Below are positions 1 to 60,924 of a stretch of 60,924 nt of DNA, piece after piece (within the stretch, counting starts at the first letter, position 1; each line of letters opens with the position of its first letter). The notes under the pieces were generated by a model, which saw only the letters and a program-made list of their open reading frames with translations, did not search any database and was not told where the DNA came from. The translations under genes and the position numbers were made by a program. This DNA comes from an uncultured Clostridia bacterium. Its GTDB lineage: Bacteria > Bacillota > Clostridia > Oscillospirales > Ruminococcaceae. The DNA lies in the NCBI GenBank assembly GCA_947589185.1, contig CANQCK010000002.1:1-60924 (forward strand). The letters run 5' to 3'.

Positions 1-45
1 GCTAAAAGCCCCTACTTTGAGAGTTTGTAAATGCCCTAGAAACAC

Positions 46-73
46 TTCCCCACAATGAAGCCGTTGGGGAAGT
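46..73. other. Hairpin with 8-bp stem upstream of tRNA-Leu
   Basis: CTTCCCCA at 46-53 pairs with TGGGGAAG at 66-73 around a 12-nt loop. No T-run follows on the + strand, so this is not a clear intrinsic terminator. It may mark the end of a gene lying left of the window: bases 1-30 read in frame as a short open tail (AKSPYFESL, then stop), which is too short to identify. Confidence 0.35.
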
Positions 74-123
74 AGACTACAATATATAGTGCTATAAAAC
101 CTTTAATTAAATCAGAAAAAGTA

Positions 124-152
124 TTGACAAAGCATATTTGCTATGATAAAAT
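124..152 (+). promoter_or_regulatory. Sigma-A promoter of tRNA-Leu
   Basis: A perfect -35 TTGACA at 124-129 is followed after 17 nt by TAAAAT at 147-152, about 28 nt before the tRNA. The spacing and position fit a housekeeping promoter for the tRNA. Confidence 0.7.
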
Positions 153-180
153 ATTTGAGTTATTTAGCACGACTTAATAT

Positions 181-265
181 GCAGATGTGGCGGAATTGAC
201 AGACGCACTAGGTTTAGGCTCTAGTGAGGTAACTCGTGAGTGTTCAAGTCACTTCATCCGCACCA
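181..265 (+). tRNA. tRNA-Leu (anticodon UAG)
   Basis: The 85-nt gene has a class II (long variable arm) cloverleaf with encoded CCA at 263-265. The anticodon stem is CTAGG/TCTAG and the loop TTTAGGC carries UAG, which reads CUA. The T arm is GAGTG/CACTT around TTCAAGT. The acceptor GCAGATG (181-187) pairs with CATCCGC (255-261) except for an A183:C259 mismatch at the third pair. The long variable arm and anticodon make the Leu identity secure. Confidence 0.95.
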
Positions 266-267
266 AG

Positions 268-299
268 ATCCTTTGGAACAGTTGATTTCAAAGGATTTA
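268..299 (+). terminator. Weak terminator-like hairpin after tRNA-Leu
   Basis: ATCCTTTG (268-275) and CAAAGGAT (289-296) form an 8-bp stem just after the tRNA 3' end, followed by only TTAT. It could help end or process the tRNA transcript. The short T-run keeps confidence low. Confidence 0.35.
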
Positions 300-445
300 T
301 ATGCTGTAATGTCAGAATTTTTTTGGATGTCTGCTATATTGAAATTTTGGCCGGACGGCTATTTTGGTCATCCTGTCTTTTATTATAAAGAAACAACATT
401 AACAGGTGTAGAGCAGTTGTTTGGAAGGAGAGTAGAAACATAATT

Positions 446-3355
446 ATGAAAGCCGCACATTCTACCAGGAAAACTTTACTCGACAGTGATTGGCTTCACT
501 TATCAAATGAAAAAAGTAAGTTAAGTCATTATTTCTTTCAATACACAGTGTTGTTTATTATAGTCTGCTTCTTGGTATTCTGTTGGTATTTCCTGACTGG
601 CAGAACACTTATAAATATAACTGATGGCTGGGATCAGCACTATAAGGCTTTAGTATATTACGCAAAATATATGCGTTCAATTATTCGAGAGTTAATTTTT
701 AATCATAGATTTGTATTTCCTGAATGGGAATTTTCTTTCGGAGAAGGCAACGATGTCCTGCAAGCAATGCATTATTATGTGGTAGGGGATCCTTTTGCGA
801 TATTCTCGGTTTTTGTTCCAACCAGATTTATATGGATTTACTATAATTTTATGATTCTGTTTCGACTGTATTTGTCCGGCATTGCTTTTTCCTGTCTATG
901 CTTTTATACAAAGAAAGATATAAGTAAGTATGCAGTAATGGCAGGAACGCTGTCCTATGTGTTCTGCTATTGGGCAATTCTAAATGCTAACAGACATCCG
1001 TATTTTTTGAATCCTATGCTGTATTTTCCGCTCATTATTCTTGGTATAGAAAAGATTCTGCGTAATGAGAAGCCTTACGTTTTTATCGTAACTGTTTTTG
1101 TGGCGGCAATCAGTAATTTCTATTACTTTTATGTAATCGTACTTATGACAGTTGTATATGTGGCTGTACGCTTGATTATAAAGTACAAAACAGATCTTAG
1201 ATCAATGATAAAAATGCTTCTGCGGATTGCCGGCGGTGCAATTCTCGGAGCAATAATGGGCGGTATTATTTTACTGCCTGTTGCGTTTGATTTTCTCAAT
1301 GATGCACGTATGACATCAGGAAACGACTGGCATCTATTTTATCCATTGATTTACTACAGCAAGCTGTTAGGTGCATTCTTATCCGGAGAGGGAGATTATT
1401 GGCTGTGTTTGGGATTTTCAGCACCTGTTATATTGGCTGTTTTCCTGCTGTTTATGCAAAAAAATAAAAACAGACTGCTAAAGGTATGCTTTTGCGTCTG
1501 TATTGTATTTATTCTGATTCCTGCCTTCGGACAGTTTTTCAATGGAATGTCATATATGAGCAACAAATGGTCTTGGGCATTTGCTCTTTTGTGTTCCTAC
1601 ATTTTCGTTGTGATGTGGCCTGAATTGATGAACCTTAAATTAAAAACTGCTATAAAGCTATTGTGTTGCCTTGTCATATACTTCTTCGCACTGCTATTTT
1701 TGGAATATTCCAGATCAGTGGCAGCATTCTCGTGTATTTGTATAGCATTTATTTTCTTGTTTGTTATATTACCTTTCTCTATAGAAAATTTGCAGGTAGA
1801 AAAGTTATGGAGCCGAAGAAAACAATTTATTGCTCTCGTGCTGGTGGTAATTGGCGTTGCCAATGTAAGCTTTTTTAAAAACGCATCTTCAACCGGCGAC
1901 TATGCTAATCTCGGAAAAGAAACTAAGGGTGTTGTTAAACAGCTTATTGATACAGATGCTAACGCTGTAAAAAAGATCGCAGATCGTAAGGGTGTAGATG
2001 CTTTCTACAGATATTCCGGACGAAGCCTTACACCTAATGCAAGCAGTATGCCAGGTCTTTCCAGTACTCAGTATTATTGGTCATTATCTAACCCATATGT
2101 TTCTGAAAATATGAGGGAAATAGAATTACGTGAAACTCTTCCGCAATCTCATGTGGGATACGATGATAGGACTTCACTGCTTACTCTTAGTTCAACCCGT
2201 TATTATGTTTTACGTAATGATGATGATGCACCGCTTCCGTATGGTTTCACTTATGTGGATAGCGTCGACTATGCGTACAGTATTAACAAGGAAGAGTCCA
2301 TATATAAAATTTATCGGAATAAAAATGCACTTCCATTAGCCTATACTTACAATAAGGTTATCAGTGAAGCTGCGTGGGAGAAGCTTTCCGCAATAGAGAA
2401 GCAGGAAGCAATGCTTCAATCTGTCATGCTTAATGAATATGATGGGAAAACACATGATAATGAAGTTAAGTATAGCAGTGTTCCTTTGGATTACACTGTT
2501 AATTGCAACAGCAGTGATGTTTCTTTGCAGGACTATGGCTTTGTTGTGACAAAAGACGATTCTTCTGTAACGTTAAACTTTGAAGGACTGCCCAAAAGCG
2601 AGACTTACTTTACAATACACGGCTTAGATTTTGACGCAGCATCGACTTATGACCTTTATTTCGGCGATGAGAAATATGATCCCTTGGATCAGTACACGAA
2701 AAAAAGCTGGGACTATCTGCCATATGCAAAACGAGAAAAAGCACAAAAGAACGAAATTTTTAGGGAAGGTCCCTACAGGGCAGATTTAACACTGAAAGCT
2801 TCCTCAGGCGTATCTAAGATGATCAACTATTGCACTAAGGATTACAGTTGGTATAATGACCGCCATGATTTTACGATAAATCTCGATTACCAAAAGAAGC
2901 CTACAACTTCTGTTACAATTACATTTTCTCAAGCCGGTATTTACTCGTTTGATTCCATTGATATAGTTTGTCAGCCTATGGACAGATATAAAAAACAAGT
3001 ATCAGCATTAAAGAAAGCAGTTCTGGAAAACGTAGATATTGGTACGGACACTATTAAAGGGAACATTTCTTTGAAGAAACCAAAAATTCTTTGTTTTTCT
3101 GTTCCATATTCTATCGGCTGGACAGCTTATGTGGACGGTAAGGAGACAAAGCTATACCAGGCTAATATAAAAAATATGGCGTTGCCACTGGACAAGGGAA
3201 AGCATGATATAAAGTTGGTATATCATACTCCTTACCTTAGGGAAGGAGCTTTAATATCTGTAATCGGTTTTGCAGGTTTTGGAGTATTACTGATTGTACA
3301 GATTTACAAACGTCGAAAGAGACGATATAATATCTATACGGAGGTAGAAAAATGA
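446..3355 (+). CDS. YfhO-family multispanning membrane protein (GT-C-like glycosyltransferase)
   Basis: A 969-residue protein with about a dozen hydrophobic helices in residues 30-490, then a long hydrophilic part (about 500-940) and one last membrane helix at about 942-960. Length, topology and the N-terminal motif region (ITDGWDQHY, then a proline/aromatic-rich loop) match the YfhO family. Studied members are large polytopic proteins that move a sugar from undecaprenyl phosphate onto cell-surface polymers such as lipoteichoic acid. An AAGGAG Shine-Dalgarno stands before ATG 446. The stop overlaps the start of the next gene by four bases (ATGA), a CsbB/GtrB-like glycosyltransferase that would supply the lipid-linked sugar. 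The acceptor polymer is not known here. Confidence 0.75.
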   Translation: MKAAHSTRKTLLDSDWLHLSNEKSKLSHYFFQYTVLFIIVCFLVFCWYFLTGRTLINITDGWDQHYKALVYYAKYMRSIIRELIFNHRFVFPEWEFSFGEGNDVLQAMHYYVVGDPFAIFSVFVPTRFIWIYYNFMILFRLYLSGIAFSCLCFYTKKDISKYAVMAGTLSYVFCYWAILNANRHPYFLNPMLYFPLIILGIEKILRNEKPYVFIVTVFVAAISNFYYFYVIVLMTVVYVAVRLIIKYKTDLRSMIKMLLRIAGGAILGAIMGGIILLPVAFDFLNDARMTSGNDWHLFYPLIYYSKLLGAFLSGEGDYWLCLGFSAPVILAVFLLFMQKNKNRLLKVCFCVCIVFILIPAFGQFFNGMSYMSNKWSWAFALLCSYIFVVMWPELMNLKLKTAIKLLCCLVIYFFALLFLEYSRSVAAFSCICIAFIFLFVILPFSIENLQVEKLWSRRKQFIALVLVVIGVANVSFFKNASSTGDYANLGKETKGVVKQLIDTDANAVKKIADRKGVDAFYRYSGRSLTPNASSMPGLSSTQYYWSLSNPYVSENMREIELRETLPQSHVGYDDRTSLLTLSSTRYYVLRNDDDAPLPYGFTYVDSVDYAYSINKEESIYKIYRNKNALPLAYTYNKVISEAAWEKLSAIEKQEAMLQSVMLNEYDGKTHDNEVKYSSVPLDYTVNCNSSDVSLQDYGFVVTKDDSSVTLNFEGLPKSETYFTIHGLDFDAASTYDLYFGDEKYDPLDQYTKKSWDYLPYAKREKAQKNEIFREGPYRADLTLKASSGVSKMINYCTKDYSWYNDRHDFTINLDYQKKPTTSVTITFSQAGIYSFDSIDIVCQPMDRYKKQVSALKKAVLENVDIGTDTIKGNISLKKPKILCFSVPYSIGWTAYVDGKETKLYQANIKNMALPLDKGKHDIKLVYHTPYLREGALISVIGFAGFGVLLIVQIYKRRKRRYNIYTEVEK

Positions 3356-4308
3356 GTGAAATGATTTCTGTTGTTGTATCTGTATACAATGAGGAACTAT
3401 CCCTACAGCGTTTTTTTGAGACCATAACAAATGTTTTGAGCCATTGTGACGTGGGCTATGAAATTATATTTGTGAATGATGGCAGCAGCGATAAGAGTGG
3501 AATGATTCTAAATTCTTTGGCAAATCAAGATACTAAAGTCAAGGTAGTTGAATTTGCTCGGAATTTTGGTCACGAAGCGGCTATGATTGCCGGGATCGAT
3601 TACGCCACAGGTGATTATATCGTATGTATGGACGCTGATTTGCAACATCCGCCGGAGTCAATTCCGGAAATTATACAAAAATTCCGTGACGGTTATGATG
3701 TTGTATCAATGATAAGATTGGAAAATGCTGATGCAGGTTTTATTAAACGTCTTACATCTGGAACCTTTTATAAAGTTTTGAATCTGTTTTCACCTGTTAA
3801 ATTTGAAAACAACAGTTCAGATTTCTTTGCAATCTCTCGTCAGGTTGCGGAGGTTCTTCGCCGTGATTATCGTGAGAAGGTTCGCTATTTGAGAGGTTAT
3901 GTACAGAGTGTAGGCTTTAACCGCACTACACTGCAATTCAAGGCTGCCTCACGAGTAGCCGGAGAAAGCAAATATAATTTTCGCAAATTACTGAAGTTCT
4001 CCATTCACACGCTTTGCAGCTTTTCCGATATGCCCTTGAAGTTAGGCATTTATACAGGTATAATAGTGGCTGTTTTTGGATTGATCGAGGCGCTTTATAG
4101 TATTATTCGGAAAATTTTCTATGATGTACCAGCCGGATATTCTACCATTATAGTAACGCTTTGTTTCCTTTTTTCAGTAACCTTGATTGTTATAGGAATT
4201 ATCGGTGAATATATTTCCATTATGTTTGATGAGATAAAGGACCGCCCGATATATATTGTAAAAAAAACACGAAATCTGCATGATGTCAAAAATAATGATA
4301 ATGGTTGA
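3352..4308 (+). CDS. GT2 glycosyltransferase, CsbB/GtrB (DPM1-like) type
   Basis: A 318-residue GT-A enzyme with two C-terminal membrane helices. Visible motifs are VNDGSSDKS (nucleotide-sugar binding), MDADLQHPP (DxD metal site) and GESKYNF near residue 205, all typical of polyprenyl-phosphate glycosyltransferases. Helices lie at about residues 227-250 and 262-290. The predicted reaction moves a sugar from a UDP donor to undecaprenyl phosphate at the inner membrane face. It overlaps the upstream YfhO-type gene by ATGA, so the two are translationally coupled. Together they resemble the enzyme pair of three-component envelope glycosylation systems. A GtcA-like flippase gene is not seen next to them. 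Confidence 0.8.
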   Translation: MSEMISVVVSVYNEELSLQRFFETITNVLSHCDVGYEIIFVNDGSSDKSGMILNSLANQDTKVKVVEFARNFGHEAAMIAGIDYATGDYIVCMDADLQHPPESIPEIIQKFRDGYDVVSMIRLENADAGFIKRLTSGTFYKVLNLFSPVKFENNSSDFFAISRQVAEVLRRDYREKVRYLRGYVQSVGFNRTTLQFKAASRVAGESKYNFRKLLKFSIHTLCSFSDMPLKLGIYTGIIVAVFGLIEALYSIIRKIFYDVPAGYSTIIVTLCFLFSVTLIVIGIIGEYISIMFDEIKDRPIYIVKKTRNLHDVKNNDNG

Positions 4309-4732
4309 AATGTTTAATTTTATTATGGATAAGAACCAATAAGTCTGACTTTGTTTTTTACATAACAATGCGAATTTGTGAACGTATTATCGCCTTTAGT
4401 AAAGCCTTATAATTCAGATATTTATGTGAAAAATATGACGAGGAGAGAAAATATGGCAAACTATAGTATCTGTGGTTAAATTCAAGTTTGTTGAGCGGAT
4501 TGCTGTTAAGTGCCGTTTTTTGAAGCGTCATTTTAAACTGAAACACATAAGAATAGATGCCTGCCAAAAACGCAATGTGATTTGGCAGGCATTGATTTTT
4601 GATATTTAGCGTGATAAAATAAATCAAAGATAATTAGAACATAAAATATTTTCATCACAGGCATTAAGGCTTAATATACTTAAGGAAGCATCGTATATGA
4701 TAATGAAATCAAGATTTGCGGAGGAATTTTAT
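4309..4732. other. Intergenic stretch without a convincing gene
   Basis: About 420 AT-rich bases between the glycosyltransferase and the acetyltransferase. The clear element is the hairpin at 4558-4591. At 4453 an ATG preceded by a good GAGGAG site opens an eight-codon frame (MANYSICG, stop), which may be a leftover start of a deleted gene; nothing downstream continues it in any frame that I recognise. Confidence 0.5.
4558..4598 (+). terminator. Intrinsic terminator downstream of the YfhO/GT2 pair
   Basis: An 11-bp stem, TGCCTGCCAAA (4558-4568) with TTTGGCAGGCA (4581-4591), is followed by TTGATTTTT. It lies about 250 nt after the glycosyltransferase stop and probably ends that transcript. 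Confidence 0.6.
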
Positions 4733-5257
4733 ATGAATAAAGAGCCGATTATTGAAACAGATAGACTGATTTTGCGTCCTATAACTCTTGACGACGCAGA
4801 AGCTTGTTTCAGTTGGAACAGCGATGAAAGAGTTACGAAATATATGTCATATTCTACATATACCGATATTAGTCAAACTATTAATTGGATAAAGTCAACT
4901 CTTGTGAACGAAAATGAATGGTATTGGGCATTTGTTTTGAAAGAAGAAAATAAAGTAATCGGAACAGGTAGCATAGGTCCAAATGCCCAAATGAAAGACT
5001 ATTGGGGTATCGGATATAATCTTCATTATGATTATTGGCATAAGGGTTATTGCACAGAAGCAATGAAAGCAATTATTGATTTTGCTCATAAAAAACTCGG
5101 CGTAAATAAAATTTGTTCAGATCATGCAGTGGATAATCCGCGTTCGGGTAAGGTTATGGAAAAGTGCGGTCTAAAATTCGACCATTACGGAGAATACACA
5201 AAGCTTGACGGAAGCCAGACTTTTAAGGCAAAATTTTATAAAATGGAATTAGAGTAA
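4733..5257 (+). CDS. GNAT-family N-acetyltransferase (RimJ/RimL-like)
   Basis: A 174-residue acetyltransferase. It opens with the typical IIETDRLILRPIT strand-helix start, has the WxF-V--E-----IGTGSIG core strand, and an acetyl-CoA loop YWHKGYCTEA, ending in NPRSGKVMEKCGLKF. This is the layout of RimJ/RimL-type enzymes that acetylate protein N-termini or small amines; the substrate cannot be told from sequence. An in-frame ATG lies at 4697, but GCGGAGG at about 4718-4724 sits correctly only for ATG 4733, which is used here. The 15 bases before this start are almost repeated before the next gene (5302-5317). Confidence 0.75.
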   Translation: MNKEPIIETDRLILRPITLDDAEACFSWNSDERVTKYMSYSTYTDISQTINWIKSTLVNENEWYWAFVLKEENKVIGTGSIGPNAQMKDYWGIGYNLHYDYWHKGYCTEAMKAIIDFAHKKLGVNKICSDHAVDNPRSGKVMEKCGLKFDHYGEYTKLDGSQTFKAKFYKMELE

Positions 5258-5321
5258 AGGTAAAAAGGTGTATCTAGGGTTTTGTAATAGAGTATAGAAC
5301 AAGATTTGCGGAGGTAACACT

Positions 5322-6011
5322 ATGTCTGAAAACCTACCAACTTGGGAACTGTTTTCCAAACAGATGATATGGAAACAGCTTGGCAGTATACATAATAAGA
5401 AAATACTGGATTTTGGAAGTGGTAACGGAGTTACAGCAAGCTTTTATGCAAAAGATAATGAAGTAATTGCCATCGAGCCATCAGAAGAAGTTTTAGTAAA
5501 CAGAGTTTGTGATAATGATTATAGGCAGATAACAGGCAGTACCAAAGAATTAAAACAATTCGAGAATGAATCTTTTGACGTAATTCTTTGCCACAATGTA
5601 TTAGAGTATGCAGAGGACAGGGAATGTATCGTCAATGAGTTTTACCGACTTCTAAAGTCGAATGGACTGATGTCTGTTGTAAAACACAACCGCACGGGCA
5701 GGGTAATGCAAATGGTGGTTTTGCTTAATAATTTTGAAAATGCTAACAGCCTTCTTGACGGGAAGGACGGAAACGCGAAAAAATACGGTACAATTCATTA
5801 TTATGAGAATACCGACCTGACAAAATGGTGCAAGGATTTTTCTTTATTAAAGGTGTATGGCATAAGAACATTCTGGGATTTACAGCAAAATCAAGAAATA
5901 CAAAATGATGCCGACTGGCAGAAAAAGATGCTGCAAATTGAAATGCGTGTGCAGGATATTGATGAATATAAAAATATTGCATTCTTTAATCATTTATTGT
6001 TAACTAAATAG
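5322..6011 (+). CDS. Class I SAM-dependent methyltransferase
   Basis: A 229-residue protein with a Rossmann methyltransferase core. Motif I is ILDFGSGNG (about residues 27-35), the acidic post-I residue is in VIAIEPS, and motif IV is FDVILCHNVLEY. This is the Methyltransf_11 type. The substrate is unknown. A GCGGAGG site precedes ATG 5322. It sits between two acetyltransferase genes on the same strand with gaps of 60-90 nt. The three could be one loose transcription unit of small-molecule modifying enzymes, though nothing shows a shared pathway. Confidence 0.75.
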   Translation: MSENLPTWELFSKQMIWKQLGSIHNKKILDFGSGNGVTASFYAKDNEVIAIEPSEEVLVNRVCDNDYRQITGSTKELKQFENESFDVILCHNVLEYAEDRECIVNEFYRLLKSNGLMSVVKHNRTGRVMQMVVLLNNFENANSLLDGKDGNAKKYGTIHYYENTDLTKWCKDFSLLKVYGIRTFWDLQQNQEIQNDADWQKKMLQIEMRVQDIDEYKNIAFFNHLLLTK

Positions 6012-6100
6012 CGGTGGATTTAATTTAACAAAGATGTTGATTTTATTAATCGTCAGTGGTATTATATAGCTGAGCTAAAACTTTATAAGGCGGTTAAAAA

Positions 6101-6544
6101 GTGAAACTGGTAGTAAAACATTTTAAAGAACTGACAACCGAAGAACTGTTCGATATATACAAACTGCGGTCAGAGGTATTTATAATAGAGCAAAACTGTG
6201 CCTGTCCTGATGTTGATGATGCAGATAAAGTAGCCTATCATGTTTATTTTAAGGACGAAAACGGTATACTGGCATATTTGCGGGTACTTCCACAGGGTAT
6301 TAAGTTTGATGAGGCTTCAATCGGCAGAGTTATTGCAGTTAAACGCCGATGCGGATTGGGCAGTAAAATCTTATCAGAGGGAATTCAAGTCGCAAAGGAA
6401 AAATTTGATGCAGATGCTATTTGCATAGAAGCACAAGTATATGTAAAAAGCCTTTATGAAAAAATGGGATTTGTACAGATTTCTGATGAATTTTTGGAAG
6501 ATGGTATACCCCATATCAAAATGATACTTAAATTATCGAAATAA
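6101..6544 (+). CDS. ElaA-like GNAT acetyltransferase
   Basis: A 147-residue protein. The N-terminus (ELFDIYKLRSEVFIIEQNC-YPDVDDAD pattern) and the acetyl-CoA loop RRCGLG within SIGRVIAVKRRCGLGSKIL are typical of the ElaA branch of GNAT enzymes. The substrate is unknown. The start is GTG 6101, supported by AAGGCGG about 9 nt upstream; the first in-frame ATG would be far inside the fold. It is the last gene of the rightward group and faces a leftward operon across a bidirectional terminator. Confidence 0.75.
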   Translation: MKLVVKHFKELTTEELFDIYKLRSEVFIIEQNCACPDVDDADKVAYHVYFKDENGILAYLRVLPQGIKFDEASIGRVIAVKRRCGLGSKILSEGIQVAKEKFDADAICIEAQVYVKSLYEKMGFVQISDEFLEDGIPHIKMILKLSK

Positions 6545-6592
6545 ACTTTGAAAAGTATAAATTTAACGAATTACCTATACTGTGATCCAAAG

Positions 6593-6636
6593 AAACAAGC
6601 ACCGCAAAGACGATCGTCCTTGCGGTGCTTGTTTAT
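6593..6636. terminator. Bidirectional terminator between convergent genes
   Basis: A 15-bp perfect inverted repeat, AAACAAGCACCGCAA at 6593-6607 and its complement at 6620-6634, is A-rich on the left and T-rich on the right. It can therefore end transcription from both the ElaA-like gene and the leftward operon. Confidence 0.85.
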
Positions 6637-6647
6637 GTTCAAAATCA

Positions 6648-7109
6648 TTACAACAGCAAATACCCCAGACCCAAAAGCAGCTTTACATCTGCTCCGTTTT
6701 TTGCAAGAATATATATCAAAATGCCTATAAGTGCATTTTCCCCGCTTATGTTAAATCCGTCAAGAAGCTCGCTAAGCGAGCCTTTTTTAGTTTGTCCGCC
6801 GCCTTTCGGAAAAAGACTTCCCAGTATGTTTGCTATAGCACCTGTCTGATTGTTAAAGCCTGTATTACGGGCAGTATTTGCATTGTTGTTTGATGTACTT
6901 GTCTTGTTCTCATTTTCATTAATGGCTTCATTCACCTCTGGATTTGGAATAGGCGGAACAGGTTCGGGATTCTGTTTGGGCGTCTCCGCTCGTTGATTAT
7001 TATTATGCGGAGCCACTATCTCTCTTGAACGCCTTTGCATTGCCCGTACACGTTCTATAGCCTCCTGACGCATTGCGTCAAAATCTCTGTCAACATTATA
7101 GGATGCCAA
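6648..7109 (-). CDS. Unrecognised protein with Asn/Pro-rich linker and hydrophobic C-terminus
   Basis: A 153-residue protein I do not recognise. It has a charged N-terminus rich in Arg and Glu (about 1-32), a low-complexity Asn/Pro/Glu linker (about 35-95), and a C-terminal segment with a hydrophobic helix ending GLGYLLL. The reading frame starts at TTG 7109, with AGGGGGC placed well upstream; the next in-frame ATG (7073) has no ribosome site. It overlaps the end of the upstream gene by 14 nt, so it is probably translated by coupling. Membrane association is likely. It is the last gene of a three-gene leftward operon of small proteins. Confidence 0.6.
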   Translation of the reverse strand: MASYNVDRDFDAMRQEAIERVRAMQRRSREIVAPHNNNQRAETPKQNPEPVPPIPNPEVNEAINENENKTSTSNNNANTARNTGFNNQTGAIANILGSLFPKGGGQTKKGSLSELLDGFNISGENALIGILIYILAKNGADVKLLLGLGYLLL

Positions 7110-7635
7110 ATAGGTCGCCCCCTAATAATCCGCTTTCTTTTATTGCGGGCCAAATCGAAATAAGCTTGAATATCTTGATAACCTTATCTACCTTTTCCTG
7201 CTTCTCCTCTTTTAAATGAGGCTTTAATGCAAGCAGCAGTTCTGTGTTCTTGTCAGTCTTTGAAGCGTTTGAGATTATACTGCCTAGCGTCATAATTTTT
7301 CCTATGTCAAACGGCAGGTCAGAGGCTTGCTGATTACTCGGTGAAGCAAGCATATTCTGCTGATTTTGATTGACATTTGCTTGATTGTTACTGCTCGGCT
7401 GACTGTTATCTCCTCCCAGCGACGCCAAGAGCTTTGAAATGTCATTCATATTTATATCGGGTGCAGATGACGTTGTATCAGCTGTGTTATTCTGTGAATT
7501 TGAAGGCGGTTGCTGCGTGTTAGATGAATTATTATCATTGTTTTCTCCGCCGAACATCGACGCAAGCTGACGAATCTGATTCATACTCTCCTCATCGTTT
7601 AACACACTTTGCAGCTTTTGCATAAGTTCATCCAT
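7096..7635 (-). CDS. Unrecognised small protein with Asn/Gln-rich middle
   Basis: A 179-residue protein. The N-terminal helix (MDELMQKLQSVLNDEESM) is followed by an Asn/Gln/Ser-rich stretch (about 25-110) and a predicted helical C-terminal domain (PFDIGKIMTLG to the end), with leucine-rich segments ELLLALKPHL and VIKIFKLISIWP. An upstream ATG at 7653 is in frame, but CGGAGG is placed for ATG 7635, which also gives a natural start. I know no function for it. It sits between the other two small genes of the operon, overlapping the downstream one. Confidence 0.65.
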   Translation of the reverse strand: MDELMQKLQSVLNDEESMNQIRQLASMFGGENNDNNSSNTQQPPSNSQNNTADTTSSAPDINMNDISKLLASLGGDNSQPSSNNQANVNQNQQNMLASPSNQQASDLPFDIGKIMTLGSIISNASKTDKNTELLLALKPHLKEEKQEKVDKVIKIFKLISIWPAIKESGLLGGDLFGIL

Positions 7636-7677
7636 TTCATCGCCTCCGATCATTGGAATTTCTTACTGCAATTTCTC

Positions 7678-7914
7678 TTACTTCGTCAGCTTTTTGTAGA
7701 TCTCCTGAGCCTGCGGTGTGGAAAGTATTTTCTCTGCAACCTTTGGGTTAGACAATGCCTCTTTCAGCCTTTTGCTGTCGGTTGGATTCATACTCGCAAG
7801 TGCTTTGTCAAATTTTCCTCCCTCTAACTGTGACTGAAGTACTTCAGGAGTCGTACCCAGTTTTTTGCTCGCAAGGTTTAAAAGTCCGCTGTATTGATTT
7901 TTATTTATTTTCAT
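7678..7914 (-). CDS. Unrecognised 78-residue basic helical protein
   Basis: A 78-residue, lysine-rich, all-helical protein (MKINKNQYSGLLNLASKKLG at the start). It looks soluble: there is no signal peptide or membrane helix. A start at 7944 is in frame, but a strong CGGAGG site fixes ATG 7914. It is the first gene of the three-gene operon and faces a divergent phosphodiesterase gene. No homologous family with a known role comes to mind. Confidence 0.65.
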   Translation of the reverse strand: MKINKNQYSGLLNLASKKLGTTPEVLQSQLEGGKFDKALASMNPTDSKRLKEALSNPKVAEKILSTPQAQEIYKKLTK

Positions 7915-8067
7915 AATAGGCCTCCGTTTCTGTTGAAAACACATTAAGTATAAAATTCATTTTCTGATTCATACTATTTAATTAAAAGTTAATTAATATA
8001 ATTCAATAATTATTATGATATAATTGATGAAAATAGACCAATAATATTGTCAAAGGAGGATTTGCCC

Positions 8068-8586
8068 TTGAGAATAATCGTTTTTTCAGACACACATAAT
8101 AATTTCCACTCTATGAAAGAGATTTTTGATAGAAATCAAGACGTTTCTGTTTTCATTTTCCTCGGCGACGGCGAACGGGAATTGAGAAAAATCAAAACGC
8201 TTTATCCCGATAAGAGAATACTAAACGTCAGGGGCAATTGTGATTTTTCAGATTCTCCTCTGATTGGAACATACAGCTATAAGAACATTAAAATTGTCTA
8301 CACTCACGGCCACAGATATAATGTTAAATATACAACCGATACTTTGTATTACCTTGCAATGGAAAATAGCGCTCATATTGTTTGTTTTGGTCACACCCAT
8401 TGCAGACATTATGAATATGTCAATGGTATTCATATGCTTAATCCCGGAAGTGCTTCACAGCCCCGTGACGGTAATCCTCCGGGCTATGCTTTTATTGACA
8501 TTACCGACGCAGGAATTATGTGTTCTCATGTTGATTTGGCAAAATCACCGAATAAAAATGATGTTTTAAACTTCAGTTCGTTTTGA
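8068..8586 (+). CDS. YfcE-family metallophosphoesterase
   Basis: A 172-residue calcineurin-like phosphoesterase. Metal-binding motifs appear in order: FSDTHNN (DxH), LGDGE (GD), VRGNCD (GNxD), THGH and FGHTH (GHxH). Length and motifs match the YfcE/MJ0936 group, cytosolic Mn-dependent phosphodiesterases with broad substrates. AAAGGAGG at 8052-8059 sits 8 nt before TTG 8068, so TTG 8068 is preferred to the TTG at 8047, which would contain the ribosome site inside the gene. It is divergent from the three-gene operon. Confidence 0.85.
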   Translation: MRIIVFSDTHNNFHSMKEIFDRNQDVSVFIFLGDGERELRKIKTLYPDKRILNVRGNCDFSDSPLIGTYSYKNIKIVYTHGHRYNVKYTTDTLYYLAMENSAHIVCFGHTHCRHYEYVNGIHMLNPGSASQPRDGNPPGYAFIDITDAGIMCSHVDLAKSPNKNDVLNFSSF

Positions 8587-8650
8587 TGAAATGATTATTG
8601 ATCATATTTTATAGTATGCGTAAACTCAATTTAATGTTAATGCTTATACA

Positions 8651-8689
8651 ACACAAAAGCGTTCGGAAAAATTCCGAACGCTTTGTGTT
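8651..8689. terminator. Intrinsic terminator between convergent genes
   Basis: A 13-bp stem, AAAGCGTTCGGAA at 8656-8668 with its complement at 8672-8684, has a 3-nt loop and T-rich flank TGTGTTTATT. It ends the YfcE-type gene. Confidence 0.75.
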
Positions 8690-8699
8690 TATTGCAATA

Positions 8700-8794
8700 T
8701 ACAATTCCGCCGTTGTATAACCCTTAACAATCTTCAAATTTTTAATAGGCGGAGAGCCTGCGGCGGCTCGCCGGTGCAACGTCACCGTTGCCAG
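8700..8794. repeat. Diverged copy of the palindromic intergenic repeat family
   Basis: This stretch holds modules also found at 49.1-49.4 and 51.2-51.9 kb: CCGCCGTTGTA (complement of TACAACGGCGG), the GC-rich block GGCGGAGAGCCTGCGG (complement of the block at 51281-51302), and a hairpin GCAACG-TCAC-CGTTGC at 8776-8791. It is in inverted orientation relative to 51.2 kb and abuts the stop codon of the YD-repeat gene at 8795. It may serve as that gene's 3' hairpin. Confidence 0.65.
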
Positions 8795-10261
8795 CTATTT
8801 TGTTTTCTTCGTAACGACCTTGCTCCATTTGCCGTAATATGTATTGCCGTTTACCTTCTTAAATGCCCTTACCTTAACAAAATACTTTTTCTTTGATTTC
8901 AACCTCTTTAATGTTACCTTGTTTTTCTTTACCTTAACCGTTTTCTTGCCCTTTGTGAATTTATTATTTTTAGCATACATTATCTCATAGCCTGTCGCTC
9001 CGCTGATCTTTTTCCACTTTACATTTAGCTTCTTTTTCTTTGCAGTCAGTTTAACTGCTTTTACTTTGGCAGGTTTTGAGACGGTAACTTTTGTTGTGCT
9101 TGGGTTTGTCTTTTTGTTATTTGTTGGACTAACGGTTTGATTTGGTTTGTTTGAGGTCTTTGATGGGCTATTACCATCTATTTTTTTATAAGTTGCTTTT
9201 TCCCAATCAACTCCGCTATCTTCAAAATATGTTTTATTTCCGTTTTCATCATATTCACATTTAATCCAAGTATCATTATTACTATCTGCTCCATATTCTG
9301 TTTTTATTTTTCCATTACTATAGTATGTGTATGTCCATGCAGTTGAGTGTGAATAACCATTGCTATCTTCATAATATGTGCAATTTCCGTTTGAATCATA
9401 GGTGCGTTTTTCCCAATAACCATCACTGGTTTCAAAAAAAGTACAATTTCCCCCTGAATCATAGGTGGATTTTTCCCATTCGCCGTAACTGTTTTCAAAG
9501 TATGTTTCATTTCCATTTGAATCATAGTTATGCTTGTTACCTAAACTGTCTTCATAATATATCTCTTTTCCATATGAATCATAGGTAAACTTTTTCCAAT
9601 AACCTTCACTATCTTCGTAATATGTAAGATTTCCGTTTGAGTTATAGGTAGACTTATCCCAATATCCTTCACTGTCTTCGTAATATGTAAGATTTCCGTT
9701 TAAGTTATAGGTAGACTTTTCCCAATATCCTTCACTGTCTTCATAGTATGTTTCATTTCCGTTGTCATCATATTCATATTTTAACCAAAAGCCATCACTA
9801 TCTATTCCATGTGCAGTTTTTATTTTTCCATTAACATTGTAAGTATATTCCCATGTTCGTGAATATGAATAACCTTCACTGTCTTCATAATAAGTCAAAT
9901 CTCCGTTTGAATTATAAGTGCTTTTTTCCCAATAACCGTTACTGCTTTCATAATATGTACAGTTTCCATTTGAATCATAGTTAAACTTTGTCCAATCACC
10001 GTCACTGGTTTCAGAATATGTCATATTTCCATTTGAATCAAATGTATTCTTTTCACCATTACTGTTTTCATAAGATGTTTGATTACCCTTAGAATCATAT
10101 GTAGACTTATACCAATAACCTTCACTGTTTTCATAATATGTACAAACATATCCTTCTAAAGGTTCACCAACATTTACAGCCTCTGCTATTGAAGGTAAAG
10201 CTCCTGCCAAACTAACTGCCATTACTAATATTGTTAATAAATTTAAAACTTTTTTTGCCAT
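8795..10261 (-). CDS. Secreted YD-like repeat protein with Fn3-type tail
   Basis: A 488-residue exported protein. A signal peptide (about 1-28, ending SIAEA) is followed by about 15 tandem repeats of 19-25 residues (about 38-355) with consensus TYdSnGN-TYYEdSeGYWeKs, close to YD repeats of RHS/WapA proteins. The repeats show a higher-order duplication: units 4-7 and 12-15 share the unusual insert GYSxSxxWxYTY and the sequence NGKIKT. A Ser/Thr/Asn/Pro linker leads to a lysine-rich Fn3-like domain (about 400-488) containing SGATGYEIMYAKN. AGGAGG precedes ATG 10261. It is divergent from an XRE regulator across three palindromes. A role in surface adhesion is inferred; no toxin domain is present. 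Confidence 0.8.
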   Translation of the reverse strand: MAKKVLNLLTILVMAVSLAGALPSIAEAVNVGEPLEGYVCTYYENSEGYWYKSTYDSKGNQTSYENSNGEKNTFDSNGNMTYSETSDGDWTKFNYDSNGNCTYYESSNGYWEKSTYNSNGDLTYYEDSEGYSYSRTWEYTYNVNGKIKTAHGIDSDGFWLKYEYDDNGNETYYEDSEGYWEKSTYNLNGNLTYYEDSEGYWDKSTYNSNGNLTYYEDSEGYWKKFTYDSYGKEIYYEDSLGNKHNYDSNGNETYFENSYGEWEKSTYDSGGNCTFFETSDGYWEKRTYDSNGNCTYYEDSNGYSHSTAWTYTYYSNGKIKTEYGADSNNDTWIKCEYDENGNKTYFEDSGVDWEKATYKKIDGNSPSKTSNKPNQTVSPTNNKKTNPSTTKVTVSKPAKVKAVKLTAKKKKLNVKWKKISGATGYEIMYAKNNKFTKGKKTVKVKKNKVTLKRLKSKKKYFVKVRAFKKVNGNTYYGKWSKVVTKKTK

Positions 10262-10283
10262 TAAAATTCCTCCTAGAATTAAC

Positions 10284-10351
10284 TTACAATATTGTAAACT
10301 TATAAATTGTTACAAAACGTAACATAAATATTGTAACAGAATGTTACAATA
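10284..10351. promoter_or_regulatory. Cluster of three palindromes (putative operators) between divergent genes
   Basis: Three inverted repeats fill the intergenic space. TTACAAT/ATTGTAA at 10284-10297 has no spacer. TGTTAC/GTAACA at 10308-10324 has a 5-nt spacer. TATTGTAACA/TGTTACAATA at 10329-10351 has a 3-nt spacer. All share the half-site TGTTAC or TTACAA. They are ideally placed for the XRE protein encoded at 10403 to control both its own gene and the repeat-protein gene. TACAAT at 10345-10350 could be the -10 of the regulator gene, inside the third palindrome. Confidence 0.7.
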
Positions 10352-10402
10352 ATGTCAAGAGGAAAAATTAAAAAATTTGAAAAATTTTACGGAGAAACGG
10401 TT

Positions 10403-10627
10403 ATGTGTATGAAGGGACTACGGCTTGTAAGAAAAGCCCGTCATTTAAGCCAACAGCAGGTGGCTTTTGATTTAAACATCACTCGTGAAGCCCTTTCCCA
10501 CTACGAAAACGGCAGACGAGAGCCAAGCCTTGATATTCTTGTAAAAATGTCTCTCTACTTTAACAAATCAATAGATTTTCTTATAACAGGAAAAGAATTT
10601 ATAAAAAATGAAATGAAAAAAAATTAA
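10403..10627 (+). CDS. XRE-family HTH transcriptional regulator
   Basis: A 74-residue protein that is nearly all one Cro/CI-type helix-turn-helix: LRLVRKARHLSQQQVAFDL, then NITREALSHYENGRREPSLDILVKMSLYF, the standard five-helix pattern. There is no separate effector domain. The frame is open from 10352, but that would place the start inside the operator and has no ribosome site; CGGAGA lies upstream of ATG 10403, which gives the typical short N-terminus. A second ATG at 10409 is possible. It probably binds the palindromes just upstream. Confidence 0.8.
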   Translation: MCMKGLRLVRKARHLSQQQVAFDLNITREALSHYENGRREPSLDILVKMSLYFNKSIDFLITGKEFIKNEMKKN

Positions 10628-10659
10628 TCCGAATACCATTTGGTTATTCGGATTTTTTA
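10626..10659 (+). terminator. Intrinsic terminator of the XRE gene
   Basis: AATCCGAATA at 10626-10635 pairs with TATTCGGATT at 10645-10654, followed by TTTTTAT. It overlaps the stop codon region of the regulator gene. Confidence 0.85.
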
Positions 10660-10717
10660 TATTTATTGATTTATCAAGCCTACGACAGTTAGCCCACGCT
10701 CTTTCATAATGCAAAGT

Positions 10718-11545
10718 TTATCCCTGCTTTAACGTACACAGTATGATCTCCTTATGGTTAAACAGCCTGAATTTTCCCAAACCTCTTGATACCTCCATTT
10801 GCGTCTCGCCTTTTTTGTAAACTCCATCTGTATAAGTCGGAAAGAGCTTTCTCTCAGGTGATAATATTCCTCTGCCGAAAAGCCTTACCGCCCCTCCGTG
10901 AATATGCCCCGAAAATACCAGATCCGCACCCCACTCGGAATAAGTGTTTAGAAATTTCGGATTGTGAGAAAGCAAAATGTTAAACGTATTTTTCTTATCG
11001 CCAATAAGCTCTGTTAGTTCATTTTTTGTTAAGTAGGGAATATTCTTATAGTCAAGATTTTTACCAAGATAGTACTTAGGTTCAATATTAACACCGTATA
11101 GACTAATGCTGTTTCCGCCACGTTCAAGATTTACACTTTTGTTATTTAAAACTGTAAACGGAAATTTCAAAAATTCTTTTTGAACTTGCTTATCAGCGTC
11201 GTTTTCGTGATTGCCGAAAACAAAATACACAGGTGCGACTTCACTTAAATACTTTATAAACTCCCTTTGCTTTTTCAAATCTGTCTGATTTCTTGTAATC
11301 AAGTCACCAGTGAGAAAAATATAATCAGGTTCCAGTCTGCGGGTCATTGAGATTATTTTATAGTCATACCCGTCAGAAGACTTCAAATGAAGATCTGAAA
11401 GATGCACTATTTTAACTCCTTCAAATTCTTTTGGAAGCCCCTTCGCTTTAAGAGTGAATTTTGTAATATCGTACAGCTTGTTCTCAATAATAACAAACAC
11501 TGTCAAAGCTAATGCGATTATACCGATTATAATTTTTACAATCAT
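10718..11545 (-). CDS. Membrane-anchored calcineurin-like metallophosphoesterase (YkuE/YaeI-like)
   Basis: A 275-residue protein. One N-terminal membrane helix (about 2-22) is followed by a phosphoesterase domain with HLSDLHL (DxH), LTGDLI (GD), VFGNHE (GNHE), LLSHNP (H) and FSGHIHGG (GHxH). Family members such as YkuE and YaeI/LpxG-like enzymes work at the membrane on lipid pyrophosphates or wall components; the substrate here is unknown. AAAGGG precedes ATG 11545. It lies 15 nt after the patatin stop, so the two are probably cotranscribed, consistent with a membrane-lipid role. Confidence 0.8.
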   Translation of the reverse strand: MIVKIIIGIIALALTVFVIIENKLYDITKFTLKAKGLPKEFEGVKIVHLSDLHLKSSDGYDYKIISMTRRLEPDYIFLTGDLITRNQTDLKKQREFIKYLSEVAPVYFVFGNHENDADKQVQKEFLKFPFTVLNNKSVNLERGGNSISLYGVNIEPKYYLGKNLDYKNIPYLTKNELTELIGDKKNTFNILLSHNPKFLNTYSEWGADLVFSGHIHGGAVRLFGRGILSPERKLFPTYTDGVYKKGETQMEVSRGLGKFRLFNHKEIILCTLKQG

Positions 11546-11560
11546 ATTTATCCCTTTCGA

Positions 11561-12412
11561 TTACTTACTCAGATAGCTTTTTAAAGCGTTTATATTATCT
11601 TTAGCAACATTTACTCCGTGATGATATAAAGGCAAAAGTCTGTCCGGTCTGCCCTCTGTTCTCTTTACGCCCATTGTTGTAATCGGCTCTATTACAAATA
11701 CCTTGCCGTCACGTTCAAGAGTTCTTAATTCTTTTATCTGGTTGTTATAATTATCCGCTCTTGAATCTAATGCCTTAACAAGTTCAGGATATTTTTTGTA
11801 TATTTTCTCTGCCAGCTTAACGCTTTTACCCGTATGCTTTACATAACCTCTTTCTCGAGTAAGCACAACTATAACCTTGTCACAGCCTTGATCTAAAGCG
11901 TAATTGTAAGGTATAGAATCAGATATACCGCCGTCAAGATAATCCTTTCCGTCTATGTTTATAAAAGGGAATAATATCGGAAGTGCACAGCTTGCCCTTA
12001 AAACAGGCAAGGTTCTGTCTGTTCTTGAAACAGGAAGATACTCTGCCTTGCCTGTTTGAACATTAGTACACACTCCGATAACGCTGCCCTTGAAATTTTC
12101 AAACTCATTCCAGTCAAAAGGCAGATAAATATTAGGAACATCGTCATAGACAAACTGCATATTGTAGTAGCTTTTATTTTTTCGGTTTAAAAGGTGTCTT
12201 ATCCCCATATACCTTTTATCACCCATATATTCAGCTGCAAGATGCATATTTCTTTCCCTTTGCAATGACGCATATGAAACTCCAAACGCAATTCCTGCTG
12301 ATGTTCCAATAACCATATCTGCGATTATATTTTCCTCAAGCAGAACATCCATAACTCCGCAGGAGAAAACAGTTCTGCTTGCTCCGCCCTCTAATACTAA
12401 ACCCAGTCTCAT
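11561..12412 (-). CDS. Patatin-like phospholipase (RssA/YjjU type)
   Basis: A 283-residue patatin-fold lipid acyl hydrolase. The oxyanion motif LEGGASR (about 7-13), the nucleophile elbow GTSAG (Ser near residue 39) and the DGG catalytic aspartate in YLDGGISDS are all present, so it should be active. Length fits bacterial single-domain patatins. ATG 12412 has only a weak GGTG close by; the strong AAAGGAGG is about 25 nt upstream and serves a five-codon micro-frame (12414-12428) that ends one base before this ATG. Cotranscribed with the phosphoesterase below. Confidence 0.85.
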   Translation of the reverse strand: MRLGLVLEGGASRTVFSCGVMDVLLEENIIADMVIGTSAGIAFGVSYASLQRERNMHLAAEYMGDKRYMGIRHLLNRKNKSYYNMQFVYDDVPNIYLPFDWNEFENFKGSVIGVCTNVQTGKAEYLPVSRTDRTLPVLRASCALPILFPFINIDGKDYLDGGISDSIPYNYALDQGCDKVIVVLTRERGYVKHTGKSVKLAEKIYKKYPELVKALDSRADNYNNQIKELRTLERDGKVFVIEPITTMGVKRTEGRPDRLLPLYHHGVNVAKDNINALKSYLSK

Positions 12413-12413
12413 C

Positions 12414-12428
12414 TTATAAACACCTCAA
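12414..12428 (-). CDS. Possible micro-ORF (MRCL) preceding the patatin gene
   Basis: TTG at 12428 has an ideal AAAGGAGG 8 nt upstream and opens TTG AGG TGT TTA TAA. The stop lies one base before the patatin ATG, which lacks a good ribosome site of its own. This could be a coupling leader. An alternative is that the hairpin AACACC/GGTGTT brings the strong site near the patatin ATG. No protein evidence; purely positional. Confidence 0.25.
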   Translation of the reverse strand: MRCL

Positions 12429-12509
12429 TTGGTGTTCCTCCTTTTAACAAATATATCATTAAAAGTATATAACATTATTTTTAAATTTGCAACCGTATTA
12501 TAAGCAAAA

Positions 12510-12543
12510 TTGACTTGTTTATGACCTAAAATTATGTTACAAT
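12510..12543 (+). promoter_or_regulatory. Candidate promoter of tex
   Basis: TTGACT at 12510-12515 is followed after 18 nt by TATGTT (12534-12539), or TACAAT at 12538-12543 with an overlong spacer. It lies about 35 nt before the tex start. Confidence 0.4.
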
Positions 12544-12575
12544 AATGTATATAAAATGCAAAAAGAGGTATCCCT

Positions 12576-14771
12576 ATGGACATTTTAAAAACGCTTGCCG
12601 AGGAGTTCGGTTTAAGACAGGAACAAATAAACAACACAGTTGATCTTATCGACGATGACAAAACAATACCGTTTATCGCCCGATACAGAAAAGAAATGAC
12701 CGGCTCTCTTGACGACCAGATTTTAAGAGAGATTTATGACAGGCTCACATATCTGAGAAATCTTGAAAAGCGTAAAGACGAAATCCGTTCGTCGATAACC
12801 GAACAGGAAAAGATGACAGATGAAATTGAAGCAGCTATTGAGTCTGCAAAAACTTTGGTAGAGGTCGAGGACATCTACAGACCTTTTAAACAAAAGAGAA
12901 AAACAAGAGCATCTGTGGCAAGAGCAAAGGGTCTTGAACCGCTTGCCGAAATTCTGCTTGAGCAAAGCCAAAACACCGACCCAAAAGCTGAGGCAGAGAA
13001 GTTTGTTTCATCGGCTGACGCAATCAGCGAGGCAGGAGACGACAAAAAAGCAAAGGAAAAGCTCGTTTGCAGTGCAGACGAAGCTTTAAGCGGTGCTATG
13101 GACATTATTGCTGAGGACGTATCTGACAACGCTGTTTTGAGAAAATACATCAGAAATATGTTTATGCAGATGGGTAGAATAAGTTCCAAAGCCGCTGATG
13201 ATGACGCTGAAAGCGTTTATGAAAACTATTACGATTTTTGCGAATCTGTTTCTAAAATCACAGGACATCGTATTCTTGCAATTGACCGAGGTGAGAAAGA
13301 GGGCTTCTTAAAAGTAAGTGTTGATATAACTGAAGGTGCAGGAGAAAGAGCGTGCAGAAATAAGTATGTGATAAACAACAGTGCCTGTGCATCATATGTA
13401 GGCGAAGCGTGTGAAGACAGCTATAAAAGACTTATCTATCCGTCTATTGAGCGTGAGATAAGAACCGAGCTTACCGAAAACGCTGACGAGGGAGCAATAA
13501 AGGTTTTCTCATCAAATCTGCGGCAGCTTCTTATGCAGCCGCCGGTTAAAAACAGCGTTACTTTAGGTCTAGATCCTGCTTACAGAACAGGCTGTAAAAT
13601 AGCGGTCGTTGACGATATAGGAAAAGTCTTGGATACAACAGTTGTGTACCCGACACCTCCGCAGAACAAAACAGAGGAAGCAAAGAAAAAGCTAGCGGCA
13701 CTTATAGCAAAGCACAATGTTACCACAATAGCGATCGGCAACGGAACAGCCTCCCGTGAAAGTGAAGCCTTTGTCGCAGAGCTTATTAAGGAAGTACCTC
13801 AAAAGGTCTCATATATGGTCGTTTCAGAGGCGGGAGCGTCCGTTTATTCTGCGTCAAAGCTGGCAGCGGAAGAGTTCCCCGAATATGACGTATCATTAAG
13901 GAGTGCCGTCTCAATAGCAAGAAGACTTCAGGATCCGTTAGCCGAACTTGTTAAAATAGACCCTAAAGCCATAGGCGTAGGACAATATCAGCACGATATG
14001 CCTCCAAAGAGAATGAGCGAGGCTTTAGGCGGCGTCGTTGAAGACTGCGTAAACTCCGTAGGAGTTGATCTAAACACAGCGTCTCAGTCACTTTTGTCAT
14101 ATATCTCTGGTGTGAACTCGTCAATAGCTAAAAATATTGTAAAATACCGTGAAGATAATGGTGCATTCAAATCAAGAAAAGAACTTTTAAAAGTCTCAAA
14201 GCTGGGAGCGAAGGCTTACGAGCAATGTGCAGGCTTTTTGCGTGTCACTGACGGAGAAAACCCTCTTGACAACACCTCCGTTCACCCCGAAAGCTATGAA
14301 GCTACCAAAACCCTTTTAGAAAAATGTGGTTTCAGTCTGTTTGACTTCCAACCAAGCAGCATAGAAAGCGTTAATAATAAAATCAACGAAATTGGAATTG
14401 ACAAGCTGTCAAGCGAAATCGGAATCGGTATCCCCACACTTGAAGATATAGTATCTGAGCTCGGCAAACCGGGCAGAGACCCTCGTGACGAGCTTCCTGC
14501 ACCGCTTATGAGAAGCGGAGACGTTATGGAGCTTAAAGACTTAAAAGAGGGTATGGAACTTGTAGGAACGGTGAGAAATGTTATCGACTTCGGTGTGTTT
14601 GTTGACATTGGCGTTCATGAGGACGGTCTTGTTCACATTTCACAAATTTGCAACAAGTATATCAAACACCCGCTTGAAGTTGTCAAGGTAGGTGAAATCG
14701 TAAAGGTCAGGGTTCTTTCGGTCGATGAAAAGAAAAAGAGAATTTCACTTACTATGAAAGGGCTGAATTAA
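12576..14771 (+). CDS. tex: Transcription accessory protein Tex
   Basis: A 731-residue protein with the full Tex layout: an N-terminal helical part (EEFGLRQEQINNTVDLIDD, IPFIARYRKEMTGSLD), a YqgF/RNase H-like domain starting near VTLGLDPAYRTGCKIAVVDD (about 325), helix-hairpin-helix motifs (SGVNSSIAKNIVKYREDNG, about 515), and a C-terminal S1 RNA-binding domain (about 650-725, DLKEGMELVGTVRNVIDFGVFVDIGVHEDGLVHIS). Length is typical. Tex binds nucleic acids and affects transcription and RNA metabolism. AGAGGT precedes ATG 12576. It is monocistronic, ended by the hairpin just after its stop. Confidence 0.95.
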   Translation: MDILKTLAEEFGLRQEQINNTVDLIDDDKTIPFIARYRKEMTGSLDDQILREIYDRLTYLRNLEKRKDEIRSSITEQEKMTDEIEAAIESAKTLVEVEDIYRPFKQKRKTRASVARAKGLEPLAEILLEQSQNTDPKAEAEKFVSSADAISEAGDDKKAKEKLVCSADEALSGAMDIIAEDVSDNAVLRKYIRNMFMQMGRISSKAADDDAESVYENYYDFCESVSKITGHRILAIDRGEKEGFLKVSVDITEGAGERACRNKYVINNSACASYVGEACEDSYKRLIYPSIEREIRTELTENADEGAIKVFSSNLRQLLMQPPVKNSVTLGLDPAYRTGCKIAVVDDIGKVLDTTVVYPTPPQNKTEEAKKKLAALIAKHNVTTIAIGNGTASRESEAFVAELIKEVPQKVSYMVVSEAGASVYSASKLAAEEFPEYDVSLRSAVSIARRLQDPLAELVKIDPKAIGVGQYQHDMPPKRMSEALGGVVEDCVNSVGVDLNTASQSLLSYISGVNSSIAKNIVKYREDNGAFKSRKELLKVSKLGAKAYEQCAGFLRVTDGENPLDNTSVHPESYEATKTLLEKCGFSLFDFQPSSIESVNNKINEIGIDKLSSEIGIGIPTLEDIVSELGKPGRDPRDELPAPLMRSGDVMELKDLKEGMELVGTVRNVIDFGVFVDIGVHEDGLVHISQICNKYIKHPLEVVKVGEIVKVRVLSVDEKKKRISLTMKGLN

Positions 14772-14775
14772 AGTT

Positions 14776-14806
14776 AAAAGAGAATCCTTTTGGATTCTCT
14801 TTTTTA
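14776..14806 (+). terminator. Terminator of tex
   Basis: AAAAGAGAATCC and GGATTCTCTTTT form a 12-bp stem with a TTTT loop, followed by a T-run. Confidence 0.9.
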
Positions 14807-14813
14807 TCCATAA

Positions 14814-14852
14814 CAAAAAGGCACCGCCGAAAAACGGCAATGCCTTTAGAAA
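14814..14852 (-). terminator. Terminator of the zinc-ribbon gene
   Basis: Read on the minus strand, AAAGGCA...GCCG and CGGC...TGCCTTT form an interrupted stem around TTTTT, followed by TTTTG. It ends the leftward zinc-ribbon gene. Confidence 0.75.
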
Positions 14853-14873
14853 GAATCACGATAATATATTAAA

Positions 14874-15152
14874 TTATTCTGCTTCCTTCATCTTTGCAAA
14901 GCATTCGCTGCAATATACAGGGCGATCCTCGCTTGGCTGGAATGGAATTTTAGCCTCACCGCCGCATGATGCGCAGGTTGCAGTAAACATTTCTCTGTTT
15001 TCTCTTGCAGCTTTCTTTCTTGCATCTCTGCAAGGCTTACATCTCTGAGGTTCATTCTCAAAGCCTTTTTCTGCATAGAACTCCTGCTCGCCTGCTGTGA
15101 ATATGAATTCTTCTCCACATTCTTTGCAAACTAATGTTTTGTCTTCGAACAT
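14874..15152 (-). CDS. Two-module zinc-ribbon protein (zf-trcl type)
   Basis: A 92-residue protein with four CxxC knuckles. The first pair is LVCKECGEEF and RCKPCRDAR (about residues 9-12 and 38-41), the second CASCGGEAKIPF and YCSECFAKM (about 60-63 and 80-83). This pattern, including FTAGEQEFYAEKGF and PVYCSECF, matches small clostridial zinc-ribbon proteins with a zf-trcl domain, whose function is not established. They may bind nucleic acid or ribosomes. GAGGG precedes ATG 15152. The 232-nt gap to the sigma gene suggests its own promoter. Confidence 0.75.
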   Translation of the reverse strand: MFEDKTLVCKECGEEFIFTAGEQEFYAEKGFENEPQRCKPCRDARKKAARENREMFTATCASCGGEAKIPFQPSEDRPVYCSECFAKMKEAE

Positions 15153-15384
15153 AATTTTTCCCTCGCTTACGCTAAATTTTGTGTGCCTTTGTCGGACTTA
15201 CACCGACACCTTTGTATATGATTTGCCTGCATAAACAACGCTCTGATATTAAGCTATTCGGCCATATTTATCATAATGCCTTCGCACAGCAAAGACATAC
15301 ATTACTGCGAAATTTGAGCCGTTTTGACTGCTCTTGCCACATTGATTTTGCTAAAACTCGCAATGTGTGCATAAACAAGGCTCT

Positions 15385-15981
15385 TTAGTTTTTACCTTTA
15401 ATAACTGATTTCAGCTTTTTCCTTACCCTTTGCATAGCGTTGTCTACTGCTTTTTGCGAAAGCGAAAGTTCTTCTGCTATTTGACGGTATGTTTTTTCCT
15501 CTAAATACAGATTAAAAACAGTCCGCTCCAAATCAGTAAGCGAACAGGATATTCGTGAAATAATTTCCCTGTATTTCTCCTGTTCAAGAATAATGCTTTC
15601 AGGACTTTCAAAATTTACTCTGTCTTTTCCATTTGCGGAAAAGCTCTCAACATCGTCACTCGAAGCCTCATTGCAGTTGATCTTATTGATTTTTGAAATA
15701 CTTGAAAGCATTCTGTTTGTAATACAAGCATTGGCGTAGGTAGAAAACTTTATCCCCTTTGACTTATCAAAAGTCTGAACAGCCCTTATCAGCCCAAACA
15801 ACCCCTCCTGAGAAAGGTCTGCGGCTTCATCGGGCAACTGACCGTATGCCTTTGCCTTGTATTCGATTATAATTGCATATCTAAGAACAAGCTCTGAAAC
15901 GGCATTTTTATCGGTCTTTGAAAGATCTGCTAACATTTCGTCACTGAATTTTGTATAATCAATTTTTTTAGCGTCACCCAC
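15385..15981 (-). CDS. RNA polymerase sigma-70 family factor, SigH (Spo0H)-like
   Basis: A 198-residue sigma factor. Region 2 is seen at AVSELVLRYAIIIEYKAKAY, then DLSQEGLFGLIRAVQTFDKSKGIKFSTYANACITNRM (region 2.2-2.4). Region 4 is LTDLERTVFNLYLEEKTYRQIAEELSLSQKAVDNAMQRVRKKLK. The size and region-2 sequence resemble the sporulation/stationary-phase sigma-H of Firmicutes, which fits spo0A and spoIVB in this genome. I leave the symbol blank because other alternative sigmas share this shape. Translation starts at GTG 15981 with a weak GGTGG site. A clear sigma-A promoter lies at 16027-16055. Confidence 0.8.
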   Translation of the reverse strand: MGDAKKIDYTKFSDEMLADLSKTDKNAVSELVLRYAIIIEYKAKAYGQLPDEAADLSQEGLFGLIRAVQTFDKSKGIKFSTYANACITNRMLSSISKINKINCNEASSDDVESFSANGKDRVNFESPESIILEQEKYREIISRISCSLTDLERTVFNLYLEEKTYRQIAEELSLSQKAVDNAMQRVRKKLKSVIKGKN

Positions 15982-16026
15982 TTAGACCGCCACCGTTACC
16001 TAATTGTACTAGCTCTAATTAAATAT

Positions 16027-16055
16027 ATAATATCACTTTTTTCACTTTATGTCAA
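16027..16055 (-). promoter_or_regulatory. Sigma-A promoter of the sigma-factor gene
   Basis: On the minus strand TTGACA (complement of 16050-16055), a 17-nt spacer and TATTAT (complement of 16027-16032) stand about 45 nt before the GTG start. Confidence 0.75.
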
Positions 16056-16134
16056 GCATTTTTTAAAAAATAATTTACAAAAAGATAAATTAAATTTAAA
16101 ATAATTTAATAAACTTATCTGAAATTTGCTTAAT

Positions 16135-16692
16135 TTACATTGAGCAAAACTCCTGCCGTCCGTTTTGAAAAATATCTCCTCCGTACATATCATCAGCAAC
16201 AACAAGAGGAAAATCCTCGACATACAGCTTTTTTACCGATTCGCAGCCGAGTTCATCGAAAGCCACAACCTCGCAGGATTTTATACAGTTGCACGCAAGT
16301 GCTCCTGCTCCGCCTATTGAACATAAATAAATAGCTTTGTTTCTCACAACGGCGTCTCTTACCTCTTGATTACGCTCGCCTTTGCCTATCATTCCGCCAA
16401 GACCTAAATCAAGAAGTCTGGGTGCAAATCTATCCATTCTGCCTGATGTCGTAGGTCCGCACGAACCGATAGGTCTGCCCTCTGGTGCAGGCGTAGGACC
16501 TGCATAATATATTACCGCTCCCTCTATCGGGATCGGAAGCTCTTTACCTTCGTTAAGCAGCTTATCAAACCGTTTATGTGCGGCGTCACGAGCTGTGTAG
16601 ACCGCTCCCGTCAGTAGAATTTTATCTCCGCAGCGAAATTCGCCCGAACGGGCTTTGAGCTCGCTTGACAGCACCCTTTTTATTTCTGACAT
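16135..16692 (-). CDS. Fe-S class I fumarate hydratase / tartrate dehydratase, beta subunit
   Basis: A 185-residue protein matching the C-terminal (beta) swivelling domain of class I Fe-S hydro-lyases. Motifs: GDKILLTGAVYTARDAAHKR, GAVIYYAGPTPAP-GRPIGSCGPTTSGRMD, and MIGKGER. Together with an alpha subunit carrying the 4Fe-4S cluster it would interconvert fumarate and malate (or a tartrate analogue). The alpha gene normally lies directly upstream but is not here: upstream is ftsZ. So it must be encoded elsewhere or lost. GGAG precedes ATG 16692. The ftsZ terminator separates it from the dcw operon. Confidence 0.85.
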   Translation of the reverse strand: MSEIKRVLSSELKARSGEFRCGDKILLTGAVYTARDAAHKRFDKLLNEGKELPIPIEGAVIYYAGPTPAPEGRPIGSCGPTTSGRMDRFAPRLLDLGLGGMIGKGERNQEVRDAVVRNKAIYLCSIGGAGALACNCIKSCEVVAFDELGCESVKKLYVEDFPLVVADDMYGGDIFQNGRQEFCSM

Positions 16693-16729
16693 ATTTTTCT
16701 CCGTTTCCTAAAAAATTCACAAAACAAAA

Positions 16730-16753
16730 GCACCTCACAAAGCTGTAAGGTGC
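16730..16753 (-). terminator. Terminator at the end of the dcw operon (after ftsZ)
   Basis: On the minus strand GCACCT and AGGTGC pair around a 12-nt loop, followed by TTTTGTTTTG. It lies 15-40 nt after the ftsZ stop. Confidence 0.7.
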
Positions 16754-16767
16754 ATAAAAATCTTAAA

Positions 16768-17844
16768 TTACTTGTTTTTAATGATATTGAAAATATCGTC
16801 GTAGTAATTTGGATTGTCAGGAGCCTTAACCCCTGCCTTTGCCATTGCTTCTGAGTTAAGTGATGATAATGCGTCATCCTTTGTCTTTCTGTCAGAAAAA
16901 TCAGTAGCAATTACAGTAACATCAATTGTATCAGTCAAATCAGAACTGTAATCTGCACCAAATATAATTGTAGCGTCAGGATCAACAGCCTGAGTAATTA
17001 TCTGTGTAAGCTCGTCCATATCAGAAGTAACAATATCCTCAGACATAACGATATTTACAAGAAGTCTTCTTGCACCGCTGATAGAAGTTTCAAGAAGCGG
17101 ACTGGAAATAACCTGCTTAGCAGCTTCCTGAGCCTTATCCTTACCGTTACCTGAACCGATAGCGATATGAGCAAGACCGGATTCCTTCATAATTGTTGTA
17201 ACGTCAGCGAAGTCAACATTCATAAATCCGTTTCTGAGAATCAAATCAGCAATTGACATTACACCGGTTTTCAGTATATTATCAGCTAACGAGAACGATT
17301 CACGCATAGTAAGTCTCTGTTCGCCGGTTAATAGCTTTTGGTTAGGTATAACGATAAGTGAATCAACATTTGTTAATAACTCATCAATACCCTTTTCAGC
17401 CTGCTGCATTTTCTTTGCACCTTCAAAAGCAAACGGCTTTGTTACAACAGCAACTGTTAATATTCCGAGTTCCTGAGCAATTTCAGCTACTACAGGTGCT
17501 GCACCTGTTCCTGTTCCGCCGCCCATTCCTGCTGTGATGAATACCATATTAGCGTCTTTTATAGCGTCTGAAATTTCTTCCTTGCTTTCCTGAGCCGAAG
17601 CCTCTCCAACTTCAGGCTTTCCGCCTGCACCCAGTCCTCTTGTCAGCTTTGAGCCTATCTGAATTTTTTCAGTAGCCTTAGATCTCTGCAAAGCCTGAAC
17701 GTCTGTATTTACAGCTATGTAATCTACATTGCCTGATAAGCCCTCTTGTGCGATACAATTCAAAGCATTTCCGCCGCCGCCGCCGACGCCGATTACTTTT
17801 ATCTTTGCACCAAAAACATCCTCTGAGCTAATTGAAAAACTCAT
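16768..17844 (-). CDS. ftsZ: Cell division protein FtsZ
   Basis: A 358-residue tubulin-like GTPase that forms the Z ring. The N-terminal IKVIGVGGGGGNALN, the GTP signature AGMGGGTGTGAAPVVAEIA (about 105-125) and the T7 synergy-loop region NVDFADVTTIM are intact. The C-terminus is unusual: after the globular domain there is only a short tail ending NPNYYDDIFNIIKNK, with no recognisable D-IP-FLR-type conserved peptide that normally binds FtsA/SepF/ZipA. AGGAGG precedes ATG 17844. It is the last gene of the leftward dcw cluster, and a 285-nt gap with a candidate TATAAT at 17922-17927 suggests an extra promoter. Confidence 0.97.
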   Translation of the reverse strand: MSFSISSEDVFGAKIKVIGVGGGGGNALNCIAQEGLSGNVDYIAVNTDVQALQRSKATEKIQIGSKLTRGLGAGGKPEVGEASAQESKEEISDAIKDANMVFITAGMGGGTGTGAAPVVAEIAQELGILTVAVVTKPFAFEGAKKMQQAEKGIDELLTNVDSLIVIPNQKLLTGEQRLTMRESFSLADNILKTGVMSIADLILRNGFMNVDFADVTTIMKESGLAHIAIGSGNGKDKAQEAAKQVISSPLLETSISGARRLLVNIVMSEDIVTSDMDELTQIITQAVDPDATIIFGADYSSDLTDTIDVTVIATDFSDRKTKDDALSSLNSEAMAKAGVKAPDNPNYYDDIFNIIKNK

Positions 17845-18130
17845 TATAAAGTCCTCCTACTTAATTTTTTATAGCATATTAATTCATTTTCACATACTAC
17901 TATACATTGTTATTCTAACACATTATATCCCTCTTGGCAAGTGTTTTTTTAATGTTTTTGCAAAAATCACACGAAAAAACGTATAATTTTGGTATATTTT
18001 TTCTGCGTTGTAATGAATTTCTTTATTTTTATTTTATTAATACCAAGCAATCTTATTATATTTAAAAACTACTATTATTTCTATATAAAATCAAACTTAG
18101 CCTCAAAGTTCTTTATATACAAGTTATGCC

Positions 18131-18964
18131 TTAATTCCCCTGCGACGTCGCTTCAGCCGTTTTCGGTATCGCCGAAAGCCCGCTTGTCGCATTGTGATAT
18201 ATAAGCGTTCCCTTATATGCTTTTGACAGCTTTTTTATAACAGCGTCAACATACCTTATTTTAAACGAAAGATCAACTGAACTTCCTACTTCTATATCAA
18301 GCCTGCCGTCATATTTCATTTTGATGTTTGTTCGGTCTTTCAGATTAATAGTGTTCATCTCTGTCATTCCGAGTGCATTTATCTCACTTAAAATCTGATT
18401 TAAAATCGTTGTCTTCATACTGTCCTTGTCTTCATAGGTCTTTCCTAGATCCTTGACCTTTAAATCCATTCCAGCTACTGTTACCAATCCGGCTTTTTTA
18501 TCAAGAACGCCTGTCTCAACAATTCTTCCGGTCGTGCTTATAACGCAGAAAGTTCCGTCATCGTTTTGAATATTAGCCATAGGCACAGCTTGTACAGCGG
18601 TAAACTGCAATGTTGACGGCAGTTTTCTTTTTATAGTAATGTCCTCAAGATAGGGGAATGAGCTTAAAATATCTGACTTCATCTGGTTTGTATCGATTCT
18701 GAAAAGGTTATCGTTGTCTGATAAACCGGCTATCTGAATGATCTGCTCATCTGTATAAAGATCGGTTCCTTTAATATCAATCTTTTTTATGTTAAAGAAA
18801 ACAGTCAATGACAAAAAGATAAGAGCCATTATAACAAAAACTACAACAATGAAATAATAAAGCGACATATTTCTTCTTCGTTTTCTTCTTGACACTATTA
18901 CCTTTTCGCCATTGATTATCCTGTATTGTTCATCTGACAGATTTGTTTTTTCTATGTCCTTCAT
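18131..18964 (-). CDS. ftsQ: Cell division protein FtsQ/DivIB
   Basis: A 277-residue bitopic protein. A cytoplasmic N-terminus with an RRKRRR stretch is followed by one membrane helix (about 34-56), a POTRA domain (FFNIKKIDIKGTDLYTDEQIIQIAGLS, about 57-130) and a beta-rich C-terminal domain. It fits the FtsQ/DivIB scaffold of the divisome. Position between murA and ftsZ supports this. The ATG at 18964 has only a weak site (GCGGGG); the strong AAAGGAGGT belongs to an eight-codon frame at 18966-18992 ending just before it. An in-frame stop lies upstream, so no earlier start is possible. Confidence 0.85.
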   Translation of the reverse strand: MKDIEKTNLSDEQYRIINGEKVIVSRRKRRRNMSLYYFIVVVFVIMALIFLSLTVFFNIKKIDIKGTDLYTDEQIIQIAGLSDNDNLFRIDTNQMKSDILSSFPYLEDITIKRKLPSTLQFTAVQAVPMANIQNDDGTFCVISTTGRIVETGVLDKKAGLVTVAGMDLKVKDLGKTYEDKDSMKTTILNQILSEINALGMTEMNTINLKDRTNIKMKYDGRLDIEVGSSVDLSFKIRYVDAVIKKLSKAYKGTLIYHNATSGLSAIPKTAEATSQGN

Positions 18965-18965
18965 T

Positions 18966-18992
18966 TTAACAGCCCCGCTCTGTTAGGAGCAT
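18966..18992 (-). CDS. Possible leader micro-ORF (MLLTERGC) of ftsQ
   Basis: ATG 18992 directly follows the strong ribosome site AAAGGAGGT and opens nine codons including the stop: MLLTERGC. The stop TAA lies one base before the ftsQ ATG, so translating ribosomes could re-initiate on ftsQ. The site itself can fold (GGAG/CTCC), which might tune initiation. The spacing from site to ATG is short, so use as a start is uncertain. Confidence 0.3.
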   Translation of the reverse strand: MLLTERGC

Positions 18993-19024
18993 ACCTCCTT
19001 TCAATATTTTCGCTTATATGAACG

Positions 19025-20278
19025 TCATACTCTTTTTATTTTTGCACCGACAGATGAAAGACTTTTTTCAATCATCTCATAGCCTCTGTCAATTAAATGA
19101 ATATCGCTTATTTCAGTCTTTCCCTCAGCGGCAAGAGCCAAAATCACAAGCGATGCTCCGCCACGCAGGTCTGTAGCTCTTACATTTGCTCCGTAAAGAC
19201 GCTTTACACCCTCTATAATAGCGACCTTACCCTCAGTTTTGATTTTAGCTCCCATTCTTACAAGCTCATCAACCTGACGGTATCTGCTCTCGAAAATATT
19301 TTCTACAATTACACTTGTTCCCTGAGCCTTGCAAAGAGCTGCCATAGTTGTTGCCTGTGCGTCGGTAGGAAAACCCGGATACGGCATTGTTCTTATTGTT
19401 TTGACCGCTTTAAGCCCGTGCCTTGCATTGATATAAACATTGTCGTTATAGGTGTAGACCGAACAGCCCATCTGCTCAAAAACAGGAATAACTGCCTCTA
19501 TATCTCTTGTTCTGACTTTTGTGATATTCAGCTCGCCGCCTGTTATCGCCGCAGCAGACATATATGTCGAGGTTACGATCCTGTCAGGCATAACCGTGTA
19601 TTCACAGCCGTGAAGCTCTTTAACTCCCTCTATGACTATTGTGCTTTCACCTGCGTTTGCGATCTTTGCACCGCACCGATTCAGGAAGTTCGCCAGATCA
19701 TTTATTTCAGGTTCACGGGCAGCATTATGTATAACTGTTGTTCCTTTAGCTGTAGCGGCTGCCAGAATAACATTTTCCGTCGCTCCTACCGACGGAAAAG
19801 AAAACGTTATATTGGTTCCTGTCAGCCCTCCGGGCACAGAACAGTCTAAAACGCCGTGCTCCTCGTTTATCTGAACGCCCATTTTTTTGAGTGCGGAAAT
19901 ATGCATATCAATAGGACGAGGCCCAAGCTCGCATCCTCCGGGAAAGGACAGCTTGCATTTTCCAAGCCTTCCTAGAATTGCCCCCAGAAAAACAATTGAC
20001 GAACGCATTTCTCTCATTAATTCGTCGGGAACATCAAAGTGAAGAAGTCCGTCTGTATTGACCAGAACGCTGTCCGCTTCACGTTTACACTCACATCCCA
20101 AGCATGATAAAATTCTGCACGCCGCAAAGACATCGCTCAGTCTCGGGCAATTATGTAACGCTGTTTCGCCTTTTGCCAGAACACAGCCTGCAAGCAAGGG
20201 CAGAGCCGCATTTTTCGCTCCGTGACAAACAAGCTCGCCTGTAAGTTTATTTTCGCCCTCAATAACCAGCCTTTGCAT
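19025..20278 (-). CDS. murA: UDP-N-acetylglucosamine 1-carboxyvinyltransferase
   Basis: A 417-residue enzyme for the first committed step of peptidoglycan synthesis, adding enolpyruvate from PEP to UDP-GlcNAc. The N-terminal GENKLTGELVCHGAKNAALPLLA and the active loop FPGGCELGPRPIDMH carry the catalytic Cys (about residue 116), the fosfomycin-target residue. Length is standard. AAAGGAGAG precedes ATG 20278. It lies between murG and ftsQ in the leftward dcw operon. Clostridia often have two murA genes; the second is not in this window. Confidence 0.95.
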   Translation of the reverse strand: MQRLVIEGENKLTGELVCHGAKNAALPLLAGCVLAKGETALHNCPRLSDVFAACRILSCLGCECKREADSVLVNTDGLLHFDVPDELMREMRSSIVFLGAILGRLGKCKLSFPGGCELGPRPIDMHISALKKMGVQINEEHGVLDCSVPGGLTGTNITFSFPSVGATENVILAAATAKGTTVIHNAAREPEINDLANFLNRCGAKIANAGESTIVIEGVKELHGCEYTVMPDRIVTSTYMSAAAITGGELNITKVRTRDIEAVIPVFEQMGCSVYTYNDNVYINARHGLKAVKTIRTMPYPGFPTDAQATTMAALCKAQGTSVIVENIFESRYRQVDELVRMGAKIKTEGKVAIIEGVKRLYGANVRATDLRGGASLVILALAAEGKTEISDIHLIDRGYEMIEKSLSSVGAKIKRV

Positions 20279-20365
20279 AAGCTTCTCTCCTTTTCAACAA
20301 ATTCGCTTAACTCATATTATGCAAATTCTCAAAAGAGAGTTACTGCTCATACATAAATGTATTTA

Positions 20366-21496
20366 TTATCCAATAAGCGGCGACAAAACTCCGTATACCC
20401 GCTCCGGTGTATCGCTTATATAAAGCTTGGCTGCGTTCTCTGACAACATATCAAGCTTTTCTTTATTGTTATAAAATTCATCTATCTTTTTTATAAGCCA
20501 TTCAGCAGAGAAATCCTTTTGCTCTATACAAATTCCTGCCCCTGCCTTATCAAGAACCATTCCGTTATAATACTGATGATTTTCTGCAACATTCGGCGAC
20601 GGAATAAGTATAGAACCTCTGCCTATAGCTTCAAGCTCGGTAAGGGAATTAGCTCCGCAGCGGCTGATAACAAGGTCTGCCGCCGCCATACAAACAGGCA
20701 TATCAACGTATTCCGAAATACTTATTCTTCTATCGCTCAAGTCAATGCCGTTCGCCTTGAGAGTTTCAGGATAATCCTTATATCCCTTATATTTTCCATA
20801 CGAATGTATGTGATTTATTTTTATATCGTTTTCCTGATACCACTTGAAAAGTTCAGCAACGGCATCGTTTATCACTCTTGCTCCGAGACTTCCGCCTGTG
20901 GATAAAATGCAGATCTCATCTTGAGGCACCCCTAACTTTTCTCTTGCCTGCTGCTTTGAAATTCTGCCAAATCCCTTTCTCACGGGAAGTCCTGTTACCG
21001 TGCATTTTACACTGCTGTCTAAATACTTTTCGGTTTCCTTAACGGTAAGCATAACCTTGTCAACATACTTAGACAAGATTTTCGTTGTAACGCCGGGAAA
21101 GGCATTAGCTTCGTGAATTGCGGTTTTAATGCCCATTTTAGCTGCAGTTCTTACTATCGGTCCCGAAACATATCCGCCTGTTCCAATTACAATGTCAGGA
21201 TCAAACTCTTTTATTATCTGCTTTGAGCGGCGTCCCGACAAAGCAAGATAACTTATTGCCTTTATATTTCTCTTAATATTTTCAAGACTTATCTTTCTCT
21301 GAAATCCCTTTATTTTTATCGGCTTGAAGTCATATCCCTCGCTCGGAATAATAGACGCTTCCAATCCGTCGGGAGTTCCGGCAAAGCAAAACTGTGCATC
21401 GGGATGTTTTTCTTTTATTATTTCGGCAATTGCCAATGCAGGATTAATGTGTCCTGCTGTTCCTCCGCCTGCTAATAAAACTCTAAGCATAGACAT
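20366..21496 (-). CDS. murG: MurG (lipid II-forming N-acetylglucosaminyltransferase)
   Basis: A 376-residue GT-B enzyme that adds GlcNAc to lipid I. The N-terminal glycine loop LLAGGGTAGHINPALAIA, the middle GTGGYVSGP loop, and the C-terminal GGSLGA and SRCGANSLTELEAIGRGSILIPSPN motifs are all intact. AAGGGG precedes ATG 21496; a second ATG two codons later is possible. It follows ftsW by about 40 nt, as is usual in Firmicutes dcw clusters. Confidence 0.95.
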   Translation of the reverse strand: MSMLRVLLAGGGTAGHINPALAIAEIIKEKHPDAQFCFAGTPDGLEASIIPSEGYDFKPIKIKGFQRKISLENIKRNIKAISYLALSGRRSKQIIKEFDPDIVIGTGGYVSGPIVRTAAKMGIKTAIHEANAFPGVTTKILSKYVDKVMLTVKETEKYLDSSVKCTVTGLPVRKGFGRISKQQAREKLGVPQDEICILSTGGSLGARVINDAVAELFKWYQENDIKINHIHSYGKYKGYKDYPETLKANGIDLSDRRISISEYVDMPVCMAAADLVISRCGANSLTELEAIGRGSILIPSPNVAENHQYYNGMVLDKAGAGICIEQKDFSAEWLIKKIDEFYNNKEKLDMLSENAAKLYISDTPERVYGVLSPLIG

Positions 21497-21539
21497 AATT
21501 ATACCCCTTGCGGAGCATTTCCTCCTTCCGACATAGTTG

Positions 21540-22766
21540 TCACTCCATAGTTTTAGACTGCCTCGAAACGGAAAGCACTATTCCCATTTCAATAAGCTGA
21601 ATCATAAGTGCCGTTCCTCCATAGCTGAAAAACGGAAGGGAAATTCCCGTATTCGGGAAAGAGTTTGTAGCAACCGCAATATTCAAAAGTGCCTGAAGCC
21701 CTATCTGAATAGTTACTCCTGCTGAGAGAATCATTCCGAATTTATCGGGAGAATTTGCCGCAATATAAAAGCCTCTGAAAACAAACAATGCAAACAGCAG
21801 CATAACTATTATTGCACCTATCAGTCCCAGCTCCTCGCAAATTATAGAGAAAACAAAGTCGTTCTGAGATTCAGAGAGATATAAGAACTTCTGCTTTGAT
21901 TCGCCGAAGCCGAGACCAAAAACGCCTCCCGAACCGATAGCCAGCAGCGACTGCCATGTCTGGTATGTAGAGCCCTTAATATCAGATGCCGGATCACGCC
22001 ACGACTGTATACGGTCTGAAATATAGCCTAAATTTCCTTCAGTTATTGATTTTAAGAGCAAGAACAATACTCCTGCTCCTGCACAAACACCTACAAAAGC
22101 CCAGAAATTCTTTCTCGGAACCCCTCCTGCAAACATAAGCGACAAACCTATCATTCCTACAATCAAAACTCCCGACATATGCCTCTGCAATACCAAAACC
22201 ATTGCACAAAGAGCTATAATAATTGCAAAGGGAACTATTCCATACGTCCACTTTTTTGTAAACTTATTGTAGTTCATTGAAATTATGTAAGCAAATATGA
22301 TTATAATTGCTACCTTTAAAAGCTCTGACGGCTGAAATTCAATACCAATTGTTATCCAACGTCTGGCACCTGCAACCTCACGGCCTTTAAAAGCCGTAAA
22401 TAAATTAAGCAGCCATGTAAATATAAAAAACAAATAAGCAAGCTTTGTATTCTGATACATATGATAATCCAAATGCGTAACAAAATACATTGCCGCGACT
22501 CCAATAACAGCGGCTATTATCTGTTTTTTTGCATAGTAATAACCGTCTCCGTAATCTTTAAGCCCCCAAGCGTAGCTTGCAGAGAACATCATAACGATCC
22601 CGAGAATCAGTAATGTAAATACTATTATCAGGAAAGGTCTGTCCATATCTGCTTTTATCCATCTTAAGTTCCATCTTTTTCTTGTCACCGAAGCAGGCGT
22701 CTGTGCAGGATCGTATCTATCGGCTTTAACCCTGCGTCCAAACGGATTCCCGGAATTTATCTGCAA
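21540..22766 (-). CDS. ftsW: FtsW/SpoVE-family SEDS peptidoglycan glycosyltransferase
   Basis: A 408-residue SEDS protein with about ten membrane helices. Typical segments are GAGVLFLLLKSITEG, RIQSWRDPASD, SLLAIGSGGVFGLGFGESKQKFLYLSESQNDFVFSIICEELG, and ATNSFPNTGISLPFFSYGGT near the C-terminus. It polymerises lipid II with its partner class B PBP, here the SpoVD-like protein in the same operon. Translation starts at TTG 22766, with AAAGGAGAG well placed. In clostridia the gene could equally be called spoVE. mraY and murD, which normally sit just upstream, are absent. Confidence 0.92.
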   Translation of the reverse strand: MQINSGNPFGRRVKADRYDPAQTPASVTRKRWNLRWIKADMDRPFLIIVFTLLILGIVMMFSASYAWGLKDYGDGYYYAKKQIIAAVIGVAAMYFVTHLDYHMYQNTKLAYLFFIFTWLLNLFTAFKGREVAGARRWITIGIEFQPSELLKVAIIIIFAYIISMNYNKFTKKWTYGIVPFAIIIALCAMVLVLQRHMSGVLIVGMIGLSLMFAGGVPRKNFWAFVGVCAGAGVLFLLLKSITEGNLGYISDRIQSWRDPASDIKGSTYQTWQSLLAIGSGGVFGLGFGESKQKFLYLSESQNDFVFSIICEELGLIGAIIVMLLFALFVFRGFYIAANSPDKFGMILSAGVTIQIGLQALLNIAVATNSFPNTGISLPFFSYGGTALMIQLIEMGIVLSVSRQSKTME

Positions 22767-22795
22767 TGCTCTCTCTCCTTTCCTGAATACTGTTT

Positions 22796-24154
22796 CTATT
22801 TTAAATCCTCAATTATACTTTCAAACTTCATTCCCCGACTTGCCTTGAATAAAACTGCGTCGCCTTCTTTAATAATTGATTTTAGATAGCGTGAAAGCTC
22901 CTCCTTAGAGTCAAATATCATCGCCTTATCCTGAGCAAGACCCTTTTTCACTGCTCCGCTAATATAGTACTTCGACATTTCGCCATAACAAAGAAGTATA
23001 TCTATACCCTCGCCGCAAACAGCTTCTCCTACCGTCTTGTGCAGTTCCCTTGAAAGCTGTCCCAGCTCAAGCATATCTCCTAGTACGGCAATTCTTCTGC
23101 CTTGTGTATCTATCTGCGAAAGCATATGCAGTGCCGATTTTGCCGAATCCGGCGATGAATTATAGCAGTCGGCAATTATTTTCACACCGTTAATATCGCT
23201 CACCTTTTGACGAATTCCGTCAGGTGTAAACTCTCCGATAGCGTCAATCATATCCTTTGGGCTTATTTCATATTCCCGACCGACGCAGAAAGCGGCAAGT
23301 GCATTTTTTACATTGTGTTCGCCAAGACAGTTTATCACGGCTTTATATGATTTCCCATCACTGTTTATGTTAAACTCTATTTTGTCAGACTTGGTATGAA
23401 TATCGCTTGCATAAACATCAGCTGACTTGTCAGAAACAGAATAATAAACTATTTTTCTGTTACTTCTATTCTCAATGGTATTCAATAATTTATCATCTTT
23501 AGATAAAATCAAAGGAGCGTTTTCATCTGCACCGTCCAGGATCTCCATTTTAGCATTTAAAATGTTTTCCTGAGAACCCAGATTTTCAATATGTGAATAT
23601 CCGATATTAGTTATAAGACATAATCCGGGTTTTGCGGTCAGCGAAAGCCTCGAAATTTCACCGAAGTTTGACATTCCCATTTCTATAACCGCAGCCTCAT
23701 GCTCTTGTGTTAAATTAAACAGCGTCATAGGAAGACCTATCTCATTGTTGAAATTCTTCTCGGTTTTTAATGTTTTGAACTTCTTTGACATAACAAGAAA
23801 TACAAACTCTTTCGTGGTTGTCTTTCCTACGCTTCCTGTTATGCCAACAAGCCTGATGCTGAATTTATCTCTGTAATAGCCTGCAATTTCCAAAAGTGCT
23901 GTTTGAGCAGAATCAACTATTATACATTTAGCACCTTCGATCGCACGTTCTGTTATAACGGCGACCGCACCAAGCTCCATTGCCTTTTTAGCATAATTAT
24001 GTCCGTCGAAGTTTTTTCCTTTAAGTGCAACAAACACCGCACCTTTTTCTATGGTTCTGGTGTCTGTTGAGATCGATGAAACCTCAATGTCACCGGGATA
24101 ACCAAAGCTGCCCCTGACTGCTGTCACTATCTCACTTAATAAAAGTCTCTCCAT
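22796..24154 (-). CDS. murF: UDP-N-acetylmuramoyl-tripeptide--D-Ala-D-Ala ligase
   Basis: A 452-residue Mur ligase. The N-terminal domain includes SSISTDTRTIEKGAVFVALKGKNFDGH, the P-loop is GITGSVGKTTTKEF (about 105-118), then NFNNEIGLPMTLFNL, the carbamylated-Lys/His region, and a C-terminal domain with DCYNSSPDSAKSAL and VLGDMLELG. It adds D-Ala-D-Ala to the UDP-MurNAc tripeptide in the cytosol. It follows murE, and only 29 nt separate it from ftsW. Confidence 0.95.
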   Translation of the reverse strand: MERLLLSEIVTAVRGSFGYPGDIEVSSISTDTRTIEKGAVFVALKGKNFDGHNYAKKAMELGAVAVITERAIEGAKCIIVDSAQTALLEIAGYYRDKFSIRLVGITGSVGKTTTKEFVFLVMSKKFKTLKTEKNFNNEIGLPMTLFNLTQEHEAAVIEMGMSNFGEISRLSLTAKPGLCLITNIGYSHIENLGSQENILNAKMEILDGADENAPLILSKDDKLLNTIENRSNRKIVYYSVSDKSADVYASDIHTKSDKIEFNINSDGKSYKAVINCLGEHNVKNALAAFCVGREYEISPKDMIDAIGEFTPDGIRQKVSDINGVKIIADCYNSSPDSAKSALHMLSQIDTQGRRIAVLGDMLELGQLSRELHKTVGEAVCGEGIDILLCYGEMSKYYISGAVKKGLAQDKAMIFDSKEELSRYLKSIIKEGDAVLFKASRGMKFESIIEDLK

Positions 24155-24214
24155 AATATTTTTTACCTTTTCCTAATCTATATTATAATTTCAAATACGT
24201 TTGTTCTGTGTTTT

Positions 24215-25651
24215 TTATTTAAGCTCCGCTAAAGCGTCTGCAACTACTTCTCTTTCATCAAGATGTATTTTAACTCCTCCGGGAAGGATCTGATAATCCT
24301 CATGTCCCTTTCCTGCAAGAACGATAACATCATTTTTCTGTGCGTTTTTAACCGCCCAATGAATTGCTTCTATTCTATCTGTTATTGTAACATAAGGCAC
24401 ATTCTTTCCTTCAAGACCTGTCAAAATATCTTTTATAATATCGTCGGGATCCTCGTCACGAGGGTTATCTGACGTAACAATAAGAAAATCAGCGTGCTCT
24501 GCGGCGGCTCTTGCCATAAGCGGACGCTTTCTTTTATCTCTGTTCCCGCCGCAGCCAAAAAGACATACCACTCTTCCCTGTGAACTGCTTTTTATGGCTT
24601 TCAGAATATTTTCAACTGCGTCCGGAGTGTGTGCGTAATCGCATATTACGGTAAAATCTCTGCCGGTAGGAACGACCTCAGCTCTGCCCCGAACGCCTGA
24701 TGTTTTACCAATTAGGGTTATGACCTTATCAGTATCGTATCCAAGCAAAACCATACACCCTATTGCCGCAAGCGAGTTTGAAACATTGAAATGTCCGGGC
24801 ATATTAAATTTAACCGGTACCGACTTTTCTTCACCGCTGAATGTATACTCAACACCGCTTGCCGAAAGCTGTATATCATAAGCGTTAAAGTCTGCCTTTT
24901 CAGTTGTGGAAAACGAATACTTTTCACAGTTGATTTCGCTTAAATACCTCTTTCCGCTTTCGTCGTCAATATTTATCAGTGCCTTATCGCACATTGAAAA
25001 AAGCAGTTTCTTTGCCCTGTAATAGTTTTCCATAGTTCCGTGGACGTCTAAATGGTCTTGCGTAAGATTCGTAAATAATGCAATATCAAAATGCAGAGGT
25101 CCTACTCTTTTCTGTTCGAGAGCCTGAGATGAAACCTCCATAACCGAATAATCGCATTTCTCCTCGACCATCTGAGCCAAAAGCTCGTACAAATCATAAG
25201 GCTCGGGAGTAGTTCTTTCTGTATGCAGTATTTTATCTCCTATTTCGTTCTGACAAGTTCCTATAAGACCTACCTTTGCTCCAAGCTCAGTCAGCACCTT
25301 TTTTATTACAGTAGTAATGGTAGTTTTTCCGTTAGTTCCTGTAACTCCGATCAGCTTCAGCTTTTTCTGAGGATCTGAAAACCACCTTGCACACAAGAAA
25401 GGATATATCTCCCTTGAATCAGGAACGATTATTTGGCTTTTAAGTCCTAAATCTCTTTGAACAACAACACACGAAGCACCCTTTTCAAGCATTTGCTCTG
25501 CAACGCTGTGTCCGTCGAATGTATTTCCTTTGATACAGACGAACATTGCCCCTTTTTTGAAATCTTTTCTGCTATCTGATGTAATGTCAGTGATTTCAAT
25601 ATTTTCAAGAGACGTTTCTGCCAGACCGTCTATCAACTCATACAACTTCAT
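24215..25651 (-). CDS. murE: UDP-MurNAc-L-Ala-D-Glu--diamino acid ligase (meso-DAP type)
   Basis: A 478-residue Mur ligase. SDSRKDFKKGAMFVCIKG marks the UDP-binding domain and GVTGTNGKTTITTVI the P-loop (about 109-123). The substrate-selecting motif is SDNPRDEDP (about 400), and DNPR is the form associated with meso-diaminopimelate rather than lysine. The wall peptide is therefore predicted to contain meso-DAP. AAAGGAG precedes ATG 25651. Gene order spoVD-murE-murF is canonical. Confidence 0.95.
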   Translation of the reverse strand: MKLYELIDGLAETSLENIEITDITSDSRKDFKKGAMFVCIKGNTFDGHSVAEQMLEKGASCVVVQRDLGLKSQIIVPDSREIYPFLCARWFSDPQKKLKLIGVTGTNGKTTITTVIKKVLTELGAKVGLIGTCQNEIGDKILHTERTTPEPYDLYELLAQMVEEKCDYSVMEVSSQALEQKRVGPLHFDIALFTNLTQDHLDVHGTMENYYRAKKLLFSMCDKALINIDDESGKRYLSEINCEKYSFSTTEKADFNAYDIQLSASGVEYTFSGEEKSVPVKFNMPGHFNVSNSLAAIGCMVLLGYDTDKVITLIGKTSGVRGRAEVVPTGRDFTVICDYAHTPDAVENILKAIKSSSQGRVVCLFGCGGNRDKRKRPLMARAAAEHADFLIVTSDNPRDEDPDDIIKDILTGLEGKNVPYVTITDRIEAIHWAVKNAQKNDVIVLAGKGHEDYQILPGGVKIHLDEREVVADALAELK

Positions 25652-25701
25652 ATTTTTATTCTCCTTTTAAGAGTACATAACACATCAACATAAAATTATT
25701 G

Positions 25702-27939
25702 CTACTGCGAACCCGCAGTTTCAACAGCAAATGTTACCGATACAATTGTTCCGACAGGAACCTTTGTTCCCGAAGCGTAGCTTTGATCCGTTCCGGCAAC
25801 TGCACCGAATTCATCAATAGCATTACCCTGAGCATTGAGGTTAAGTCCCACGCTTTCAAGCCTGCTCTCTGCCTCACTGACGGTAAGCCCTTTAATGCTT
25901 GGAACTGTTACTAGCTTAGCTTTACTGCTGTTATCCGTATAAAGATACATAGTTCCGCCGTGCTGCATTGAACCGCTTAACGGAGACTGAGCAACTACCG
26001 CATTACCCTTTCCTATAACCTCATAATCAAGACCTAAGCCCTTGATAGTTTTCTTTGCGTCTGACAGCTTTGCGTCAAGTAAATTCGGAACTGAAACAGG
26101 AACCTGCTCTATTTGCTCTTCCGTATACTCAGGAAAATATCCGAGATATGGAAGCACGTCACTCAGTACCTGAACGCAAACGGGTGCTGCAACCAAACTT
26201 CCGTAATAGTTTCCGCCTGTTGGGTGATCCACCATAACAAGCATAATCAGTTCAGGATCATCGGCAGGGTAGAACGCACAATATGAAGCTACATATGTAT
26301 TACCAGATACGTCCTCGTCTATCTTCTGAGATGTTCCTGATTTTCCGCCTATTCTGTAACCCTTTATGTATGCATTTGAACCTTGTTCTGTATTTACGAC
26401 ATTCTCCAGTACCTTTCTCATTTTCGCAGACGTTTTTTCTGAAATAACCTGTCTTTTCTGTACAGGTGTTATATCTTTAACGAGGTTTCCAGAAGAATCA
26501 ATTATTTTATCAACGACCTGCGGAGTCATAAGATACCCGCCGTTTACAACTGCCGAGTATGCCGTTATCATCTGAATAGGAGTAACCTTATTGGTCTGCC
26601 CGAACGAGCTTGACGCCAATTCAACTATTCCCAAAGTGTCATTCGTAATATGAATACTTTCCGACTCGGACGGCAAATCTATGCCGGTAAGCTCGGTAAA
26701 TCCGTATGCTTTGAAATACTTATAAAATTTCGCTGCACCGAGTGCCTGACCTATCTGTATAAACGCAGGGTTGCAGGAATGTACCATTGCAGTTGCAAAA
26801 TCCTGAGAGCCGTGACTTGTAAACGACCAGCAATGGAAAGTTCTGTCCTCGACTTGGATCTGAGTGTTGCAGGAAAAAGTTTGAGTTAAGTTGATAGCGT
26901 CAGCGTCAAGAGCCGAAGAACCCGTTACAACCTTAAATACCGAACCCGGAAAATAAAGCTCTGAAATAGCTTTGTTTTTCCATTGAAGTGCCCACGCATC
27001 CGATTGTACCTTTGCGTATTTTTTACTGTCTTTTTTTAACTTAGACAATTTCTTTACCGTATCCTCGTCGGTTATATCAGAGGGATTATTCGGATTATAA
27101 CTGGGACTTGTAGCCATTGCAATAACAGCACCGGTTTTCGGATTCATAATTATTCCGCAGGCTCTGTCGGTAGGCATATTTTTTGCAACTGCCTCTTTTA
27201 GTGCCTTCTCAAGATAATACTGAATGTTCACATCCATATTAAGAACCAAAGAATCGCCGTCCTGAGCGTCATAATTCTGCTTATATCTGTAAGGTATCTC
27301 AGTTCCGTCGGCAGCCTTTGCCGTTACTACTCTGCCGTCTACACCTGCCAGATAATCATCATAATACTGCTCAAGTCCGTATATTCCGTAACCGTCGTAA
27401 TGCAGATGACCTATAACATTCGACGCAAGTTCATTCTGTGGATAAAACCTCTTTGTCGTCGGCGTAAGCCCTATTGCGTCCAATCCGATTTCGGTTTTGT
27501 ATGCGGTGATTTTGTCTGCAACCGTTTTCTCGACATTCTTCTTGATGATCTGATACATATTATCCTGTTGGCAGAGCTTCAGTATTTTATCCTGTTTAAT
27601 GTCTAAAACCTCAGACAGCTTTGCTGTTATCTCATTTAAGTCAGCCTCAGGATCGTCCTCAGCTAAGTATGCTTTCAGCATTTGAGGGTCAACATAAACT
27701 GTGTAAACAGACGCACTTCTTGCAAACGCCTGCATATTTCTGTCATATATAGAACCTCGATTTGCTGTAATAACAGTGCTTTGAAGCTGCTGCGAGGAGG
27801 CAAGTTTCTGGTACTTTTCAGACTCTGTAACTGAAATGTGAAACATATTGATAAGTATCCATATCATAAACACAAGTATTCCGAGTGCTATCCATATATT
27901 AAGCCTTCGTTTCATAAGTCCTGTGGGTCTTTCGTCCAT
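25702..27939 (-). CDS. spoVD: Class B penicillin-binding protein with PASTA domains (SpoVD/PBP2 type)
   Basis: A 745-residue transpeptidase. An N-terminal membrane helix (about 12-30) is followed by a dimerisation domain (ANRGSIYDRNMQAFA, then GYGIYGLEQYYDDYLAG), then the catalytic domain with FPGSVFK (Ser-x-x-Lys), HSCNPAF (SxN) and GGKSGTSQ (KSG), and two C-terminal PASTA modules (about 615-745). It crosslinks peptidoglycan with the FtsW partner. The frame opens at 27972, but AGGAGG fixes the start at ATG 27939. PASTA domains are shared by SpoVD and some vegetative PBP2 proteins, so whether it acts in spore cortex, septum or both is open; only one such gene is in this cluster. Confidence 0.9.
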   Translation of the reverse strand: MDERPTGLMKRRLNIWIALGILVFMIWILINMFHISVTESEKYQKLASSQQLQSTVITANRGSIYDRNMQAFARSASVYTVYVDPQMLKAYLAEDDPEADLNEITAKLSEVLDIKQDKILKLCQQDNMYQIIKKNVEKTVADKITAYKTEIGLDAIGLTPTTKRFYPQNELASNVIGHLHYDGYGIYGLEQYYDDYLAGVDGRVVTAKAADGTEIPYRYKQNYDAQDGDSLVLNMDVNIQYYLEKALKEAVAKNMPTDRACGIIMNPKTGAVIAMATSPSYNPNNPSDITDEDTVKKLSKLKKDSKKYAKVQSDAWALQWKNKAISELYFPGSVFKVVTGSSALDADAINLTQTFSCNTQIQVEDRTFHCWSFTSHGSQDFATAMVHSCNPAFIQIGQALGAAKFYKYFKAYGFTELTGIDLPSESESIHITNDTLGIVELASSSFGQTNKVTPIQMITAYSAVVNGGYLMTPQVVDKIIDSSGNLVKDITPVQKRQVISEKTSAKMRKVLENVVNTEQGSNAYIKGYRIGGKSGTSQKIDEDVSGNTYVASYCAFYPADDPELIMLVMVDHPTGGNYYGSLVAAPVCVQVLSDVLPYLGYFPEYTEEQIEQVPVSVPNLLDAKLSDAKKTIKGLGLDYEVIGKGNAVVAQSPLSGSMQHGGTMYLYTDNSSKAKLVTVPSIKGLTVSEAESRLESVGLNLNAQGNAIDEFGAVAGTDQSYASGTKVPVGTIVSVTFAVETAGSQ

Positions 27940-28136
27940 AATCAGCCTCCTCTCATAAAAATCGCATTTCAATTTTCTTTATCATTTGTTAGAATATTAT
28001 CTCTTTCTGCAATTATCTTTTTTAATTTTCCTGTTTTACCAAAATATTTATAATTCCGTATAAGTATAAAAAAGCTAAGTTTAAAACTTCCGCCAAGAAG
28101 TATAAGCTTAACTTTTTACTAATAATATCCTATTCA

Positions 28137-28613
28137 TTATGCCCCAAAGTATTCCAAAACACTTTTAAACCATTTCTTTAAAGACACAAAAATATTATCA
28201 TCTTCGGTATCAACAACCTCAGCTACGCTGTCGTTTTCAACTTCAACATACTCTATCTGAGATTTATCCAGCTTCTGAAGCCCTAAGTTCTTTTCAGCAT
28301 ACTCCTCAACCTGTGTAAGTCCCGTTCTCGACTCTAATTCCGATTCAAGACTTAAATTCTCGTCCTGAAGTTTTGCAAGCTCCTCAGTGAGACTGGATTG
28401 CTCCGAATAAACTTCACTAAGCTCCACCTGCCCGAATACAAATGAGCATAGCAACGCTAAACCTATAAACCCTAAAATGGTAGATTTCATGGCAAAAGCT
28501 AATTTGGGCTGGATCTTCAGATTTCTTTTATGTTTGATTTTAGGTTTCGGCAAATTGTTTTCATCTAAGTCGTAAGCCGTATAATCATAAGCAAGATTAT
28601 TTATCTTTGCCAT
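28137..28613 (-). CDS. ftsL: FtsL-like septal bitopic protein
   Basis: A 158-residue protein at the usual ftsL position between rsmH and the PBP gene. The basic cytoplasmic N-terminus (PKIKHKRNLKIQPK) is followed by a membrane helix (about 42-62) and a heptad-rich coiled coil (VYSEQSSLTEELAKLQDENL to NLGLQKLDKSQIEYVEVEN), with a long acidic extension to the C-terminus. FtsL sequences are poorly conserved, so identity rests on topology, size and synteny. AGGGA precedes ATG 28613. Confidence 0.75.
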   Translation of the reverse strand: MAKINNLAYDYTAYDLDENNLPKPKIKHKRNLKIQPKLAFAMKSTILGFIGLALLCSFVFGQVELSEVYSEQSSLTEELAKLQDENLSLESELESRTGLTQVEEYAEKNLGLQKLDKSQIEYVEVENDSVAEVVDTEDDNIFVSLKKWFKSVLEYFGA

Positions 28614-28842
28614 TTTTCCCTACACCCCGTTTTCGGCGTACTTATTTCTCTCTTTCCTTTGTAACAAGTTTTTTACCTTGCCGCTCAGGACATTCTTTAG
28701 CCCTGTTTTGTTTTTATGTCTCTTTCTTTTGTTCTAAATAGCTTTTTTATTTGCCGCTATTTCCTGTTTTGCCGTACCTTGTCTTTTCTCTCACCGTCTT
28801 TTTACTCTGTTGCTTGTCCGAAGTCTGCTCTTACGCATTTTT

Positions 28843-29763
28843 CTATATTTTCTCTATAATGCGAAGCTTTGCACTTCGGCTTCTGTTGTTCACCTCGAGC
28901 TCGCCCTGCGAAGCTACTATAGGCTTTCTGTTCACAAGTCTTCCTCTCGGTTTTCTTCCGCATACGCACTGCGGAAAATCAGGCGGACATATACAGCCCT
29001 TGCAAAAACTCGCAAACCTTTGCTTTACAAGTCTGTCTTCAAGCGAATGAAACGAAATTATACAAAGTCTTCCCCCGCTTTTTAAAGCGTCAAAGGTCTT
29101 GTCAAGTGCAATGCTTAAATGTTCAAGCTCTGCATTTACTTCAATTCTTATCGCCTGAAAGGTTTTCTTGCAGGGATTTTTCTCCCGCCTTACCCTCTGC
29201 GGAACCGACGCTTTTATTATCTCTGCCAGTTCCAGAGTTGTTTCGATTGGTTTTGTTTCTCTTGTTCTTACAATAGCTGATGCGATACTTCTCGAAAACT
29301 TTTCTTCGCCGTATTCAAACAAGATTTTAGAAAGCTCTTCGTATGAATATGTGTTCACCACATCTCTTGCCGATAAGCCCTCGCAGCTCATTCTCATATC
29401 AAGCGGAGCGTCGTTGTGATACGAAAACCCTCGCTCAGCTTTATCTAATTGGTGCGACGAAACTCCTAAATCCAAAAGAATTCCATCGACTTTATCTATT
29501 GAAAGGCTTTTTAAAACCTCATCAATCTCAGAATAGTTTGCCTTAACAACTACTGCGTTATAACCTTTAAGCCGCTCGCTTGCAGCTTCAACCGCTGTAG
29601 GATCACGGTCAATCGCAATCAGCTTACCTTTCTCTAACCGTTTTGCGATCTCCACAGAATGCCCTGCACCGCCTGCAGTACCGTCAACATATATGCCGTT
29701 TGGTTTTATGCTGAGTCCCTCAATACATTCATTCAGCAATACTGATATGTGTGAAAATTCCAC
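28843..29763 (-). CDS. rsmH: 16S rRNA (cytosine-N4)-methyltransferase RsmH (MraW)
   Basis: A 306-residue SAM-dependent enzyme that methylates C1402 of 16S rRNA. HISVLLNECIEGL, GIYVDGTAGGAGHS (SAM site), DGILLDLGVSSHQLD and GFSYHNDAPLDMRM are diagnostic, as is the C-terminal SFHSLEDRLVKQRF. A CxC-x-C region follows (CKGCICPPDFPQCVCG). The start is GTG 29763 with a modest GGTGG site. It is the second gene of the mraZ operon, about 28 nt downstream of mraZ. The following 229 nt before ftsL are purine-rich on the coding strand and hold no clear gene. Confidence 0.95.
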   Translation of the reverse strand: MEFSHISVLLNECIEGLSIKPNGIYVDGTAGGAGHSVEIAKRLEKGKLIAIDRDPTAVEAASERLKGYNAVVVKANYSEIDEVLKSLSIDKVDGILLDLGVSSHQLDKAERGFSYHNDAPLDMRMSCEGLSARDVVNTYSYEELSKILFEYGEEKFSRSIASAIVRTRETKPIETTLELAEIIKASVPQRVRREKNPCKKTFQAIRIEVNAELEHLSIALDKTFDALKSGGRLCIISFHSLEDRLVKQRFASFCKGCICPPDFPQCVCGRKPRGRLVNRKPIVASQGELEVNNRSRSAKLRIIEKI

Positions 29764-29790
29764 TCAGCCACCATCTCTCATAATTAAAAA

Positions 29791-30222
29791 CTAAAAGTCA
29801 AGCTCTTCAAGCTCTGCTACGAACTGATCGTCGTCATAGCTTTCGTCAGCCTTTTCCCAAGCCTTTCTGTCCCATATTTCGGCTCTGGAGGAAACTCCTG
29901 CTACAACAACATCTTTTGTAAGGTTTGCAAGCTCTCTCAAGCTCTGGGGAATAAGTATTCTGCCCTGCTTATCAGCTTCAACTTCGTTTGCCCAAGCCAT
30001 AAAGTGTCTCTGAATACCTTTTCCTTTACCCATAGGAAGTGAACTTATCTTCTCTGCCATCACTTCAAAATCGTCAATTGAATAGACAAATAAACAGCCG
30101 TCAATTCCCCTCGTTATGATGAACCTTTCACCGACCGCTTCTCTCAGCTTTGTCGGAAAGCTCATTCTTCCCTTTGCATCCATAGACTGAAAATATGTTC
30201 CTTTAAGCATACTTGTCGGCAA
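29791..30222 (-). CDS. mraZ: Transcriptional regulator MraZ
   Basis: A 143-residue double AbrB-like (SpoVT/MraZ) protein. The two repeats are seen at GTYFQSMDAKGRMSFPTKLREAVG and ANEVEADKQGRILIPQSLREL. MraZ is a DNA-binding repressor of its own dcw operon. The frame is open from GTG 30231, but that codon lies inside the GGGGAGG site; TTG 30222 sits 7 nt after the site and gives the standard 143-residue length, so it is chosen. Putative MraZ boxes lie at 30378-30403 downstream of the operon promoter. Confidence 0.93.
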   Translation of the reverse strand: MPTSMLKGTYFQSMDAKGRMSFPTKLREAVGERFIITRGIDGCLFVYSIDDFEVMAEKISSLPMGKGKGIQRHFMAWANEVEADKQGRILIPQSLRELANLTKDVVVAGVSSRAEIWDRKAWEKADESYDDDQFVAELEELDF

Positions 30223-30306
30223 ACTGTTCACCTCCCCAAAAGAATCTCAAACAGCAGCTTTTTAATTCACTTAATGCGATGCCGTTTAGCTTTACCCGTT
30301 AACTTT

Positions 30307-30361
30307 GTTGAAAACGTATTAAAAACTGCTGGTTTTCAACGGTTTCAACAGAGTTTTCAAC
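30307..30361 (-). repeat. GTTGAAAAC direct and inverted repeats in the mraZ leader
   Basis: On the minus strand GTTGAAA(A/C)C occurs three times in direct order (complements of 30332-30340, 30341-30349 and 30353-30361), plus once inverted at 30307-30315. The inverted copy can pair with 30332-30340 as a 9-bp stem. The set lies in the mraZ 5' leader between the MraZ boxes and the start codon. Role unknown. Confidence 0.45.
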
Positions 30362-30377
30362 ATTTAGGGATTTGACA

Positions 30378-30403
30378 CCACTTTTGTGCACCTTTTGCCA
30401 CTT
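30378..30403 (-). promoter_or_regulatory. Three MraZ-box-like repeats with exact 10-bp period
   Basis: On the minus strand AAGTGG, AGGTGC and AAGTGG (complements of 30398-30403, 30388-30393 and 30378-30383) repeat every 10 bp. MraZ is known to bind short GT-rich direct repeats of this period in its own promoter. They start right at the expected transcription start of the promoter at 30410-30438, a position suited to repression. Confidence 0.7.
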
Positions 30404-30409
30404 AAGGTT

Positions 30410-30438
30410 ATTATACAATAATAAATCAAGAATTGCAA
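30410..30438 (-). promoter_or_regulatory. Sigma-A promoter of the mraZ-dcw operon
   Basis: On the minus strand TTGCAA (30433-30438), a 17-nt spacer and TATAAT (complement of 30410-30415) form a strong promoter. The leader to mraZ would be about 180 nt. Confidence 0.75.
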
Positions 30439-30874
30439 CCACATTAAAGAAATCTAAAGTTAAATAATCTACCAATTTTTTGACAGGATTTTTATGCAAT
30501 ATTACTAAATATTCATATAAACTTCAACACTTCGACAAAATTATGCCCATAGTTTACATTAAAAATTTACTTATCAATGCAATTCCCTATTTTTTATTAG
30601 TAATTGTAAGTCAGCAGAACTGATTTTGATTCTACTATTTTCACAAACTAACAAAAATTATACGTCTGAAAATAATATGATTTGCACATAAGCGAATTTT
30701 ATCAAGTTCTTACACTTAAAATTCGTTGTGAATTTTACACAATACCGGCAAATTAAATTTCTCAAACCTGTTAGATTTACACAATCACTTTACTAATTTA
30801 CACTGCATTTTAAAATTTGCACAGCAAAGTTAAAAGAACTAAAATAAAAGTATAAAATAAAAAGGGTGATCTAT

Positions 30875-31402
30875 ATGAACAAAAATTCAAATTTAAAACT
30901 GCGTACTATTGTTTTCACAGGACTTTTTGCCGCTCTCGTATGCGTATTGACAATGCTTCACATACCTACAAATAATGGCGGATATATTCACGTAGGAGAT
31001 TCGCTTATCTACCTTTCGAGTATGCTTCTTCCGTTTCCGTGCGGTATGATCGCAGGTGGAATAGGCGGGGGATTATCAGATTTATTGTCAGGCTCTCCTG
31101 AATACGTTATTCCTACGTTTGTAATAAAAGTCTTAAATTCCCTTGTGATATATATTGTTGCAAAACGCAGTCAGAAAATTATAAATGTACGCTCTGTCAT
31201 TGCGGCGGTTCTTTCGGGATTAATAACAATTTTCGGGTATTATTTTACTGCGGTTATCCTGTGGGGAAGCTTTAAAGCTCAGCTTGCAACAATACCGGGA
31301 AATATTTTTCAGGCAGCGGGAAGTGCAGTAATATTCATAGTTTTAGGTCTTTCGTTTGACTCTGCAAAAATAAAGGATAAACTGAAATTTATAAGTAAAT
31401 AA
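30875..31402 (+). CDS. ECF transporter S component
   Basis: A 175-residue integral membrane protein with five to six helices. The early motif NNGGYIHVGDSLIYLSSMLLPFP and the glycine-rich GMIAGGIGGGLSDLL are typical of substrate-binding S subunits of group II energy-coupling-factor vitamin importers. The substrate cannot be assigned; HmpT/ThiT-like and DUF1393-type S components share this look. It would borrow the shared EcfA-EcfT module, which is not encoded here. GTG 30866 is in frame, but AAAAAGGG fits ATG 30875. The gene stands alone, with a terminator at 31503-31535. Confidence 0.8.
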   Translation: MNKNSNLKLRTIVFTGLFAALVCVLTMLHIPTNNGGYIHVGDSLIYLSSMLLPFPCGMIAGGIGGGLSDLLSGSPEYVIPTFVIKVLNSLVIYIVAKRSQKIINVRSVIAAVLSGLITIFGYYFTAVILWGSFKAQLATIPGNIFQAAGSAVIFIVLGLSFDSAKIKDKLKFISK

Positions 31403-31502
31403 TGTACATAAAAGAAAAACCCGCCGGCATAATATATATATTGGCGAAATGCAGAATAGATATGTTCTTGCCTTTGGTTTCTTGTATCTTGCATCTGTAA
31501 TT

Positions 31503-31537
31503 GCACCGACATATTATAAATGTTCGGTGTTTTTTAT
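31503..31537 (+). terminator. Terminator after the ECF S-component gene
   Basis: GCACCGACAT and ATGTTCGGTGT form a stem with one bulge, followed by TTTTTT. Confidence 0.75.
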
Positions 31538-31598
31538 TCCCATCAAGCTCTAACCTTAAAATTCTTGCTTCTTGCTTCTAAAACTCTTGCATCTAGTC

Positions 31599-31627
31599 GT
31601 GACAAATTTCTATAATTATGATATACT
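31599..31627 (+). promoter_or_regulatory. Candidate promoter of malQ-glgP
   Basis: GTGACA at 31599-31604, a 17-nt spacer and TATACT at 31622-31627 lie about 40 nt before the malQ start. Confidence 0.5.
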
Positions 31628-31665
31628 GTATAAATAACAACTATTTTATAGAATGGAGAATGAGA

Positions 31666-33153
31666 ATGAGCGGCAAAAGAAAAAGCGGTATTTTAATGCA
31701 CATATCAAGCCTTCCGTCCGAATACGGAATAGGAAAATTCGGCAAAGAGGCTTATTCCTTTGTTGACTTTCTCAAAAAGTGCAAACAAAAATACTGGCAG
31801 ATCCTTCCCCTTTCGCCGACCAGCTACGGAGACTCTCCTTATCAATCCTTTTCCATTCACGCGGGAAATCCCTACTTCATAGATTTTGAAATGCTGACCG
31901 AAGAAGGTCTTTTAAATAGTAATGACTATAAAAATATAATTTGGTGCGATGATGAACGCTATGTTGATTATGATAAGCTGTATAAATTAAACTTCAAGGT
32001 GCTGAGGAAGGCGTATAAAGCCTTTAAAACAAACATTCCCGAAGAGTATAACGAGTATGTGAAAGAAAACGATTACTGGCTTAGTGATTACGCTCTGTTT
32101 ATGTCTTTGAAAGACTCTTATAACGGAAAGTCTTGGATAGAATGGGATATATCTCTTGTTAAACGTGAAAAGTCCGCTATAGATAAGGCGAAAGAAAAGT
32201 ACAGGGACGATATAGGCTTTTGGAAATTCATTCAGTACAAATTTTTTGAACAATGGTTTAAACTTAAAAAATACGCAAACAAAAACGGCATAGAAATTAT
32301 AGGCGACATTCCTATTTATGTTGCCTACGACAGCGTAGACGTATGGTGTTCTCCCGAGCTGTTTGAGCTTGACGAAGATTTGCTTCCGATAAATGTAGCG
32401 GGGTGTCCTCCTGATATATTTACGCCTTTAGGTCAGCTTTGGGGAAACCCACTTTATAACTGGAAACAGATGAAAAAGAACGGCTACTTGTGGTGGATAA
32501 ACAGAATAGACTCTGCACAAAAAACATATGATGTTGTCAGGATCGACCATTTCAGAGGATTTGACAGCTACTTTTCCATTCCGTTCGGAGACAAAAATGC
32601 TCTCGGCGGTCACTGGGAGGAAGGACCTAAGACAGAGCTTTTCAAGGCAGTAAAGGGAAAGCTGGGTAAGGTAAAAATAATAGCCGAAGATCTTGGATTT
32701 ATCACTCCGTCGGTAAAAAAACTTCTCAGACAGACAGGTTATCCGGGAATGAAGGTTTTGCAGTTTGCATTTGAGCCAAACGCAAGCAGTATGTATCTTC
32801 CTCAGAATTACACTAACCGAAACTGCTTTGTATACACAGGAACTCACGACAATGATACCTTAAAGGGCTGGATCGGCTTAGAAAGCAAAAAGAATATACG
32901 CTTTGCTATGGATTATCTCGGTGTTAAGAGAAAAAAGCACCTTCCGTGGGCTGTTATTCGGCTTGCGTGGACGTCAACCGCCAATACTGCCATAGCACCG
33001 CTTCAGGATTTTCTTGAACTTGGAAGCGAAGCGAGAATGAACATTCCGTCTACGGTGGGAAATAACTGGCGATGGAGAGCCTTAACAAGCGACTTCACAC
33101 CTGAACTTGAGAAAAAAATAGCTGATTTGACCACGCTCTGCGGACGACAATAA
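31666..33153 (+). CDS. malQ: 4-alpha-glucanotransferase (amylomaltase)
   Basis: A 495-residue GH77 enzyme that shuffles alpha-1,4-glucan chains and releases glucose. The catalytic Asp is in VVRIDHFRGF, the acid/base Glu in IIAEDLGFITP, and the stabilising Asp in TGTHDNDTLKGW. LPSEYGIGKFG near the N-terminus is typical. The frame opens at 31618, but GGAG at 31655-31658 best fits ATG 31666; ATG 31660 would be too close. glgP follows 19 nt later, so the two act together on maltodextrin or glycogen. Confidence 0.95.
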   Translation: MSGKRKSGILMHISSLPSEYGIGKFGKEAYSFVDFLKKCKQKYWQILPLSPTSYGDSPYQSFSIHAGNPYFIDFEMLTEEGLLNSNDYKNIIWCDDERYVDYDKLYKLNFKVLRKAYKAFKTNIPEEYNEYVKENDYWLSDYALFMSLKDSYNGKSWIEWDISLVKREKSAIDKAKEKYRDDIGFWKFIQYKFFEQWFKLKKYANKNGIEIIGDIPIYVAYDSVDVWCSPELFELDEDLLPINVAGCPPDIFTPLGQLWGNPLYNWKQMKKNGYLWWINRIDSAQKTYDVVRIDHFRGFDSYFSIPFGDKNALGGHWEEGPKTELFKAVKGKLGKVKIIAEDLGFITPSVKKLLRQTGYPGMKVLQFAFEPNASSMYLPQNYTNRNCFVYTGTHDNDTLKGWIGLESKKNIRFAMDYLGVKRKKHLPWAVIRLAWTSTANTAIAPLQDFLELGSEARMNIPSTVGNNWRWRALTSDFTPELEKKIADLTTLCGRQ

Positions 33154-33172
33154 TAATGAAAGGAACAATACT

Positions 33173-35545
33173 GTGAATAAGGAAAAATTTTTATCAGATT
33201 TCAAAAGAAATTTGAAAGCAAATTATAAAATTCAGCCGGAAAATGCAACTCCTCAACAGATTCACGATAGTCTGTCGTCTGTAATTATGGATATGATTGC
33301 AAGCGATTGGGAGAGAAGCATTCAGGCTCACGACAACACCAGAAAAGCGTGCTACTTCTCTGCTGAATTTTTGGTCGGACGTGCTGTATTTAACAATCTT
33401 TTAAATCTTGGGATAACCGATGAGATAGAAACTGCATTAAAAGAGGCTGGCTGTTCTCTTTCATCTCTTGAGGAAATAGAAGACGCCGCTCTCGGAAACG
33501 GCGGTCTTGGCAGGCTTGCGGCTTGCTTTATGGATTCTGCCGCCACGTTGAATCTTCCATTAGACGGTTACGGAATAAGGTATAAATACGGCTTATTTAA
33601 GCAGGAAATCAAAGACGGATTTCAGACTGAAACCGCAGATGACTGGACAAGATACGGCGATCCGTGGTCAAATAGAAATGAAGCTGACGCACAGCTTGTA
33701 AAATTCAAAAACCAGACTGTAAAGGCTGTGCCTTATGATATGCCGATAATAGCTTACGGCACAAAGCATATAGGCACGCTCAGACTTTGGCAGTCAGAAC
33801 CGATAGAGGAATTCGATTTTGCACTTTTTGACAGCGGAAACTACGAGCAGGCAAGCCTTCAAAAAATATACGCTGAAGACATTTCAAGAGTATTGTATCC
33901 AAACGACAATACATACGAGGGCAAGGTATTAAGACTGAAACAGCAGTATTTCTTTTCAAGTGCGTCTATAGCCGACATAATAAAGCGTCACAAAAAGACC
34001 TATAACACGCTTCAAAACTTAGCAGACAAGGTTACGATCCAGCTAAATGACACCCACCCCGTTATATCAATTCCCGAGCTTATCAGGCAGCTGCTGAACG
34101 AGGGATTCAGCTTTGAAGAGGGATATAAAATTGCACAAAAGGTATTTAACTACACAAACCACACCATTATGGCTGAAGCATTGGAAAAGTGGAGCGTCGA
34201 GCTTATAGAAGACGTGATCCCCGATGTATTTAAAATTATTCTTTTGCTGAATGAGCAGTTTATCAAAGAGGCATATATCAGAAAACTGCCAAAAGACAAA
34301 ATAAACATTATGAAGCCTGTTATTGACGGCACTGTTCATATGGCAAATCTGGTGATTTTCTGTTCAAGCTTCACAAACGGAGTTGCAGAAATACACACGC
34401 AAATTCTCAAGGACGATGTTCTTAAAGATTGGTATAAGCTGTACCCCGAACGTTTTCAAAACAAGACAAACGGAATTACCCAGCGTCGCTGGCTTGCTCT
34501 TTGCAACAAGGAACTGAGCGAACTTATCACCGAACTTCTCGGTGATGACGGCTGGGTAACAAACTTAGACAAACTGCGGGAGCTTCTAAAATTCGCAGAT
34601 GACGATAAAGTTATTGACAGATTTATAAATATTAAAAAAGCCAAGAAAAAGGAACTTGCTGAGTTCATTAAAACACACGATGGAATTAAAATTAACCCTG
34701 ATACTATATTCGACACACAGATAAAAAGACTTCACGAATATAAACGTCAGCTTCTTAATGCTTTTTCGATTTTATATATTTATTTCGGCATAAAGGACGG
34801 AAGTATAACAGATTTTACTCCGACAACATTTATTTTCGGAGCAAAATCGGCACCGGGCTATGCAAGAGCAAAGGGTATAATCAAGTTTATTAACGAAGTG
34901 GGACGGCTTGTAAACTCAGACGGGCAGACAAAAAATCTTCTGTCGGTCGTGTTCGTTTCAAACTATAATGTTTCATACGCCGAAAAACTGGTCGCAGGAA
35001 GCGACGTCTCCGAGCAGATCTCAACGGCAGGCACAGAGGCTTCGGGAACGGGAAATATGAAGTTTATGCTGAACGGTACGGTCACTCTCGGAACTTACGA
35101 CGGTGCAAATGTAGAGATAGTAAGGGAAGCAGGGGAGGAAAACAACTACATTTTCGGAGCAAGAGTAGAGGATCTATCAAAGATAATGCCTGATTATGAT
35201 CCCCGTGAAATAAGCGAAAAGAACGAAAAAATCAGACGGGTCTTAAACACCCTTATTGACGGAACTCTTTCGGACGGTGGAACAGGTATATTCAGAGAAC
35301 TCTATTTCTCGCTTATGGACGGTGCAAGCTGGCACAGACCCGATAATTACTATCTTATCGGCGATCTTGAAAGTTATGTAAAGGCAAAGCTCTCTGTAAA
35401 CCGTGACTTTAAAAACCAAAGAGCTTTTTACAAAAAATGCTGGCTGAATATGTGCAATGCAGGTAAGTTCAGTTCAGACCGTACTATAAAAGATTACGCC
35501 GAAAATATCTGGAAAATAAAACCTATCAGCGGCTTTGAAAAATAA
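33173..35545 (+). CDS. glgP: Glycogen/maltodextrin phosphorylase
   Basis: A 790-residue GT35 enzyme that releases glucose-1-phosphate from alpha-glucans. [33 protein letters not shown] and the PLP-lysine region [26 protein letters not shown] are diagnostic. [14 protein letters not shown] and [11 protein letters not shown] are also intact. The start is GTG 33173 after AAAGGA. Operonic with malQ: malQ lengthens short dextrins, which the phosphorylase then degrades. The terminator at 35556-35587 ends the operon. Confidence 0.95.
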   Translation: [790 protein letters not shown]

Positions 35546-35555
35546 CAACACAAAA

Positions 35556-35588
35556 AGGGAGCAGATTTATTCTGCTCCCTCTATTTTT
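35556..35588. terminator. Terminator between glgP and cls
   Basis: A perfect 10-bp stem AGGGAGCAGA/TCTGCTCCCT (35556-35565, 35571-35580) is followed by CTATTTTTTA. It separates convergent glgP and the cardiolipin synthase gene. Confidence 0.85.
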
Positions 35589-35593
35589 TAATT

Positions 35594-37171
35594 CTACAGC
35601 AACGGTCCGAATATTTTCAAAACACCGCTGAAAATTTTATCGAATACATTTCGTTCATTCATATCTTTGACCGTTATTTTTGTACAATCATTTTTAATAA
35701 TATCCATTATATCTTTTTTTACATCTTTAACTATGCTGTTTTTATAGAATACAGCACCGTCCTCAAAATGAAGATACAGACTTCTGTAATCGAGATTGAC
35801 TGTTCCCACAGTAGCTACTATATCGTCAGCAACGCAATTCTTTGCATGAACAAAGCCGGGTTTGAAACGATAAAACTTAACTCCCTGATCCAAAAGCTCT
35901 TTGTAATAACAGTTTGAAATTTTCTGAACATACCATTTATCCGGGATTCCCGGAACAACTATTTTGACGTCTACGCCGCTTTTTGCCGCATAACCCAACG
36001 CAGTTGTAAGCTCGCCGTCTAAAATCAGATAAGGTGCTGTAAAGTAAATATAATCTTTTGCCTTATTAATTATATCGAGATATATCATTTTTCCCACTGA
36101 TTCATTGTCAAGCGGAGAATCGCTGTAAGGAATAACATAACCGTCGCTTTCAAAAATGTTCTGATTATACTTATGCGGAGTATAGTCTGAATAATCTGCC
36201 GATGCCGTTTCATCAAGCTCCCACATCTGAAAGAACATCATAGTAAAGCTCCATACAGCGTCGCCCTTTATCATAACTGCAGAATCCTTCCAATAACCGT
36301 ATTTGACCTTTGCATTTATATACTCATCTGCTAAATTCGTTCCGCCTGTAAACGCAGTATGACCGTCAATCACAACGATTTTTCTGTGGTCCCGGTTGTT
36401 CTGAACCGTAGTCATAAACGGCACGAATGGATTAAATACCTTGCACTTTATACCGTAAGATTTAAGAGTTTCATCATACTTTCCCGGAAGTATTGTCTGA
36501 GCACCCACTCCGTCGTATAAAAACCTTACGTCAACTCCCTCTTTGACCTTTTGCAAAAGAATTTCAAGAATTTGTTTCCACATTACTCCCTGCTCGACTA
36601 TAAAATATTCAATGAATATAAATTGCTTTGCTTGGCGAAGCTCCTGAAGAAGAACTTCAAACTGCTCCTCACCGTTTTTAAAATACTGAGCAGTTGTATT
36701 TCTATACGTCGGGAACTTACCAAAGCTTGAAATATAATGTGAAAGTCTTGCAAATGCTTTATCCTCATTTTCAAGAATATCGGCATATATTTCTTCATTC
36801 TGAGTTAAATACTTTTCAGTTTGAACAATCTTTTTCTCTACTGTCTTTTTAAAGGAATGCCTTGAAATCTGAGTTTTGATAAAAATATATACCAGTGCCA
36901 TAAATCCGGGAAATATTACAAAGGGAACAAGCCACGCTATTTTATATCCGGCATTTTCGTTAGAGCTTGCAATATAGCCCACAAGAGCAATTGCCAGAGC
37001 CGTTAATGTAAGATATATATAAATAAAATGCTCATACAAACTAAAAAAAGCAAAAAATACAAATCCAGCCTGAACAAGCAAAAGAATAACTACAGTTATC
37101 TTTCGAGAAAACAAAAAACTCAATTGTTTTCTCAAAGTTGCTTTCATAGTGTCTTTCGTTGGCTTTTTCAT
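35594..37171 (-). CDS. cls: Cardiolipin synthase (phospholipase D family)
   Basis: A 525-residue enzyme joining two phosphatidylglycerols into cardiolipin. Two or three N-terminal membrane helices (about 15-110) are followed by two PLD half-domains. HKD motif 1 is NRDHRKIVVIDGHTAFTGG (about 258-275) and motif 2 is FVHAKNCVADDIVATVGTVNLDYRS (about 435-460). AGAGGGGT precedes ATG 37171. Monocistronic, in opposite orientation to glgP. Confidence 0.92.
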   Translation of the reverse strand: MKKPTKDTMKATLRKQLSFLFSRKITVVILLLVQAGFVFFAFFSLYEHFIYIYLTLTALAIALVGYIASSNENAGYKIAWLVPFVIFPGFMALVYIFIKTQISRHSFKKTVEKKIVQTEKYLTQNEEIYADILENEDKAFARLSHYISSFGKFPTYRNTTAQYFKNGEEQFEVLLQELRQAKQFIFIEYFIVEQGVMWKQILEILLQKVKEGVDVRFLYDGVGAQTILPGKYDETLKSYGIKCKVFNPFVPFMTTVQNNRDHRKIVVIDGHTAFTGGTNLADEYINAKVKYGYWKDSAVMIKGDAVWSFTMMFFQMWELDETASADYSDYTPHKYNQNIFESDGYVIPYSDSPLDNESVGKMIYLDIINKAKDYIYFTAPYLILDGELTTALGYAAKSGVDVKIVVPGIPDKWYVQKISNCYYKELLDQGVKFYRFKPGFVHAKNCVADDIVATVGTVNLDYRSLYLHFEDGAVFYKNSIVKDVKKDIMDIIKNDCTKITVKDMNERNVFDKIFSGVLKIFGPLL

Positions 37172-37276
37172 ATGTTGTACCCCTCTTTGCTAAATCCTTG
37201 ACAAAATTATTATACCAGACTTAGAAAATTTAATCAACAAATAACTCTTAGACTAATCGGTCTAAGAGTTTTGCAG

Positions 37277-38614
37277 TTATTCAGCTTCTATATCAAGAAG
37301 TCTTTCAGCTTTTATGTCGCTGGTTTCGAGCATTGTAACACTTTTGAGTTTTCTGTTAATCGCCCTTGTACGAACGCCGACTAAATCGTCAAGCTGACGT
37401 GACGCCTTATTAAGACTGTCCTGTGCTTTGGTGATAACCTCTCCAAACTTGCCGAATTCCGTTTTGACTGCACCGAGAACCTCCCAAACCTCACTGCTTC
37501 TCTTTTGGATAGCCAGCGTTTTAAAGCCCATCTGCAAGCTGTTAAGCAATGCTGCCATAGTACTCGGCCCTGCAAGATTGACCTTATAACTGCGTTGAAG
37601 CTCCTCGACCATTCCTCTGTTTACAAGCTCGGCGTAAAGCCCTTCAAAAGGCACAAACAGAATACCAAAGTCAGTTGAATAAGGCGGACAAATATATTTC
37701 TGATTTATGTCCTTTGCCTCATTTTTAACAGTTGCAAGCAATGCTTTGACAGCAGCATTGATCTCATCCTTTGAACCGTTGTCATAAGCTTCAACAAGAT
37801 TTGTATAGCTGTCTCCCGGAAACTTGGAATCAATAGGAAGATAAACGGTCTTATCGTCGTCCGCAGGGAGCTTAACTGCAAATTCAACACGCTTTCCGCT
37901 GCCCTTCTTTATCTCAACATTCTCCTCATACTGCTCCGGTGCAAGTATCTCAGAGAGTATTGAGCCTAACTGAATCTCGCCCAGAATTCCTCTGCTCTTT
38001 ACGTTCGTCAGAACCTTTTTTAAATCGCCCACGCCTGTTGCAAGCGTCTGCATTTCTCCCACACTCTTGTAAACCTGCTGCAGATTGTCATTTACCGACT
38101 TGAACGACTGCGTTATACGCTCGTCTAAAGTTTTCTGGAGCTTTTCATCTACAACCTGACGCATTTCATCGAGCTTCTTAGAATTCTCCTCCTGAAGTGA
38201 ACCTAGCCTTTTCTCAACAGTTGTACGGATATTATCCAGCTTCTGCTCGTTCTCAACAGAGAAGGTTTTAAACCTTTCCTCCTGATGAGTCAGCGAGTAT
38301 GTAACAGACTTTTGTAAATTTTCCTGCTTATCCGACAAATTCTTGTCAAGCACAGACAGTTTATCTGCAACCGTGTTGTTCAGATCCTTTTGATTTTGAG
38401 ATACCATCTCTCCTAAGCTTTTGATAGAATCTCCTGTGGTGCGGTTGATTTCCTGCCTGAATGCAGAAAGTTCCTTTTCTATATCGCTTTTTAATTGCCG
38501 AATGTTTTCCTCACCGGCGTCAGACTGCGACTTTTTCGGTAAAATGATTACTATTGAAATCAACAAAATCACAGATATTAATGCAGATACTGCTGATAGA
38601 ATCAGTTGAAACAT
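37277..38614 (-). CDS. rmuC: DNA recombination protein RmuC
   Basis: A 445-residue protein. One N-terminal membrane helix (about 5-26) is followed by a long coiled coil (about 35-200, with many Leu heptads) and the RmuC nuclease-like domain (about 205-380, with VKSRGILGEIQLGSILSEILAPEQYEENVEIK and YLPIDSKFPGDSYTNLV). RmuC limits DNA inversions at short repeats in E. coli. AAGGAGAG precedes ATG 38614. A 55-residue membrane microprotein gene lies 70 nt upstream on the same strand, probably in one operon. Confidence 0.92.
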   Translation of the reverse strand: MFQLILSAVSALISVILLISIVIILPKKSQSDAGEENIRQLKSDIEKELSAFRQEINRTTGDSIKSLGEMVSQNQKDLNNTVADKLSVLDKNLSDKQENLQKSVTYSLTHQEERFKTFSVENEQKLDNIRTTVEKRLGSLQEENSKKLDEMRQVVDEKLQKTLDERITQSFKSVNDNLQQVYKSVGEMQTLATGVGDLKKVLTNVKSRGILGEIQLGSILSEILAPEQYEENVEIKKGSGKRVEFAVKLPADDDKTVYLPIDSKFPGDSYTNLVEAYDNGSKDEINAAVKALLATVKNEAKDINQKYICPPYSTDFGILFVPFEGLYAELVNRGMVEELQRSYKVNLAGPSTMAALLNSLQMGFKTLAIQKRSSEVWEVLGAVKTEFGKFGEVITKAQDSLNKASRQLDDLVGVRTRAINRKLKSVTMLETSDIKAERLLDIEAE

Positions 38615-38684
38615 AGCTTATCTCTCCTTGACTTTAAATACTGCAAAGTATATAATGTACTTGCAAATAAAATGTGCAGAAATT

Positions 38685-38852
38685 TTATGCGGCGTCATTG
38701 CCGTTTTTGTTAAAACCGCCGTTTGTAGTTACTGTAATTTTTCTTCGGTTCTCGTCTTCAAACGACGTATCAACTTCACACAAATAATAAACGCACCCCA
38801 TAGCCGCAATTCCCAAAACCGACAATAAAACAAACGCTAAAATACTTAACAT
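38685..38852 (-). CDS. Small single-pass membrane protein (55 aa) upstream of rmuC
   Basis: ATG 38852 follows a strong AGGAGAGG and opens a 55-codon frame. Residues 2-24 are a hydrophobic helix (MLSILAFVLLSVLGIAAMG), then a polar, acidic-to-basic tail (EVDTSFEDENRRKITV) ending Asn/Gly-rich. There is no family I recognise. It is 70 nt upstream of rmuC on the same strand, and RmuC itself has an N-terminal membrane anchor, so a functional link is possible but not shown. The opposite-strand open frame here (38628-38828) has no ribosome site. Confidence 0.65.
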   Translation of the reverse strand: MLSILAFVLLSVLGIAAMGCVYYLCEVDTSFEDENRRKITVTTNGGFNKNGNDAA

Positions 38853-39070
38853 AATAAAACCTCTCCTTTTTCATTCTTTCAGCAAAAACAAACCAAAACC
38901 AATAAGACAAACCTTTGCTGTAATTTCATTTTAACAGGCTATCAGTCCGTTTGTTTGGACAAAAAATCGTTTTTGAATAAAAAAAGATGATTTTATAAAA
39001 TAATACGCTTTACTTACTGCAATCGGCGATTATTAATTACCAACATTAGTATAACAGAAAGGGTCGAAAT

Positions 39071-39685
39071 ATGCAAGAAAATTTTAAGATAATTGAAGGC
39101 TTAAGCATTGCTGATATAAGCGAAGTAAGACCTTCTTATGCTAAGTTCAGCGACAGTGAAATACAATGTATAGTAAGTGCAGAAAGAATAAAAGCAATTT
39201 TCAAAAGGGCAGTAAAGCTTGTAAAAAAGCCTTACTTTTTTATTGAAGTGCCCTGTACAGACGCTCAGGAGTCGGAACTTTTAAACAAAGGCGAAAGCGG
39301 TGCTCATATGCAGCTTTACAATCTAGAGGTCACGCAGGAAGTGGCAAATGCAATTTTAGAACGTTACGGCGATTTACTTATAAACGACGGTGTTACTAAC
39401 TTTGGCTTTGGCTCTCTTGAGACTGAAACAGAGATCTATGCTATGCCGTTTCAAACCATTATGCTATATAACAAAAATGACACGAGTAGTTTTGAGAAAA
39501 TTCTCAAACAAGATAATATAACCGAACTTAAACCGGAAAAATTCATCACAATAGACAGTCTGCTTTCAAAGAATAACCCTGCTGACAGAGTAATGGTAGA
39601 ATTCAATGGCGAAACGGTTTTCGATGTTATTGAAAACCTGAAGGAAGTCGGTCTTACCCTTTGTGATACGATCATAGAAGGCTAA
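39071..39685 (+). CDS. Conserved hypothetical protein (204 aa)
   Basis: I do not recognise this 204-residue soluble protein. There is no signal peptide or membrane helix. Its composition is mixed alpha/beta and acidic (YFFIEVPCTDAQESELLNKGESGAHMQLYNLEV; FGFGSLETETEIYAMPFQTIMLYN). A Cys in VPCTD and a His/Met pair in GAHMQLYN are candidate functional positions. AGAAAGGGT precedes ATG 39071. It lies 27 nt before the pyrophosphatase gene on the same strand, so the two are probably cotranscribed. Confidence 0.7.
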   Translation: MQENFKIIEGLSIADISEVRPSYAKFSDSEIQCIVSAERIKAIFKRAVKLVKKPYFFIEVPCTDAQESELLNKGESGAHMQLYNLEVTQEVANAILERYGDLLINDGVTNFGFGSLETETEIYAMPFQTIMLYNKNDTSSFEKILKQDNITELKPEKFITIDSLLSKNNPADRVMVEFNGETVFDVIENLKEVGLTLCDTIIEG

Positions 39686-39712
39686 CAGTATTTTTAAGAA
39701 AGGACGCTTATT

Positions 39713-40246
39713 ATGACAAACATCTGGCATGACATTTCGCCGAAAAAAATCTCTCAGGAAAATTTTACGGCAGTTATTGAAATTTCAAAAGGCTCAAAAA
39801 TAAAATACGAGCTTGACAAGGAAACAGGTTTTTTGATGATGGACAGGATTCTGTACACATCGACCCACTATCCTGCAAACTACGGTTTTATTCCCAGAAC
39901 CTACGCTTCAGACGGAGACCCTTTAGACGTGCTTGTTTTATGTTCAGAAACGCTTCAGCCTCTTTCTCTTGTGAACTGCTTTCCGATAGGCGTTATTAAA
40001 ATGATAGACAGCGGTTCGTCAGACGAGAAAATAATCGCTATACCTTTCAATGACCCTGTGTATAACTGCTACGGCGATATTAATGAACTTCCCAAGCATA
40101 TTTTTGATGAGATGTCTCACTTCTTTTCTGTGTACAAAACCCTCGAGGGAAAGGATACCGCAATAGAGGAAATAGATGGCAAGCAAACTGCAAAGGAAGT
40201 CATTCAGAGCTGTATCGACAACTATATTGAGAGTTATTGTAAGTAG
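39713..40246 (+). CDS. ppa: Inorganic pyrophosphatase, family I
   Basis: A 177-residue soluble enzyme hydrolysing PPi to two phosphates. The family signature DGDPLDVLVL (about 62-71), with its metal-binding Asp residues, is intact. EISKGSKIKYELDKETG and HYPANYGFIPRTYASDGDP are also standard. Length is normal. AGAAAGGA precedes ATG 39713. Shares a likely transcript with the 204-residue gene upstream. Confidence 0.95.
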   Translation: MTNIWHDISPKKISQENFTAVIEISKGSKIKYELDKETGFLMMDRILYTSTHYPANYGFIPRTYASDGDPLDVLVLCSETLQPLSLVNCFPIGVIKMIDSGSSDEKIIAIPFNDPVYNCYGDINELPKHIFDEMSHFFSVYKTLEGKDTAIEEIDGKQTAKEVIQSCIDNYIESYCK

Positions 40247-40337
40247 ATAAATTCTTATGTACTATGTTATAGTATACAAATAAAGGTTATCACTTTTGTA
40301 TAAGTCTACAAAGTTGTTTAAATTACACAAAATTTCC

Positions 40338-40366
40338 TTTACTTTCTATAACTTACATAATATAAT
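40338..40366 (+). promoter_or_regulatory. Sigma-A promoter of the secreted protease gene
   Basis: TTTACT (40338-40343), a 17-nt spacer and TATAAT (40361-40366) lie about 55 nt before the protease start. Just downstream a perfect palindrome TATAGAATTCTATA occupies 40373-40386, near the expected transcription start. Confidence 0.6.
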
Positions 40367-40420
40367 GCAAATATAGAATTCTATAAAACTTAATAAATTT
40401 AACAACAAGGATGTGACATT

Positions 40421-42544
40421 ATGAAATTTAAAAAAATTTTATGTTTTACACTTGCAACAACAATAGCATTTACTGCAACATTAAGTTCATCGGCTTCAAT
40501 TTTTGCTGATGAGACTGTTTTGTCAGGCGAAAAAGAAACTTATGTTGTTTTAACCGAAACAGCAAAAAACGGTAAAGAGATTATATCTGATTATGACGGA
40601 GAGGCTCTTTACAGTAATGAAGCTGTAAGCTGTGAGCTTACTGAGCGTCAGGCTGATAAACTGGAAGACCAACCAGGTGTGCTGGCAGTTAGTGAAGATA
40701 TTATTCTTACAGGTACGGGAAAGCAAATCAAGGATAAAAAACGAATAAAAAATGAGACTCCTGAGCAATGGAACTTGGACGCTATAGGTGTTAATGAATC
40801 TGATGCGAATTCATCAGATGTTAAAATAGAAGTACTTGACAGCGGTGTTTCTTATACTGATGATATTAATATACAAAGCAGTGTGAACCTTGTTCCCGGT
40901 GAGGAAGAAGTAAGCCCAATGTTCGTGGACGCAAACGGGCACGGAACAGGTATAGCAGGACTGATTGGTGCAAAGGATAACAATGATGGAATCAAAGGAG
41001 TTTATCCGAATGCAGAGATATATTCAGTCAAAGCATTAGACGAAAATCTAAAATCACCATTGAGCAGAATAGTTGAGGGTATCTATTGGGGAATTGAAAA
41101 CGATATGGATATCATCAATATGAGCTTTGGTACAAGTGTTAATACTGACGTTCTGCACGAGGCTGTTAAAGCAGCGGCAGATGCAGGAATTATTCTAATA
41201 GCCGCAGCAGGAAATACCGAGCATCAGAACGTAAACTATCCTGCGGCGTACAATGAAGTAATAGCAGTAGGCTCGATAAATGCAGAGGGTGAGCTTGCTG
41301 AGCTTACGTCAACAGGTACACAGCTTGAATTGCTTGCTCCGGGTGAACAAGTATATACAACAGGACTGTTTTATGGTACAATAGGTGTAAGCGGAACAAG
41401 TATAGCAACAGCACAGGTAACAGGAACAGCGGCTCTGCTTAAAGCAAAGGATAAAACAAAATCCGCAGACTTTATCAGAGGACTTCTCAAAGCCTCATCA
41501 AAAGAGGTTGCGGGAACTGGTGCAAGACTTATCGACTATAATTATGCTCTTGATATTTACGATGAATATGCAAAGAACTACATAGAGGGCGAAAACATTG
41601 ACAATGGGTTTGAAAACACAGAGGAAATACCCGATTATTCCGACGATGCAGATGTAATTGTTGAGGGATTGTGGGCTTCGACAGCACATAGAGAAACTAT
41701 AGAGAATGCAGCTTATGCCGAAGGATCTTTAAGTGATTCAGATATATCATTAATTGCTAGTATTTCTAATTTGGCAGATAAACAATATGCTGCTTCTAAA
41801 GGTTATACTTGTCTGCATAGTAATTGGAATTATGTTTTAAGTCTAAAGTATTTGTATGCATTTTCAAAAAAAATTAAGAATTCAACAGCTACGACAATTA
41901 GTGCTCAAGTTGCAGAAGCGGAAAAAGCTGCACGTACAACAGCTTTAAGTGGTGCAAATAATAATTCTAGCAAAGAATTAACGTATTTTAATAATCTTGT
42001 TTCTGCTACAAGTTCTATGGTAAAATCAAAAGGAAGTGGATATGCAAAAAAACCTAAGCAAAGAAGAAATCTTGTTCTCGGATTTATATTTCATTTGCTA
42101 GGTGATTTATATGCACATAATACAGTTGTACCAACATATACGATTTCAGGTAAAACTTACAAAGAATCTAAAAGCGTTAGCTCTAAAGATGCTAACTTTG
42201 GTAAAAGCCATTTTACTAGTTCGGGGTGGACTAATCTGAAAAAAGCTATTAATGCACAAACTGCAAGTTTTACATCAGTAACAGGTTATGAGTCGAGTAA
42301 TAAAACAGCGGCGCAGTTAAGATCTTTATACGAGGATAATACGAAATTTTGTAAGGAACGATTTGCCGATGCCAAAGATGCATGTGAATTTTTTTGGGTA
42401 AATTATTCCACAGGTTTTTCATTAGCAATCATTATGCCAGTTTATGGTTTAAAGCTTCACCAATTTTATATTTGGGCATCTCGTGCGGGATATGGTAATT
42501 ATTTTTCTATAAGTGAATGGAAGAGGTATTCTAACTATGTATAA
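40421..42544 (+). CDS. Secreted subtilase fused to a predicted metal-binding helical domain
   Basis: A 707-residue exported protein. A signal peptide (about 1-29) precedes an inhibitor-like propeptide and an S8 subtilisin domain with Asp140 (VLDSGV), His174 (NGHGTG) and Ser327 (SGTSIAT), plus AAAGNT for the oxyanion hole. After an acidic linker (about 390-412) a second, mostly helical domain runs to the end. It carries TAHRET (His423), LHSNW (His466) and FHLLGDLYAH (His558, Asp562, His566). That pattern resembles zinc-dependent phospholipase C/S1-P1 nuclease folds; the assignment is tentative. The last 850 nt look AT-richer than the protease half, suggesting a swapped-in domain. The next gene starts inside its last codons. 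Confidence 0.8.
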   Translation: MKFKKILCFTLATTIAFTATLSSSASIFADETVLSGEKETYVVLTETAKNGKEIISDYDGEALYSNEAVSCELTERQADKLEDQPGVLAVSEDIILTGTGKQIKDKKRIKNETPEQWNLDAIGVNESDANSSDVKIEVLDSGVSYTDDINIQSSVNLVPGEEEVSPMFVDANGHGTGIAGLIGAKDNNDGIKGVYPNAEIYSVKALDENLKSPLSRIVEGIYWGIENDMDIINMSFGTSVNTDVLHEAVKAAADAGIILIAAAGNTEHQNVNYPAAYNEVIAVGSINAEGELAELTSTGTQLELLAPGEQVYTTGLFYGTIGVSGTSIATAQVTGTAALLKAKDKTKSADFIRGLLKASSKEVAGTGARLIDYNYALDIYDEYAKNYIEGENIDNGFENTEEIPDYSDDADVIVEGLWASTAHRETIENAAYAEGSLSDSDISLIASISNLADKQYAASKGYTCLHSNWNYVLSLKYLYAFSKKIKNSTATTISAQVAEAEKAARTTALSGANNNSSKELTYFNNLVSATSSMVKSKGSGYAKKPKQRRNLVLGFIFHLLGDLYAHNTVVPTYTISGKTYKESKSVSSKDANFGKSHFTSSGWTNLKKAINAQTASFTSVTGYESSNKTAAQLRSLYEDNTKFCKERFADAKDACEFFWVNYSTGFSLAIIMPVYGLKLHQFYIWASRAGYGNYFSISEWKRYSNYV

Positions 42545-43565
42545 TGAATTGAAATTTTTGAAAGTTAAAAAGATAGTACTATTTTTAATAACGATTATTT
42601 GCCTTAATTTAACTACTATAAGTTCAGAAGCAACTTATTTCGACTACAGTGATATAGCGTTACAATGGGATTATTATCAAAACAATTTTACGGTGAATGA
42701 GATTTCCTATGCTTATCCTTTGAAAAATCCGATAACTACCGCAACGGTTGCTAATTTATATAACAAATCATCAGTAGTAACTATTCCTTCTACTGTTGAT
42801 AATGACGGAAAAACATATACTGTAAAGTATCTTACTTTAAATCCTATGGAAAACGGTGTTCCTTTGTGCTTAAAAACCTGCGAGATATTAAACATTCCGG
42901 ATACTATGGTTTGCTGGGATGATAACCTGGGTGGTGAAGATGATGCTTGGTTCAAATGGAAAAAGCTGAGTGAGGTAAACATATCTGAAAATTCACAGCT
43001 TGTTGAATTATCATCAGGCTTTGCAGATTGTAAGTATTTGAAATCTTTTACTATACCGAAAAATCTTAAGATTTTGGAGGGTTTAACAAATTGCCCGAAA
43101 TTAAAGATAAAAAATATTAAGATTTGTAAAGGTAATAAATATTTTAAAAAGAAAGGACAATTTCTATTAAGTTCAAAAGGAAGAAAACTCAACAACTATT
43201 TTGGAGATGGTAAATCAGTTAAAGTTCCAAATAACATCAAAGTAATAAAAAATCAAGTATTTAAAAACAAAACATCAATAAGAAAAATCACTTTGCCTAA
43301 AGGATTAAAAACTGTCGAATATTGGGCTTTTAGAGACTGCAAAAACCTTTCCAAAGTAATAATTAAAAACACAAAGATGTCTCCAAAATTCTATGATGGG
43401 TGCTTTAAAAATACTAAGAACGGAATAGAGTTTTATGTGAAAAATATCAAGGTAGCAAAGAATCTGAAAAAACAACTAATGAAAAGGCGGTTTTTTAGCA
43501 GTAAAGTTAAAAACGCAAAAATATTAATAGACAAAAAGGTCATTTATCAGAATATAAACGGATAG
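42537..43565 (+). CDS. Secreted leucine-rich-repeat (BspA/LRR_5-like) protein
   Basis: A 342-residue exported protein. A signal peptide (about 1-30, hydrophobic VLFLITIICLNLTTI) is followed by LRR_5-type repeats: the IxIPxxVxxIxxxAFxxCxxLxxVxI pattern at KSVKVPNNIKVIKNQVFKNK and RKITLPKGLKTVEYWAFRDC. The middle portion is diverged, and the C-terminus is Lys-rich. The frame is open from 42513, but GAAGAGG fixes ATG 42537, which overlaps the protease stop by 8 nt, so expression is coupled. It shares the AT-rich composition of the protease C-terminal domain. A role as partner or inhibitor is inference only. Confidence 0.75.
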   Translation: MYNELKFLKVKKIVLFLITIICLNLTTISSEATYFDYSDIALQWDYYQNNFTVNEISYAYPLKNPITTATVANLYNKSSVVTIPSTVDNDGKTYTVKYLTLNPMENGVPLCLKTCEILNIPDTMVCWDDNLGGEDDAWFKWKKLSEVNISENSQLVELSSGFADCKYLKSFTIPKNLKILEGLTNCPKLKIKNIKICKGNKYFKKKGQFLLSSKGRKLNNYFGDGKSVKVPNNIKVIKNQVFKNKTSIRKITLPKGLKTVEYWAFRDCKNLSKVIIKNTKMSPKFYDGCFKNTKNGIEFYVKNIKVAKNLKKQLMKRRFFSSKVKNAKILIDKKVIYQNING

Positions 43566-43574
43566 TATAAATTA

Positions 43575-43613
43575 AGCTCCCGATTTCGGCATAAACCGCC
43601 GTCGGGAGTTTTT
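43575..43613 (+). terminator. Terminator after the protease-LRR operon
   Basis: CTCCCGA and TCGGGAG pair around an 18-nt loop, followed by TTTTTT. It ends the two-gene unit. Confidence 0.8.
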
Positions 43614-43631
43614 TATTTCACTATAAAATGT

Positions 43632-43661
43632 TTGACAAAGCACCTCTTAATAGTGTACAAT
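43632..43661 (+). promoter_or_regulatory. Sigma-A promoter of the xylulokinase operon
   Basis: TTGACA at 43632-43637, an 18-nt spacer and TACAAT at 43656-43661 stand about 43 nt before the start. Confidence 0.7.
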
Positions 43662-43704
43662 AAAAGGGTAGAAAATACAAAATTTCAAATCGGAGGAAAT
43701 ATAA

Positions 43705-45228
43705 ATGGCATATGTAATTGGTGTCGACTGCGGTACAAGCGGTACTAAAACCGTTCTCTTTGACGAAAGCGGAAAGGTTATTGCCTCAAAGACGATAGAG
43801 TACCCTATGTATCAGCCAAAGAACGGCTATGCTGAACAAGACCCTGCTGACTGGTCAAACGCTATGATAAATACGATCAAGGCTGTTATGACTCAAAGCG
43901 GAGTTTCTAAAGAAGACGTCAAGGGCGTTGGAATTTCAGGACAAATGCACGGTCTTGTTATGCTTGATAAGAACGGCAATGTCTTGAGAAAGTCGATTAT
44001 CTGGTGCGATCAAAGAACCGCAAACGAAGTCGATGAAATGAACAAAAAGCTCGGCGAGAAAAAGCTCATTGAAATTACTGCCAATCCCGCACTTACCGGC
44101 TGGACGGCTGCTAAAATTCTCTGGGTCAAGAATAATGAGCCTGAAATTTATGAAAAATGTGCTCACATTCTCCTGCCGAAAGACTACCTCAGATTTATCC
44201 TGACAGGCGAGTTTGCAACTGAGGTCTCTGACGCTTCGGGTATGCAGCTTTTGAATGTCCCGAACAGATGCTGGTCTGACGAGGTTTTGTCGGCTCTAGA
44301 AATTGATAAAAGCCTTCTGGGAAAAGTCTATGAAAGCTGTGAGGTAACCGGCGAGGTTACCGCTGAAATGGCTGAGCTTACCGGTCTTAAAGCCGGAACG
44401 ATAGTTGTCGGCGGAGCAGGCGATAATGCCGCCGCCGCTGTGGGAACAGGAGTTGTCGAAGACGGAAAAGCCTTTACAACAATCGGTACTTCGGGCGTCG
44501 TTTTTGCACATACTTCAAGCATTTCTATAGACCCAAAGGGCCGTGTTCATACTTGCTGTGCGGCTGTTCCGAATTCGTGGCACGTTATGGGTGTTACTCA
44601 GGGTGCAGGGCTCTCTCTGAAATGGTTCAGAGATAATTTCTGCAATGCCGAAAAGGAAACCGCTTCTCTTATGGGCGTGGACGAATATTACCTTATGGAT
44701 AAGGAGGCTGAAACCGTACCAGTCGGAGCTAATCGGCTTCTCTACCTGCCATATCTTATGGGCGAGAGAACTCCTCACCTCGACCCCGACGCTCGTGGAG
44801 TGTTCTTCGGTCTTTCTGCTATGCACACCAAGAAGGATATGCTTCGTGCAGTTTTGGAGGGCGTTTCATACTCGCTTCGTGACTGCGTTGAGGTGTTCAG
44901 AGAGATGGACATAAACGTGTCAGATATGATGGCTTGCGGCGGCGGCGGAACTTCTCCGCTGTGGCGTTCAATGCTCGCTGACCTTTACAACTGCCCTGTT
45001 AAAACTGTTGCGTCTAAAGAAGGTCCCGCGCTCGGCGTGGCTCTTTTAGCAACCGTCGGTGCAGGTATCTACAGCAGTGTTCCCGAAGCTTGCAAGGCTG
45101 TTATCAAAACTGATAAAACTCAAGAGCCTATCGAAGAAAATGTACCCGAGTATGAAAAATATTATCAGCTTTACCGTGAGATCTATCCCGCACTTAAAGC
45201 AAGCTATAAAAAACTCGGTAGTCTTTAA
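43705..45228 (+). CDS. xylB: Xylulokinase
   Basis: A 507-residue FGGY-family sugar kinase phosphorylating D-xylulose to xylulose-5-phosphate. IGVDCGTSGTKTVLFD, GISGQMHGLV (typical of XylB), IIWCDQRT, GGAGDNAAAAVGTG and CGGGGTSPLWRSMLAD are intact. GGAGG precedes ATG 43705. It is followed 59 nt later by a transaldolase-family gene, linking xylulose entry to the pentose phosphate pathway. The xylose isomerase gene is not in the window. Confidence 0.9.
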   Translation: MAYVIGVDCGTSGTKTVLFDESGKVIASKTIEYPMYQPKNGYAEQDPADWSNAMINTIKAVMTQSGVSKEDVKGVGISGQMHGLVMLDKNGNVLRKSIIWCDQRTANEVDEMNKKLGEKKLIEITANPALTGWTAAKILWVKNNEPEIYEKCAHILLPKDYLRFILTGEFATEVSDASGMQLLNVPNRCWSDEVLSALEIDKSLLGKVYESCEVTGEVTAEMAELTGLKAGTIVVGGAGDNAAAAVGTGVVEDGKAFTTIGTSGVVFAHTSSISIDPKGRVHTCCAAVPNSWHVMGVTQGAGLSLKWFRDNFCNAEKETASLMGVDEYYLMDKEAETVPVGANRLLYLPYLMGERTPHLDPDARGVFFGLSAMHTKKDMLRAVLEGVSYSLRDCVEVFREMDINVSDMMACGGGGTSPLWRSMLADLYNCPVKTVASKEGPALGVALLATVGAGIYSSVPEACKAVIKTDKTQEPIEENVPEYEKYYQLYREIYPALKASYKKLGSL

Positions 45229-45287
45229 TCAAATTGTTGAATAATCCCTGATTTTTCAGGAAATATATAATTGAAAGGAATTTTATT

Positions 45288-45935
45288 ATGAAACTTTTTA
45301 TCGACACAGCCAATGTTGACGACATCAGAGAGGCTAATGATCTCGGCGTTATCTGCGGAGTTACTACAAATCCGTCGCTTATCGCCAAAGAGGGAAGAGT
45401 TTTTCAAGATGTCGTTAAGGAAATTACTGAAATCGTTGACGGACCTATTTCAGCTGAGGTTATTTCTCTTGAAGCAGACAAAATGGTCGAGGAGGCTAAG
45501 CCCCTCGCCGCTATGCACAAGAATATAGTAATCAAAATCCCAATGTGTGCAGAAGGTCTAAAAGCTACCAAACAGCTCACAGCTCTTGGAATTAAAACAA
45601 ACGTAACGCTTATCTTTTCTGCTGCACAAGCCCTCTTGGCTGCTAAAGCAGGCGCTACCTATGTTTCTCCTTTCTTGGGAAGACTCGACGACATCGGAAT
45701 GGAAGGCTTGAACCTCATTGAAGAAATAGTTGATATTTTCGACGCTCAGGCTATCGAAACAGAAATTATCGCCGCTTCAATTAGAAACCCGATTCACGTT
45801 ACCGCAGCGGCAAGGCTCGGCTGCGACATCGCAACAATACCAATGAGCGTAATTAAACAAATGATCCATCACCCGCTTACCGACAGCGGAATCGAAAGAT
45901 TCCTAAAGGATTGGGAAGGCGTAGAAACTAAATAG
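45288..45935 (+). CDS. Transaldolase / fructose-6-phosphate aldolase family (short type)
   Basis: A 215-residue class I aldolase of the small TalC/FSA type. [30 protein letters not shown], the Schiff-base Lys in [24 protein letters not shown] and [11 protein letters not shown] are all present. Whether it acts as a transaldolase or as fructose-6-phosphate aldolase cannot be decided from sequence alone. GAAAGGA precedes ATG 45288. Cotranscription with xylB favours a transaldolase role in pentose use. Confidence 0.9.
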
Positions 45936-45951
45936 TTTTATTGAAAATGCA

Positions 45952-45988
45952 AAACAGAGTCTGAATATTCAGGCTCTGTTTTTTTGTT
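45952..45988 (+). terminator. Terminator after the xylB operon
   Basis: An almost perfect hairpin, ACAGAG-CTGAA with TTCAG-CTCTGT, is followed by TTTTTTTG. Confidence 0.9.
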
Positions 45989-46025
45989 ATCAAATATATA
46001 TGGCAATTACTCAATCGTTGCATAA

Positions 46026-46054
46026 AAAAGTCCCGCACATTAGTACGGGACTTT
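46026..46054 (-). terminator. Terminator of the 880-residue secreted-protein gene
   Basis: On the minus strand AAAGTCCCG and CGGGACTTT pair with a 10-nt loop, followed by TTTT. It lies just after the leftward stop at 46076. Confidence 0.85.
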
Positions 46055-46075
46055 AATTATTAGTTCAAAATGCTG

Positions 46076-48718
46076 CTAGGCTTTGAATTTAAACTTCTTC
46101 CAAGAACCTGTTTCCTTTTTGGTCTTGCCGTTAGCTTTGTAATTCTTATAAGCTTTTATTCTTACCCAGTAAGTAGTACCCTTCTTGAGCTTCTTGATCT
46201 TAAGTGTAACCTTCTTAGCATTCTTCTTTAAGGTCTTCTTAGCAAGTATCTTCTTGAAGTTCTTCTTAGCTGATACCTGTACAATATAACCGGTAACCTT
46301 GCTTGCCTTCTTCCAGCTAATTGTAACCTTCTTGCCCTTAGCCTTAGCACTAAGCTTCTTTATCTTAGCGTTCTTAACTATCTTCCTAGCATTAGACTTA
46401 GCGTTTGACTTCGGAGCAATAGTTGTTCCCTTGTTTATAGGTGTTCCAGGCTTAACCGTGCTTCCGCCGTTGTTTGGGTTTCCAGGTTTGTTGTTGTTAT
46501 TGTTGTTGTTGCCGCCAGGATTATTAGGTTTATCAGGATTCTCAGGTGTAGCAGGCTTAGTGTAAGTAAGTGTGAACTTAACCTCTACCTTCTCCTGAGG
46601 CTGTAACAATCCTTGAGCAAGGTCACGAACCTCTGCAGGAGCATTGTAGTTAGACTCATTTGTATCTCCTGACTCACCGTATTCGTTATAAAGCTCAATT
46701 CTTATGTTTCCGTTTCCTTCAATATCTCCGTACAGAAGATCAGCATCATTATACTTATAAACTTCTTCGCCGTCTGATAAGATAGAAACATCTGAAATTG
46801 TCAATCCTGCTTTTTTAGCTAAATTCATTTTATCAACAGCAGTCAAATCTGTTCCTGCGCCCTTTGAGCCTGCACCAATATCAGTTGCCAAGCCTTTAAT
46901 ATCAACATTAAATACATTGCAGCCTACAGGTTTTTCAGTCGGATCCCACCAACTTGAATCTCTAGATTTTTCATCAACACCTACTGTGTATGTACCATTG
47001 CCTGTAACACTGGCGTCTATACCTGTACCGCCTTCTGAATTAGACATCATATTAACCCATACATGTGCATCATCATTCTTAAACATCAAGAATGCTTCAT
47101 AAGGACCTTTCAATCCTGAACTTGGACCCGGCTTAGTAGGATCATCCGGCTTAGTAGGATCATCTGGCTTATCTGGCTCTTCTGGCTCTGGAGGAGCTCC
47201 CTTTACAAGTTTGATTCCATTACTTTCTACGCTTTCGCTTCCTCTGAGATAAGCGTCAGGGTTTGTAAACTGTACTTCTTCGCCCTTGCTGTTCTTATAA
47301 GTTACGATAAGAGCTTTACCCTGATCGTTCCAGATGTTAGCCAAACCGTTCATGTACTGTTTTGTATTAGTAAGTACTAAATCAGTTGTCTCAAACGTAT
47401 AAGTATCATTAATTGTGATTTTGTTAACCTTAATTTCAGTATCCTTTGTCTGAGTTACTTTATCAGGATCTGCATCGTTTTGATTAGCAGAAGCGTCAAT
47501 ATAAGAACCTAAACTAGCAAATTTTGCCTCTCCGCCAAATGTAACTTCAGTTGTGTAGTCGCCTGCACCGCTGATAGATGTTACACCAAAGTATTTATTA
47601 GCACCTCCGTTAGCCATTGCATCCCATCTGATGTATTTAGCTGAACCCGGCTCAGTTACTGTGTAATCATAAGTGATCTTATTGAGTGCTTCGCCCTCAA
47701 CCTCCTTAGGAGGCTCATATGTGCCAAGCTCTGAACCTGAGATTGTAAATACCATTTTAATGTGAGTAAGTGTATTTACTTCTTCTGGGATAGCAGAATC
47801 CAATTCATCTCCGCCGCCCCAGTGGTTAATTGGATGGCATTTAAAAGTAGAACCATCAAATACAGATCTGTTTTTCCATGCGTCAGTTATCGGTACGCTT
47901 ATATCTTTAGTTTCGCCACTCTTTGTTGTGCCCTTTAAATCAAGCGAATCTATGGTTATAACTGTTTTCGGAGAAATAACCTGATCTGCATAGCTGTTGT
48001 AGAGTCCGAATGAACCGTATCCGTCATAGCTACTTCCAGTACCAGTACCCTCAGTAATGTTCATATCTGATTCAAGTGTGAACTGACCGTCTCCGTCAAA
48101 AATAACACCGTCACCTATATCTGTTCCGTTATTATTTGTAAATCTGAGCGGTAATTGATCTCTTGGAGGCTCGCCGAATTCAGGCTCGTCGCCGACTTTC
48201 TTTTGAGTGTATAAAACGTTTCCGTCCTTGTCAAGGAATTCAACCCAAAGGAATCCGAATACATAGTTGTCAGCGCTCTCGCACTTTCCAGTCCAGTTAC
48301 CCGTATGACCTTTGATTAAGTAACCTTGACCAGCTTCCATAGTTGTTTTAAAGTCCAAAGTGAAAGTTCTAACACCTTCATAGTCTGTAGTTGCAGCAGC
48401 AGCAACGTTACCGCCGAAATCTACGTCACCTGAAGTAAATCCTACCTGATAGCTTGTAAGAAGGTGAGTAGCACCATTCCACTGAGCATTAGGACCCATA
48501 TCAAAGTACATCTTTGCTTGTGTAGCTCCTGCCATTTCTTCAGTAGCATTACCCTGAGCAATAACTGATTCAACTACAGGCCAGCTTGAAGCCCATACTG
48601 TTGTATAAGCATCAAACTCAGCGCTCTGAGCAGAAGCTGAAGTAAACGATGCAACTGCAACAGATGAAATTGCCATAACTGCAGCAGTTACACCACTTAG
48701 AAGTTTTCTTAACTTCAT
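46076..48718 (-). CDS. Large secreted multidomain protein with C-terminal Fn3-type domain
   Basis: An 880-residue exported protein. A signal peptide (about 1-30, ending SASA) leads into beta-rich modules (about 35-300; about 340-500). A Pro/Asp/Lys linker follows (repeats of KPDDPT, about 510-530), then another module (about 535-725), a Pro/Asn linker with a poly-Asn run, and a Lys-rich Fn3-like domain (about 785-880; SKVTGYIVQVSAKKNF, GTTYWVRIKAYKN). No catalytic domain is recognised. The modular layout suggests a carbohydrate-binding or adhesive surface protein. The Fn3 tail resembles that of the YD-repeat protein at 8795-10261. Aggagg lies 10 nt before ATG 48718. Confidence 0.75.
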   Translation of the reverse strand: MKLRKLLSGVTAAVMAISSVAVASFTSASAQSAEFDAYTTVWASSWPVVESVIAQGNATEEMAGATQAKMYFDMGPNAQWNGATHLLTSYQVGFTSGDVDFGGNVAAAATTDYEGVRTFTLDFKTTMEAGQGYLIKGHTGNWTGKCESADNYVFGFLWVEFLDKDGNVLYTQKKVGDEPEFGEPPRDQLPLRFTNNNGTDIGDGVIFDGDGQFTLESDMNITEGTGTGSSYDGYGSFGLYNSYADQVISPKTVITIDSLDLKGTTKSGETKDISVPITDAWKNRSVFDGSTFKCHPINHWGGGDELDSAIPEEVNTLTHIKMVFTISGSELGTYEPPKEVEGEALNKITYDYTVTEPGSAKYIRWDAMANGGANKYFGVTSISGAGDYTTEVTFGGEAKFASLGSYIDASANQNDADPDKVTQTKDTEIKVNKITINDTYTFETTDLVLTNTKQYMNGLANIWNDQGKALIVTYKNSKGEEVQFTNPDAYLRGSESVESNGIKLVKGAPPEPEEPDKPDDPTKPDDPTKPGPSSGLKGPYEAFLMFKNDDAHVWVNMMSNSEGGTGIDASVTGNGTYTVGVDEKSRDSSWWDPTEKPVGCNVFNVDIKGLATDIGAGSKGAGTDLTAVDKMNLAKKAGLTISDVSILSDGEEVYKYNDADLLYGDIEGNGNIRIELYNEYGESGDTNESNYNAPAEVRDLAQGLLQPQEKVEVKFTLTYTKPATPENPDKPNNPGGNNNNNNNKPGNPNNGGSTVKPGTPINKGTTIAPKSNAKSNARKIVKNAKIKKLSAKAKGKKVTISWKKASKVTGYIVQVSAKKNFKKILAKKTLKKNAKKVTLKIKKLKKGTTYWVRIKAYKNYKANGKTKKETGSWKKFKFKA

Positions 48719-49083
48719 TTAAAATTCCTCCTTAAATATTATTATAGTATATCGTTATTGATACACCTATATTTTAGCATTTAATTTTTTAAATAGCAAT
48801 AGTTTTTGAATGTTTTACTTTATTTTTGTATACTTAATCAAATTTTATATTAATTTTTTGTGCAAAATAGAAATGGATTAGCTAAATAAATTCATATTTT
48901 GTTTATTTTTAGAAAAATAAATTAAATATATTGTACATTATTAACAAAGTGAACATATTTTTTCTATGTTTTATTTCTACAATTCACTAAACTATTATAA
49001 TTGACAATGGAAAATTAATGATAAATGATTTATTCTTTATTTAGCTGTTATTATAAAGCAAAAAATAAAGCAAAAAAGTCAAC
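48719..49083. other. AT-rich gap upstream of the large secreted-protein gene
   Basis: About 365 nt of very AT-rich DNA with no credible gene. On the minus strand, TATACT and TATAAT runs within about 60 nt of the start could form the -10 of the 880-residue gene. I see no clear -35 or operator. Confidence 0.4.
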
Positions 49084-49235
49084 ACAAAAAACCGCCTTTA
49101 GCAAAAACATATCAAAGGCGAAATGGATAAAACGTCACTTATTTTAAGAAAAGTTTATATAGCAAAATAAAGTCACGTGAAACAAAAAAATCACGCTGTG
49201 CTAAATACACAACGTGAACTGGCAGCGGCGGCTCG
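49084..49235. repeat. Perfect 152-bp direct repeat, copy 1
   Basis: Identical to 49276-49427. It contains the stem CCGCCTTT...AAAGGCG at its left, and, on the minus strand, a terminator hairpin (CACG-TGTG/CACA-CGTG) with an AT-tract at 49192-49216. The 40 nt between the two copies is a piece of the palindromic repeat family (GCAGGGG-TGA-CCCCTGC and the complement of TACAACGGCGG). Confidence 0.9.
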
Positions 49236-49275
49236 GCAGGGGTGACCCCTGCACGCAATTTTAGTCCGCCGTTGT

Positions 49276-49427
49276 ACAAAAAACCGCCTTTAGCAAAAAC
49301 ATATCAAAGGCGAAATGGATAAAACGTCACTTATTTTAAGAAAAGTTTATATAGCAAAATAAAGTCACGTGAAACAAAAAAATCACGCTGTGCTAAATAC
49401 ACAACGTGAACTGGCAGCGGCGGCTCG
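49276..49427. repeat. Perfect 152-bp direct repeat, copy 2
   Basis: The copy nearest the tRNA cluster, 4 nt from the tRNA-Gly 3' end. Read on the minus strand, the hairpin at 49384-49408 followed by ATTTTTTTG is the natural terminator of the tRNA operon; copy 1 then gives a second terminator. Perfect identity over 152 bp points to a very recent duplication or ongoing gene conversion. Confidence 0.9.
49384..49408 (-). terminator. Terminator of the tRNA-Val-Asp-Gly operon
   Basis: On the minus strand CACG-TGTG pairs with CACA-CGTG (one unpaired base on each side) around a 7-nt loop, followed by ATTTTTTT. A second identical copy lies at 49192-49216. Confidence 0.75.
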
Positions 49428-49431
49428 CCGC

Positions 49432-49507
49432 TGGAGCGGGCAACGAGGCTCGAACTCGCTACCTCCACCTTGGCAAGGTGGCGCTCTACCAGATGAGCTA
49501 TGCCCGC
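49432..49507 (-). tRNA. tRNA-Gly (anticodon GCC)
   Basis: A 76-nt gene with encoded CCA. Acceptor GCGGGCA pairs with TGCCCGC, the anticodon loop is CTTGCCAAG, and the discriminator base is T. It is the last gene of the leftward tRNA operon Val-Asp-Gly. Confidence 0.95.
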
Positions 49508-49510
49508 AAA

Positions 49511-49587
49511 TGGCGACCTGAATGGGAGTCGAACCCACGACCTCTAGCGTGACAGGCTAGCGTTCTAACCAACTGAACTACCAGGCC
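49511..49587 (-). tRNA. tRNA-Asp (anticodon GUC)
   Basis: A 77-nt gene with encoded CCA. Acceptor GGCCTGG pairs with TCAGGTC; the anticodon loop CTGTCAC carries GUC, and the discriminator base is G. This is the likely ligand of the T-box at 57424-57644, whose specifier is GAC. Confidence 0.95.
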
Positions 49588-49590
49588 ATA

Positions 49591-49610
49591 GTCCCGACGA
49601 AAGCCGGGAC
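49591..49610. other. Hairpin between tRNA-Val and tRNA-Asp
   Basis: GTCCCG and CGGGAC form a 6-bp stem with an 8-nt loop between two cotranscribed tRNAs. There is no T-run. It may guide RNase processing of the tRNA precursor. Confidence 0.4.
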
Positions 49611-49701
49611 CGGTCTAAATGAAAAAAAGAATTTTAAGTATGCTGCAAATAAACTCTGCCCAATCGAAGAGAAAAGGCAGAGCAAACGCAGCTGACGCTA
49701 T

Positions 49702-49777
49702 TGGTGGGAACAACAGGGCTCGAACCTGTGACCCTCTGCTTGTAAGGCAGATGCTCTCCCAGCTGAGCTATGCTCCC
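49702..49777 (-). tRNA. tRNA-Val (anticodon UAC)
   Basis: A 76-nt gene with encoded CCA. The acceptor GGGAGCA pairs with TGTTCCC (one G-T pair), and the anticodon loop CTTACAA carries UAC. It is the first gene of the leftward tRNA operon. Confidence 0.95.
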
Positions 49778-49806
49778 GAAGACCAAATTTAACAAGCGAC
49801 TTATAC

Positions 49807-49835
49807 ATTATATATAGTTTAAAGGAACTTGTCAA
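49807..49835 (-). promoter_or_regulatory. Consensus sigma-A promoter of the tRNA-Val-Asp-Gly operon
   Basis: On the minus strand TTGACA (complement of 49830-49835), a 17-nt spacer and TATAAT (complement of 49807-49812) are both perfect, as expected for a strong stable-RNA promoter. Confidence 0.9.
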
Positions 49836-49899
49836 GACCTAAATCAAAGTTATTTACAATATTTTAATATTATAGAAAAACGGAAAAGCCAATAAACAA

Positions 49900-49929
49900 A
49901 AGACTGCTCAAAAAAGAGCAGTCTTAAAC
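49900..49929 (-). terminator. Terminator of the signal-peptidase-like gene
   Basis: A perfect 10-bp stem AAGACTGCTC/GAGCAGTCTT with a 6-nt loop, followed on the minus strand by TTGTTTAT. It lies just after the stop at 49948. Confidence 0.85.
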
Positions 49930-49947
49930 GAACACTACAAAGACAAA

Positions 49948-50898
49948 TTACTCATTAGAGTTAGAGTTATCATTATTCTCCAATATTTCCTGATGGTTAT
50001 CGTGGGCGTCCTTAACAGCTTTTTCAGCCTTAGGAAGCTCAAATTCTTTCAGCTTAGCGTTTTCCTCCTCGAGAATTTTCATAAGCTCTTCAATAGCGTT
50101 ATTAGTAGGCTTAGCGAGATCCTCTTTCATTTCGACGAGGTCGTCCTTATTAACGCCTTCTTCGATAAGCGGTTCATTCAAAATTTCCGAACCCTTTTCG
50201 TTCGGTAACTGAACGGTTGGATTTTCCTGATGAACATTCTGGAGCAGTTCTTTTTCCTTAACAAATTCATCAAAAGAAGCCTGAGCGTCGTCATTAATAT
50301 CCTCAATATCCTCGTGATACTTCTCTCTGCGTTTTTCTATACTGGCAAGTTGTTTTGTCTTGCTGTGCTTACCTAAAGCAAGGAAAATAATCATTAACAG
50401 TGCAGGCAAACCGATAAAGACAACATATCCGAGAGTAGAATTAGCGAGAACAATAATCTTACCCATCAATTCAAACTGATAATTTGCTATTCCGACTATC
50501 TTATTACCTTTTACCAAAGTAGTGTCTTCTGAATTTTTAAATTTAAGCTCATAATAGAGCTTATTATCCTCATTTACCAAATTGACGAAATACATAGCGG
50601 TTGTACCATAAGTTGTTCCGTTCTTTCCTGACACATCGTCGGCAATAACGACTTTGCCAATATCCTCTTGAGTAGGCTTACCGTTAGTTGCAAAAATCAG
50701 AGAATTTTTCTTTATATCCGGCGACATATAATCATCATGAATAAGATAAAGACTGTATCCGCCGATACTGGGGGTAACATTTTCATTTTTGAACGCAAAA
50801 TGCACTAATACAACAAACGCAGCAGAAAGAATCAAAATAATCAAAAATATAATTCCCAAAACCTTGCACGGAGAAGTTTTTACCTCTTGAGTGCTCAT
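49948..50898 (-). CDS. Signal peptidase I-like membrane protein lacking the catalytic serine
   Basis: A 316-residue protein. A membrane helix (about 13-35) precedes an S26-like core: GYSLYLIHDDYMSPDIKKNSLIFA, equivalent to the usual SMxPxIxxGDLV box, then IGKVVIADD. The position of the nucleophile Ser before MxP is Tyr57 here, so peptidase activity is unlikely unless a nearby Ser takes over. A second helix (about 150-178) is followed by a long acidic coiled-coil tail (about 185-316; KEKELLQN, IEELMKILEEENAKL). The role is unknown; it may be a scaffold. ATG 50898 is preceded by AAAGGATG. Confidence 0.7.
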   Translation of the reverse strand: MSTQEVKTSPCKVLGIIFLIILILSAAFVVLVHFAFKNENVTPSIGGYSLYLIHDDYMSPDIKKNSLIFATNGKPTQEDIGKVVIADDVSGKNGTTYGTTAMYFVNLVNEDNKLYYELKFKNSEDTTLVKGNKIVGIANYQFELMGKIIVLANSTLGYVVFIGLPALLMIIFLALGKHSKTKQLASIEKRREKYHEDIEDINDDAQASFDEFVKEKELLQNVHQENPTVQLPNEKGSEILNEPLIEEGVNKDDLVEMKEDLAKPTNNAIEELMKILEEENAKLKEFELPKAEKAVKDAHDNHQEILENNDNSNSNE

Positions 50899-51040
50899 AG
50901 AAGCAACATCCTTTCTAATCTTTTGCTTTCAACAAGTTCCACGAAATAAGTATAACACAACTAAATTTATTTTTCAACGTATTTTTTCAAAAGAATATAA
51001 AGTTCTTTTCTTATTTAAAATAAAATTAAAATTTAAGCTA

Positions 51041-51068
51041 TTGACTTTAATTTTTCGTATGTTATAAT
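51041..51068 (+). promoter_or_regulatory. Sigma-A promoter of tRNA-Thr
   Basis: TTGACT (51041-51046), a 16-nt spacer and perfect TATAAT (51063-51068) lie 34 nt before the tRNA. Confidence 0.75.
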
Positions 51069-51101
51069 TACTAATGTCTTTAGAGTTCCAAATCTGAATA
51101 T

Positions 51102-51177
51102 GCTTGTGTAGCACAGTTGGTAGTGCAGCTCATTCGTAATGAGCAGGTCGCAGGTTCGAGTCCCGTCACAAGCTCCA
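51102..51177 (+). tRNA. tRNA-Thr (anticodon CGU)
   Basis: A 76-nt gene with encoded CCA. Acceptor GCTTGTG pairs with CACAAGC; the anticodon loop TTCGTAA carries CGU. The discriminator base is T. It stands alone and is followed directly by the palindromic repeat array. Confidence 0.95.
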
Positions 51178-51178
51178 G

Positions 51179-51194
51179 GCAACGATGACGTTGC
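51179..51194. repeat. TCA-loop palindrome just after tRNA-Thr
   Basis: GCAACG-ATGA-CGTTGC; its complement has the loop TCAT. It belongs to the same palindrome family as 8776-8791 (same stem, mirrored orientation) and may help terminate or process the tRNA transcript. Confidence 0.6.
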
Positions 51195-51201
51195 ATCCAT
51201 T

Positions 51202-51911
51202 CCGCCTTTGACAAGTTTTTGCTAAAGGCGGTTCTTTGTACAACGGCGGACTAAAATTGCGTGCAGGGGTCACCCCTGCAGCCTCCGCAGGCTCTGCCGC
51301 CTTTTTTTATTTTTGTTAATGTTTAAAATGCCTGCAACGGCGGGTTATACTTTTTATAAAAACGCAAGATACGAAAAATTCACGTTTTGCAATTGTGAAA
51401 TGCGAATTGGGTGCAGCGTCACGCTGCCCGCCTTTGGCTAATTTGCTGAAGGCGGTTTTTTTGTATAACGACGGACTAAAATTGCGTGCAGGGGTCACCC
51501 CTGCAGCCTCCGCAGGCTCTGCCGCCTTTTTTTATTTTGTAAATACTTATAATGCCTGCAACGGCGGGTCAAACTTTTGATAAAAAACGCAAGATATGAA
51601 AAATTCACGTTTTGCAATTGTGAAATGCGAAATGGGTGCAGCGTCACGCTGCCCGCCTTTGGCAAGTTTGCTGAAGGCGGTTTTTTTGTATAACGACGGA
51701 CTAAAATTGCGTGCAGGGGTCACCCCTGCAGCCACCGCAGGCTCTGCCGCCTTTTTTTATTTTTGTTAATGTTTATAATACCTGCAACGGCGGGTTATAC
51801 TTTTTATAAAAACGCAAGATACGAAAAATTCACGTTTTGCAATTGTGAAATGCGAATTGGGTGCAGCGTCACGCTGCCCGCCTTTGGCTAGTTTGCTAAA
51901 GGCGGTTTTTT
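51202..51911. repeat. Tandem array of three 225-bp repeat units plus a terminal hairpin
   Basis: Units start at 51202 (226 bp), 51428 (225 bp) and 51653 (225 bp); a last half-module lies at 51878-51911. Each unit holds a CCGCCTTT/AAAGGCGG hairpin with T-run, the module GGACTAAAATTGCGTGC, a palindrome GCAGGGG-TCA-CCCCTGC, a GC-rich block CCTCCGCAGGCTCTGCCGCC, an AT-rich stretch, and a second palindrome GCAGCG-TCA-CGCTGC. Units differ by only a few substitutions. Open frames of about 60 codons inside the units have no ribosome sites and repeat with the array, so no gene is called. Confidence 0.9.
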
Positions 51912-51937
51912 ATTTTAAGATATCATAATATCTAAAA

Positions 51938-51971
51938 AGCTGCTGTAAAATTATACAGCAGCTTATTTTTT
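51938..51971. terminator. Terminator at the repeat array / membrane protein boundary
   Basis: A perfect 11-bp stem AAGCTGCTGTA/TACAGCAGCTT with a 5-nt loop, followed by ATTTTTTTG on the + strand and by TTTTTAG on the minus strand. It can end the leftward gene at 51981. Confidence 0.85.
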
Positions 51972-51980
51972 TGCTCAAAA

Positions 51981-52568
51981 TCAATCAACAATGCTCTTTG
52001 TAGGAGCATTATCTCTCTTTTCTCTTTCCCTGCGTTTTTTCTTAATGAGCCTGAATACATCTATAATAAGTAAAATGAGTGAACATAATAAAAACAGTAG
52101 TATCGGATAAAACCAAATCATATACTTGTATTGAGGATTTATATTTCCGCTTTCAGTAACCTTTCCCGTTGCATAATCTACAAAATACTTTTCTGTTATA
52201 AAAAAATACACCAGCACAGATACCAATGAAACGGCAAAGCTTGAGATGTAAAACCGCTTGAATGATAGAATCAAAGCTCCGAGCATCGCAATAAGGCAAA
52301 TCAAAATAACTGCTCCGACATATGTATTAATATCAATAGTCTTTTTGAAAATGCTTATAACAGTAATACCGCCGTAGAAAAATCCCGAATATAAAAACGG
52401 CAAGACCATTATAAATTTTATCAGCTTAATCCAAACAGATTCTTTCCGAATAAATTTTTTCATAGCTTTGGAAGGGGCGTTCTTTCGCTCCTCTTCTTTT
52501 TTTCTGAAAATTTCGTCGTTTTTCATATTTTCTTCTTTGGTTTTTTTAAGCCTTTTAGATTTTGACAT
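51981..52568 (-). CDS. Hypothetical four-helix membrane protein
   Basis: A 195-residue protein I do not recognise. A Lys/Glu-rich cytoplasmic start (about 1-45) is followed by four predicted helices (about 47-70, 80-102, 108-126, 148-172) and a basic tail (KKKRREREKRD). There are no conserved polar residues inside the helices to suggest a transporter. Both ends appear cytoplasmic. It is monocistronic between the repeat array and spoIVB, on the opposite strand. The start ATG 52568 has only a weak site (AAAAGGGGA). Confidence 0.55.
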   Translation of the reverse strand: MSKSKRLKKTKEENMKNDEIFRKKEEERKNAPSKAMKKFIRKESVWIKLIKFIMVLPFLYSGFFYGGITVISIFKKTIDINTYVGAVILICLIAMLGALILSFKRFYISSFAVSLVSVLVYFFITEKYFVDYATGKVTESGNINPQYKYMIWFYPILLFLLCSLILLIIDVFRLIKKKRREREKRDNAPTKSIVD

Positions 52569-52833
52569 AGCTGTGATTTCCCCTTTTGCAGTTTACACCT
52601 TATTTATATAAACAGCTTAATAATTGTTATGATTGATTGTTTTCTTAAACATACAATTAGTATAACACAAATCTTCTGAAAAACACAACCCCAATATTTT
52701 TATAGTACCTTTATGAATTTTTTCTCGCTTAAACCAAAGTAAATACTTCTTTAATAACCATAGAATTATACAGAGCAATCTGCAAAATATAATATAGGTG
52801 CGCATCAAATTTTAAAGAAAGGATAATTGTTTT

Positions 52834-53994
52834 ATGAAAAAGACAGTAAAATCTCTGACTTTTATTTTGCTGACTTCATTTCTTATTATGACATCAATTA
52901 CCTTTTTCTCTTTTAACGGTTCTGATTTTCCGAATTTCATATCAGCCATAAATAATCAGTTCGGAAATTTAAAAAACAAATCTGACAACGCCGTTGCCGT
53001 AAACGGAGTTGTTAAAAAGGTCATACCTTGCGGACAGCCGTTTGGAATTAAAATGCTCACTGAGGGAATTATCGTTGTAAGACTTTCTGACATCAGCGGT
53101 CAAAAAAATTCCTGTCCTGCAAAAAGTGCGGGAATTCACGTCGGTGATATTATTATTTCCGTCGGCGGTGAAAAAATAACTTCAAATGAAGATTTATCAA
53201 AGGCAATTTCTGCAACTAACGGAGAAACTGTCGAGGTTGTTTTAAAGCGAAACAATTCAGACGACAGTACTTCACCGGGCGAAGAAATATCACTAAAGCT
53301 GACTCCTGAATACTGCGACAGCGAAAAGTGTTACAAAACAGGAATGTGGGTAAGGGATTCATCAGCAGGAATCGGTACAATAACATTTTACGACCCGTCT
53401 ACAGGCGTTTTCGGAGGTCTTGGACACCCCATTTGCGATACTGACACAGGAGATCTTATGCCGTTATCAAGCGGTGAAATATGCGACGTATCCATTACGG
53501 GATACAAAAAAGGCTTGAACGGAACGCCTGGAGAACTCAGAGGAAGATTTCTCAGCAAAGACGAAATAGGCACAGTCACACAAAACACAAACAGCGGAGT
53601 TTACGGTCTGCTCAACGAATCTCCCAGTGAAAAAGAAGAGATAGAAGTCGCCGACTACGATGAGATAAAGACGGGAAGAGCAGAAATTCTTACAACTATC
53701 AGCGGTTCAGAGCCTGAAAAATATTCTGTCAGTATAGAACAGATAAATCACGATGATCCGGATCTAAAAAATCTTGTAATAAGAATTACCGACAGAGAAC
53801 TGCTTGATAAAACCGGCGGGATTCTACAGGGAATGAGCGGAAGTCCGATTATTCAAAACGGAAAACTGATAGGAGCGGTAACGCACGTTTTTGTAAACAA
53901 TTCCTCAATGGGCTACGGCATACTCGCCCAGACTATGATTACACAATCTCAGACAAATTCAGACAGCAATAATTGTCTGAATTTAGCCGCTTAA
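52834..53994 (+). CDS. spoIVB: SpoIVB sporulation serine peptidase (S55)
   Basis: A 386-residue protein. A signal/anchor helix (about 10-28) is followed by a PDZ domain (about 75-155; AKSAGIHVGDIIISVGGEKI) and an S55 peptidase domain with GGLGHPICD (catalytic His) and GILQGMSGSPIIQNG (catalytic Ser). In B. subtilis SpoIVB is made in the forespore and triggers pro-sigma-K processing across the intermembrane space. AAAGGA precedes ATG 52834. spo0A follows, the conserved spoIVB-spo0A order of endospore formers. Confidence 0.95.
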   Translation: MKKTVKSLTFILLTSFLIMTSITFFSFNGSDFPNFISAINNQFGNLKNKSDNAVAVNGVVKKVIPCGQPFGIKMLTEGIIVVRLSDISGQKNSCPAKSAGIHVGDIIISVGGEKITSNEDLSKAISATNGETVEVVLKRNNSDDSTSPGEEISLKLTPEYCDSEKCYKTGMWVRDSSAGIGTITFYDPSTGVFGGLGHPICDTDTGDLMPLSSGEICDVSITGYKKGLNGTPGELRGRFLSKDEIGTVTQNTNSGVYGLLNESPSEKEEIEVADYDEIKTGRAEILTTISGSEPEKYSVSIEQINHDDPDLKNLVIRITDRELLDKTGGILQGMSGSPIIQNGKLIGAVTHVFVNNSSMGYGILAQTMITQSQTNSDSNNCLNLAA

Positions 53995-54342
53995 CTCAAG
54001 ACTTAATTTATTTTTTCCCTTTATGAGTAATAATCTCTAAAAATAAAACGTTTTGTAATATTCTATCATAATTATACAATTTGTAATATAAAAATGACGT
54101 TTATGTCCTTATAACTTTAAATTTGACGATAAAAACTTGTATTTTTTTGTTTTTTCCTATTGATATTAATCTTGCTTTGTGCTAATATATGGAACAAGGA
54201 ACGATGTCCGAAAAATAAATCATTTTCGGACAATTTAAAATATTTTAAACAGTGTCCTCATAAAATCTAATAATTTACTTCACATTGTATTTAACATTTA
54301 TTTCTTAACAAAATTTCAACAAAATTAAAGGAGTGAAACAGC
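53995..54342. promoter_or_regulatory. spo0A upstream region with promoter and 10-bp inverted repeat
   Basis: A sigma-A candidate is TTGATA (54160-54165), a 17-nt spacer and TAATAT (54183-54188). Just downstream, TGTCCGAAAA (54205-54214) and TTTTCGGACA (54223-54232) form a perfect 10-bp inverted repeat with an 8-nt loop, in the 5' leader. It could be an operator or a transcript hairpin. No convincing sigma-H promoter or canonical 0A box was found. Confidence 0.5.
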
Positions 54343-55161
54343 TTGAGAAGTAAAATTAAAATATTGTTAGGCGATGACAGCAAGGACTTTGGAGTAAACT
54401 TTGCAAGTCTTCTCAGAAACAAAGGCTTTTATGTTATCGCACGGCCGAAGGATGGGTTAGTATTATTTGACGCCATTAAAAATGAGGCTCCTGATGTTGT
54501 TATAATGGACATAATGATGCCTAACCTTAACGGTGCCGATCTGGTGGAAAAATTCAATCATACGCCTTACAAGAAACCTCACTTTATTGTATGTACATCT
54601 TATGGGGATTCGTATTTGGAGAAAACGGCATTTGAAAAAGGTATTGAATGTTATCTTAGAAAACCTATCGACATCAATTATCTGGCAAAACGCATAAATG
54701 AAATTATGGGCGTTGAAGAAGAACCCGTTGTCGAAGAGGTCAATGTTACTAAATCATACGACGATGTCGCACTTGAGATTGCCGTAACAGAAATAATCCA
54801 TCAAGTTGGTGTTCCTGCTCATATTAAGGGCTATCATTATTTAAGAAATGCAATAATTCTGTCTGTTAAAAACAGAGAAATGCTTGAATGTGTGACAAAG
54901 GTTTTATATCCTACCGTAGCTAAAAACTTTAACACAACAGCTTCAAGAGTTGAACGTGCTATACGCCATGCTATAGAAATTGCTTGGGACAGAGGCGATA
55001 TTGAAACTCTCAACTCGTTCTTTAAATACACCGTTAATGTTGAAAAAGGAAAACCTACCAACAGTGAGTTTATCGCTTTGATCACAGATAGAATTTCATT
55101 AAAGCTGAAAGCACAAAGCAGAAATTCCTCAAGTGCTTATTCAAAGTCTACGCTTATATAA
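54343..55161 (+). CDS. spo0A: Sporulation master regulator Spo0A
   Basis: A 272-residue response regulator. The receiver domain (about 1-122) has the acidic pair (GDDSKD), the phosphorylatable Asp in [11 protein letters not shown], Thr/Ser in VCTSYG and Lys in LRKPID. The C-terminal DNA-binding domain (about 145-262) holds [44 protein letters not shown] and [11 protein letters not shown], specific to Spo0A. It controls entry into sporulation after phosphorylation. The start is TTG 54343 with AAAGGAG. An interdomain linker precedes the effector domain as usual. Confidence 0.97.
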
Positions 55162-55200
55162 AGTTTTTTATCAAAATTGTCATATTTATTTTTCCTGAAC

Positions 55201-55236
55201 AAAATCCGCCGTACAAAAGATGGCGGATTTTTGTTT
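55201..55236 (+). terminator. Terminator of spo0A
   Basis: A 10-bp stem AAAATCCGCC/GGCGGATTTT with an 11-nt loop, followed by TTGTTTT. Confidence 0.85.
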
Positions 55237-55314
55237 TAAATGCCCATTTATATAATTTTTTTAAGCTAAGTTTAGTGCATTTAGCGAATTTTTTGCAGGA
55301 TTTATTTGTTTGGC

Positions 55315-55343
55315 TTGCAATTTCTGACCTTTTGTAATAAAAT
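55315..55343 (+). promoter_or_regulatory. Promoter of the aminotransferase gene
   Basis: TTGCAA (55315-55320), 17-nt spacer, TAAAAT (55338-55343), about 40 nt before the start. Confidence 0.6.
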
Positions 55344-55383
55344 ATAAGAGATAATTACTTTAAAATTTACTGGAGGTCTTTTA

Positions 55384-56670
55384 ATGCTGCTTAAAGATAT
55401 GTCTAAAAAAGAACTTGAAGCTTTTCTTTTGGAAAACAAAGCAAAGCTTGATGAGTTTAAAGCAAAAAATCTGTCACTTAATATGGCGAGAGGAAAACCA
55501 AGCACTGAGCAGCTTGATTTAGCAGTTAAAATGCTTGCTGCTGTAAACAGCTTTGACGCTGATTATTCCGCATCTGACGGAACGGATTGCAGAAATTACG
55601 GCGGACTTGAAGGTATCTGCGACGCTAAAGAACTTTTTGCACCTATGCTCGGCGTTTCGACCGACGAAATAATTATCGGAGGAAATTCAAGTCTCAATTT
55701 AATGTATGACACAATTGCAAAGGCTATTATTTTCGGCGTAAACGGCATCGACAAGCCTTGGAAGGATTACGATAAAATAAAATGGATCTGTCCTGTTCCG
55801 GGTTATGACAGACATTTTGCAATATGCGAGAGCTTTGGTATTGAAATGATAAACGTTCCGCTCAGCAAGGACGGTCCGGATATGGATATGATAGAAAACC
55901 TTGTTGCAAACGACGAAGCAATAAAAGGTGTATGGTGCGTTCCTATGTATTCAAACCCGACGGGAATTACCTACTCAGATGAGGTTGTAAGAAGATTTGC
56001 CAATTTAAAGCCAAAAGCAAATGATTTTAGAATTTTCTGGGATAACGCTTATTGTATCCATCATCTCACCGATACTCCCGACAAACTGCTTAATATTCTT
56101 GACGAATGCAAAAAAGCCGGAACTGAAGATATGGTTTACATTTTTGCGTCAACGTCAAAAATTTCTTTTGCAGGCGGAGGAATTGCTGTTTTAGGTGCAA
56201 GCAAGAAAAATGTAGACTATCTGCTGTCTCTTATGGCAATACAGACCATAGGCTTTGATAAAATCAATCAGCTTCGCCACGTTAAGTTTTTCGGCAGCTA
56301 TGAAGGTCTGGAAGAACATATGAAAAAGCACGCAGAAATCATTAAACCGAAATTTGACGTTTGTTTAGAAACTCTTGACAAGGAGATCGCTCCTTTGGGA
56401 ATCGGCGAATGGCACAAGCCTCACGGCGGTTATTTTATCAGTTTTAACTCATTTAGCAATTGTGCAAAAAAAATCGTTTCACTTTGCAAAGAAGCCGGAG
56501 TGGTTCTAACAGGTGCAGGAGCAACCTTTCCTTACGGAAATGACCCTGATGATTCAAATATCAGAATCGCACCTACTTTTCCCCCTGTTGACGAGCTGAA
56601 ACAGGCAATTGAAATTTTCTGCATCGCAGTTAAAATCGCATCTGCCGAAAAGCTATTGTCTGAAAAATAA
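55384..56670 (+). CDS. PLP-dependent aspartate-type aminotransferase (Aminotran_MocR family)
   Basis: A 428-residue fold-type I aminotransferase. N-terminal NLSLNMARGKPSTEQLDLA, DCRNYGGLEGICDAKELFAPMLG, the substrate-side VPGYDRHFAI and SNPTGITYSDEVV, and the PLP lysine in FASTSKISFAGGG are typical of this group, described as an aspartate aminotransferase branch in several bacteria. The likely reaction is aspartate plus 2-oxoglutarate to oxaloacetate plus glutamate; other amino donors are possible. GGAGG lies before ATG 55384. Monocistronic, with a strong terminator at 56686-56727. Confidence 0.88.
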   Translation: MLLKDMSKKELEAFLLENKAKLDEFKAKNLSLNMARGKPSTEQLDLAVKMLAAVNSFDADYSASDGTDCRNYGGLEGICDAKELFAPMLGVSTDEIIIGGNSSLNLMYDTIAKAIIFGVNGIDKPWKDYDKIKWICPVPGYDRHFAICESFGIEMINVPLSKDGPDMDMIENLVANDEAIKGVWCVPMYSNPTGITYSDEVVRRFANLKPKANDFRIFWDNAYCIHHLTDTPDKLLNILDECKKAGTEDMVYIFASTSKISFAGGGIAVLGASKKNVDYLLSLMAIQTIGFDKINQLRHVKFFGSYEGLEEHMKKHAEIIKPKFDVCLETLDKEIAPLGIGEWHKPHGGYFISFNSFSNCAKKIVSLCKEAGVVLTGAGATFPYGNDPDDSNIRIAPTFPPVDELKQAIEIFCIAVKIASAEKLLSEK

Positions 56671-56685
56671 AAAAATACCTTTATT

Positions 56686-56728
56686 AAGCCTGACGAAACG
56701 ATATGTTCCGTCAGGCTTATTATATTTT
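56686..56728 (+). terminator. Terminator of the aminotransferase gene
   Basis: AAGCCTGACG and CGTCAGGCTT form a perfect 10-bp stem, followed by ATTATATTTTT. Confidence 0.85.
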
Positions 56729-56885
56729 TCGCTTTAGAAGATAATAATAAATATTAAGTTAAAGAAAATTAGTTACAACCTACTCAAAGTCCATTAAATA
56801 AAATCCTGAGATTGTGCAATATTGCTAATTTTTTTGTGTATTATACTCCATAATTACCAATTTTAATTTTTTTGCTAATTTTACG

Positions 56886-56913
56886 TTGCAATTATCTAAA
56901 ATTATGTTAAAAT
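56886..56913 (+). promoter_or_regulatory. Candidate promoter of mgsA
   Basis: TTGCAA (56886-56891), a 16-nt spacer and TAAAAT (56908-56913), about 55 nt before the TTG start. Confidence 0.45.
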
Positions 56914-56968
56914 GTATTCAGCAGGATTTCACTGACAAAATAATAAAAAATTTAAAGGGGGAATAGTC

Positions 56969-57367
56969 TTGAACATTGCAATAATCGCTCACGACAAAAA
57001 GAAAGAACTTATGGTGCAGTTTTGCATTGCATACTGCGGAATTTTAAGCAGACATAACCTCTGTGCTACGGGTACTACCGGAAAATTGGTATCTGAAGCA
57101 ACAGGGCTTAACATACAAAAATATTTAAGCGGTTCCCAGGGCGGCGACGAACAGATTTCCGCAAGGATTTCGTGCAACGAAATAGACCTGCTCTTATATT
57201 TCAGAGATCCTATTACCCCGCAGCCAAACGAAGCTAATCTCTTAAGGCTTTGTGATGTACACAATATTCCCGTTGCTACTAACATTGCAACGGCTGAGGC
57301 TTTGATACATTCGCTTGAACACGGCGATCTGGATTGGCGTAACATTGTTAATCCTACAAGAATTTAA
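56969..57367 (+). CDS. mgsA: Methylglyoxal synthase
   Basis: A 132-residue MGS-like enzyme converting dihydroxyacetone phosphate to methylglyoxal and phosphate. [16 protein letters not shown] at the N-terminus, [10 protein letters not shown] (phosphate site), [14 protein letters not shown] (catalytic Asp), [13 protein letters not shown] and [12 protein letters not shown] are all standard. Translation starts at TTG 56969 after AAAGGGGG. Methylglyoxal synthesis relieves sugar-phosphate stress when phosphate is low. Monocistronic. Confidence 0.95.
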
Positions 57368-57423
57368 CAAAAAATTAACACAACGCTTTTTGCATATGTG
57401 TTAAAATCATATTAATAAAACAA

Positions 57424-57644
57424 AAGCTGTGATTAGAGGAGTAGTAAGATATTTCAACTCAGAGAGGGTGCGGTTGCTGAAAGCACCTTTGAAAGGTCTT
57501 ATGAAAGACGCCTATGAGCTTCCGTTTGAATAAAAGAACGGACGTTACCTACGTTAAAGGTCAGAGTGGTTCAGAATATTCTGAGCAATTAGGGTGGTAT
57601 CACGATTATTACGGTCGTCCCTTTGGGGGCGGCCTTTATTTTTT
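57424..57644 (+). promoter_or_regulatory. T-box riboswitch with GAC (Asp) specifier controlling hisS-aspS
   Basis: Stem I starts at about 57424 (AAGCT pairing with AGCTT at 57517-57521) and includes AGTA/GGGTGC features. The specifier region GAAA-GAC-GCCTATGAGC puts codon GAC at 57507-57509. The T-box AGGGTGGTAT is at 57591-57600; its UGGU can pair with a tRNA 3' end having discriminator G (by wobble), as in tRNA-Asp at 49511. The terminator GGTCGTCCC/GGGGGCGGCC with T-run is at 57613-57643. Uncharged tRNA-Asp should favour the antiterminator and turn on hisS and aspS. Confidence 0.9.
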
Positions 57645-57657
57645 AGGAGGAAATTTT

Positions 57658-58971
57658 ATGGCAAAGTCAACAGTACAGCGTCCAAGAGGCACTCAGGACG
57701 TTATTCCGAACGAATCTCACAAATGGCAAACCATAGAAAAGGTGTGCAGAGAAACTGCCGAGCAATTCGGCTTTAAAGAAATAAGAACACCGACATTCGA
57801 AGACACAGGTCTTTTTGTGCGTTCAGTCGGCGACACGACCGATGTTGTTCAAAAGGAAATGTATACAGTTACGGCAAAGGGGGATTCTGAATTTACCCTA
57901 AAACCAGAAGGCACTGCGGGTGTAATAAGAGCAATGCTGGAAAACGGAATTCTAAACGACGGAGTTCCGCAAAAGCTGTTTTATATAACCCCCTGTTTCC
58001 GTCACGAAAAGCCGCAAGCAGGCAGACTTAGAGAGTTCCACCAGTTCGGATGTGAAATGGTAGGCCCGTCATCTCCGTCAGCCGACGCTGATATTATCGC
58101 ACTTGCAAAAAGCGTCATAGAAAGATTGGGTATCAAAGATGTAACGCTTCACCTTAACTCTATCGGCTGTCCGGAATGCAGAACAAAGTATCACCAGGCA
58201 CTGAAAGAATACTTCTCTTCCAGAAAAGATGAGCTTTGCAATACCTGTCAGGAACGTCTCTTTAAAAACCCTATGAGAATATTAGACTGCAAGTCGCCGA
58301 TCTGCTCAGATATTGCAAAGAATGCACCTGTTATTTTAGATTACCTCTGCGAGGATTGTAACAACCACTTCAATAAACTTCAGGAAATCCTTAAAGCTAT
58401 GGGTATTGAGTTTGTCATAGATACCAAAATCGTAAGAGGTCTTGACTACTACACAAAGACGGTATTCGAGTTTATCACAGATTCGATCGGCTCACAAGGA
58501 ACTATTCTCGGCGGCGGAAGATATGACGGTCTTGTTGAGACTCTGGGCGGCCAGCCGACGCCTGCTCTCGGATTTGGTTCGGGCATTGAAAGACTGCTGC
58601 TCACAATGGAAAACTCAAACTGTGAGTTTATAGAAAAGAACACCTGCGATCTATATATAGCGTCAATGGGTGATGATGCTCAAAACAAAGCCGCTTCGCT
58701 TGCACTGGCTTTGCGTGACGAGGGATTTTTCACAGAATACGACCTCATGGACAGGGGTTTGAAAGCACAGATGAAGTATGCAAACAAAATTAATGCAAAA
58801 TTCACTCTTGTTCTGGGCGACAATGAGCTTGAAACAAAACAAGCAAAACTAAAACAAATGGATACCGGCAAGGAAACAGACATTTTACTTGATGAAAAAT
58901 TCTGCGATAATTTTTCACAAGAACTTACGAATTATATGTTTAAAGACCTTTTAGAAGATACCGAGCTTTAA
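57658..58971 (+). CDS. hisS: Histidyl-tRNA synthetase
   Basis: A 437-residue class II synthetase. QRPRGTQDVIP at the N-terminus, motif 2 YITPCFRHEKPQAGRLREFHQFG, the His-specific RGLDYYTKTVFEF and the motif 3 region GGGRYDGLVETLGG-PALGFGSGIERL are all intact, followed by the anticodon-binding domain. The frame is open from 57514, but that lies inside the T-box; AGGAGG at about 57645-57650 fixes ATG 57658. First gene of the operon with a membrane protein and aspS. Confidence 0.97.
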   Translation: MAKSTVQRPRGTQDVIPNESHKWQTIEKVCRETAEQFGFKEIRTPTFEDTGLFVRSVGDTTDVVQKEMYTVTAKGDSEFTLKPEGTAGVIRAMLENGILNDGVPQKLFYITPCFRHEKPQAGRLREFHQFGCEMVGPSSPSADADIIALAKSVIERLGIKDVTLHLNSIGCPECRTKYHQALKEYFSSRKDELCNTCQERLFKNPMRILDCKSPICSDIAKNAPVILDYLCEDCNNHFNKLQEILKAMGIEFVIDTKIVRGLDYYTKTVFEFITDSIGSQGTILGGGRYDGLVETLGGQPTPALGFGSGIERLLLTMENSNCEFIEKNTCDLYIASMGDDAQNKAASLALALRDEGFFTEYDLMDRGLKAQMKYANKINAKFTLVLGDNELETKQAKLKQMDTGKETDILLDEKFCDNFSQELTNYMFKDLLEDTEL

Positions 58972-59009
58972 TTCATAAAGCTAAAATAATATGAAAGGCA
59001 GACAAATTT

Positions 59010-59546
59010 ATGTTTATTATAACCTCAAAGAAATATGAATTTGAGTGTCCTTACACTAACTCTGAATTCAAAAAGAAGTTCGACCGTGAAATAAAAGATT
59101 ACACATACCGTCAGCTAAGAAAGGATTTTCATCTGAGCGATCTATACTACGGAAAACGAAACGATAGCGCAATTGAAGTTCATTTTCACAGATTCGGCAA
59201 GCGTGACCTCGATAATCCTATGTTTGTGGGGTCTATCTGCAAAGGTGAGGACAAAAACAGCACAAAGGTCGAAGGAAAGTTTAAAAGAAAGACATCAAAT
59301 CTTATTATATCTTTATTAATAATTATTTTCTGGCTTTTTGTAACCATTATAGGCTTTACTCAAAACCTGACTGCAGGGATTATTCTTTTGGCAGTCACCT
59401 GTTTAGCGGTATATATTTTCTTTTGGGATAACAACACACCTCAGCAGATTATTGAATACTTTAGCGGTTATGATACGCCTTTAGAATGTCAGGAGGAAAA
59501 TATATACGCTGAAAAAACACTAAGTAAAACAAAGGAGAACGAATAA
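59010..59546 (+). CDS. Hypothetical two-helix membrane protein in the hisS-aspS operon
   Basis: A 178-residue protein I do not recognise. A charged soluble half (about 1-95, with many Lys, Asp and Phe) precedes two adjacent membrane helices (about 98-117 and 121-138) and an acidic C-terminal tail. GAAAGG precedes ATG 59010. It sits between hisS and aspS with a gap of only one base to aspS, so it is under the same T-box. It has no motif tying it to translation, and hisS-aspS operons usually lack such an insertion. Confidence 0.65.
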   Translation: MFIITSKKYEFECPYTNSEFKKKFDREIKDYTYRQLRKDFHLSDLYYGKRNDSAIEVHFHRFGKRDLDNPMFVGSICKGEDKNSTKVEGKFKRKTSNLIISLLIIIFWLFVTIIGFTQNLTAGIILLAVTCLAVYIFFWDNNTPQQIIEYFSGYDTPLECQEENIYAEKTLSKTKENE

Positions 59547-59547
59547 A

Positions 59548-60924
59548 TATGAAAACAGACACTATGAACGGACTTAAAAGAACGCATTACTGCGGTGAGG
59601 TTCCAAACAAAGAATGCGAAGTAGTTGTATGCGGTTTTGTACAGAAAATAAGAGACTTGGGAAATCTTATATTTATTGATTTAAGAGACAGAACGGGAAT
59701 CGTTCAGCTTTCCTTCAACGACGAAACCGATAGAAATATATTTGAAAAGGCATCTAACTGCCACGCTGAGTATGTTCTTATGGCTAAGGGAAACGTCAAA
59801 AAGCGTGAAAGCATAAACAAAGATATAAAAACAGGCGAGATCGAAATTATAGTAACTGACCTAAGGGTTCTTTCTAAATCTGAAACGCCTCCGTTTGAAA
59901 TTTCAAAAACAGATAAGGTAAACGACGAGTTAAAGCTCAAATACAGGTATCTGGATTTAAGAAACGAAAAGCTCCAGAAAAATATTATAATGCGGCATAA
60001 TATTGCTAAATGTGCAAGAGAGTATTTCTATGAAAACGGCTTTATCGAGATTGAAACCCCTATGATGATAAAATCGACTCCGGAGGGTGCAAGAGATTAC
60101 ATTATTCCCTCACGTGTTCATCAGGGCAAGTTTTATGCTCTCCCCCAATCGCCGCAGATTTACAAACAGCTTCTTATGGTGTCGGGCTTTGACAGATATA
60201 TCCAACTTGCAAGGTGCTTCCGTGACGAGGACCTGCGTGCAGACAGACAGCCTGAGTTTACACAAATCGACCTTGAGATGTCCTTTGTAGACGTTGACGA
60301 TTTGCTGGCAATAGGCGAGGGCTTTGTTAAAAAGCTCTTTAAAGACGTTTTAAATGTAGATATACCGCTTCCACTTCCCAGACTGACCTTTAAAGACGCT
60401 ATGTCGAGATATGGCTCGGACAAGCCTGATACAAGGTTCGGAATGGAAATACAGGATATATCAGACGCTGTAAAGAATATTGATTTTATCGTATTTAAAA
60501 ACGCCCTTGAAAACGGTGGAAGCGTAAGGGCAATAGTTGCAAAAAATGCGGCTGAGACTTACACAAGAAAGGAAATCGACAAGCTGACCGAGCACGCAAA
60601 AGGCATAGGCGCAAAGGGACTTGCATATATCCGCTGGATAGACGACGAGCCTTCCTGCTCTTTCAAGAAGTTCTTAAAAGATGGCGAGCTTGAAAAAATC
60701 TTATCAAAACTAAACGCTGAAAAAGGCGACGTAATACTTATTGTTGCAGATAAAAATAAAGTCGTTCTGCCGACTTTAGGTGCACTTCGTCTGCTTGTTG
60801 CAAAGAAACTTGATATTATACCTGACGGATATAACTTCCTATGGATCACGGAAATGCCGTTCTTTGAGCAGGACGAGGAAACAGGCGAGTGGATAGCAAT
60901 GCACCACCCGTTTACAATGCCTAT
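59548..60924 (+). CDS. aspS: Aspartyl-tRNA synthetase (3' end beyond the window)
   Basis: Open to the right edge for 459 codons; a full bacterial AspRS is about 590. The N-terminal anticodon-binding OB fold has VCGFVQKIRDLGNLIFIDLRDRTGIVQ, followed by YRYLDLR, STPEGARDYIIPSRV and motif 2 ARCFRDEDLRADRQPEFTQIDLEMSF, then the GAD insertion, and HHPFTMP at the edge. Leu in RDLGN is the form found in discriminating (tRNA-Asp only) enzymes. AAGGAGAACG precedes ATG 59548. Last seen gene of the T-box operon with hisS. Confidence 0.96.

Follow-up and report, generated by a model that had tools for sequence, protein, structure and literature searches.

A probably mobile, REP-like DNA repeat with an exchangeable hairpin at gene and tRNA ends in one Clostridia species group

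Palindromes and repeat copies in the window

The window, that is, the whole stretch of 60,924 nucleotides analysed here, carries a group of palindromes that a first-pass annotation had described as at least nine hairpins with changing stems around a fixed TCA loop, lying beside tRNAs and gene ends. All nine were recovered exactly at the coordinates it gave, with GCAGGGG/CCCCTGC at 49236, 51263, 51488 and 51713, GCAGCG/CGCTGC at 51413, 51638 and 51863, and GCAACG/CGTTGC at 8776 and 51179, and the setting beside tRNAs and gene ends was borne out. A scan for perfect hairpins (at least six pairs, at least four of them G-C, loop of 3–4) returned 19 in the window, compared with a mean of 3.5 and a maximum of 9 in 60 first-order Markov controls. 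The loops of 9 of the 19 contained TCA or TGA, for which the same controls gave a mean of 0.12 and a maximum of 1. Six of the nine palindromes belong to a single tandem array (51202–51911), in which two hairpins occur three times each, so the number of independent palindromes is about five.

The palindromes are parts of a longer repeat of about 100 bp, for which the earlier description gave no boundaries and of which the window holds about ten members. Matches to a covariance model (R1) number 13 at E ≤ 1 over the window, nine of them at E < 1e-4. The features considered here are as follows.

8705..8776, minus strand: repeat copy behind the open frame 8795-10261 (R1 E=3.1e-10); its hairpin is five pairs around AGC
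8776-8791, minus strand: second hairpin, GCAACG-GTGA-CGTTGC, preceding the copy at 8705..8776 and 3 nt past the stop codon
49084..49235, minus strand: 152-nt stretch with an identical second copy at 49276-49427, spacing 192
49236..49252, strand undefined: hairpin GCAGGGG-TGA-CCCCTGC
49264..49335, minus strand: repeat copy (R1 E=4.4e-5)
49363..49433, minus strand: repeat copy behind tRNA-Gly (R1 E=2.3e-5)
49417..49431, minus strand: hairpin GCGGCG-AGC-CGCCGC, beginning right at the end of the tRNA-Gly CCA
49432..49507, minus strand: tRNA-Gly (GCC)
51102..51177, plus strand: tRNA-Thr (CGT); the single base 51178 separates its CCA from the first hairpin
51177..51251, plus strand: repeat copy behind tRNA-Thr (R1 E=3.1e-8; fold z=-4.0); hairpin II has an inner stem
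51179-51194, plus strand: hairpin I of the tRNA-Thr copy, GCAACG-ATGA-CGTTGC
51202..51911, plus strand: tandem array, period 225, 3.2 copies, two R1 repeat copies per unit
51263..51279, plus strand: hairpin GCAGGGG-TCA-CCCCTGC, first of the array's three (others 51488-51504 and 51713-51729)
51276..51345, plus strand: repeat copy with a degenerate hairpin I (R1 E=7.5e-7)
51411..51476, plus strand: repeat copy (R1 E=1.2e-5); hairpin I 51413-51427, GCAGCG-TCA-CGCTGC; inner stem 51428-51455, then T-run
51501..51569, plus strand: repeat copy (R1 E=3.1e-6)
51636..51701, plus strand: repeat copy (R1 E=2.5e-6); hairpin I 51638-51652; inner stem 51653-51680, then T-run
51726..51795, plus strand: repeat copy (R1 E=1.8e-7)
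51861..51907, plus strand: weak, probably truncated repeat copy (R1 E=0.018); hairpin I 51863-51877; inner stem 51878-51905, then T-run

Architecture of the repeat

The repeat consists, in order, of hairpin I, a spacer, hairpin II and a tail. Hairpin I has a variable stem of 6–7 bp and the loops AGC, AAC, TGA and GTGA, and hairpin II follows the consensus CYGCCTTTG...AACGGCRG. The fixed TCA loop did not hold beyond the window: across 159 aligned copies, all set in the repeat's own orientation, the loop columns, three bases wide, read AGC in 65, TGA in 43 (a count that takes in the tetraloops GTGA and ATGA), AAC in 16 and of other kinds in the rest. Perfect triloop hairpins occur in 19 combinations, built from 11 stems and three loops.

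The left end of the repeat is sharp and the right boundary is fuzzy. In a profile of 154 full copies, the A at position -1 reaches 0.77 bits, the 29 bases before it stay at or below 0.30 bits, and the right-hand TAGTAC is only partly conserved (0.4–1.2 bits). A sequence-specific target was rejected, as the flank profile shows nothing beyond this A. No GTAG/CGTC tag was found at the left end in the same 154 copies, and neither the alignment nor the profile revealed recognisable terminal inverted repeats, hairpin I at the left end being unlike the tail at the right. In a motif test, 11 of 170 copies belonged to a subtype with an inner stem and 159 lacked it; in three window copies the inner stem is followed by a T-run, as in a standard terminator.

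Distribution and position

Counted as R1 matches in draft assemblies, with no more than 150 candidates scored per genome, the repeat reaches at least 45–146 copies in every one of ten genomes from a single genus of gut bacteria, at least 952 in total (at least 146 in the window's own genome; lower bounds of 45–140 in nine relatives). Five congeners hold 0, 0, 0, 0 and 1 copies. In the wider family, with 41 candidates scored per genome under stricter filters, two of 119 genomes were R1-positive, both from this genus, and none of the 117 others gave a match. A loose core pattern exceeded its control in a few other genomes (16 vs 2 in G018, 17 vs 4 in G053); the family search with R1, which took in G018 and not G053, found no match in G018 despite this excess. 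The 45 named loci come from metagenome assemblies. A phage origin was rejected, the exact core pattern being absent from viral contigs. No description of the family was found in the open-access literature searched.

Filled and empty sites can be compared behind ackA. The site is filled in G000, G006 and G012, where the native terminator is kept beside the inserted repeat, and empty in G011, G014, G009, G008 and G004, where that terminator stands alone. No clear target duplication was seen by eye between filled and empty sites, given the fuzzy right boundary of the repeat.

In one part of the gene-context reading two chance loci of 80 were omitted, and extragenic position was judged on fetched loci only. 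The left end of the repeat falls exactly at the stop codon in 25 of 90 cases and abuts the tRNA CCA end in 4 of 5. Copies stand in sense orientation behind genes in 90 contexts, compared with 30 with a convergent gene. Behind tRNA-Thr, the hairpin lies at most one base from CCA in seven of the nine clade genomes with that tRNA in the locus; the hairpins there have several different stems, often with differing downstream modules.

Pairing, covariation and mismatch symmetry

Covariation was assessed in alignment A1, which holds 81 of the 159 rows, picked by loop (AGC or AAC) and not by stem; the other 78 carry different loops. Also excluded were 11 rows of the terminator type and a single chance locus. 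Pairing is kept in 95.9% of 1134 cells. Double-changed cells number 71, compared with 15.6 (sd 3.2) in shuffles, none of 500 of which reached 71. Two of the five shuffle measures are exceeded only modestly; pairs with a double change number 7 vs 5.2 (reached by 36 of 500 shuffles) and further pair types 18 vs 15.2 (reached by 22 of 500). At one pair, 17 of 81 copies carry a flip from G-C to C-G and 7 are unpaired.

The covariation check named in the first-pass annotation was run with a custom script rather than R-scape, and the family stood. Against a tree-based null, a hairpin I pair ranks first (E=0.003) and a hairpin II pair second (E=0.037) of 3081 column pairs in 81 copies, with the provisos that hairpin exchange breaks the tree assumption of the test for hairpin I and that the GCC/GGC pairs of hairpin II, being set by the search pattern, are uninformative for pairing. 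Ranks 1, 4, 5 and 6 are pairing columns of hairpin I and rank 3 is a non-pairing core pair. When all 159 rows were taken together, with hairpin classes mixed, several non-pairing hairpin columns were associated too.

Stem mismatches are strand-symmetric, with 34 G-T and 30 A-C, counted in an alignment in which 14 of 159 rows fit no loop class and the register of TGA rows was set by best pairing. By contrast, 27 distinct tRNAs from the same loci, used as a control, showed 33 G-T and 5 A-C mismatches (Fisher p=5e-4). Because G-U is not favoured over A-C, as it is in tRNA, the suggestion of a small-RNA-like element was not supported. Above gathering scores, Rfam recognised only tRNA and T-box in the window. 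A permissive search of 3 kb gave L20_leader as the best non-tRNA match (36.2 bits, gathering score 58.7, E=9.4e-5), which we take as a likeness to a terminator stem.

Hairpin I is exchanged in place at orthologous sites

The paired stem changes that had been read as selection on a fold reflect real pairing, but several orthologous sites show replacement of a whole hairpin and not base-by-base compensation. In the orthologous pairs L110/L029, L196/L125 and L118/L104, 5, 6 and 7 of the 15 hairpin I positions are changed, each version is fully paired (6/6), and the 58 nt after the exchanged hairpin are 97–98% identical; the flank next to the hairpin is also almost the same. The whole loci of these pairs are only 80–86% identical, so some hairpin divergence is expected. 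The 67 orthologous pairs compared are not independent, and a few rows stand in another hairpin register; the aligned example sets were hand-picked from orthologous pairs and tRNA-Thr loci, and one of them, L029/L078, is a duplicated region inside one genome. A possible donor hairpin, CCAGCG-TGA-CGCTGG, is present at two sites in the window's own genome. Linkage between hairpin I and the core was not detectable among 64 copies of that genome (hairpin vs core distance, Mantel r=0.085, p=0.15). A change of a single pair was also observed: in L113/L099, CCGGCG becomes CCGGTG together with CGCCGG becoming CACCGG, with flanks 100% identical.

Candidate partner enzymes

None of the three enzyme families tested across 15 genomes emerged as a partner. 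Y1_Tnp, the RAYT/Y1 transposase candidate, occurs in 8 of 15 genomes with no correlation with the repeat, being present in repeat-free G007 and G013 and absent from repeat-rich G003 and G011, and a motif scan of six Y1 loci found no repeat motif. Reverse transcriptase, a candidate on account of the abutment of the repeat to RNA 3′ ends, occurs in 3 of 15 genomes and was not found in the window's own, and DDE_Tnp_1 occurs in one of 15. A gene carried between two copies was also rejected: 20 open frames lying between adjacent copies in the fetched loci yielded no transposase-like cluster that recurred, and the six members of the largest cluster are one orthologous gene.

Discussion

The family has the appearance of a so far undescribed kin of the mobile palindromic repeats and not of a regulatory RNA, and the first-pass proposal of a REP-type mobile element, which we matched to no known class, remains its best description. 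REP/REPIN elements are described as high-copy extragenic palindromes near gene 3′ ends that sometimes supply the stop codon and form dimers and clusters (PMC3733652); compensatory changes in REPIN hairpins (PMC3116915) and recognition of REP as folded single-stranded DNA (PMC8266576) are described as well. The present repeat resembles them in its many palindromic copies per genome outside genes (at least 146 in its own genome) and in its proximity to gene 3′ ends, its clusters and its paired stem changes. It differs in having two dissimilar hairpins in about 100 bp, no conserved GTAG/CGTC tag at the left end, neither correlation with Y1 nor, by motif scan, a copy at six Y1 loci, and whole-hairpin exchange with no detectable hairpin–core linkage. 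Potentially mobile single or double hairpins between genes, with complementary substitutions between types, are described for fungal and sponge mitochondria (PMC2800124); the likeness, which lies in having one or two hairpins and in mobility among intergenic positions, is one of build only, as the sponge elements described there conserve stems and vary loops, the reverse of what is seen here, and the hosts are an organelle and a bacterium. Like MITEs, the repeat is short, present in many copies and found at filled and empty sites, but its two ends differ and no terminal inverted repeats were recognised.

We consider it probable that the family is a mobile DNA repeat, REP-like and non-autonomous, about 100 bp long and with an exchangeable hairpin, restricted, as far as searched, to one species group within a genus of gut Clostridia. 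A putative enzyme acting in trans would recognise the hairpin as folded DNA, either a single-strand hairpin or a cruciform, and perfect hairpins would therefore propagate, while the decay of settled copies would affect both strands alike. Hairpin I would be swapped as a unit for one from another copy; short-tract recombination and the same hairpin-acting enzyme are the likeliest routes, and such exchange would yield part of the paired stem changes. Counterpoints to this reading are that none of the three enzyme families tested emerged as a partner, that filled and empty ackA sites show no clear target duplication, and that abutment at sequences as unrelated as stop codons and CCA would hardly follow from a sequence target. 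A further proposal, offered tentatively and as unlikely, is that the 15–17-bp hairpins are interchangeable cassettes. The small set of perfect hairpins (11 stems and three loops in 19 combinations) would then be reshuffled, without change of site, over some hundred or more positions in each genome, and a hairpin-acting system recognising gene and tRNA 3′ ends would do the shuffling.

The sense orientation of most copies behind genes (90 vs 30 contexts) and the frequent start of the hairpin exactly at a stop codon or CCA would also fit action at transcript 3′ ends, in termination, exonuclease protection or braking of ribosomes at the stop, with selection on the RNA fold keeping the pairing. The inner-stem subtype, with the T-run of three window copies, resembles intrinsic terminators, from which the other 159 of 170 copies differ in lacking the inner stem, and ribosome stalling is reported for E. 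coli REPs that lie no more than 15 nt from a stop codon (PMC12306157). We nevertheless judge this explanation unlikely: stem mismatches are as often A-C as G-T, in contrast to tRNA, the native ackA terminator is retained beside the inserted repeat and occurs by itself in the five genomes with an empty site, five congeners hold at most one copy, and Rfam gave no match to the repeat above gathering scores. Another possible source of pairing is mutation bias, in which template switching, or repair templated by the hairpin, would act during replication to rewrite one arm from the other with no selection for a fold. This mechanism is described as giving rise to paired changes and to changes of several bases (PMC8794818), and both the L113/L099 change between identical flanks and the G-C to C-G flips would fit it; it does not predict the repertoire of 19 perfect triloop hairpins, joint replacement of loop and stem, or identical hairpins at unrelated sites, and appears distinctly unlikely as the overall explanation.

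The varied hairpins and downstream modules behind tRNA-Thr would also fit gene ends being hot spots at which different family members inserted separately, with no exchange in a resident copy. The 97–98% identity of spacer and core in L110/L029, L196/L125 and L118/L104 is not expected from separate insertions, and we judge this account unlikely. It is highly improbable that a DNA-binding protein uses the dyads as its sites; they are perfect, with a nearly constant centre, but a single recognition sequence is hard to reconcile with 11 different stems among perfect triloop hairpins.

Paired stem changes are usually read as strong evidence for a selected RNA fold. In this family, strong covariation occurs without the wobble asymmetry shown by tRNAs from the same loci, and orthologous sites indicate that paired changes can arise by exchange of entire hairpins. 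The repeat is a cautionary example from nature for RNA discovery that relies on covariation. It also provides a Clostridia system with no evident RAYT for studying how short palindromes are spread and why their ends so often coincide exactly with those of genes and tRNAs.

Architecture of the repeat

All nine of the stem-TCA-stem hairpins that the first-pass annotation had described in the window are present where it had placed them. Six of the nine hairpins lie in a 225-bp unit with 3.2 tandem copies. They are not isolated motifs: in the source genome (1.9 Mb, 39 contigs), a search with the first unit returned 54 matches, and the pattern of the shared core, GCCTTTG-N(22–48)-AACGGC, returned 83, versus 4 for the reversed control. 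Aligned copies share a common architecture of hairpin I, a 9–10-nt spacer, hairpin II and a tail, in which the outer stem of hairpin II, CYGCC-T-TTG/CAA-C-GGCRG, encloses about 30 nt. Among 154 full copies, conservation sets in sharply at hairpin I, with 0.77 bits for A at −1 and no more than 0.30 bits at the positions preceding it, and tapers about 22 nt past the core. Tandem copies are spaced 96–122 bp apart in most arrays seen. A covariance model of the repeat (R1; 74 positions, 14 pairs) gave nine matches in the window at E < 1e-4 and four weaker ones. The relevant features of the window are:

8705–8776, one of the nine R1 matches
9381–10141, tandem repeats with a 63-nt unit, within the open frame 8795–10261 (minus strand)
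49084–49235 and 49276–49427, a 152-nt stretch repeated with zero differences at a spacing of 192 nt, one end near a repeat hairpin; this looks like a recent duplication
49432–49507, minus strand, tRNA-Gly
51102–51177, plus strand, tRNA-Thr
51178–51251, a repeat of the inner-stem subtype
51202–51911, the tandem array of the 225-bp unit
51354–51412, a further shared module lying between repeat copies
57420–57625, a T-box leader (143.7 bits)

The shared module, AAACGCGAGATAC...TTCACGTT...GCGAAACGCGAAT, also lies between repeat copies at the fetched loci L013, where it adjoins a tRNA, and L014, and occurs elsewhere in the genome. In the inner-stem subtype, also seen at L017, L019, L042 and L053, T-rich sequence follows the inner stem (for example, CCGCCTTTGGC...GCTGAAGGCGG), which is like a terminator acquired within the repeat; several copies of this subtype lie behind tRNA genes. 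Among loci L009, L010, L065, L054, L118 and L063, purine-rich short repeats (AGAAGCAAG) often lie upstream of the repeat, and ATTGATAATTGACAATGG-type microsatellites behind some cores differ in length between orthologous sites.

Distribution and insertion sites

Ten genomes of the genus contained at least 146, 140, 117, 112, 102, 84, 78, 74, 54 and 45 R1 matches (at least 952 in total), the largest counts being lower bounds because up to 150 candidates per genome were scored. Five other congeners contained 0, 0, 0, 0 and 1; identity in three proteins was 75–81% for these five, which are also more distant, versus 89–99% for the repeat-rich genomes. Under stricter filters (with 41 candidates per genome scored), 2 of 119 family genomes, both of this genus, had R1 matches. 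All 45 named loci with the core come from uncultured Clostridia bacterium isolates designated Lapin-... (rabbit), and the exact core pattern was absent from viral contigs. Metagenome assemblies supply the named loci, and the remaining genomes are drafts; short repeats may be mis-assembled in them, although the hairpins sit near unique flanks.

The repeat often lies at gene and tRNA ends. In 185 distinct contexts, drawn from several genomes and including orthologous sites, a codirectional open frame ended −30 to 150 nt from hairpin I in 90, and a convergent frame lay on the other side in 30, none of them at distance 0 from the core end. The stop codon ended exactly at the hairpin in 25 contexts (13 TAA, 10 TAG, 2 TGA) and overlapped it by one base in 6; any other distance was seen in at most 4. 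In the source genome, the stop codon was at the matching position, 24–25 nt before the core, in 13 of 78 copies, and in 5 further copies the upstream frame ended within hairpin I, at a TGA that precedes the core by 15–17 nt. Where an upstream tRNA was detected, the hairpin started directly after CCA in four of five cases. At the tRNA-Thr locus, hairpins with varied stems begin at or one base past CCA in seven of the nine clade genomes whose fetched stretch includes the tRNA; G008 and G004 carry other sequence there, and G014 has no hairpin behind tRNA-Gly.

Filled and empty sites were also found behind ackA (gene named by eye from sequence). There, G000, G006 and G012 carry the repeat and also keep the native terminator, whereas G011, G014, G009, G008 and G004 run from the stop codon to that terminator with no repeat. 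Behind rsuA (likewise named by eye), repeats or pieces of them occur in all ten clade genomes and in none of the five others, and in several clade genomes the rsuA stop codon is the hairpin's TGA. Upstream of a presumed trpS, the repeat is absent in G003 and G004.

Covariation and the level of the fold

In 81 copies whose loop is AGC or AAC, pairing held in 95.9% of 1,134 cells, and 71 cells were changed on both sides, versus 15.6 (s.d. 3.2) in shuffles. The covariation score was 0.250 versus 0.125 in shuffles and fell to 0.023–0.114 when partners were slid; two coarser measures gave only a modest excess. Under a tree null, in which the substitutions of each column were re-placed on the tree, the two top-ranked of 3,081 column pairs were both structural: a hairpin I pair with E = 0.003, followed by the outer variable pair in hairpin II with E = 0.037. 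This outcome does not refute the structural claim of the first-pass annotation, which would have failed had no covarying pairs exceeded background. Three more hairpin I pairs ranked 4–6, singly non-significant (E = 0.30, 1.1 and 12). Across 171 copies, the hairpin II variable pair was T-A (100 copies), C-G (61), T-G (6) or C-A (4). Fold z-scores of six single stretches ranged from −4.0 to −0.8.

The first-pass annotation had proposed either a folded RNA or a DNA cruciform. RNA selection on one strand would tolerate G-U wobbles and remove A-C mismatches. The repeat contains 34 G-T and 30 A-C mismatches (two-sided p = 0.71), whereas 27 distinct tRNAs taken from these loci contain 33 and 5 (Fisher p = 5e-4, indicative only, as mismatch cells are not independent events). 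This symmetry fits two-strand decay of settled copies and a DNA-level role of the fold, favouring the DNA side of that proposal over the RNA side.

Exchange of whole hairpins

Read as triloop hairpins, 164 full-length copies comprise 69 distinct 15-mers, 19 of which are perfect and cover 100 copies, being built from 11 stems and three loops (AGC, AAC and TGA); stem CCAGCG occurs nine times with AGC, nine with TGA and once with AAC. Among 64 copies of the source genome, no link between hairpin similarity and spacer-plus-core similarity was detectable (Mantel r = 0.085, p = 0.15); the core distance was 0.386 between equal and 0.391 between different hairpins. Orthologous sites, where hairpins differ in place, show the reason. 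At L110/L029, 45 bases upstream of the hairpin are identical and 58 nt downstream are 98% identical, yet one hairpin is CCGGAG-AAC-CTCCGG and the other CCAGCG-TGA-CGCTGG. The same pattern is seen at L196/L125 and L118/L104, and a comparison of L118, L063 and L104 shows three perfect hairpins at a single site. Over their full length, the loci in these three pairs are 80–86% identical, so the contrast holds against the adjoining bases rather than the whole locus. Collinearity extends over 5.7 kb for L104/L118 (85%) and about 3 kb for L099/L113 (94–95%). Possible donors exist for CCAGCG-TGA-CGCTGG (two fetched sites of the source genome) and CCGCCG-AGC-CGGCGG (five loci).

The hairpin is the same in 25 of 67 orthologous pairs, differs by one or two bases in 20 and by at least three in 22; 7 of these 22 are perfect on both sides, 3 of them at least 90% identical elsewhere. 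L069/L130 differ in the loop, and L113/L099, with a 100% identical upstream flank, by one compensated pair in hairpin I. Template switching, a source of paired changes documented in PMC8794818, is a partial rival as the origin of such paired stem changes. The ackA site instead looks like simple decay, the hairpin being perfect in G012 and broken in both G000 and G006. The G012 stretch behind tRNA-Thr resembles the G000 stretch behind tRNA-Gly (L216 versus L215), which suggests that exchange may have occurred between the two inverted arrays.

Relation to known elements and proposed mechanism

REPs are closest in behaviour: like the repeat, they are extragenic, clustered and near gene 3′ ends, and they sometimes supply the stop codon of the flanking gene (PMC3733652); REPINs show compensatory changes (PMC3116915). 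The earlier suggestion of a REP-type element is partly supported. Neither the REP-defining GTAG tag nor a RAYT link was found for the repeat. Hairpin elements of mitochondria resemble the repeat in build, but those of sponges have conserved stems and varying loops (PMC2800124). We file the repeat as a member of neither the REP/REPIN nor the mitochondrial hairpin element families.

Three enzyme families gave no partner: the occurrence of Y1 transposases does not follow that of the repeat, reverse transcriptase was not found in the source genome, and DDE_Tnp_1 is nearly absent. In the fetched loci, no gene was recurrently enclosed by two repeat copies as it would be in a transposon. We propose a DNA-hairpin repeat that would be mobilised in trans by a postulated hairpin-acting enzyme, with hairpin I probably swapped by short-tract recombination between copies.
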